In this document: positions 1 through 32,802 of the stretch, piece after piece
Numbering within the stretch: position 1 is the first letter of the stretch
Layout: each line of letters begins with the position of its first letter
From: Gammaproteobacteria bacterium
GTDB taxonomy: Bacteria > Pseudomonadota > Gammaproteobacteria > SZUA-152
Direction of reading: 5' to 3'
Length of the DNA stretch: 32,802 nt
Assembly (NCBI GenBank): GCA_013151355.1
Contig: JAADIL010000125.1
Coordinates: 1-32,802 of the forward strand
The notes under the pieces: model-generated
What the model was told of the DNA's origin: nothing
The model's database searches: none
What the model saw: the letters and a program-made list of their open reading frames with translations, nothing else
Translations under genes and position numbers: made by a program

Positions 1-136
1 CAGCCCGTCTTTGCCCGTTCTTCAATCACAAAAGCTCGAAATAGAACGACTATTCCTGCACTTTTGTTCAATCAGAACGAACAAATACAGATTAAATATG
101 AGCGCCAGATCGGGATGTTATTACGTGCACGTCCCT
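1..136. repeat. MITE-like dispersed repeat, copy 1 (left end outside window)
   Basis: Bases 1-105 match 1254-1358 closely, including the shared stretch CAGCCCGTCTT(T/C)GCCCGTTC. The right end, 112-136, is a 25-base terminal repeat whose reverse complement matches 4591-4615 at 24 of 25 positions. This ties copy 1 to copy 3 at its end and to copy 2 in its core. It contains no ORF with family character. It lies just downstream of the broken kinase gene. The family is inferred from copies inside this window only. Confidence 0.7.
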
Positions 137-145
137 AAGTCATAT

Positions 146-1095
146 TTATGTGATTGATTCAGGTTCAAAAACCACTTCCAAAAACTCTGCTTTCGATATG
201 CTGCTGATGTCTTTCGCAATTTGCATCATTTGCCAATGTTTGTTTACATTGTCCGTGCCGGGAGTGTCGATGTGATATTTCCAGAATCGCCAACAAGAGG
301 TTGCAGCTGCTGCGTACTGAACAAACATTTGCAGCGTTTCTTTTTCTGTTTGTTCTAACTTTCTGACTTGTTGGTATCCACTGACCAAAGCGCGTGCTTT
401 ATTGCCACGGTCGTGCTTTCGACACACAACCCGAGAATTCCCATTCCCAGGTCAAATCCTTTGTAATAATGGCAGGCTTCCTCAAAGTCGATAATCGCCC
501 TGAATTTCTTTTCTTCAAATATCACGTTATCATAAAACAAGTCACCATGAATCAAACCGCAAGGCAGATCGGGCGGGATGTTTTGTTCAAGATAGTCGAG
601 TTGTTTCGCCAGCCAGGATTCGTATTCTGTATTGATATTGCAGCCAATCACATTTGAAAAAACCTGTAGCCCGTAGGCGTGTTTATCAGGTAAAAAATCA
701 GGTGCAGGCACCTCATGCAGTCGGGCCATTTCCGCACCCACCTGGCGTAACATACCCTCATCCAGATTTTCACAGACCTGTCCATCAATATAGGCTTTCA
801 ACATCACGGGTTTATTCATGTATTCTGTGATGACGGGGCTGTTAACGGGAGGCAACAGGCGTGTGGCGGGGAAATTGTGTGTTTTCAGCAGTAACAGCAA
901 ATGGCCCATACTGGCCGCGTCACTCAAGTTTTTATCATCGCAAACGGTTAACACATATTTGCCATTCATGGTGTGCAGCAAGTAGCTGGAGTTACCCGCA
1001 CCACCGTCAACAATCTCAAACCCGGTGACCACAAGATCATAATTGGCCGTTATTTTCTGGATGTCACTTTGCTGTAATTGTGTATATCTGGCCAT
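146..1095 (-). pseudogene. Homoserine kinase type II-like (APH fold) gene, frameshifted
   Basis: Two overlapping minus-strand frames together encode one aminoglycoside-phosphotransferase-fold kinase of about 315 residues. The N-terminal frame (1095 to 355) has the nucleotide-binding region, the catalytic loop LIHGDLFYDNVIF and the metal-binding IIDFEEAC. The C-terminal frame (427 to 146) continues with KARALVSGYQQVRKLEQTEK and the aromatic, His-rich tail usual in this family. The break lies near 405-430, at a short A run (ATAAAGCACGCG on the coding strand). One extra A there joins the frames as VAIKARALV. Type II homoserine kinases phosphorylate homoserine in threonine synthesis, but related APH proteins use other substrates, so substrate is uncertain. 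The catalytic residues precede the break. This could be a true pseudogene or a one-base sequencing error. Repeat copies lie on both sides. Confidence 0.75.
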
Positions 1096-1165
1096 TATGG
1101 TTTATAAAAATTCTCTGTAATATGATTCGCCAGAAATTTCTGGGAAAGTGACCTGGGAATGGAAA

Positions 1166-1376
1166 TTAAATAACTCATACAATTGGCATCTCGGCCTCTG
1201 TTCCAGACTCGGCTCTCCCTCTCCCATCCATATCCATGGGGTCATCTGCTTCAGCCCGTCTTCGCCCGTTCTTCAATCACAAAAGTTCAAAATAGAACGA
1301 CTATTCCTGCACTTTTACTCAATCAGAACGAACGAATACACACTAAATCAGAGTGCCACTTGTATGAATTATTTAA
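1166..1376. repeat. MITE-like dispersed repeat, copy 2, with terminal inverted repeats
   Basis: The ends are inverted repeats: TTAAATAACTCATACAA at 1166-1182 and its complement at 1360-1376, matching at 16 of 17 positions, with weaker pairing further inward. The interior 1254-1358 is the core shared with copy 1. No transposase is encoded. It lies upstream of the kinase pseudogene, so copies 1 and 2 bracket that gene. The rest of the gene-free stretch 1096-1582 is mostly this element and the next repeat. No clear target-site duplication was found. Confidence 0.7.
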
Positions 1377-1394
1377 TCTCTATGGGTTCAATTT

Positions 1395-1525
1395 CCCGCA
1401 GCTTGCTGCGAATACTGTCATTCTGGCGCAGGCCAGAATCCAGAGATTGAAACCCTGGACATCGGCCTTCGCCGGTGTGGCGTTATTACCCCGCCAGCTT
1501 GCTGCGGGGTCGTTTATTTTCCATT
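1395..1525. repeat. Intergenic palindromic repeat (TTCTGGC...GCCAGAA type)
   Basis: Contains the short palindrome TTCTGGCGCAGGCCAGAA near 1421-1438, then a segment (about 1456-1520) that recurs at about 3014-3080 with the same shared phrase GCCGGTGTGGCGTTA. A second small hairpin is formed by CCCCGCCAGCTTGCTGCGGGG-like sequence. This resembles the REP-like elements common between genes in proteobacteria. Its position downstream of the convergent dioxygenase gene suggests a transcript-end hairpin, but there is no clear T run. Confidence 0.6.
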
Positions 1526-1582
1526 CCTTAACTGGTGGAATCATTTTTCGTATCCGGAAAAATTTGATTCTGCTCAAAAAAA

Positions 1583-2356
1583 CTATCCTGTCTGTGCATA
1601 TGCCAGCTGATCAGGCCGTTCGAGATCCGGCTCATGAGAATAACCTATCAGCAGCGTGTCACGGATGGCTTGTTTGCCGGGATTTTCCGGGAGAATTGGG
1701 CTAACCCCGTGCATTACCTGTGGGTCCCACACGATCATTGAATCCATGGATTGACTCAATGTGCAGCTTTCCAGCGGGTTGCGGTCATTATCATAAATCG
1801 TACTGACGCCACCAACAGCATTTTTGCGACTAATGAGATGCATGCAAACAAAATCATTTTCGTCGTGGTGAATTCCTTCAGGCGTTGGCAAACCGGCAAC
1901 ATCCGGCGTACCCATAACTCGTATTTGATGCACGTCAAGCTTCCACGGTTGCCGGGCTTTTTTCGGGCTCACCGGGAGCTGACGGAAATTAAATTTGATC
2001 AGATTATGGAGAAACGGGTTCCGGAGCGTCGAATCCAGTAATGGGGCAAACTTGCGTTCGATACCACCTGCATAACTATTGAGTTCACTCGACTGGAAAT
2101 AAGGTGTTGGGGGGTAGGGTAAAATTTCTCCTGTATCCGGTAAAAAATAAATATAGGCAAACCGTCGCAACCGAAAGCAAATATTATTTTTCAGGTAATC
2201 ATCCTCCTTCAAATCGTTCCAGTCTGTCGAAAAACGACGCCAGTCGTCCAGCAGCCCGGGAGCCACAGAAAAATCGTCAGCTAAAATCGTTACATATTTA
2301 TTCTCCTTTAACTCAGAACGAATATCCAGATTGGTTGTAATCGGGTTTTTGGTCAT
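1583..2356 (-). CDS. 2OG-Fe(II) dioxygenase, amino-acid hydroxylase-like family
   Basis: A 257-residue protein resembling the bacterial 2-oxoglutarate/Fe(II) dioxygenase family that includes the Bacillus L-isoleucine hydroxylase. The iron ligands are probably H163 and D165 in PEGIHHDEND, plus H216 in MHGVSP. R232 in the IRDTLLIGY strand would bind 2-oxoglutarate. No signal peptide is seen, so it is expected in the cytoplasm. A purine-rich AAAGGA lies about 11 bases before the ATG. Family members hydroxylate free amino acids, but the substrate cannot be read from sequence. It stands alone between repeat-rich intergenic stretches, divergent from nothing obvious, which suggests an accessory gene. 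Confidence 0.85.
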   Translation of the reverse strand: MTKNPITTNLDIRSELKENKYVTILADDFSVAPGLLDDWRRFSTDWNDLKEDDYLKNNICFRLRRFAYIYFLPDTGEILPYPPTPYFQSSELNSYAGGIERKFAPLLDSTLRNPFLHNLIKFNFRQLPVSPKKARQPWKLDVHQIRVMGTPDVAGLPTPEGIHHDENDFVCMHLISRKNAVGGVSTIYDNDRNPLESCTLSQSMDSMIVWDPQVMHGVSPILPENPGKQAIRDTLLIGYSHEPDLERPDQLAYAQTG

Positions 2357-2857
2357 TTACTTTTTGTTCCTTTGTCGATGTTGACGAGGCAAGCGCTCAT
2401 TGCTGCCAGAAAATTTCTGCGTTCTCAATACCACGCCGGAGCGCAACGAAATGACCACATAAACCAGGTAATGTGGAAGACTATCCGGGTTGAAGCGCAG
2501 TGTTAATAATAATAATGATGTGTGCGGGGGTTAAATGATGACAGGTTTTTTGTATGACTCTTCAGACTTCATTGTTGGAAGACGACTTAACGATTTTTTT
2601 GTTTTTCCAGGATGTATTTTAATGATTTATGCCATCATTTTGTTTTGGGATAAACGCCCGCTTTTTTGCTCTTCATTTGCGTCAATTGCCAGCAGTGGAT
2701 ATCTGCCTGGAAATGAGATGTTTCAGGTCTTTTCTTTTGTCCCATTCTATACTATCGGGCCCGGAGTGTGCAGTGCCGTAAAATAATGTTTTACGAGCAT
2801 TTTCCTTATCCAGAAAGCCTGGGGAGAAACTTATAGTTTTATGCTGAAAGCATGGGA
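2357..2857. other. Gene-free stretch upstream of the dioxygenase gene
   Basis: No convincing gene. An 83-codon plus-strand ORF at 2535-2786 has a G-rich sequence before its ATG and a hydrophobic segment, but shows no family motif and reads like low-information AT-rich DNA. The promoter of the minus-strand dioxygenase gene should lie at the left end of this stretch. Confidence 0.4.
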
Positions 2858-3012
2858 GTCTGTCGGACTCAGGATGAATCTACTGCGGAAAATTCATTTT
2901 GGTCCATTTTTTCGATTCTTTTCGTTGAGTATGTCCAATATTCGCCTCAAACGATCAAAAAAATGGACTCAAAATGACTTTCCCTTGCTACGATTCTCTG
3001 AGCCCGACAGAC
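2858..3012. repeat. Large imperfect palindromic repeat, copy 1
   Basis: Outer arms are GTCTGTCGGACTCAG (2858-2872) and CTGAGCCCGACAGAC (2998-3012), complementary at 14 of 15 positions. Inner arms run from GGAAAATTCATTTTGG at 2887 to the matching end at 2983, containing GTCCATTTTTT and AAAAAATGGAC. The inner 97 bases resemble 32547-32644, where the same nested pairing occurs with changed bases. As RNA or single-stranded DNA it would form a long hairpin. No coding content; probably a non-autonomous mobile or REP-type element. Confidence 0.7.
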
Positions 3013-3080
3013 GTCCTGGACGCCGACCTTTGCCGGTGTGGCGTTAATACCCCATCAACTTGCTGCGAAGTTGTTTATTC
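3013..3080. repeat. Second copy of the 1456-1520 intergenic repeat
   Basis: Shares GCCGGTGTGGCGTTA, a CCCC run, a CTTGCTGCG block and TTGTTTATT spacing with 1456-1520. It abuts the palindromic element at 2858-3012. Bases 3081-3214 downstream show no gene or strong structure. Confidence 0.6.
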
Positions 3081-3214
3081 ATTCCGGGTTTTTTTAACGT
3101 GTATTTTCACTATGTTGAGTTTGCATCAGATTTTATAGCCAGGGCAGGTTGATGTGGCTTGTTGTTCTGGCACATTGAGGCTCATAAAAAATAGTCACTC
3201 CAAACGGATGCAAC

Positions 3215-3766
3215 TTATGTTCGTACCAAACCTGCTTCTACTTCTTCACGTTTTTTTACTCCGACCAGGTTCTCGATCAATACCAATGCAAAATCCATGG
3301 CGGTGCCGGGACCGCGCGAGGTAATGACGTTGCCGTCTTTTACCACGGGTGCAGATTCCAGTGTGACATTATCAAGATGAAGTTCTTCCAGGGTACCGGG
3401 GTATGCGGAGGCACGTTTGCCGTTAAGCAATCCGGCATTGGCAAGCACTTTGGGTGCGGCGCAAATAGCGGCGGTGAATTTTCCATCGTTGGCCATTTTC
3501 TTCAGCAGATTTTGAATACGTTCATCCTGATCGAGGTAATCGGCACCGGGCAATCCGCCGGGTAATACCACCATGTCATATTCTTTTTTTAATGCGTCAT
3601 CCAGTGTGGTGTCGGGGATGAGTACGACGCCGCGGCTGGCAGTGACGGGTTGTTCATCGAGTCCGGCGGTGATCACCTCGATGTCTGCGCGACGCAATAA
3701 ATCAATAATGGTGACAGCTTCCAGTTCTTCGCAGCTTTGTGCTAACGGGACAAGTACGCTTGCCAT
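3215..3766 (-). CDS. yajL: DJ-1/YajL/PfpI-family protein
   Basis: A 183-residue, single-domain DJ-1 superfamily protein. The nucleophilic-elbow cysteine is C102 in AAICAAPKVL, and the acidic partner is in the N-terminal EELEAV stretch (E16/E17), as in YajL and DJ-1. GGLPGADYL and TSRGPGTAMDFAL are also family hallmarks. YajL/DJ-1 proteins protect against oxidative and carbonyl stress; deglycase and chaperone activities have been proposed and remain debated. It is cytoplasmic. The start overlaps the end of the preceding yibQ-like gene by 25 bases, so the two are probably co-transcribed and translationally coupled. It is the last gene of the gpmI-envC-ctpA-yibQ run. Confidence 0.88.
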   Translation of the reverse strand: MASVLVPLAQSCEELEAVTIIDLLRRADIEVITAGLDEQPVTASRGVVLIPDTTLDDALKKEYDMVVLPGGLPGADYLDQDERIQNLLKKMANDGKFTAAICAAPKVLANAGLLNGKRASAYPGTLEELHLDNVTLESAPVVKDGNVITSRGPGTAMDFALVLIENLVGVKKREEVEAGLVRT

Positions 3767-4563
3767 GATGATTTCTCCAGGGTTCGATGGATTAACTGTG
3801 ATACCGGCAGCAGGGTGATGCCTTGTGCACGGAGTTTGGGCAATTCTTCTTTCAGTACAGCGATGGTTTCCGGGAAGGGGTGACCGATGGCCAGTGCGGT
3901 GCCATTTTGGCGCGCCTTTGTGATCAGGCGTTGCAGGTGAAAACGAATAGTGTCCGGGTTCCGGTCATGGTCCAAAAATACATCGCGACGCATGTTGGGT
4001 ATCCGGTTTTCGTTGGCAAGTTGCCGGGCAATGCTGTTTTTGCTGGTGTAGCTGTCAACAAAGTAGAGGTCTTTGCGTTTGCGCAATTCGGTCATCAGCC
4101 ATTGCATGTGGCCGGGGTGCTGGGTGAGCAGGCTGCCCATATGGTTGTTGATGCCGACAACATGTGGAATGGCTGCAAAATTTAATGTTAATTGTTGTAT
4201 AAATTGTCGGGCAGTCATGTGCAAAGTCAGTGCGCCAGGGCCAGACTTGTCATATTCGATGGGCTCCATGGGCAAGTGCAGCATAACTTCTTTATCGAGC
4301 TGGTGAGCGAGTTCGGCTAACTCACGGGCGTGGGGAGTGTGGGGCAGAAAGGCGAACGTGACCGGACCGGGCAGTTGCAGGGCGCGTTTGTCGCGTTGTT
4401 CAAGATTACCCATGTCATCGATGATGATACCAATGGCAGGCTGGTCAGGCGGTGTTGCTGCGAACACCGCCGTGTTTGAAGTCCAGTTGCCTGTTAAGAC
4501 CAGCAGAGCAAGTATGAATATTTTTTTGCTCGTCGTTGAGAGTGGTGCCGTCATGTCGTTCAC
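3742..4563 (-). CDS. yibQ: Divergent polysaccharide deacetylase (YibQ-like)
   Basis: A 273-residue exported protein. Residues 1-36 carry a basic start, a hydrophobic core (IFILALLVLTG) and an AVFA-A type cleavage region. The mature part begins AIGIIIDDMG, followed by FAFLPHTP, VMLHLPMEP, GINNHMGS, YFVDSYTS and ALAIGHPFPET, the signature of the divergent polysaccharide deacetylase family (DUF610). The family keeps acidic and His residues of the NodB fold. Its exact substrate is not established; location next to envC and ctpA genes suggests periplasmic cell-wall metabolism. An in-frame ATG at 4554 is an alternative start. A MITE-like repeat fills the gap to ctpA. Confidence 0.85.
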   Translation of the reverse strand: MNDMTAPLSTTSKKIFILALLVLTGNWTSNTAVFAATPPDQPAIGIIIDDMGNLEQRDKRALQLPGPVTFAFLPHTPHARELAELAHQLDKEVMLHLPMEPIEYDKSGPGALTLHMTARQFIQQLTLNFAAIPHVVGINNHMGSLLTQHPGHMQWLMTELRKRKDLYFVDSYTSKNSIARQLANENRIPNMRRDVFLDHDRNPDTIRFHLQRLITKARQNGTALAIGHPFPETIAVLKEELPKLRAQGITLLPVSQLIHRTLEKSSWQAYLSR

Positions 4564-4590
4564 ACAGGTGCGGCGCTTGACCAGTGGTTA

Positions 4591-4740
4591 AGGGACGTGC
4601 ACGCAATAACATCCCTATCTTGTGCGTCTCATCTTCAGCCCGTCTTCGCCTAAAGCGCCTGGTGTTGTCTAAAAGCACCTGGTTTTGGTGGTGCCCGTTC
4701 TTCAATCGCAAAACCGGGAAGTTATTACGTGCTCATTCCT
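4591..4740. repeat. MITE-like dispersed repeat, copy 3, between ctpA and yibQ
   Basis: The ends 4591-4615 and 4716-4740 are inverted repeats matching at 20 of 25 positions; the left end matches the end of copy 1 at 24 of 25. The interior keeps CAGCCCGTCTTCGCC and GCCCGTTCTTCAATCGCAAAA from the other copies, separated by an approximate ~20-base tandem repeat (TAAAGCGCCTGGT / TAAAAGCACCTGGT). The right end overlaps the last codons and TGA stop of ctpA (4733-4735). In the operon transcript the ends could pair as a hairpin between ctpA and yibQ. Confidence 0.75.
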
Positions 4741-6067
4741 GATGTTGTCGCAGCACGATGCTCATGCCCTTGAGTACGTTGAGTGCTTCAAAAAGCTGGT
4801 AGTCTCTTTGAGCCAGTGATAATTCGGGTGCATTTTCCTTTTGGGCATCCTTTTTATTGTCCTTGCCCTTGTCTGTACCGTTACCATTATCCAGGTGTCC
4901 GGAAAGGTCGGCTTCTTTGACTCGCTCTCCCAGGCCTTCCAGTTTGGTGAGTTTGAGTGGTTCAAGCACGATGTCCGGCATCACACCTTCGGCCTGAATG
5001 GAACGACCGGATGGTGTGTAATAGCGCGCAGTGGTCAGTTTAAGTGCTGTTTTTTCGTTGAGCGGCAGAATGGTTTGCACCGAGCCTTTACCGAAGGTGC
5101 GGGTGCCGATAATCACGGCGCGTTTGTGATCCTGCAATGCACCGGCAACGATTTCCGATGCTGATGCCGAACCACCGTTCACCAGGACGACCAACGGTGC
5201 GCCATCCAGCAGGCGACGCGGTGTGGCGTTAAATTTCATTTCAGAATCGGTAATGCGACCCTGGGTGTAAACGATGAGGCCGGTTTCGAGGAAGGCGTCA
5301 CTGACTTCCACTGCAGCATTTAACACGCCGCCGGGGTTGTTGCGCAGATCCAGCACCATGCCGTTAAGTTTGCCGTCATTGTCTTTTTTCAGCTTCTCGA
5401 TGGCCTCGGCGAGGTTTTCGCCAGTGCGCGACTGGAATTGTGAAATGCGCAAATAACCAAAGCCGTCACCCAGGTCCCGGGCACGTACGCTTTTGACCTT
5501 GATGATGTCGCGGGTGATGGTGATTTTCAGGGGTTTTTCTTCGCCGTCGCGGATAATGGTGAGCACGATGTCGGTGCCCACTTTGCCACGCATGATTTTT
5601 ACTGCGTCGTGGAGGGTCATGCCTTTCACGGGTTTTTCATCGAGGCGAATCACCAGATCACCGGCCTTCACTCCAGCACGTTGCGCGGGGGTATCGTCTA
5701 TGGGAGAGATGACCTTGACGAAACCGTCTTCCATGCCTACTTCGATGCCCAAACCGCCAAATTCACCAGAGGTGCCCACTTGCAATTCTTTAAAATGTTC
5801 GGGATCGAGGTAGCTGGAATGCGGGTCAAGGCCGGACAGCATGCCACGGATGGCATTTTCCAGCAGGGTTTTGTCGCTGACCTCTTCCACGTAATCTTTT
5901 TTGATGCGGGCGAACACTTCGGTGAAACTGCGCAACTCATCCAGAGGCAGGGCACTGGTGGCCTTGCTCGCGTTCTTGTCGGCAAAAACGCCCTGGCCAA
6001 TAGCCAGAGTTATGCCAAGGATCAGACCAACAGTCAGCACCAGCAGGGTGCGTAAATTTGCATTCAT
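4733..6067 (-). CDS. ctpA: Carboxy-terminal processing protease, S41 family
   Basis: A 444-residue periplasmic serine protease. Residues 5-30 form a signal or anchor helix. A PDZ domain covers about residues 100-180 (GLGIEVGMEDGFVKVISP, then AGDLVIRLDEKPV). The S41 catalytic core follows, with LDLRNNPGGVL and GGSASASEIVAG. Predicted nucleophile is S302 and general base K327 (GTRTFGKG), 25 residues apart as in CtpA proteases. The C-terminus has a charged low-complexity stretch (about 390-412) before a helical tail. CtpA enzymes trim the C-termini of periplasmic proteins, including cell-wall hydrolases. The stop codon lies inside repeat copy 3. In related genomes envC is immediately upstream; here islet A intervenes, so ctpA may need its own promoter. 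Confidence 0.93.
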   Translation of the reverse strand: MNANLRTLLVLTVGLILGITLAIGQGVFADKNASKATSALPLDELRSFTEVFARIKKDYVEEVSDKTLLENAIRGMLSGLDPHSSYLDPEHFKELQVGTSGEFGGLGIEVGMEDGFVKVISPIDDTPAQRAGVKAGDLVIRLDEKPVKGMTLHDAVKIMRGKVGTDIVLTIIRDGEEKPLKITITRDIIKVKSVRARDLGDGFGYLRISQFQSRTGENLAEAIEKLKKDNDGKLNGMVLDLRNNPGGVLNAAVEVSDAFLETGLIVYTQGRITDSEMKFNATPRRLLDGAPLVVLVNGGSASASEIVAGALQDHKRAVIIGTRTFGKGSVQTILPLNEKTALKLTTARYYTPSGRSIQAEGVMPDIVLEPLKLTKLEGLGERVKEADLSGHLDNGNGTDKGKDNKKDAQKENAPELSLAQRDYQLFEALNVLKGMSIVLRQHQE

Positions 6068-6215
6068 GGATAGCTCCGCAGGCCGGAAAAATCGGCCTCA
6101 AAAAGAAACACAGTTGTTATTGATAATGTTTACGCCGAAAAATTCAACCCGATTATGCAGGACTCTGTCTGACTTGTGAATCAGGCAATATTTGCACGCC
6201 TTCAGTTACGAAAGA

Positions 6216-6380
6216 TTATGGCGGTGCCAGAACCCTTTTCGGCTTGTTTCGGCACCACTTGAGCGGGTTACCGGGTTTGTTATTGTGGCGAACCTCAAAA
6301 TACAGGGCAGAATCCTTGTGCCCGCCACTTCTGCCCACGCTGCCCTGGTGGCTCTGGCCATAAAACTCCTTACAAGCGAA
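6216..6380 (-). pseudogene. Relic of the envC 3' end
   Basis: The minus strand encodes [20 protein letters not shown], then [21 protein letters not shown] and a stop at 6216-6218. The intact EnvC C-terminus reads [20 protein letters not shown], then [20 protein letters not shown]. Over about 110 bases the DNA is roughly 86% identical, and most changes are silent or conservative. Further upstream the similarity continues briefly (KEFYGQSHQG against SLYGGNQSL) with about 20 residues missing, then ends beside the intron relic. The relic sits where envC should end relative to ctpA, so it marks the left edge of islet A. Confidence 0.85.
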
Positions 6381-6394
6381 AGCCTGCTGGCGTA

Positions 6395-6800
6395 GTGTGA
6401 TTACCTTGTCCTTCGCCCATTGGGCAGGTTAACCGCAAGGCAAACTGTTGGAGGTTCGGATTGAGATGCTTTTATGAGGCGAATGGCCTGCTGTAATGGT
6501 GGGTATACCGGGTGAAATATTCCTGGCATCGTTAAGGAGGCTGATATCTGGCAGGTGTCTTGTCACGAGAACAGAGGTAGAGTCAGTTTTAAAAGGAAGA
6601 GCAAATGACGGTCTTGAGTGGGTGTGCGCTCTTTTGGCTAACGTCGTACTGACTGCTCTTTAGTATTGTGAAGCAAGCTTTTAGCTTGTGGGGCCCCCTA
6701 GTGGGCACTTTAATGAGGCTTGAGCTGTGTGATGGGAAACTATTACGCACGGTTCTGAGGAGGGAATCGAACAGCAATGCCCGTGACCTGCCCGGTGTTT
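6395..6800 (+). ncRNA. Group II intron relic without reverse transcriptase
   Basis: Bases 6722-6755 form a textbook 34-nt domain V: GAGC start with the AGC triad, GAAA tetraloop, two-base CG bulge on the 3' strand, and closing GGTTC. All stem positions pair, allowing G-T wobbles. A GTGTG at 6395-6399 fits the conserved 5' intron end, and 6420-6600 has domain-I-like sequence (GGTTAACCGCAAGGCAAAC, GGTGGGTATACCGGGTGAAA). No RT ORF is present, and at about 400 bases it is shorter than intact ORF-less group II introns, so internal deletion is likely. I cannot draw a clean domain VI, so the 3' end is approximate. It lies between the envC relic and the deacetylase gene. Confidence 0.75.
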
Positions 6801-6837
6801 TGACTAATCAAACAAGAATTGATTCAGGAAAATAATT

Positions 6838-7437
6838 ATGACAGAAAGGAGAAAAATTATATTCTCATTTGATGACGGCCCAAATCCTGCCGGGGCGCTC
6901 AGTACGATATTGAACACTCTTCAGAAAAATTTAATCACAGCAGAATTCTATGTTCTTGGCAACGAAGTTGAAAGAAACCCATCTGCGGCGAAGTCAATTG
7001 TTACTAAGGGACATAAAATTCAGAATCACTCATGGAGCCATCCTGACTTGGCAAAGGCAAGTGAGGCTAAAGTTTATTTGGAACTGGAAAAAACGCAGAA
7101 AATTATAAAAAAGGCAACGGGCGTAACGGCAACGAAAGTACGACCACCCTATGGTGCGGGTGGGTGGCCCAAGAAACATGATCCTGAACTGGGAAAGGTT
7201 GCGCGTAAATTATCATTAAGCATCCATAATTGGGATATTGATACTGAAGATTGGAAAGCACCGAGGGGTATTGGGCCTAACAAAATAAAATACATCAAAA
7301 AGCAGTTGAGCGGGAATAAAACGAAGACAGTGTTAAATGTGCTAATGCATGTACAAAGTGAGACAGCTAAAGATCTTTCCGAGTTTATTAAAATTTTAAA
7401 AGAGCCGGGTTTTTCATTTGCAAAATCAATCAGTTAA
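6838..7437 (+). CDS. NodB-type polysaccharide deacetylase, no signal peptide
   Basis: A 199-residue protein that is essentially one NodB homology domain. Motif 1 is FSFDDGP (10-15; D12, D13), motif 2 is HSWSHP (metal ligands H64 and H68), motif 3 is RPPYGAG (102-108) and motif 4 is NWDIDTEDW (131-139). Motif 5, normally LLHD, is LMHVQ with H171. The metal site therefore looks complete. Family members remove N- or O-acetyl groups from chitin, peptidoglycan or related polymers. The N-terminus is MTERRKII with no export signal, so the enzyme is either cytoplasmic or exported by unknown means. AGGA lies eight bases before the ATG. AT-rich codon use differs from the neighbouring envC and ctpA genes, consistent with transfer. 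Confidence 0.85.
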   Translation: MTERRKIIFSFDDGPNPAGALSTILNTLQKNLITAEFYVLGNEVERNPSAAKSIVTKGHKIQNHSWSHPDLAKASEAKVYLELEKTQKIIKKATGVTATKVRPPYGAGGWPKKHDPELGKVARKLSLSIHNWDIDTEDWKAPRGIGPNKIKYIKKQLSGNKTKTVLNVLMHVQSETAKDLSEFIKILKEPGFSFAKSIS

Positions 7438-7458
7438 GGTGAGGATGGGTTTTATCTG

Positions 7459-7812
7459 ATGTTTAAACTTGTTAACATAATGTTAGTGAGTCTTTTGACA
7501 GCTTGTTCTGTTTTTTTGTCGCCATTAGAGGAGGCGAGTGCAAAATACAAGAATAATAGAGATTATGAGAGCCTGCAAATCATTCATGAACATTTAGCGT
7601 TTGGCATTGAGCGCAAAGCAATTGAAAATTTATTGGGGGAACCAGATTATTCACCAACGGATGGTCTGTATTATTACTCTTCAAGCCAGCGAGTGTTTAT
7701 AGAAAATCAAAATAGATATACCTCTCCGGGATTAATCGTGGATTACCGGGATAAAAAGGGTGTCACTACAGAAACGCTTCGAAAATTTCAATTAAGGAAT
7801 ATTGGTGAATAA
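7459..7812 (+). CDS. Small lipoprotein, SmpA/BamE-like fold suspected
   Basis: A 117-residue protein with a short hydrophobic N-terminus and the lipobox LTAC (residues 13-16), so the mature protein should start at a lipid-modified Cys. The middle part, FGIERKAIENLLGEPDYSP, followed by aromatic YYYSS, resembles the helix-then-strand pattern of SmpA/OmlA/BamE-type lipoproteins, which have G-M-x-R-x-E-V-x-x-x-L-G-x-P repeats. This assignment is by pattern only. It follows the deacetylase gene by 21 bases, so the two are probably co-transcribed. It is AT-rich like the rest of islet A. After it, 7813-8049 holds no gene that I can support. Confidence 0.65.
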   Translation: MFKLVNIMLVSLLTACSVFLSPLEEASAKYKNNRDYESLQIIHEHLAFGIERKAIENLLGEPDYSPTDGLYYYSSSQRVFIENQNRYTSPGLIVDYRDKKGVTTETLRKFQLRNIGE

Positions 7813-8049
7813 ACGATGGTTTAGCTAATAAAAAAAACAGAAAAAGGGATCAAGTATCATATTGACGATTAGTGGGTAGAAAATTATCCTTCCAACCATG
7901 TTTGGACCACTCAAAATGGACGTTGCGTATGAAGTCTAAGATTAATCTCTCTAAATTGGCATCTAAAATAAAGCATCAATGTAATTGATGACCCTTTCTT
8001 TGCAATGGAGTTCAGGCAGTAGAGCCATCAGAAAAGTATCAGCCAGGTT

Positions 8050-8316
8050 GTGACCACAAATAGAAAGTTGACTGACCTTAGAAATATTGGCCCCAGGATA
8101 GCAGGCCGTTTAAATGAGGCTGGTATTTTTTTTGAGGAAGAGTTGAGGTTTTATGGTGCTATTGAGACACATAAAATGATTAAGAAAAACCATCCAAATG
8201 AAACCTTGCCAGTCTGCTATTATTTGTATTCTTTTGAAGGGGCATTGTGCGATAAGCATTGGGGTGAAATTGGAGAAGAGAAAAAGAAAAAACTTAAACA
8301 GGGAATTGCATCTTGA
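8050..8316 (+). CDS. Stand-alone TfoX C-terminal domain protein
   Basis: An 88-residue protein starting at GTG. It matches the TfoX/Sxy C-terminal domain pattern: LTDLRNIGPRIAGRLNEAGI (helix-hairpin-helix-like), then EELRFYGAIETHKMIK, then YYLYSFEGALCDKHWGEI, which corresponds to the LxALEGAxxGxHW motif. Full-length TfoX proteins, competence regulators in Haemophilus and Vibrio, also have an N-terminal domain that is absent here. Stand-alone copies are frequent in bacteria and have no firm function. It is the last gene of islet A and ends 26 bases before the 18-bp terminal sequence shared with islet B. Confidence 0.8.
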   Translation: MTTNRKLTDLRNIGPRIAGRLNEAGIFFEEELRFYGAIETHKMIKKNHPNETLPVCYYLYSFEGALCDKHWGEIGEEKKKKLKQGIAS

Positions 8317-8342
8317 CCTGGTTAGGTTGTTAACCAGAAATT

Positions 8343-8360
8343 ATGCATAACGAATCAGGT
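8343..8360. repeat. 18-bp right-end signature of islet A (attC-half-like)
   Basis: ATGCATAACGAATCAGGT occurs exactly here and at 17623-17640, each time just after the last islet gene and just before the flanking host-derived repeat. GCATAAC resembles the R'' core (RYYYAAC) that opens integron attC sites only loosely, because its third base is A. Here it is followed by an imperfect inverted repeat, GAATCAGGTT-AG-AACTTGATTC. Confidence 0.6.
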
Positions 8361-8377
8361 TAGAACTTGATTCACAT

Positions 8378-9601
8378 TTAAGACGCAGAGACTCTTTTTG
8401 GTTTGTTTCGACACCACTTGAGTGGGTTACCGGGTTTGCCATTGTGGCGAATCTCAAAATACAGGGCAGAATCCTTGCGTCCGCCACTCTTGCCTACACT
8501 GGCGATGACTTCACCAGTTTCCACCCAGTCGCCCACTTCCTTGAATAAACTTTGATTGCCGCCGTACAAACTCATGTAACCGTCACCATGGTCAATGATT
8601 ATAAGCAGGCCAAAACCGCGCAGCCAATCGGAGAAAGCCACGCGGCCGTGAGAAATGGCACTCACTTCTGTGCCTTCGGGGGCTCTGATATTCACTCCCT
8701 GCCATTTGAGTTTACCTGCTTTGCGGGTGCTGCCGTAACGAGTGATCAGCTGACCGCGTGATGGCCAGGGTAACTGCCCGCGCAATTTGGCAAAGGGCGT
8801 ATGCTCACTGCCTTCAGAGATCAGTTTCGATCCGATGTTTTCCGGCTGTCGTGGAACGGTGGCAAGGCTGTCCAGCAGGCCTTGCAGGCGGCGTTTGTCT
8901 TCTTCCATTGACGACAAGCGTTCACCCTTGGCGAAAATTTGTTGTTGCAATCCGGCAAGTACGGTGGCGCGTTGTTGTCGGGTTTTTTCCAGCTGCATCT
9001 TTTCGCGATTCTGTTCCTCGCGGGTTTTTTCCAGTTTTCGGGTTTTTTGCTGAATATTTTTTTCTACGGCGCGCAGTTCGGCAAGATTTTCATTGATATC
9101 TTGCATGCGCGCCAGACGGGCCCGGTGAAAATAATCGTAGTATGTGAGGGTGCGGGCAACGGCAGCGGGGTCTTGCTGGTTGAGCAGAATTTTCACGTAT
9201 TCCTGTTGGCCGATGGTGTAAGCCGCGCGAATCTGTTGAGCCAGTGCGATGCGGTGCTTGTGCAGGTCTGACTGTAACCCGCTACGACGGGTGTTGAGTG
9301 TTTTCAGTTCACGTTGTTGTGTGCGCAGCTGGTGTTTCAGCTTTTTCAGCAAAGAGACCACTTTGCCGATGTGGCGTTCGCTGCGCCGCAGCCTGGATTG
9401 CAGACTTTGTTTGCGCTGCACATCAGAATTCAGATCGCTGCGCAGCACCTGAATTTGTTGTCGCAACTGCTCCAGTTTTTGGGGGTCCGTCTGATCATTG
9501 TCAGCAGCCAGTGATGCTGATGACCAGCTGCCCAGTGTGAACAGTGACAAGAATATACCGAAGATAAAAGGGAAATCAGGCGTTTTCATCTCCCGCCACA
9601 T
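8378..9601 (-). CDS. envC: Murein hydrolase activator EnvC
   Basis: A 407-residue periplasmic protein. An N-terminal signal peptide ends near SASLAAD. About residues 37-250 are a long coiled coil ([17 protein letters not shown] and similar heptads) in the position of the FtsEX-binding and regulatory region. The C-terminal LytM domain (about 275-400) has [30 protein letters not shown] and [16 protein letters not shown]. The metal-binding HxH and first His of active M23 peptidases are missing, as in EnvC, which activates the amidases AmiA/AmiB at the division septum. The start overlaps gpmI by 26 bases; a second in-frame ATG at 9589 is equally possible. The last ~110 bases are duplicated as the relic at 6216-6380. 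Confidence 0.93.
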
Positions 9602-11153
9602 TGTTGTCTGTGGCCAGCGTAACCAGATTACGTCCGCCCATTTCGGCAGGGATGTCTATCCCCATGAGTTTGAGCATGGTGGGAGCAATGTCACACAGTG
9701 AGCCGGTGTCGGCCAGGCTGCCGGGGCGGCCCAGATAAATCAGTGGCACCGGGTTGGTGGTGTGGGCGGTGTGCGCCTGACCGGTTTCTTTATTGTTGAG
9801 CAGTTCGGCATTGCCATGGTCGGCGGTAATCAGTGCTTCGCCGCCCACAGATTCCAGTGCTTCCACTACACGCGCAAGACAGACATCCAGCGCCTCAATG
9901 GCCTGGGTGGTGGCTTCGAGGTTGCCGGTATGGCCCACCATATCCGGGTTGGCGTAATTGCAAATAATGGTGTCATATTTTTTGCCGAGAATGGCCTTTA
10001 CCAGCTTGTCGGTGAGTTCCGGTGCGCTCATTTCCGGTTGCAGGTCATAGGTAGCCACGTCGGGTGAGGGCACCAGAATGCGATCTTCACCGTCAAAAGG
10101 TTCTTCGCGGCCACCATTAAAAAAGAAAGTGACATGCGCGTATTTTTCAGTTTCGGCGATGCGCAACTGGCGCAGGCCAAGGTCGGCAATGTATTCACCA
10201 AATACATTATTCAGTCGTTCCGGAGGGAAGGCGACGGGAATGTCAAAATCGGCGCTGTATTCGGTGAGGCTGACAAAGGCGCCCAGTTTGGGCGTAACGA
10301 TGCGTTCAAAACTGTCAAAGTCCGGCTCGATGAAGGGTCGGGTGATTTGCCGTGCGCGGTCGGAGCGATAGTTCATGAATACCAGTATGTCGCCATCGCG
10401 CAGTTCCACCGGCGTTTCGCCTGGTGGCACAATACGTGTGGCCTGGACGAACTCGTCGGATTCATCGCGGGCATAAGCGGCATCTACGGCAGCCTGGGCA
10501 TTGGGGGCCTCGAATTCACTTTTACCCTGGGTGATGAGGTCATAGGCGGCTTGCACCCGGGGCCAGCGGTGGTCGCGATCCATAGCGTAATAACGACCGA
10601 TGATGGAGGCAAAACGTCCGCCACCCAGTTCGTCGAACGTTTTTTGCATGGAGGCGACGTAGGTCTCGGCGCTTTTGGGTGCGGTGTCGCGGCCATCCAG
10701 AAAGGCGTGCAGGTAAACATGTTTGGCGCCACGTTCTATTGCCAGTTTGACCATGGCACAAATGTGCTCTTCGTGGCTGTGTACGCCACCGTCGGAGAGC
10801 AGGCCGAGGATGTGCACGGCACGATCGGTCTCGATGCTTAAATCCACCGCATCGGTGAGCGTCTGGTTGGTAAAAAACGAGCCGGTGCGAATGGCGCGGC
10901 TGACGCGAGTGAATTCCTGGTATACCACTCGTCCCGCACCCAGATTCAGGTGGCCGACTTCGGAGTTACCCATTTGTCCACTGGGCAAGCCGACTTCCGG
11001 GCCGGAACCCTTGATCAGCGTGTGCGGGTATTTCGCCCACAGGGCATCCCATGCCGGAGTATTGGCATTGATGATGGCATTGGATTCAGGGTCTTCGCTA
11101 TAACCCCAACCATCCAGGATGATGGTCATTACGGGCGCTGGTGTGCTTGGCAT
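9576..11153 (-). CDS. gpmI: 2,3-bisphosphoglycerate-independent phosphoglycerate mutase
   Basis: A 525-residue Mn-dependent enzyme interconverting 3- and 2-phosphoglycerate in glycolysis and gluconeogenesis, in the cytoplasm. D14 in [10 protein letters not shown] is a metal ligand, and S64 in [14 protein letters not shown] is the phosphorylated nucleophile. [23 protein letters not shown] and ITADHGNAE complete the alkaline-phosphatase-fold metal and substrate sites. The length is typical (about 510-525). It leads the minus-strand run and overlaps envC by 26 bases, as gpmI-envC do in other gammaproteobacteria, so EnvC production is tied to gpmI transcription. Confidence 0.96.
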
Positions 11154-11600
11154 GTACTCAGGCTTGCTCTTTAGAATGATAACAATGGTGGATGTGAACG
11201 AATCATTTTAAATGATTTTTCCGGTTTGTGAAAAGTATTTGCTGTGCTTCCGGGTCTTTTGCAAAATGTTTTTAAAGCGTTTTTGGTGGCTGGTTCTGGC
11301 AGAATATTTCAGGCAGGGGGTTACAGGAGGTGTTGGCAGATGAATCGGTGAAACCCGATCCCGAAATAGTTGGCGCACACTATGGCGTTTAATGCGAATA
11401 TTATTAATTGCTCAAGTTGCGGGATGCTGTATAGTGAGAAACGGCGTCAGGCTGCCCGGTATTGCAGGGTTTTTCCGGTAGTTGCGCGACGTTTTAACAG
11501 GTTGTTTCGATAACATGGATGTGTCGGAAAAATCGGGGAACTGCAAAATTTTTACTTTTCGCGTTTTGAAAAGGGCAGGATGCCTTTTTCGACAACCTGG
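11154..11600. other. Divergent intergenic region between gpmI and the ArsR gene
   Basis: About 450 bases without a supported gene. It must hold the promoters of gpmI (minus) and arsR (plus). A short palindrome, AATCATTTTAAATGATT, lies near 11202-11218, close to the gpmI side, and could be an operator or small hairpin. No ribosome-binding-site-led ORF with family features was seen. Confidence 0.45.
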
Positions 11601-11619
11601 TAAAATGTATTTGATTTTA
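11601..11619. promoter_or_regulatory. Candidate operator upstream of the ArsR gene
   Basis: TAAAAT, seven bases, ATTTTA forms a small AT-rich inverted repeat 13 bases before the ArsR start codon. ArsR-family repressors usually bind AT-rich palindromes overlapping their own promoter, so autoregulation here is plausible. The pattern is weak and could be chance. Confidence 0.3.
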
Positions 11620-11631
11620 TGGTGATGACGT

Positions 11632-11943
11632 ATGAATACAATGGAACATCTGATTACGCGCGATGAAGACATCGAGCGGGCCGCGCGCTCCATCAAGGCC
11701 ATGTCGCATCCGCTGCGGCTGAAAATTCTCTGTGCTCTGAGCGATCAGGAAATTAGTGTGCAGGATATTGTCGCCATGGTGGGTACCTCGCAGAGCAACA
11801 TTTCCCAGCATCTGGCCATATTGCGTGACAAGGGTATTTTGATGTCGCGCAAAGATGCCAATCGTGTTTTTTATCGGGTTGGCGATGCACGGACTTTGCG
11901 CCTGATCGGCATGATGCGTGAAGTTTTTTGTAACCCTGACTGA
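11632..11943 (+). CDS. ArsR-family regulator with BigR/SqrR-like cysteine pair
   Basis: A 103-residue winged-helix repressor. SHPLRLKILCAL (25-36) is the first helix of the DNA-binding domain, SQSNISQHLAILRDKGIL the recognition helix, and RVFYRVGD the wing. The protein has two cysteines, C34 and C100, 66 residues apart. The sulfide/persulfide sensors SqrR (C41, C107) and BigR (C42, C108) have the same spacing and equivalent positions, in the first DNA-binding-domain helix and the C-terminal helix. The CVC metal site of arsenic sensors is absent. Downstream lie a rhodanese, two glutaredoxin domains and a thioredoxin, which fits control by persulfide or disulfide stress. The function is inferred, not shown. 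Confidence 0.85.
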   Translation: MNTMEHLITRDEDIERAARSIKAMSHPLRLKILCALSDQEISVQDIVAMVGTSQSNISQHLAILRDKGILMSRKDANRVFYRVGDARTLRLIGMMREVFCNPD

Positions 11944-12067
11944 ACGTCAAGCATAGTCTGGTTTGTTACACCGGATGTTTTCGGGGTTTTTGGTGGACTC
12001 CTGTTTAGCCCGATATCTTGCCTGAAACACCGCAGATGGGCGCTTTTCTTTTTTGATTCCTGTCTAT

Positions 12068-12097
12068 ATAGTGCGCAACCAAATAGTGCGTAACCAA
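12068..12097. repeat. 15-bp tandem repeat upstream of the rhodanese gene
   Basis: ATAGTGCGCAACCAA is followed directly by ATAGTGCGTAACCAA, differing at one position. It lies 150 bases before the rhodanese-glutaredoxin gene, in an otherwise gene-free stretch (11944-12244). It might be a pair of regulator sites or a replication slippage product. GGAAGAGC at 12234-12241 is the ribosome binding site of the next gene. Confidence 0.55.
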
Positions 12098-12244
12098 TGC
12101 CCGATACTGGTCGGGATTCGGTGTTGTCACGGTGCTGTACGGGGTGTGTTTGGCGCATCTCAATGAGTATATTTACTGCAGTGCAAGTGTGATAGTTCGT
12201 CCAGTTTCAGCATACAATTCAAAATACAGGTTTGGAAGAGCGTT

Positions 12245-13045
12245 ATGCAGGAGTTCGGTAATTTTGTCAGCGGTAACTGGGAATTGTTTGTCGCCCTGGT
12301 CATCATTTTGTTTTTATTGGCGCGCACCTGGTTTGGTCCGAGCGCAGTGGTCATGGTATTGGCCAGCGAGGCGGTGCAGCTGATCAATCACAAAAATGCC
12401 CTGGTGGTGGATGTGCGTACTGAAAAGGAGTACCAGGAAGGTCATGTGATGAATGCCCTTCATATCCCGTTAGGCATGCTGGACGATCGCATCCAGGAAT
12501 TACAGGCGTACAAAAATGATGTAGTGGTGATGGTGTGCCGTTCCGGTGCCCGTTCTGCACAGGCGGCGACCAAACTGAAAAAACAGGGTTTTACCGATGT
12601 GCATAACATCGGCGGTGGCATGCTGGCCTGGGAGCGCGTCAAACTGCCCACCACAACGAAAGTCGGCAAGCCGCCCGAACCGGGCAAACCTGAACCTGAA
12701 AAACCCGAACCAGACACAGCAGAAACGGGTGACAATAGCGAAACTGAAAGTCCGGTACTGATTTACAGTACTCACCAGGATCCGTTTTGCACCCGTGCCA
12801 TCGATTTGCTGGAAGCAAAAAACGTTGGCTTTAATGAAATTCGTATTGACCAGGATGCTGACAAACGCAGCGAAATGGAAACACGGTCAGGTCAAACTTC
12901 TGTGCCACAGATTTTTATTGGTGACGTTTATGTCGGTGGCTGTGACGATATGTACGCGCTGGAAGACAAAGGTGAACTGGATGCCTTGCTGGGTCTGCAA
13001 GACACACCGGCAACGGACAGCAAGCCTCAGGGTTCTGTTGCATGA
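12245..13045 (+). CDS. Membrane-anchored rhodanese-glutaredoxin fusion
   Basis: A 266-residue fusion. Residues 13-30 are a membrane helix. Residues 35-130 form a YibN-like rhodanese domain with active-site loop CRSGARS (C98), which carries a persulfide in sulfurtransferases. A Pro/Glu/Lys-rich linker follows (about 138-172). Residues 171-253 are a GrxC-like glutaredoxin domain in which the usual CPYC is DPFC (179-182), so the first, nucleophilic Cys is replaced by Asp. SVPQIFIGDVYVGG is kept. E. coli has yibN and grxC as separate neighbours; here the fusion is followed by an intact glutaredoxin, suggesting a grx duplication and fusion. A 4-base ATGA overlap couples it to grxC. Confidence 0.88.
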   Translation: MQEFGNFVSGNWELFVALVIILFLLARTWFGPSAVVMVLASEAVQLINHKNALVVDVRTEKEYQEGHVMNALHIPLGMLDDRIQELQAYKNDVVVMVCRSGARSAQAATKLKKQGFTDVHNIGGGMLAWERVKLPTTTKVGKPPEPGKPEPEKPEPDTAETGDNSETESPVLIYSTHQDPFCTRAIDLLEAKNVGFNEIRIDQDADKRSEMETRSGQTSVPQIFIGDVYVGGCDDMYALEDKGELDALLGLQDTPATDSKPQGSVA

Positions 13046-13341
13046 GTGGAGCTGTGGGCAAAAAAAAGACACCTGAAATTGTTATGTATACCGCCGCTTT
13101 TTGTGGTTACTGTGCGGGCGCAAAAAGCCTGCTGAAAAAAAAGGGTGTGGATTATCTGGAAATCCGTATTGATCAGGAAGCGGGCAAACGCGAAGAAATG
13201 GAACAGCGTGCCGGGCGTGATTCTGTACCACAAATTTTTATTGGCGACCAATACGTCGGCGGTTTTGATGAGCTGGTCGAGCTGGATATGGACGACGAGC
13301 TTGATCCGCTTTTGGGTCTGGAACAAACGGGGCTTGAATAA
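13042..13341 (+). CDS. grxC: Glutaredoxin 3
   Basis: A 99-residue cytoplasmic glutaredoxin. The active site is CGYC (C21, C24) in place of the common CPYC, followed by the helix AGAKSLLKKKGVDYLEIRID. SVPQIFIGDQYVGGFDEL holds the cis-proline and glutathione-binding turn. It reduces disulfides and glutathionylated proteins using glutathione. It closely resembles the C-terminal domain of the upstream fusion protein and overlaps that gene by four bases. It has a slightly longer N-terminus (SGAVGKKKTPE) than E. coli GrxC. The position before secB and gpsA is the conserved gammaproteobacterial order. Confidence 0.93.
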   Translation: MSGAVGKKKTPEIVMYTAAFCGYCAGAKSLLKKKGVDYLEIRIDQEAGKREEMEQRAGRDSVPQIFIGDQYVGGFDELVELDMDDELDPLLGLEQTGLE

Positions 13342-13368
13342 ACGGCACATCGGCCCCACACAGCATTC

Positions 13369-13815
13369 ATGAGCGATAGTTTACACATTGTGTGCCCCCA
13401 CTGTGACGGCATCAACCGGGTGCCACAGGCAAAGCTGGCCACAGGTGGTTCGTGCGGTGCCTGCCACAAGCCTCTGTTCACAGGTGACCCGCTTGATCTC
13501 AATCAGATCCGTTTTCAGCGTCACCTCGCAAAAAGCGATTTACCGTTGTTAGTGGATTTTTGGGCACCATGGTGTGGTCCCTGCAAGATAATGTCGCCGG
13601 TGTTTGCCGAGGCGGCCGGACAGCTTGAGCCTGACATGCGTCTGGTGAAAATTAACTCCGAACAGGAACAGGCGCTGTCTGCGCAACTGGCCATTCGCAG
13701 TATCCCCACCCTGTTGATTTTCAGGCAGGGCAGAGAGGTTGCGCGTATGTCTGGTGCCCTGGATTTGCCGAATTTGCTGACCTGGGTTGGTCAGCAGGTG
13801 CGCGAGCATCCGTAA
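13369..13815 (+). CDS. trxC: Thioredoxin 2 (zinc-ribbon thioredoxin)
   Basis: A 148-residue thioredoxin with an N-terminal zinc ribbon (C9-C12 and C29-C32, in CPHC and CGAC) and a thioredoxin domain with active site WCGPC (C69, C72) and the cis-Pro loop SIPTLLIF. This is the TrxC architecture. In E. coli TrxC belongs to the OxyR regulon and works in oxidative stress. Here it is inserted between grxC and secB, which are adjacent in E. coli, 27 bases downstream of grxC, so it probably shares the transcript of the rhodanese-glutaredoxin genes. Confidence 0.94.
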   Translation: MSDSLHIVCPHCDGINRVPQAKLATGGSCGACHKPLFTGDPLDLNQIRFQRHLAKSDLPLLVDFWAPWCGPCKIMSPVFAEAAGQLEPDMRLVKINSEQEQALSAQLAIRSIPTLLIFRQGREVARMSGALDLPNLLTWVGQQVREHP

Positions 13816-13871
13816 CCCGTTAAAATCCCTTTTTCTTTCTGCCCGTTTGGGCCTAATCTGGAATACCATTC

Positions 13872-14366
13872 ATGTCAGACGATAAAGAAGAGCAAAATGC
13901 TGCCGCCGCAAGCGGCGAACAGGCAGGGCAGCAATTTGCCCTGCAAAAAATTTACCTCAAAGATATCTCTTTTGAGACCCCTAATTCACCTGAAATTTTT
14001 ACCGAAGAATGGAAGCCCGATGTCAACGTGGAATTGCAGACCGCTGGCAAGCCGTTAACCGACGAGGTGATGGAAGTGGTACTCACAGTAACGGTTACCT
14101 CCAAACTGGGTGACAAGATCGCCTACCTGGCTGAAGTACACCAGGCGGGCGTGTTCACTATGAGTGGATTTAACGACGATGAGCGTGTCCACATGCAGGG
14201 CAGTTACTGTCCAAACATCCTGTTTCCGTATGCACGTGAAGCCGTTTCTGATCTCATTGGCAAGGGTGGTTTTCCGCAGCTGTTATTGGCCCCCGTCAAC
14301 TTTGATGCCTTGCTGGCGCAACACAAACAACAAGCCGAGGCACCTGTTGAAGAGGTTGTGCACTGA
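13872..14366 (+). CDS. secB: Protein-export chaperone SecB
   Basis: A 164-residue cytoplasmic chaperone that holds preproteins unfolded and delivers them to SecA. The N-terminal 20 residues are acidic and Ala-rich; the conserved core starts FALQKIYLKDISFETPNSP. VEVVLTVTVTSKLGDK, YLAEVHQAGVF and CPNILFPYAREAVSDLIGKGGFPQLLLAPVNFDALL are typical SecB stretches. Length matches the family (about 155-165). The 3' end, including the TGA stop, lies inside a terminator-like hairpin. Confidence 0.96.
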   Translation: MSDDKEEQNAAAASGEQAGQQFALQKIYLKDISFETPNSPEIFTEEWKPDVNVELQTAGKPLTDEVMEVVLTVTVTSKLGDKIAYLAEVHQAGVFTMSGFNDDERVHMQGSYCPNILFPYAREAVSDLIGKGGFPQLLLAPVNFDALLAQHKQQAEAPVEEVVH

Positions 14367-14386
14367 TTCTGTGCACCTTCTTTTTT
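14352..14386 (+). terminator. Intrinsic terminator overlapping the secB stop codon
   Basis: GAGG-TT-GTGCAC pairs with GTGCACCTTC around a seven-base loop, giving ten pairs with a two-base bulge and one G-T wobble, followed by TTTTTT. The secB TGA (14364-14366) is in the loop. A ribosome finishing secB would cover the stem, so termination may depend on translation. gpsA begins 29 bases further on and may rely on read-through or its own promoter. Confidence 0.55.
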
Positions 14387-14415
14387 CGGACGATTCATTC
14401 ACGTGGATGCCATGA

Positions 14416-15423
14416 ATGACTAAACAGCACAATCCTGCCGCCGTACTGGGTGCCGGTTCCTGGGGTACGGCACTGGCCATCCAGCTGTGTCGTGCGGGTG
14501 GTTCGGTGACTCTGTGGGGGCATGAGGCCGCACTCATGGCCGATATCAGCGCTGCCCGTTGTAATGAGCGTTATCTGCCCGGCGTACACTTGCCTGAACA
14601 GCTGTCTCTCAATGCGGATTTGGCCTCGGCTCTGGTCGATGTGCAGGATGTGCTGGTTGTCGTGCCCAGCCATGCCTTTCGTGCTGTGCTTACCCGACTC
14701 CGGCCGTTGTTGAAAAGCGGTGTCCGGTTGGCGTGGGCGACCAAGGGACTGGAATCCGGTTCCGGCAAGCTGCTGCACGAAGTGGCCGAAGAAGTGCTGG
14801 GCAAAGACATTGCCACCGCTGTCGTTTCTGGCCCTACTTTCGCCCGTGAAGTGGCCGAAGGTCTGCCCACGGCGGTGACCGTGGCGTCCACCGACGAATT
14901 ATTTGCCGCTGACATGGCTGCGCGTCTGCACAGTAAAACCTTCCGTGCCTATACGAACGATGATGTTGTTGGGGTTGAGGTCGGTGGTGCGGTGAAAAAT
15001 GTGCTCGCCATCGCTGCGGGTATTGCCGATGGTTTGGGTTATGGGGCCAATGCGCGTACCGCGTTGATTACCCGTGGTTTGGCGGAAATGATGCGCCTGG
15101 GTGAAACCTTGCACGGCCAACGTGAGACCTTCATGGGCCTCGCGGGTCTGGGTGATCTGGTACTGACCTGCACCGATGACCAGTCACGTAACCGTCGGCT
15201 CGGTTTGGCGTTGGGGCAGGGCAAACGTCTGGAAGAGGCGCTGGCTGCCATTGATCAGGTGGTGGAAGGTGTGCAGACCGCACGCGAAGTGCATGATTTG
15301 GCCTTAAGCCAGGGGGTTGATATGCCTATCACCGAACAGGTTTATGCCGTGCTGTACGAAGCGCGCAAGCCGAAAGACGCTGTGCAGGCGTTGCTGAATC
15401 GTGATCAAAAGGCAGAGCTGTAA
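14416..15423 (+). CDS. gpsA: NAD(P)-dependent glycerol-3-phosphate dehydrogenase
   Basis: A 335-residue cytoplasmic enzyme reducing dihydroxyacetone phosphate to sn-glycerol-3-phosphate for phospholipid synthesis. The N-terminal Rossmann motif is VLGAGSWGTALA (about residues 10-21). VVVPSHAFR, WATKGLE, SGPTFAREVAEGLPTAV and the catalytic-lysine region VGGAVKNVLAIAAGIADGLG (K near 194) are present, with GLAGLGDLVLTC in the C-terminal domain. Length is normal. It ends the plus-strand block and converges on recG, with islet B between. Confidence 0.96.
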   Translation: MTKQHNPAAVLGAGSWGTALAIQLCRAGGSVTLWGHEAALMADISAARCNERYLPGVHLPEQLSLNADLASALVDVQDVLVVVPSHAFRAVLTRLRPLLKSGVRLAWATKGLESGSGKLLHEVAEEVLGKDIATAVVSGPTFAREVAEGLPTAVTVASTDELFAADMAARLHSKTFRAYTNDDVVGVEVGGAVKNVLAIAAGIADGLGYGANARTALITRGLAEMMRLGETLHGQRETFMGLAGLGDLVLTCTDDQSRNRRLGLALGQGKRLEEALAAIDQVVEGVQTAREVHDLALSQGVDMPITEQVYAVLYEARKPKDAVQALLNRDQKAEL

Positions 15424-15437
15424 CAGATGTGGGAGTT

Positions 15438-15536
15438 TTGCTTTTTGCTTGAGGCTTTATTGCTCGACTAACTCGCAAAGCACCAGAAAATTCTATTCGT
15501 AGTGGTCGAGTCATGTATCAGGAATAACGCAAGGTG
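15438..15536. repeat. Left flanking direct repeat of islet B
   Basis: About 100 bases starting TTGCTTTTTGCTTGAGGC match 17642-17745 in the same orientation at roughly 80-85% identity, including GAGGCTTTATTGC and CCAGAAA-TTCTATT. The left copy follows the gpsA stop by 14 bases, and the right copy ends near the recG stop. The repeats look like two versions of the original gpsA-recG spacer. Confidence 0.75.
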
Positions 15537-15576
15537 CTCGAAGGAAAATGTCAATTAATTGATGGGTGTCTTCATT

Positions 15577-16170
15577 TTATAGCCAGAATAACCAGCCAAC
15601 GACTATACCAGCCCCACCATGAATGTTTGTTTTCGTGTTTTCATTCAGGAATGAAATTACATTCTTGTCTTCGCCTGTCAGGATATTTTTATCAGAATTA
15701 TTTTTATTCAAATATGCTACACCTCCCATAACAGACACATTGAACCCGTTTTTCCAATACCACTGATAACCAACGTGAGCCGCCAGATTTGTAAAGGTAA
15801 CATCTGCCGTCGAGCCTGCCTGTGACTTGAACTTGCTTCTTTCAAGGCCAGCCAGGGCCTGTACAAACAAACCATCTTCAAAAACTCCGTTAATGGAATA
15901 CTTCCAGGGAACCAATATTCTGCTAAATGTGTTTTCTACATTACTGTTTGCACTTCCATAAGTTGGCCTGTCCGAGCCACAATTCACTCGCCCAAGAACT
16001 CCCAGAGTACTGTTTCCGGAAATGCCAGTTTCGATACCGGCCTGGTGACAACCAAATGGATCAGGGAGAAAAACAAAATTAAATTTTTCCCCTGCAAAAC
16101 ACTTTCCTGATTGCAATACGATAACAGATACTATTATCAGCCTGCCGATACCACCAGACTTCAATACCAT
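15577..16170 (-). CDS. Exported protein, probable outer-membrane beta-barrel
   Basis: The start at 16170 is chosen because GGAG lies ten bases upstream and the encoded N-terminus is a signal peptide (LIIVSVIVLQSGKCFAGEKF); an upstream in-frame ATG at 16263 would bury the signal. This gives 197 residues. The mature part alternates polar and aromatic residues with glycines (FVQALAGLERSKFK, LAAHVGYQWYWKNGFNVSVMGGVAYL, IHGGAGIVVGWLFWL), as in small outer-membrane barrels, and ends in aromatic residues. I do not recognise a specific family. Alternative: a secreted protein of another fold. It is the only minus-strand gene of islet B. Confidence 0.7.
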   Translation of the reverse strand: MVLKSGGIGRLIIVSVIVLQSGKCFAGEKFNFVFLPDPFGCHQAGIETGISGNSTLGVLGRVNCGSDRPTYGSANSNVENTFSRILVPWKYSINGVFEDGLFVQALAGLERSKFKSQAGSTADVTFTNLAAHVGYQWYWKNGFNVSVMGGVAYLNKNNSDKNILTGEDKNVISFLNENTKTNIHGGAGIVVGWLFWL

Positions 16171-16477
16171 TTTCTTTCTTCTCCAGCCATTATTATGAAA
16201 TGTCATGCTGCCACCGTAATTTTTGAAGACGCAGCCACGGCAGGAACGCTGAATACTCAGCATCCCCCACCATGAAGCTTTGCTTCACGAAGCCTCCGGT
16301 TGTACTCGCTTTTGTGCCAACAAAAACTTCATCGACTCTATCACCAAACCTTCGTCACCGCTGCCTTCAACTTGACACACGGGTGTTGGCAAAGGATTAA
16401 AATTGGAGCAGCGTTTGAGTCATCCCTGAATGAAGCACAACAGCCACCCTCCCACAGCGGGGCATCCTTTCGGAATG

Positions 16478-16555
16478 CCTGGCATATGACGGGAAATTAT
16501 CACGCACGGTCCCGAGGGGAAATGGGGCTGTGAGGCCTCTGATCTACCCGCCAGC
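16478..16555 (+). ncRNA. Decayed group II intron 3' end (domain V/VI remnant)
   Basis: The stretch around 16485-16515 reads like a domain V (ATATGACGGGAAATTATCAC, then GCACGGTCC) with the GAAA tetraloop and two-base bulge position. The 5' strand has lost the AGC triad and several pairs. The following GAGGGGAAATGGGGCTGTGA, then GGCCTCTGATCTACCC, is domain VI-like. No RT gene remains; a 77-codon ORF across this region lacks RT motifs. The stretch 16171-16477 has no gene I can support. Confidence 0.55.
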
Positions 16556-16880
16556 TTTCTCAGGTTTTCCTGATATTCTGTTGAAAAGGACTGATATATG
16601 ACCTATATCAAGGTCTTAAATTCATCCAATATCAGGTGTTTTATGCGACAAATTTTAGCGAGCTGTTCTGCATAGAGAAAAAGAAAGAGAAAAAGAAGAC
16701 ACCCATCAAATAAAAACTTTGCTCAAACCTATCTCCCAGAAACATTTGCAACACCATGATCAGAAATTTATGGTTTTTGCCAGACAGGCAAAAAATCGAA
16801 AAATTTCCGGCAAACAAACAGATTTTATTTATTTACCCTAGTTGCTTATCCAGGCGTTATGCATCCATAAAGCCTGTAGT

Positions 16881-16922
16881 TTGACAAAAGTCACCCCAAG
16901 AACTAAAGTCTAGTCATACTAG
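16881..16922 (+). promoter_or_regulatory. Promoter and palindromic operator of the toxin-antitoxin operon
   Basis: TTGACA at 16881-16886, a 17-base spacer and TAAAGT at 16904-16909 make a good sigma-70 promoter (perfect -35, 4/6 -10). The palindrome CTAGTCATACTAG (16910-16922) directly follows the -10 box and is 20 bases before the antitoxin ATG. Type II antitoxins repress their own operons through such sites. Confidence 0.65.
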
Positions 16923-16942
16923 TCAGAATCATAGGTATGATT

Positions 16943-17205
16943 ATGAAAAATAATACGTGGCAATTACAAGAAGCAAAGAGTAAATTTAGCCAGCTGGTTG
17001 AAGATGCGATAAACAAGGAACCACAAATCGTCACAAAACATGGTGACATGGTGACAAGGCGGTGGTGATTTTATCATTTGAGGAATATACCAAAATCACC
17101 AAACCAAAAACGGATCTGGTAAAGTTTTTGCGGGACTCTCCCCTGGCAGAAGCAACGCTTGAAATTACAAGAAGCAAAGATATTCCAAGGGATATCAGTT
17201 TATGA
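16943..17205 (+). pseudogene. Phd/YefM-type antitoxin gene, frameshifted by an 8-bp duplication
   Basis: The frame begins MKNNTWQLQEAKSKFSQLVE, the N-terminal DNA-binding part of Phd/YefM antitoxins, and runs to GD. There ATGGTGAC occurs twice in tandem (17040-17055), shifting the frame to a stop at 17068. Without one copy, the frame reads THKHGDKAVVILSFEEYTKI-like sequence (TKHGD, then KAVVILSFEEYT) and continues to RDISL with a TGA at 17203-17205, giving exactly 84 residues. That stop overlaps the toxin ATG by four bases. The C-terminal half would normally neutralise the toxin. Another in-frame ATG at 16937 is possible. Confidence 0.85.
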
Positions 17206-17630
17206 AATACCTTCTTGATACCTGTGTAATCTCAGAAGTGATAAAACCAAAGCCAGACAGAAAAGTTCTCGGATGGCTAAAAAATCAAGATGAAAAAAGC
17301 CTGTATCTCAGCGTGCTCACATTTGGTGAAATCGAAAAAGGTATTGAGAAATCAGTTGATGAGAGGAAAAAAAACAAACTCAGATTATGGGTCGAGGAAG
17401 ACTTAAAGCAACGTTTTGAAGGGCGAATACTCCCAATAGATATGCAAGTGGCGTCCAGGTGGGGAGAGATACAGGGCAAGTCAGAAACAGCAGGTAAACC
17501 ACTTCCTTCAATTGATGGATTAATAGCGGTTACAGGTCTGGTAAACAATTGTATTGTAGTTACAAGAAATATATCGGATATGCAGCAAAGCTCCGTGGAA
17601 TTGCATAATCCCTGGGGCAATAATGCATAA
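17202..17630 (+). CDS. vapC: PIN-domain toxin, VapC/FitB-like ribonuclease
   Basis: A 142-residue PIN-domain protein. The acidic catalytic set is intact: D6 in YLLDTCVISE, E43 in TFGEIEKG, D105 in PSIDGLIA and D126 in TRNISDM. VapC toxins are Mg-dependent endoribonucleases that cut specific RNAs, often tRNA. The partner gene directly upstream is Phd/YefM-like rather than VapB-like, as in FitAB-type pairs, and overlaps by four bases. The antitoxin is broken, so this toxin must be unexpressed, weak, neutralised by another antitoxin, or the frameshift is not real. The stop codon lies within the shared 18-bp islet end. Confidence 0.88.
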   Translation: MKYLLDTCVISEVIKPKPDRKVLGWLKNQDEKSLYLSVLTFGEIEKGIEKSVDERKKNKLRLWVEEDLKQRFEGRILPIDMQVASRWGEIQGKSETAGKPLPSIDGLIAVTGLVNNCIVVTRNISDMQQSSVELHNPWGNNA

Positions 17631-17640
17631 CGAATCAGGT
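17623..17640. repeat. 18-bp right-end signature of islet B (attC-half-like)
   Basis: Exact copy of 8343-8360 (ATGCATAACGAATCAGGT). It contains the TAA stop of the toxin gene. Its first ten bases, ATGCATAACG, also occur inverted at 16855-16864 as CGTTATGCAT, preceded by CCAGG. The toxin-antitoxin operon is therefore bracketed in a layout like an integron cassette. Confidence 0.6.
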
Positions 17641-17641
17641 C

Positions 17642-17745
17642 TTGCTTTTTCCCTGAGGCTTTATTGCCCGACTAATTCGCAAAGTACCAGAAAGTTCTAT
17701 TTGTAGCGGCCTGGCCATGCATCACAAGAAGGGCAAAACGCAAGA
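17642..17745. repeat. Right flanking direct repeat of islet B
   Basis: Partner of 15438-15536 in the same orientation. It begins immediately after the 18-bp islet end and stops 14 bases before the recG stop. It includes a small insertion (AAGAAGGGC region) relative to the left copy. Confidence 0.75.
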
Positions 17746-17759
17746 CCTATGGCTCACAT

Positions 17760-19859
17760 TCACACCTTGCCATATTGCAGACCGTCCCCCAGCCAGCGTC
17801 GCATCAGTGGAGCCACACTCGCAGGGTGTTCTTTCAGCAAAATGTCAGCACACCGGGCGATGCGTGGAATCAGTGCCTGATCCCGTTGAAAATCTGCAAT
17901 ACGCAAATTGACCAGGCCCGTTTGCCGGGTGCCCAGCAATTCGCCCGGGCCTCGAATTTCCAGGTCTCGTTGCGCCACGACAAAGCCGTCATTGCTTTCC
18001 CGTAAAATCGCCAGACGTGCCCGTGCCGTTTTTGATAACGCTGCACCATAAAGCAATACACAATTGCTTTGCTGCGTGCCCCGGCCCACACGCCCACGTA
18101 ACTGATGCAGTTGCGACAAACCCAGGCGCTCTGCATTGTCGATAATCATCAGCGTGGCATTGGGCACATCGACACCCACTTCAATCACGGTGGTGGCGAC
18201 CAGCAGGTCAATTTTACCTGCCTTGAAGACTTCCATCGCTTTGGCTTTTTCCGCTGTCTTGAGCCGACCATGCACGAGGCCGATGCGCAAATCCGGCAGT
18301 GCCATTTGCAAGGCTTCTGCTGTTTCCTGTGCGGCCTGACATTGCAGTTTTTCGGATTCTTCTACCAATGGACACACCCAGTAGGCCTGCCGACCACCCT
18401 GACAGGCCTTGTGGGTACGCGCCACGACTTCATCGCGGCGTTGTTCTGAAATCACTACTGTTTCCACCGGACTGCGGCCCGGCGGTAATTCATCAATAAT
18501 CGATACTTCCAGGTCGGCGTAGGCTGTTTGTGCCAGAGTACGCGGGATGGGGGTCGCGGTCATCACCAGCTGATGTGGGTAACTTTCGCCATGCATATCG
18601 TCAGTCGCACCCTTGTTGCGCAATGACAAACGCTGATGCACACCAAAACGATGTTGCTCATCAATAATCACCAGCCCGAGTTGCCTGAATTCCACGCCTT
18701 CCTGAAACAGGGCCTGGGTCCCTACAATTACCTGTGCACTGCCATCGTTCATCGCCGCCAGGGTATCCTTGCGTGTTGTGCCTTTGGTTTTACCGGAGAG
18801 CCAAAATACCGATACATCCAGTGCAGATAACCATTGGGTAAAATTGATGCGATGCTGCTCGGCCAGCAATTCTGTGGGTGCCATTACTGCCACCTGAAAA
18901 CCTGCTTCCACTGCCTGCAAGGCAGCCATTGCTGCGACAATGGTTTTACCGCTGCCCACATCACCTTGCACCAGGCGTTGCATGGGGTGTGGCTGATTCA
19001 GATCCTGCTTTATTTCATTCACCACCCGTTGTTGGGCTGCAGTTAATTCAAACGGCAGATTTTTTTCCAGGGTTTGTTTTAAACGGCCGGTGACACGCAT
19101 CGCCGATGCGGCCTTTTTTTGTTGCTGTTGACGTAATTGGCGCAAGCTGACCTGATGCGCCAATAATTCTTCAAAGGCGAGGCGTTGCTGCATGGGATGT
19201 TCACCCGCCTGTAGTTTATGCACGTCTGCATCCACGGGTGGATAATGCACATACTGAATGGCGGCTTGCAGGGTGGGCATTTTTTCCTGCTGTAATATTT
19301 CTGCGGGCAGATATTCTGCAAGTTGTGCGGCAAACAATGTTGGTTCTGCCAATACCATGTTAATCAACGCGCGCAGTTTTAACTGGCGCAGGCCTTCTGT
19401 AGCGGGATATACCGGTGTCAGGCGAGCTTCTTTTTTGACGGGCCCGGCATCGTTCTCTACCAACCGATATTCCGGGTGCACCATTTCCAGTGCGCCACCT
19501 GCTGCACGTACTTCACCAAAACATTCTACATGAGCTCCACGTGCCAGGCTTGCCTGTTGTTGCGCGCTGAAATGAAAAAATCGCAGGGTTAAAAAGCCGG
19601 TGCCATCACTAATGCGCGACAACAACATGCGACGACGGCCATGTTTTATTTCGGTGAGCTGTACTTCGCCACGTACGGTAATTTCATCCCCGTTACGCAA
19701 GCTGCCAAGTGCGGCCGTGCGGGTGCGGTCCTGATAACGCAGGGGTAAGTGGAATAATAAATCGGCAATGCAATGAATACCCAGGTTGGCCAGCTTTTGT
19801 TGTACGCTGGGGCCCACTCCTTTTAACCCGGTCAGTGACTGGCTTTGGGAATTCTGCAC
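17760..19859 (-). CDS. recG: ATP-dependent DNA helicase RecG
   Basis: A branched-DNA helicase that reverses stalled replication forks. A GTG at 19859, preceded by GGAAG seven bases upstream, is chosen as start. It gives 699 residues, close to E. coli RecG (693), and begins directly before SLTGLKGVGPSVQQKLANLG, the usual N-terminus. An ATG at 19931 would add 24 unusual residues. The wedge/OB domain covers about 50-200. The helicase core has Walker A GDVGSGKT, the DEQHRFG box and MTATPIPRTLA, then IEVGVDVPNA and QLRGRVGR in the second lobe. It is the last gene of the spoT-side block and faces gpsA across islet B. Confidence 0.95.
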   Translation of the reverse strand: MQNSQSQSLTGLKGVGPSVQQKLANLGIHCIADLLFHLPLRYQDRTRTAALGSLRNGDEITVRGEVQLTEIKHGRRRMLLSRISDGTGFLTLRFFHFSAQQQASLARGAHVECFGEVRAAGGALEMVHPEYRLVENDAGPVKKEARLTPVYPATEGLRQLKLRALINMVLAEPTLFAAQLAEYLPAEILQQEKMPTLQAAIQYVHYPPVDADVHKLQAGEHPMQQRLAFEELLAHQVSLRQLRQQQQKKAASAMRVTGRLKQTLEKNLPFELTAAQQRVVNEIKQDLNQPHPMQRLVQGDVGSGKTIVAAMAALQAVEAGFQVAVMAPTELLAEQHRINFTQWLSALDVSVFWLSGKTKGTTRKDTLAAMNDGSAQVIVGTQALFQEGVEFRQLGLVIIDEQHRFGVHQRLSLRNKGATDDMHGESYPHQLVMTATPIPRTLAQTAYADLEVSIIDELPPGRSPVETVVISEQRRDEVVARTHKACQGGRQAYWVCPLVEESEKLQCQAAQETAEALQMALPDLRIGLVHGRLKTAEKAKAMEVFKAGKIDLLVATTVIEVGVDVPNATLMIIDNAERLGLSQLHQLRGRVGRGTQQSNCVLLYGAALSKTARARLAILRESNDGFVVAQRDLEIRGPGELLGTRQTGLVNLRIADFQRDQALIPRIARCADILLKEHPASVAPLMRRWLGDGLQYGKV

Positions 19860-19970
19860 GTAAGTTCTTCCATTAATGTGTCTAACGGTAATCAGGTACC
19901 GCCGTGCAACGAGAAAATCCGGGCATTGCACAGGAGCGGGCCCGCAATAATGAAAGACCCGGGAGTAATG

Positions 19971-20381
19971 TCAGGTCAGCACCATAATAGCATCCATTTC
20001 CACCGGTACACCTTTGGGCAGGCTGGCGACGCCGACTGCAGCACGTGCCGGGTAGGGTTGTTGAAAATAATCGGCCATTATTTCATTCACCAGTGCAAAG
20101 TGAGAAAGGTCGGTAAGAAAAATATTTAATTTGGCGATATCTGCCAGACTGCCGCCTGCCGCCATGGCAACGGCTTGCAGATTATCAAACACCTGGCGGA
20201 TTTGTGTCGCCATATCCGCATCAGCGACTTCCATGGTTTCCGGTACTAGTGGAATTTGCCCGGAAAGGTACACGGTATCACCGACTTTTATTGCCTGTGA
20301 ATAGGTACCAATGGCATCGGGTGCAGCATCGGTATGTATTGCTTCATGCTTTTTTGTTTCAGCATTAATAGCCTGACTCAT
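19971..20381 (-). CDS. ridA: 2-iminobutanoate/2-iminopropanoate deaminase RidA
   Basis: A 136-residue member of the Rid/YjgF/YER057c family. [20 protein letters not shown] and [21 protein letters not shown] are the family hallmarks. The Arg in YPARAAV binds the substrate carboxylate, and the terminal VEMDAI carries the conserved Glu. RidA hydrolyses reactive enamine/imine intermediates released by pyridoxal-phosphate enzymes. It lies 43 bases after spoT, an order also found in Pseudomonas, and is likely co-transcribed. The N-terminus is about eight residues longer than E. coli RidA. Confidence 0.95.
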
Positions 20382-20424
20382 CAGTGTTCTCCTTTTTTTA
20401 TTAATCCGGGTTAAATATGAATGA

Positions 20425-22596
20425 TTATGACTTTGATCGTGCGATTTTTACTACACCTTCAGTCGATTTTATACGTCGCATCAATTGCGCCAAATGCACA
20501 CGGTTTTTCACGGATACGGTAAACATCATTGTGGAATAACGGCCATCACGTTCTGTAATGGACACATTTTCAATATTGGAGCCAAGGTCTGAAATAGCTG
20601 CCGCCACTGTTGCCAGAACGCCGCGCCGGTTTGCCGTATCTGCACGAATGTCGACAGGATAAAATCCTTCAACATCTTTCTCCCACTGTACATCAACCCA
20701 GCGTTCCGGGCTATTTTTGAATTCGCCCACATTTTTGCAGCCGCGCAAATGTATTACGATACCCCGGCCCGCACTCACAAACCCCAGGATCGGATCACCT
20801 GGAATCGGATGGCAACACTTGGCGTAAGTGACAACAGAACCTTCTGTACCACGAATAGCCAGTGGTCGATTAATCGGGCGGTTGACCGATGCTCTCATCC
20901 AGCCCGGTGCATAGCGGTTAAACATGCCTTTCACACCGGCACTTTCCTGATTGTGCAAATTTTTGCCTGACTGAATATCGACGATTTGTCGGGCGACCAC
21001 TGATGCCACCCGTTTTCCCAGACTGACATCTTCGTAAAGGTCTTCCAGGGTTTTTACATTCAGGTTGTTCAGGATTTTATGTTGTGACTCTGGTGAAAAC
21101 TTGTCCCAGGAAATCGAAATGGCCGCCATCGCTTTTTCCAGCAGGCGTTTTCCCAGGCTGATGGCTTCATCCTGGTGCATGTGTTTCAAAAAATAACGTA
21201 TATTGGCACGGGCCTTGCCCGTGGTGACAAAGTCCAGCCAGACCGGATTTGGCTTTGCGCCGGGCGCAGTAATAATTTCCACCGTTTGCCCGTTGAGCAA
21301 TACACTTCGCAGCGGAGACAGGTGCCGGTCAATCATCACCGAGACGCAAGTATTGCCCACATCGGTGTGTACCGCATAGGCAAAATCCAGCGCCGTGGCA
21401 CCACGTGAAATATTCATGATGTCACCTTCCGGAGTGAACACATACACCTCGTCGGGAAACAAATCGATTTTTGCATTTTCAAGAAATTCTTCGGAGTTGC
21501 CTGCATTTTGCTGCATTTCCAGCAAGCGTTTGAGCCACTCGGTGGCATGTACCGGCGTGGCGTCACCCGTTTTATACAACCAGTGTGCGGCAATGCCGGC
21601 TTCTGCCACACGTTGCATATCTTCTGATCGAATCTGAACTTCAATGGGAATGCCGTAAGGACTAAACAAAATAGTGTGTAAGGACTGGTAACCATTGGCT
21701 TTGGGTATGGCAATATAATCCTTGAACCGGCCCGGCACGGGTTTATATAGATTATGCACAACACCTAATGCGCGATAACAGGTATCAACTTTATCGACAA
21801 CCAGCCTGAACGCAAAAACATCTGCAACTTCTTTAAACGTCAGGGCCTTGTTGTGCATTTTTTGATAAATACTGTAAAGGTGTTTTTCTCTGCCAATAAC
21901 AGGAACATCCAGTCCTTCACTGCGCAACCGCTCTTCAATGGCGATACGAATTTTATCGATAATTTCTTTACGATGACCACGAGCCTGTTTTACTGCTTTG
22001 TCCAGCACCCGGTAGCGTAGCGGGTGGATTGCCTCAAAACACAAGTCCTCTAATTCCAGACAGATATTTTTCATGCCCAGGCGATTGGCAATGGGCGCAT
22101 AAATATCCAGCGTTTCGCGTGCAATGCGCCGTTTTTTATCGGGCCGCATGACGTCCAGGGTGCGCATGTTGTGCAGACGGTCTGCCAGTTTGATGAGAAT
22201 AATGCGGATATCCTTCGCCATGGCGAGGATCATTTTGCGGAAATTTTCTGCCTGCGCTTCGGCTTTGCTGCCAAACTTGACCTGTGTCAGCTTGGTCACA
22301 CCATCCACCAGAGCAGCGACCTCTTCGCTGAAATTACTTTCCAGGCTTTCTCTGACGGTTTCAGTATCTTCAATCACATCATGCAACAGGGCTGCGATGA
22401 TGGTGTTGTAGTCCATACGCATTTCGGCCAGGATTCTGGCCACGGCAAGCGGATGATAAATATAGGGCTCACCACTCAGGCGATGTTGGCCTTCGTGAGC
22501 TTCCGCACCAAACAGGTACGCCCGATAAACTTCTTTTACCTGATCCGGTTCAAGATACCCTTCCAGCAGAGTACACAGATCATGGATTAGAAACAC
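20425..22596 (-). CDS. spoT: Bifunctional (p)ppGpp synthetase/hydrolase SpoT
   Basis: A 723-residue long RelA/SpoT homolog. The N-terminal HD hydrolase domain has [16 protein letters not shown] and LLHDVIEDT (residues about 30-75) and continues [11 protein letters not shown]. The synthetase domain follows ([45 protein letters not shown]), then TGS ([18 protein letters not shown]), a zinc-finger/helical region with CCHPIPGD, and a C-terminal ACT domain ([20 protein letters not shown]). The HD motif is intact, so hydrolysis is expected. It governs the stringent response together with the rpoZ product, encoded just upstream. Confidence 0.96.
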
Positions 22597-22690
22597 CGGG
22601 TTCCCTTCTTTAGTTGTAAAGTTTTTAGTGGAGAAACAAAAAGTTCCACGCCTTCAGACGGCAGCTATCCTGACAAAGAGGGTTTTGCCC

Positions 22691-22710
22691 CTCCCCCCTG
22701 AAGGGGGAAG
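22691..22710 (-). repeat. GC-rich hairpin between rpoZ and spoT
   Basis: On the minus strand CTTCCCCC-TTCA-GGGGGGAG forms eight pairs including one wobble. The surrounding CCCCTCATCCCGACC-like sequence resembles widely dispersed intergenic repeats. It lies in the 219-base rpoZ-spoT spacer and could attenuate or stabilise the shared transcript. No T run follows, so it is not a clear terminator. Confidence 0.5.
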
Positions 22711-22815
22711 GTCGGGATGAGGGGTGGAACGTACGGAGGCTGTTTCATGCCCCCAAAATCTTTCTGCCTGTCACATGCCTTCAGCAAAGAACGTGTGACA
22801 ACGCACTAATTGTTA

Positions 22816-23103
22816 TTAACCGTCATTTCGCTCGGCAAATTCAGCTGCTTCCATCGCAGCCGCTTCTGCCTCGGCAGCTTCGCGTGCCAGACGTTCATCA
22901 GCGGCCATTTTGTCCAGGATTTTATCACTGATTTTGCCTGCACCAATTTCACGCAGGGCAACGACTGTGGCCTTGTCATTTTCCCAGTCCACCATTGCTT
23001 CCTTGCCGTTAACCAGTTGTCGGGCGCGTTTGCTTGCCAACAACACCAGCTCAAAACGACTGTTGACGTTTTCCAGACAATCTTCAACGGTGACTCGTGC
23101 CAT
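22816..23103 (-). CDS. rpoZ: RNA polymerase omega subunit
   Basis: A 95-residue omega subunit. The start ATG at 23103 has GGAG seven bases upstream and yields the canonical [20 protein letters not shown]; a longer in-frame extension to 23277 has no family character. [10 protein letters not shown] and [15 protein letters not shown] are conserved. The Ala/Glu-rich C-terminal tail is typical. Omega helps assemble RNA polymerase by binding beta-prime and forms part of ppGpp site 1. It lies between gmk and spoT as in E. coli. Confidence 0.96.
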
Positions 23104-23278
23104 GATGTAAAACTCCTGAATGTGAATCGTAAAAACGAATTCTGATAATTTGAATGTGGCCCCCACTGTCGCAAAACCGGCGAATTTCCACGAGGGCGGA
23201 AAATTGTACAAAAATGTGCCCGGTTTTACCAGTGAAAAAACGGCTGACGGGTTCGGATAAAAATTGGGCAGAGTCACA

Positions 23279-23908
23279 TTAGTCCAGCAAATCCGCCAAT
23301 AAATCTTTTAATTGCACACGCTGGCGCTTAATCCCCAGTCGCTGGCTGCTGATGACTGTCCGTAAATCCGCCACGGCGGTATCAAAATCGTCATTTACCA
23401 CGACATAATCAAACTCATCGTAATGCGACATTTCGGCTTCCGCGTCTCGCATGCGCCGGGCAATAACAGCTCCGTCGTCCTGGTCGCGTTCGGTGAGCCG
23501 TTCCCGCAATGCTGCTTTGGAAGGTGGCAAAATAAAAATGCCCACAGCATCCGCAAAACGCTCACGTATTTGGTGAGCCCCCTGCCAGTCGATCTCCAGA
23601 ATCACATCTTGTCCCGAGGCCAGCTGCGTCATTACTGCCGCTTGCGATGTGCCGTAATAATGATCAAAAACCCGGGCGTGCTCCAGAAAATCTGCCTGGG
23701 CAATCATTTGCTTGAACGTGTTTTCATTCACAAAATGATAATGCACGCCGTCCTGCTCGCCGGGACGCATGGCCCGCGTGGTGTGGGACACCGACACTCC
23801 AATACCGTTCGCATTTTCAAGCAATACCGTTAACAGGCTTGTTTTGCCTGCACCGGAAGGTGCCGAAACAATGTAAAGCGTGCCGTTGACAGCTTGCTGC
23901 TGTGTCAT
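23279..23908 (-). CDS. gmk: Guanylate kinase
   Basis: A 209-residue cytoplasmic enzyme phosphorylating GMP/dGMP with ATP. P-loop APSGAGKTS lies at residues 16-24. The GMP-binding [32 protein letters not shown] and [11 protein letters not shown] are characteristic, with the lid [24 protein letters not shown]. Gmk is inhibited by (p)ppGpp in some bacteria, though not strongly in all proteobacteria. It is followed after 175 bases by rpoZ, a spacer large enough for a separate rpoZ promoter. Confidence 0.96.
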
Positions 23909-24027
23909 GCAGATCCCCCCAAACGTAAATATGGTTAATGTACGTATTAATGGTACTTAGATGTAAATCAAGTGCTAAATTGCCATGTTTCCCGCGGATG
24001 CAGCGAAATCGGGGTAATGAAAATCCA

Positions 24028-24112
24028 ACGCAAAGGCGCGGAGAACGCAAAACCATGTCCTTTCCCGTACCCTCTCATCCTTTGCGCTCTCTGCATCTCC
24101 GCGCCTTTGCGT
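24028..24112. repeat. Palindromic intergenic repeat between yicC and gmk
   Basis: Perfect 16-base arms ACGCAAAGGCGCGGAG (24028-24043) and CTCCGCGCCTTTGCGT (24097-24112) enclose a less regular centre that also pairs partly (GCAAA/TTTGC). Similar 'CGCAAAGGCGC(A/G)GAG' palindromes are scattered between genes in many proteobacteria. It lies in the 330-base spacer upstream of gmk. No gene is seen in the rest of 23909-24238. Confidence 0.75.
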
Positions 24113-24238
24113 CAGATTTTATGCCCTTGTGATTCATGACCAGGGAACAGCCTGTTTCGCTGAATATAAACCAATGATTTTATTCGGTTGGATATTTTTA
24201 GCGCTTGATTCACATTTAATGTGATAAACGTGCCTGAT

Positions 24239-25117
24239 TTACTCGATGTTTTGAATTTGCTCCCGCATTTGCTCGATCAGCACCTTTAATTCCACCGAAA
24301 CGGCTGTGGTATCGGTATGCACCGATTTTGAACCCAGGGTATTGGCCTCCCGGTTCAGCTCCTGCATGAGAAAATCCAGCCGCCGACCCACCGGCTCATC
24401 CTGGGCCAATACTCGCCGTACTTCGTCAATATGGGCCTTGAGGCGTTCGATTTCTTCGTCTACATCAGCTTTGTTGAGCAGTAATACAACTTCCTGCTCC
24501 AGTCGTGCCGGGTCCAGCTCGCCACGGATTTCCGCCAGACGTTTTTCCAGGCGCTCGCGCGTAGCCTGCAAAATCGCCGGTAAACGCTCCATGACTATTT
24601 TCACCTGCACATCAATAGCGGCGCAACGTGCTTCGATGACTGCCTTGAGCTTTTCACCTTCACGCGCCCGCGAATCCAGCAAATCGGCCAGCGCAGTCTC
24701 CAGCAGGGTCTGGGCATCGGTCGCCAGTTGTTGCATGTTTTTCTCGGGCGCCCTTAGTACTCCCGGCCATTGCAGCACCTCCAGCGCATTGATTGGGGCC
24801 GCGCTGTATAATAATTGATCAATTTCCCGGGTAATATGTGCCAGTTTTTCCACCAGGGCTGTATCAATTTCCAGCGACGGTTGCTCACGATTTGTCTGCT
24901 GGCCGGTTGTTTGAAAACGCAGGGTGGCATCAATTTTTCCGCGCCTGATCCGTTTGGCCACCTGCTCCCGAATCTTCGGTTCCAGAAAACGCAGTTCTTC
25001 CGGCAAGCGCAGGCTGACTTCAGAAAACCGGTGATTGACCGATCTTAATTCCCAGACGAGGTACCCATTTTCAGTATCGCCTTCCTGTCGGGAAAACGCC
25101 GTCATGCTGTGAATCAT
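24239..25117 (-). CDS. yicC: YicC-family endoribonuclease
   Basis: A 292-residue protein. The ATG at 25117 has GGGAG eight bases upstream and gives the canonical start MIHSMTAFSRQEGD; E. coli YicC has 287 residues. An in-frame upstream extension reaching 25312 has no family character and would overlap the divergent kinase gene. The N-terminal YicC domain has LVWELRSVNHRFSEVSLRLPEELR. The C-terminal DUF1732 region ends RLDFLMQELNREANTLGSKS, then a helical tail. YicC is reported as an endoribonuclease acting with PNPase on small RNAs. It heads the minus-strand block and diverges from the kinase gene. Confidence 0.94.
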   Translation of the reverse strand: MIHSMTAFSRQEGDTENGYLVWELRSVNHRFSEVSLRLPEELRFLEPKIREQVAKRIRRGKIDATLRFQTTGQQTNREQPSLEIDTALVEKLAHITREIDQLLYSAAPINALEVLQWPGVLRAPEKNMQQLATDAQTLLETALADLLDSRAREGEKLKAVIEARCAAIDVQVKIVMERLPAILQATRERLEKRLAEIRGELDPARLEQEVVLLLNKADVDEEIERLKAHIDEVRRVLAQDEPVGRRLDFLMQELNREANTLGSKSVHTDTTAVSVELKVLIEQMREQIQNIE

Positions 25118-25264
25118 CTTCATTGCTCCCGAAAGGTTGTGTACTGCAAACAGGCACTGCAAATCAGTGCGCAGTGTAACCCCAATTCGACACGCGGAGA
25201 ACCGGCCTTTGTAACAGAATATCTTGTAACAAAACACCGTGATCAAAAAAACTGTAATGTATTT

Positions 25265-26194
25265 ATGATTGAGCCTGATATTGCCCTTCCCGCTGGTACG
25301 GAACTGAAACACTACCGCATCAACAGCACATTAAGTGCCGGTGGTTTCGGCATTGTATATCTCGCCACCGATGTACAAAATGACCGGCAAATCGTCATCA
25401 AGGAATACATGCCCAACAAATTGGCGCAACGCCTGCCCGATGGTTTTGTCATGCCACAGGGTGAGCAACAACAGGAACACCATAACGAAGGCATGCGCCT
25501 GTTTTTGCAGGAAGCTGCCGCACTGATCAAACTCAAACATTCCAATATTGTGCGTGTGCTGAACTTTTTCCGCGCCAATGGCACTGTTTACATGGTGATG
25601 GAATATCGTCCTGGTAAAAACCTGCAACGTTATATAAAAAGCCGCAGCGGCACTCTCAGTGAAAATTTTTTACGCACCATTTTCCCGCCGTTACTGGAAG
25701 GGCTGCGGGTGGTGCACGAAACGGGGTTTCTGCACCTGGACATCAAACCCGGCAATATTCATTTATGCTCCGGGGGCATTCCACTGCTTCTGGACTTTGG
25801 GGCCGTACATCCCCGCAATGCCAGTCGCAAGTTGCAGGTTACCCAGGTGGTTACCGCCGGGTTTTCTCCCATGGAACAATATAATCTTGGTGGCTACATA
25901 GGGCCCTGGACCGACATTTATGCTATTGGAGCCTCCATGCGTGCCTGCATCGAAGGTAGTGCCCCCATGTCGGCTAAAGAGCGGAATGAAAAAGATAAAA
26001 TGAAGCCTGCTGCCAGCGCCTTTAAACGGCGTTATTCCACCAGCCTTTTGCAGGCGCTGGACTGGGCGATGGAAATGGACCCTCTGTTGCGCCCGCAAAC
26101 AGTTGATGAGTTTCTCGACGCAATAAATCAGCAAGACGATAAAGATAGCAACTTGCTGGGTAAAATTGTCGATACTCTGACCCGGCCACTTTGA
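25265..26194 (+). CDS. Serine/threonine protein kinase
   Basis: A 309-residue Hanks-type kinase consisting almost only of the kinase domain. The ATG at 25265 is chosen since the upstream extension to 25109 overlaps yicC and lacks family features. Glycine loop LSAGGFGIVYLA is at 24-34, ATP-anchoring lysine K46 in VIKEYMP, and catalytic loop HLDIKPGN at 157-164, where HRD is HLD with catalytic D159. DFG is at 177-179, followed by GFSPMEQY. No membrane helix or sensor domain is present, so the signal is unknown. The PP2C gene follows after 15 bases, making a kinase/phosphatase pair. Confidence 0.92.
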   Translation: MIEPDIALPAGTELKHYRINSTLSAGGFGIVYLATDVQNDRQIVIKEYMPNKLAQRLPDGFVMPQGEQQQEHHNEGMRLFLQEAAALIKLKHSNIVRVLNFFRANGTVYMVMEYRPGKNLQRYIKSRSGTLSENFLRTIFPPLLEGLRVVHETGFLHLDIKPGNIHLCSGGIPLLLDFGAVHPRNASRKLQVTQVVTAGFSPMEQYNLGGYIGPWTDIYAIGASMRACIEGSAPMSAKERNEKDKMKPAASAFKRRYSTSLLQALDWAMEMDPLLRPQTVDEFLDAINQQDDKDSNLLGKIVDTLTRPL

Positions 26195-26209
26195 TCCGGC
26201 CTCTCTGAC

Positions 26210-27049
26210 ATGAAATATCAACTCGCCAAAACTTCCCGCCTCGGTAATCGTGTTGTTAATGAAGACCGTATTGGCGTTGTGGAACATAATAATGCCGTGT
26301 TACTGATTCTGGCGGATGGCATGGGTGGATATCGCGGTGGGCAGATTGCTTCCAAAGCCATGGTTAATCGTATGTTGCGACAATTTAAACGCAGCAAATT
26401 ACCCGCTGCTGACCCTGTCGCCTTTCTCAAGGACCTGATCATCGACGCACATCTCGCCGTACTGCGTGCAGGTAGTGAACAGTATCCGCCGATTGAGCCA
26501 CGCACTACCTGTGTGGTTTGCCTGATTCAGGAAGGCAATGCCTGGTGGGCGCATGTGGGTGACAGCCGTCTGTACCTTTTTCGTGGCGGCAAGCCGTTTA
26601 TGCGCACCATTGATCATTCAAAAATTGAAGAGTTACGTCGCAAGGGTAAACTCAGCAAAGAAGAAATGGACAATCACCCGCAGCGACATCTGGTCACACG
26701 TTGCGTGGGCTATCAGAAACACCCGCCCATTCCCACGGTAAGCGACAAAATGCCGTTAGAAAAATATGACATGTTATTATTGTGCAGTGACGGTTTATGG
26801 GGGCCGCTTACAAAAGAAAATATCGCTGACACATTAACCCAAAACTCACTGACTGAAGCGGTTGAGCGTATTGCTTATCAGGCTGAATTTCGCAGTTACC
26901 CCGGGGCGGACAATATCAGCGTAATAGCTCTTCGCTGGATTTCCAGTGAAGCTGACGAAACGGAAGAAATACCAAAAGAAGAGGTGCAGGATGAGTTAAC
27001 ACAAACTATCAGTGCCCTCGATAGTGTCATGAATAAACTCAACCCCTGA
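26210..27049 (+). CDS. PP2C-family serine/threonine phosphatase
   Basis: A 279-residue soluble metal-dependent phosphatase. Motifs in order: NEDRIGVV (17-24), LADGMGGYRGGQIAS (35-49), the region PRTTCVVCLI, AHVGDSRLYLFR, TIDHSKIEEL, LLLCSDGLWG and GADNISVIAL. The metal-binding aspartates of NED, DGMGG, SDG and ADN are all present. The C-terminal ~35 residues are acidic and helical. It should reverse phosphorylation by the kinase encoded 15 bases upstream. Similar pairs sit near yicC or rph in some gammaproteobacteria; targets here are unknown. It converges on radC with a 20-base gap. Confidence 0.92.
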   Translation: MKYQLAKTSRLGNRVVNEDRIGVVEHNNAVLLILADGMGGYRGGQIASKAMVNRMLRQFKRSKLPAADPVAFLKDLIIDAHLAVLRAGSEQYPPIEPRTTCVVCLIQEGNAWWAHVGDSRLYLFRGGKPFMRTIDHSKIEELRRKGKLSKEEMDNHPQRHLVTRCVGYQKHPPIPTVSDKMPLEKYDMLLLCSDGLWGPLTKENIADTLTQNSLTEAVERIAYQAEFRSYPGADNISVIALRWISSEADETEEIPKEEVQDELTQTISALDSVMNKLNP

Positions 27050-27069
27050 TTGCACGTTCCTGACGAAAG

Positions 27070-27744
27070 TCACATCAAGCCCCGCTCGGCAAACGACACT
27101 GTCGTACCATCTCCCACCACGACATGATCCAGCACTCGCACATCCACCAGTGCCAGCGCATCGATTAATTGTCGGGTCACTTGTTTGTCTGCCATGCTGG
27201 GTTCTGCCACACCGGACGGATGATTGTGTGCAAAAATCACCGCTGCCGCATTATGCCCCAGCGCCTTTTTCACCACCTCTCGTGGATGCACGCTCGCGCC
27301 ATTGATTGTGCCTCGAAATAATTCTTCAAATTGAATGACCCGGTGGCGGTTATCGAGATACAAACAGGAAAAAACTTCAAACGAATAATCCCGTAAATGT
27401 GCGGCCAGAAAATGGTGTGTTTGTTTCGGATTCTCCAGTGCGTTGCCACGCTGCAACGTTTCGGAAAAATGGCGGCGTGTCATTTCCACTGTGGCCTGCA
27501 ATTGTGTGAATTTCGCTTCGCCCAGACCTGGCCCCTCACAAAATTGCTTCAGGTCTGCATTTAACAAAACACGCAGACTGCCAAACCGGCTCAACAGGTC
27601 GCGTGCCAGGTCTACCGCCGTTTTACCCGCAACGCCGGTGCGCAAAAATATCGCCAGCAATTCTGCGTCTGACAGCGCTGCCGCACCACGCTGCAATAAT
27701 TTTTCCCGTGGACGTTCCGCTTTTGGCCAATCTGTAATCGCCAT
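27070..27744 (-). CDS. radC: RadC-family JAB/MPN-domain protein
   Basis: A 224-residue protein. The N-terminal helix-hairpin-helix region ([14 protein letters not shown], then DLLSRFGSL) is followed by the MPN/JAMM domain with the metal motif HNHPSG...SMADKQ near residues 173-186. RadC was named for a DNA-repair phenotype in E. coli that was later ascribed to recG, so the true role is unsettled. It is divergent from coaBC, the order seen in E. coli and relatives. Length equals the family norm (about 222-225). Confidence 0.94.
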
Positions 27745-27773
27745 TGTTAACTCCCTTTAATTTTTGTATCCCT

Positions 27774-27793
27774 GTGTTTTTTATCCAAAACAC
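27774..27793. promoter_or_regulatory. Inverted repeat in the radC/coaBC divergent region
   Basis: GTGTTTT, six bases, AAAACAC lies 30 bases upstream of the radC start. It could be a regulator site or overlap the radC promoter. No known operator consensus is recognised. Confidence 0.3.
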
Positions 27794-27879
27794 TACAATT
27801 CGGTTAAACTGCTGACTTATGAGCGCTCACCTGAAAGTAACAGTTTCACCCCGGCAAAACGGGCACACTATGTTTGTGT

Positions 27880-27898
27880 GGCCTGTGTGCCACAGGCC
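27880..27898 (+). promoter_or_regulatory. Perfect hairpin in the coaBC leader
   Basis: GGCCTGTG-TGC-CACAGGCC gives eight perfect pairs with a three-base loop, 21 bases before the coaBC ATG. No T run follows, so it is not a terminator. In mRNA it would stand close to the ribosome-binding region, which has only a weak Shine-Dalgarno-like GGATGGA. Confidence 0.5.
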
Positions 27899-27919
27899 CG
27901 GATGGATACACTGTAAATC

Positions 27920-29125
27920 ATGATCAGCCTCAACAATAAACACATCCTGCTTGGCGTTAGCGGTTCCATTGCCGCCTACAAATCTGCCGAACTGGTGCGA
28001 CAATTAAAAAACGCCGGGGCCAGCGTGCGCGTGGTACTGACTTCCGGTGGGGCCGAATTTGTCACCCCGCTGACTTTTCAGGCCTTGTCGGGTAATCCCG
28101 TGTCCAGCGAATTACTGGACACGGCAGCCGAAGCTGCCATGAGTCACATTGAGTTGGCGCGCTGGGCCGACGTGATTCTGATTGCTCCCGCCAGTGCCAA
28201 TTTCATCGCCCGACTCGCACAGGGCCGTGCAGACGATTTGCTCAGCGCCATTTGTCTGGCCACAAACGCCACCATTGCCATTGCTCCGGCCATGAATCAG
28301 CAAATGTGGGTCAATGCCGCCACCCGGGAAAACCTGCAACAACTCAGGCAGCGCGACATATTGCAATTCGGCCCCGGCGAAGGTGATCAGGCCTGTGGTG
28401 AAGTCGGCCCCGGCCGTATGCTGGAAGCAAACCAGCTCGCCCGGTTAACCGCTGACATTTTTGAAACCGGGTCACTGTCCGGGCATACAGTACTACTTAC
28501 TGCGGGTCCCACGCAAGAGTCGATCGATCCTGTGCGTTATTTGAGCAATCGTAGTTCCGGAAAAATGGGTTACGCCATCGCCCAGGCTGCCATCGAAGCA
28601 GGGGCAAAAGTGACTTTGATCAGCGGTCCCACCGCACTTGCTGCACCACCGCGTGTTGAACGTATCAATGTGCGCAGTGCACAACAAATGTTTGATGCCG
28701 TTATGCAGCACGTCACCAACAGTGACATCTTTATCAGCACGGCTGCCGTCGCCGATTATCGGCCGGTAAATATTGCCGGGCAAAAAATCAAAAAAACTGA
28801 AGATACCCTCATACTGGAACTGCAACGCAACCCCGATATCCTCGCCAGGGTCGCTGCATTGGAAAACGCCCCATTCACTGTTGGTTTTGCTGCCGAAACG
28901 GAGAGTCTCGAACAGCATGCGCGGGAAAAACTGGAAAGCAAAGGAGTTGATATGATTATCGCGAATCTGGTTGGAGAAGATATTGCTTTTGAGCGTGATG
29001 AAAATACATTACTGATTCTTGCTGCGGATAATAAACAGCAATTGGCTACGGCATCAAAACGTGTGCTTGGGCGACAGTTGACAGATATTATCGCCAAACA
29101 AAAAAATACACCCCGTAGCATTTGA
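27920..29125 (+). CDS. coaBC: Bifunctional phosphopantothenoylcysteine decarboxylase/synthetase
   Basis: A 401-residue fusion that makes 4'-phosphopantetheine for coenzyme A. The N-terminal flavin-dependent CoaC domain (1-185) has GVSGSIAAYKSAELVRQL, the catalytic His in MSHIELARWAD, PAMNQQMW and the Cys-containing GDQACGEVGPGRM. The C-terminal CTP-dependent CoaB domain has TAGPTQESIDPVRYLSNRSS, GKMGYAIA, AAVADYRP and the catalytic-lysine region KIKKTEDT. Length is typical (about 400-405). In E. coli dut follows; here accessory genes do, marking a synteny break. Confidence 0.96.
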   Translation: MISLNNKHILLGVSGSIAAYKSAELVRQLKNAGASVRVVLTSGGAEFVTPLTFQALSGNPVSSELLDTAAEAAMSHIELARWADVILIAPASANFIARLAQGRADDLLSAICLATNATIAIAPAMNQQMWVNAATRENLQQLRQRDILQFGPGEGDQACGEVGPGRMLEANQLARLTADIFETGSLSGHTVLLTAGPTQESIDPVRYLSNRSSGKMGYAIAQAAIEAGAKVTLISGPTALAAPPRVERINVRSAQQMFDAVMQHVTNSDIFISTAAVADYRPVNIAGQKIKKTEDTLILELQRNPDILARVAALENAPFTVGFAAETESLEQHAREKLESKGVDMIIANLVGEDIAFERDENTLLILAADNKQQLATASKRVLGRQLTDIIAKQKNTPRSI

Positions 29126-29287
29126 GATTTTGGCATTCATTGCACACCTTCTTTATTCTATGGCTGTGTTAAAATTTCTTGCTCCAGACCAGCTGTTATT
29201 CGTTATTTCGCCTTGCCGTGAAATGAATATGACGCACACTGAAACCTCAAGCGTTACAGGTATGTTATGCCAAAAAAGGAGAAGCTT

Positions 29288-29758
29288 ATGAAAATTATAT
29301 TTTTACTGTTATTGTCAGGAATGATTGTTTCCATACTGGGGTGTGTTAATGATTCCAGTGCTGAAGGGCCGCTGCCGGAACCAATGTTCTCAGAGATCCA
29401 GAGTGGATTCCATACAGATAGTGGTACATATACCAAAAAACAATCAAAAGTCATTGTGAACCAGGCTGATTACGATGAAGAGTTACTGATTTATACGGGT
29501 GCCCAGCCTGCAAGCATTGATTTTTCAACAGGGAAAGTGTTGTTGGTTGATATGGGGCAGCGAAATACAGGTGGATATTCTATAAAAGTGACATCAATTG
29601 ATGTCAATGAAAATGATGTAATTGCACATGTAAACCTGGCGAAACCCGGGGAGAATTGTATTGTTACCACTGTTCTTGAAAATCCATATCAATTTGTGTT
29701 TATTTCTACCCGGAAAGAAATTTTAATAACAGAACGAGTAACACTTGAAGAGTGTTAA
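29288..29758 (+). CDS. Lipoprotein with PrcB C-terminal-like domain
   Basis: The start at 29288 has GGAG seven bases upstream; an in-frame ATG at 29267 would add seven residues ahead of the signal. The resulting 156-residue protein has a lipoprotein signal with lipobox SILGC. The C-terminal ~100 residues match the PrcB_C pattern: KVLLVDMGQRNTGGYSIKV, then NDVIAHVNLAKPGENCIVT and a final strand VFISTRKEI. PrcB in Treponema is the partner lipoprotein of the PrtP protease; isolated PrcB_C proteins elsewhere are uncharacterised. It is separated from the MBOAT gene by 99 bases, so a link is uncertain. Confidence 0.78.
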   Translation: MKIIFLLLLSGMIVSILGCVNDSSAEGPLPEPMFSEIQSGFHTDSGTYTKKQSKVIVNQADYDEELLIYTGAQPASIDFSTGKVLLVDMGQRNTGGYSIKVTSIDVNENDVIAHVNLAKPGENCIVTTVLENPYQFVFISTRKEILITERVTLEEC

Positions 29759-29857
29759 CAGCAATTGAATCTTTAGAGATTAAAAAGTAGCGTCTCCAGT
29801 GCCATCAAGTCAGGTAACAAGTCATTAATTTTCAAAATGTAGAACAACAAAATCACT

Positions 29858-31441
29858 ATGCTGTTTAACTCTTATATTTTTATATTCATATTCTTGCCTG
29901 TTGTCCTGTTAGTATTTTACCAGTTGGGAGGAAGTGGCAAGCAATTTGTTGCTATTTCATGGCTTGTGGTCGCCTCTCTTTTTTTCTACGCATGGTGGAA
30001 CCCTGTCTATGTCACCATACTGTTGAGTTCCATCCTCGCCAATTACACGTTTGCCACATTATTAAGCAAAAATAAAAAAAGCGAAACTGAAATGTTTCGA
30101 TATAAAGCGATTTTAATTGTTGGAATATTGTTTAATTTATCAGCGTTGAGTTATTTCAAGTACGCTAATTTTTTCGTTGATAATGCAAATGTTATCCTGG
30201 GTAATTCTTTTCACCTGGATACCATTATTCTTCCGCTGGCCATTTCTTTTTTTACATTCCAGCAGATTACCTATCTGGTGGACTCGTATCGGGGGCTGGT
30301 CAAGAAAAACAGTTTTGTACATTACTGTTTATTTGTTACTTTTTTCCCCCAGTTAATTGCCGGGCCCATCGTTCATTATAAAGAGATGCTGCCGCAATTT
30401 CTGAAAGATTCAGCCGCCCGGTTTTCCCACAAGTATTTGGCGATTGGTTTGAGTATATTTGTTATCGGTTTGTTTAAAAAAGTCATTATTGCCGATAACA
30501 TTGCATTGTATTCCACTCCTGTGTTTGATGCTGCTGCTCAAGGAGCCACAATCAGTTTTATCGAAGCCTGGGGTGGCGCGCTGTCATATACATTCCAGTT
30601 ATATTTTGATTTTTCTGGCTATGCGGACATGGCTGTGGGTCTTGCATATATGTTTGGAATACACCTTGCGCTTAATTTCCATTCACCCTACAAAGCCAAT
30701 AATATTATCGATTTTTGGCGTAAATGGCATATTACTTTATCGCGATTTTTGCGTGAGTATTTATACATTCCTCTTGGGGGGAACAGAAATGGTACTTTCA
30801 GGCGCTATTTAAATCTCATGCTGGTTATGCTTATTGGTGGTCTCTGGCACGGGGCAGGGTGGACATTTATTATATGGGGTGCGTTACATGGTTTTTATTT
30901 GGTCATAAATTACTTGTGGAGAGCAATAAAGGCTCAAGCAGGCTGGGGGAGTTCAGAAGGGTGGGTATGGGTTTTCAGTTCAAGAATAATCACTTTTGTT
31001 GCTATAGTGGTCGCATGGGTGGTTTTCCGGGCAGACAATATGCCAGCAGCCCTGGAGGTCCTCAAAGGAATGTCAGGATCAAATGGTATTATATTTCCAC
31101 CTGCTTATTTGGAATATGCCAATAAAGTTTTTTCCTCTGGTGACTGGTTGCAATCTGTTGGCGTGATTTTTGAAAATAATGTGCCTTTGTTTGGCGGCTT
31201 GTTACAGATTGTGTTTTTGGGATCATTAATTTTTATTGTTTGGTGTTTTCCCAATACGCATCAAATATTTCACAAACATTCACCCTTTCTCGACACCACA
31301 AATGTGGTGCGAACTGACGACTCCGGTCAACGAATCAAATGGCAGGCACGTCCGTCAATTGCGATTGGAATAATAATCATGTTTTTTGGGGTGTTGTTTT
31401 CAATGGATTCAACGAGTGAATTTCTCTACTTCCAGTTTTAA
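29858..31441 (+). CDS. MBOAT O-acyltransferase, AlgI-like
   Basis: A 527-residue polytopic membrane protein with about ten hydrophobic helices. The MBOAT signature runs SYTFQLYFDFSGYADMAVGL, NFHSPYKANNIIDFWRKWHI, REYLYIPLGGNRNG and GGLWHGAGWTFIIWG; H331 in WHGAGW is the expected catalytic histidine. AlgI-type proteins move acyl groups, usually acetyl, across the inner membrane to a periplasmic SGNH partner that modifies a polysaccharide. The next gene, two bases downstream, encodes such a partner. No alginate synthesis gene is in the window, so the polymer is unknown. AT-rich codon use contrasts with coaBC, suggesting acquisition. Confidence 0.92.
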   Translation: MLFNSYIFIFIFLPVVLLVFYQLGGSGKQFVAISWLVVASLFFYAWWNPVYVTILLSSILANYTFATLLSKNKKSETEMFRYKAILIVGILFNLSALSYFKYANFFVDNANVILGNSFHLDTIILPLAISFFTFQQITYLVDSYRGLVKKNSFVHYCLFVTFFPQLIAGPIVHYKEMLPQFLKDSAARFSHKYLAIGLSIFVIGLFKKVIIADNIALYSTPVFDAAAQGATISFIEAWGGALSYTFQLYFDFSGYADMAVGLAYMFGIHLALNFHSPYKANNIIDFWRKWHITLSRFLREYLYIPLGGNRNGTFRRYLNLMLVMLIGGLWHGAGWTFIIWGALHGFYLVINYLWRAIKAQAGWGSSEGWVWVFSSRIITFVAIVVAWVVFRADNMPAALEVLKGMSGSNGIIFPPAYLEYANKVFSSGDWLQSVGVIFENNVPLFGGLLQIVFLGSLIFIVWCFPNTHQIFHKHSPFLDTTNVVRTDDSGQRIKWQARPSIAIGIIIMFFGVLFSMDSTSEFLYFQF

Positions 31442-31443
31442 AT

Positions 31444-32534
31444 ATGTACATGTTCTCAAGCTATAATAAAATTATATTGACACTTTTTCTTGTTGTGTTT
31501 TCTCCTATGGCTGCTTTAAGTTTATATATGGAGCCTGAAAGTAATGAGCTAACCCGTATGGGCGGTTACCTGGAAAATTATTATGGCTGGAATGATCCGC
31601 AAGAAAATTTTGAAAAACCATTATTTACATTGGCAAAGAATATACTGGAGTATGATAGTTATTATGATGTTGTTGTACTGGGTGATTCATTTTCTGAAAA
31701 TTTATCCCATGGTTGGCAAAATTATTTTAGTCTGAAAACGGGACTGAAAATAATTACACTAAATATGAATTATGTGAGCATAGATAGTGTCCTTGACAGT
31801 AAAATTTACCGGGAGAAACCTCCCCTGTTATTTATTTATCAGTCAGTTGAAAGAAATATTGTGTCCCGAAATCAATATTGCCCCTCAGGTGATTTTGCTT
31901 CAGGTAATCTGTATGTTAAAAAAACAATCGAAGTAAATCCACATGAAGTTAATATAAGGGATATAAACCGAAACAGGAAAAAATTATCTGTTGATGGTCT
32001 GGATTTTAATTTGGCACTAAATTATATGAAAAAATCATTTAATCGGAATATATTGGGGAGGAATATCACTGAGGTCCACCAGTTCTCACTAACAAGGAAA
32101 AATTTGTTTTCCAATAAAAAGCCAGATTCCCTTTTGGTTATTACAAGAGACTTTAAATTAAAAGGTGTCACTCAAGAGCAAATTAAAACGGCACAGTGTA
32201 GTTTGCTGGCCCTTCAACAGAGAATAAGAAGTAACGATAAAACCGGGTTCGTCGCGCTATTTTTTCCGGACAAGACCACTGTTTATGCTGATGTTATCAA
32301 TGATGACAAGTTTACTGATATGAGTATCATTAAACGTATTGAAAGTACCCGTGGATTAAATTCAACTTCGCTGGTTCGCTGGTCGATCTATTTAAAGGCC
32401 AAATAGATAAAAATTATACGGATCTTTATCTGCCAAATGATACACATTGCGGTTTTTTTGGGTATAAACTTGCCGCAGATGCAGTGCTTGCACGTTTGCA
32501 CCTTTCTCAACACCAGGAGCTTGTCCGGGAATGA
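31444..32534 (+). pseudogene. SGNH-type O-acetyltransferase partner, frameshifted by an 8-bp duplication
   Basis: The open frame (31444-32406) encodes 320 residues: an N-terminal signal anchor (IILTLFLVVFSPMAALSLY) and DVVVLGDSFSENLSHG with the predicted nucleophile S82. It ends early as SLVRWSIYLKAK. TTCGCTGG occurs twice in tandem at 32367-32382; with one copy removed the frame reads NSTSLVDLFKGQIDKNYTDL, then YLPNDTHCGFFGYKLAADAV, and stops at 32532-32534, giving 360 residues. The regained NDTHCG is the expected catalytic Asp/His motif, so the truncated product should be inactive. The protein should act in the periplasm with the MBOAT protein encoded two bases upstream. It could be a pseudogene or an on/off switch. 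Confidence 0.82.
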
Positions 32535-32546
32535 AAAATCTGCTGC

Positions 32547-32644
32547 GGAAAATCCATTTTGGCCACATTTTCCGTTCATTTTCGCTACTATAGAACCAAC
32601 TATTCGTTCAAATGAACGAAAAATCGGCCTCAAAATGGCTTTCC
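32547..32644. repeat. Large imperfect palindromic repeat, copy 2
   Basis: GGAAAATCCATTTTGGCC at 32547 pairs with the end GGCCTCAAAATGGCTTTCC at 32626-32644. A nested perfect palindrome TTCGTTCA-AA-TGAACGAA lies at 32603-32620. Overall similar to 2887-2983. It begins 12 bases after the stop of the restored SGNH gene. Bases 32645-32758 have no supported gene. Confidence 0.65.
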
Positions 32645-32758
32645 TTTTCGTGCATTATGGTTGTCCTGAATCGTTGTTTGAACTTTGCAGCCATAAATAT
32701 ATCATAGGCATCGAATGAACATACTTCACAGGTATTTTGCCAAAACAAGAACGATGAC

Positions 32759-32802
32759 ATGACAGACGACATTCTCATCAAGGTCGAGCAACTGACGCGA
32801 TA
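32759..32802 (+). CDS. Start of a probable ABC transporter ATP-binding protein (partial)
   Basis: Only 14 codons are present: ATG then TDDILIKVEQLTR, running off the window end. This start is typical of GldA/CcmA-type ABC ATPases, in which (I/V)xVxxLT(R/K) precedes YYG and the Walker A. No Walker motif is visible, so the assignment rests on the N-terminal pattern alone. An ATG five bases upstream is closed at once by a stop. Confidence 0.45.
   Translation, partial: MTDDILIKVEQLTR

What the first reader, a model, noticed from the sequence alone, without database searches (positions are those of the whole stretch)
6395..6800. Short ORF-less group II intron with a perfect domain V
The domain V at 6722-6755 pairs fully and keeps the catalytic AGC triad, GAAA tetraloop and two-base bulge, although the reverse transcriptase is gone and the RNA is only ~400 nt. 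Conservation of the catalytic hairpin in a relic may mean recent deletion or retained RNA function. ORF-less group II introns are uncommon in bacteria.
Basis: partly seen in the sequence, partly recalled or inferred. Interest (0 to 1): 0.55.

Follow-up and report, generated by a model that had tools for sequence, protein, structure and literature searches.

The report
Broken remnant of group II intron
This is the decayed 3' half of a bacterial self-splicing retroelement (a chloroplast-like, type IIB group II intron): its catalytic hairpin is still perfect, but it has lost its start, its branch site and its reverse transcriptase, so it is an ordinary fossil, of mild interest because the same RT-less version also sits in another genus.

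Summary
Domain V at 6722-6755 is real and pairs perfectly (Rfam RF00029, 47.8 bits, E 1.4e-6; fold z = -5.2), and the reverse transcriptase is gone. The reading "short ORF-less intron, ~400 nt" does not hold. A profile of full-length relatives (EcI5-type CL/IIB introns) matches the window only from profile position 417 of 609. About the first 390-415 nt, with the 5' splice site, the exon-binding sites and most of domain I, are absent, and no match to the domain I model was found in the assembly. The "GTGTG" near 6395 lies inside domain I. Domain VI no longer folds, and the branch-point A is a G. The RT was lost by an internal deletion that left its ribosome-binding site and start codon (ATG 6605). 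The same ORF-deleted domain IV (71% identity) occurs at an unrelated site in another genus of the family, so the ORF loss is old. Between these two copies the ribozyme core is more conserved than domain IV (87% vs 71%, p = 0.0009), which suggests that the ORF-less form was once kept functional. The relic lies in a ~2 kb insertion between envC and ctpA that eight congeners lack. It is a dead fragment of a known kind.

The parts
6397..6461 (+). 3' end of domain I (the only part of DI left); the 5' boundary is approximate
   Evidence: profile match 6413-6604, envelope 6397-6607; pairwise alignments to L016-L020 start at 6393-6408
6462..6552 (+). domain III region (boundaries approximate); inner helices pair, base helix partly broken
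   Evidence: alignment A1 and its consensus fold
6553..6719 (+). domain IV with the RT ORF deleted internally; shared with L062 of another genus
   Evidence: 71% identity to L062, score 35.5 vs shuffles 6.7 +/- 2.4
6591..6607 (+). remnant of the RT ribosome-binding site and start codon (AAAAGGAAG...ATG at 6605-6607); the frame stops after 15 codons
   Evidence: aligned with RT starts of L016, L017 and L020; sequence
6722..6755 (+). domain V, intact
   Evidence: RF00029 47.8 bits; fold
6758..6796 (+). domain VI, decayed; the branch position 6790 is G instead of A; inferred intron 3' end 6796 (CCCGGT)
   Evidence: does not fold (z +1.2); all nine sibling copies shown have A at this position
6838..7437 (+). 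polysaccharide deacetylase ORF, starting 41 nt after the inferred intron 3' end; neighbour inside the same insertion
   Evidence: PF01522 E 2.1e-29
6343..8377 (.). insertion between envC and ctpA that holds the intron relic and three ORFs
   Evidence: absent from eight congeners, in which envC and ctpA are 143-232 nt apart
16485..16553 (+). second, weaker DV-DVI tail of the same subfamily, with a broken DV
   Evidence: 72% identity to 6730-6794; sequence

Best explanation
A dead 3' fragment of a chloroplast-like (CL, RNA class IIB) group II intron of the EcI5 type. Its lineage had earlier lost most of the RT ORF by an internal deletion in domain IV and was probably spliced and moved in trans by an RT encoded elsewhere. 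This copy then lost its 5' half (5' splice site, exon-binding sites, most of domain I) and its branch-point A, and domain VI decayed. It can no longer recognise exons, branch or move. Domain V is intact because it is short and decay is incomplete, not because of a present role. Shown: the missing 5' part, the ORF deletion and its sharing with another genus, the collapsed DVI and the G at the branch position. Inferred: past mobility in trans, and absence of present function.
For: A full-length profile matches only at positions 417-606 of 609, whereas a divergent control intron matches 3-553. No domain I model near the site or in the own genome, and no RVT_1 in the own genome. RT start remnant. 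ORF-deleted DIV shared with L062. Core more conserved than DIV. DVI does not fold. G at the branch position where nine siblings have A. Other RT-less tails in sister genomes. Reviews report that most bacterial copies are truncated or inactivated (PMC4424553).
Against: Domain V is perfect, including pairs that vary from the consensus. The assembly is 84% complete, so an RT or a separate 5' half could be missed. The shared ORF-less DIV rests on only two copies.
Confidence: 0.87

Rival explanations
1. A functional short ORF-less group II intron that splices with a helper RT from elsewhere.
For: Perfect domain V, ORF-less DIV, recognisable DIII.
Against: No 5' splice site, exon-binding sites or most of DI; branch A is G and DVI is collapsed; no RVT_1 in the assembly.
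Confidence: 0.03
2. A split or rearranged ribozyme: a trans-splicing half intron, or a relative of circularly permuted group II RNAs, whose domain I lies elsewhere.
For: The 5' half is missing while the 3' half is still recognisable; permuted group II RNAs exist in bacteria (PMC8637638).
Against: The order is canonical (DI end-DIII-DIV-DV-DVI), not D5-D6-D1; no domain I match in 6068-8400 or in the own genome; branch site lost.
Confidence: 0.03
3. The DV-DVI tail has been kept as a cis-acting leader or processing element of the downstream deacetylase gene.
For: The tail ends 41 nt before the ORF. Similar tails in G011 and G006 lie close upstream of small ORFs, two of which look like LysE-family transporters by eye. 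A cis-regulatory role was suggested for the RmInt1 fragment FRE652 (PMC5894124).
Against: The tails precede unrelated genes and differ in length; no conservation of a tail together with its gene was shown; DVI is decayed here; compact genomes place most elements near ORFs.
Confidence: 0.07

Closest known systems
EcI5-type CL/IIB group II intron, e.g. on E. coli plasmid pO157 (L017, NC_002128) and Serratia entomophila plasmid (L016, NZ_MT039156)
   Same: Same sequence family in DI 3' end, DIII, start of DIV, DV and DVI
   Different: Those have a complete 5' part (RF02012) and an RT ORF; the window copy lacks both, and its branch A is G
ORF-less TeI3 introns of Thermosynechococcus elongatus (PMC2882425)
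   Same: RT ORF lost by one internal deletion in DIV with an end of the ORF left as a remnant, and the deletion shared between copies at different sites
   Different: TeI3 introns are full ribozymes with driver RTs in the genome; here DI and DVI are broken, no RT was found, and only two copies share the deletion
FRE652, persistent RmInt1 fragment in Sinorhizobium (PMC5894124)
   Same: A long-lived, ORF-less fragment of a group II intron
   Different: FRE652 keeps DI-DIII and lacks the 3' end; this relic keeps the 3' end and lacks the 5' end
Circularly permuted group II RNAs (PMC8637638)
   Same: Group II domains without an intron-encoded protein
   Different: Domain order is canonical here, not D5-D6-D1-D2-D3-D4

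Membership tests
Group II intron (by descent) | Domain V with AGC triad, tetraloop and two-base bulge | tested here: met
Group II intron (complete, functional) | 5' splice site GUGYG and domain I with exon-binding sites | tested here: not met
   profile match starts at position 417; no DI model match
Group II intron (complete, functional) | Domain VI with bulged branch A | tested here: not met
   DVI does not fold, G at 6790
Group II intron (complete, functional) | Splicing in vivo or in vitro | not testable with these tools
   needs RNA
CL / IIB (EcI5-type) intron | Sequence homology of DI 3' end to DIV and of DV-DVI to CL introns | tested here: met
   E 1.1e-16
ORF-less mobile intron (TeI3-like) | Same ORF deletion shared by copies at different sites | tested here: met
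   two copies only, window and L062
ORF-less mobile intron (TeI3-like) | Complete ribozyme otherwise | tested here: not met
ORF-less mobile intron (TeI3-like) | Related RT encoded in the same genome | tested here: not met
   no RVT_1 in the 84%-complete assembly
Circularly permuted group II RNA | Order D5-D6-D1-D2-D3-D4 | tested here: not met
   (order); no domain I downstream
Integron cassette (as the carrier) | attC-like recombination site in the insertion | tested here: not met
   no R-box pair with a folding arm in 6068-8400 (a simple scan of my own)

The most novel reading that the evidence does not exclude
An ORF-less CL group II intron lineage was active in this gammaproteobacterial family, moved in trans between genera and kept its ribozyme core under selection after losing its RT. 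The window copy and L062 would be its remnants, and the solo DV-DVI tails in sister genomes related debris.
Probability: 0.3. Interest if true: 0.35.

Novelty: new member of a known kind. Interest (0 to 1): 0.2.

Why it matters
[quoted passage not shown] Its value is as a case where the ORF loss can be placed before the split of two copies now in different genera, with the ribozyme core still conserved afterwards, a possible further example of an ORF-less lineage spreading in trans. It is also a caution that an intact domain V does not mean an intact intron.

Tried and rejected
Recent ORF deletion: rejected, the deleted DIV is shared with another genus. 5' end at 6395 (GTGTG): rejected, it aligns inside domain I. 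Circular permutation and trans-splicing: no DI found. Integron cassette: no attC-like site, although integron integrases occur across the family and a broken one in the own genome. A scan of genome contigs for an 18-mer shared by window and L062 gave only L062's own contig (L022) and one other match (L021) that has no group II match in Rfam and is taken as chance, several being expected at that length. The same 18-mer is absent from viral contigs. No further ORF-less copies in 369 class-level or 399 phylum-level sampled genomes, and no match to the DI-DIV part in phages. Folding the whole 418 nt was uninformative (z = -1.8).

Full report
What is there. Rfam finds one group II intron match in the window, RF00029 at 6720-6868 (+), 47.8 bits, E 1.4e-6. 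The hairpin 6722-6755 folds with every pair made, a GAAA loop and a two-base bulge, at -15 kcal/mol, with none of 200 shuffles as stable. It is the only RF00029 match listed in the 2.94 Mb, 84%-complete assembly, which also has no RVT_1 match.

It is not a whole intron. No Rfam domain I model matches around the site, and RF02012 is absent from the own genome. BLAST of the part before DV found relatives on plasmids of Serratia, Salmonella, Pseudomonas and E. coli pO157. These carry RF02012 in their 5' part and RF00029 at the 3' end, and three of the four records have an annotated RT between them (the Salmonella record is unannotated). From these four and a relative in the same genus (L061) I built a profile that runs to the RT start codon and, in the four introns where the 5' end GTGCGACA was located, from that 5' end; it has 609 positions. 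The window matches only positions 417-606, at 6413-6604, E 1.1e-16. A divergent copy that was not in the profile (G014:C61) matches positions 3-553. Roughly the first 390-415 nt, which hold the 5' splice site, the exon-binding sites and most of DI, are missing. The GTGTG near 6395 aligns inside domain I.

The rest of the ribozyme. The DI 3' end and DIII are recognisable. The consensus structure of eight sequences has 35 pairs, 19 of them with a compensatory change in at least one sequence. The window keeps the inner DIII helices but breaks part of the base helix. Domain IV keeps the RT ribosome-binding site and start codon (AAAAGGAAG...ATG at 6605), after which the frame stops within 16 codons. 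Domain VI folds no better than its shuffles (z = +1.2). The branch position is G in the window (CCTGCCC, 6790) and A in the nine sibling copies compared. From established knowledge of IIB introns, that A is the nucleophile of the first splicing step.

The ORF loss is old. In G014, a different genus of the same family, L003/L062 matches window 6449-6758 at 73%. It has the same ORF-deleted domain IV (71% identity; alignment score 35.5 against 6.7 +/- 2.4 for shuffles). It lies at an unrelated site, directly after an IS4/5-type transposase piece. Between the two copies the core (DI end to DIII, plus DV) is 87% identical (121 of 139) and DIV 71% (108 of 152), Fisher p = 0.0009. This suggests that the ORF-less form was still selected as a ribozyme for a time. 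It fits, without proving, movement in trans as shown for the ORF-less TeI3 introns of T. elongatus, which also derive from one ORF deletion that left ORF-end remnants (PMC2882425). L062 itself has since lost its DV loop and DVI.

Setting. Sister genomes carry many group II introns of several kinds. About ten copies resemble the window's DV-DVI; their 3' ends mostly read CCTACCCGGT or CCTACCCAGT. Only L056 shows RT sequence upstream, and it is broken. Several are short DV-DVI tails, and one more lies in the window at 16485-16553. The relic sits in an insertion of about 2 kb between envC and ctpA. In eight congeners these two genes are 143-232 nt apart without it, and none of the compared loci holds the three ORFs.

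Conclusion. A dead, 5'-truncated, ORF-deleted fragment of a CL/IIB group II intron of the EcI5 type. A review states that most bacterial copies are truncated or inactivated and that true ORF-less introns are rare and nearly always accompanied by a related intron whose protein may help (PMC4424553). A perfect domain V is not evidence of function here, given the missing 5' splice site and branch point.

Noticed in passing
window 6225-6342 (copy next to ctpA) and 8386-8501 (end of intact envC); L054 4514-6073; L047 2912-3869: The 3' end of envC is duplicated on both sides of the insertion (87% nt identity). Two congeners have different insertions at the same place, also between duplicated envC tails but with different breakpoints (about codon 367 in the window, 338 in G007, 385 in G004): a Gp49-like toxin with an HTH antitoxin in G007 and a YefM-YoeB pair in G004. 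The envC-ctpA junction looks like a recurrent insertion site for small gene modules; the mechanism is unknown and no attC-like site was found.
   Followed up: partly
L057, L058 (5473-5534), L059, L121, L122, L124, L136; window 16485-16553: Several RT-less, very short DV-DVI tails of one intron subfamily are dispersed in sister genomes, many beginning within about 50 nt of DV, more tightly than random 5' truncation of a ~2.5 kb element would suggest; several lie just upstream of small ORFs.
   Followed up: partly
3' ends of the same tails; window 6791-6796: The 3' end of this subfamily reads CCCGGT, CCCAGT or CCCGGC instead of the usual CCCGAY, so the penultimate A seems to be replaced by G.
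   Followed up: no
window 16930-17630: A PIN-domain ORF (PF01850) preceded by what looks by eye like a frame-broken Phd/YefM-type antitoxin start, so a likely toxin-antitoxin pair.
   Followed up: no
G000:C46:1981-2902: A broken integron integrase in the own genome; 16 of 24 genomes of the order have an integrase over the TIGR02249 cut-off.
   Followed up: no
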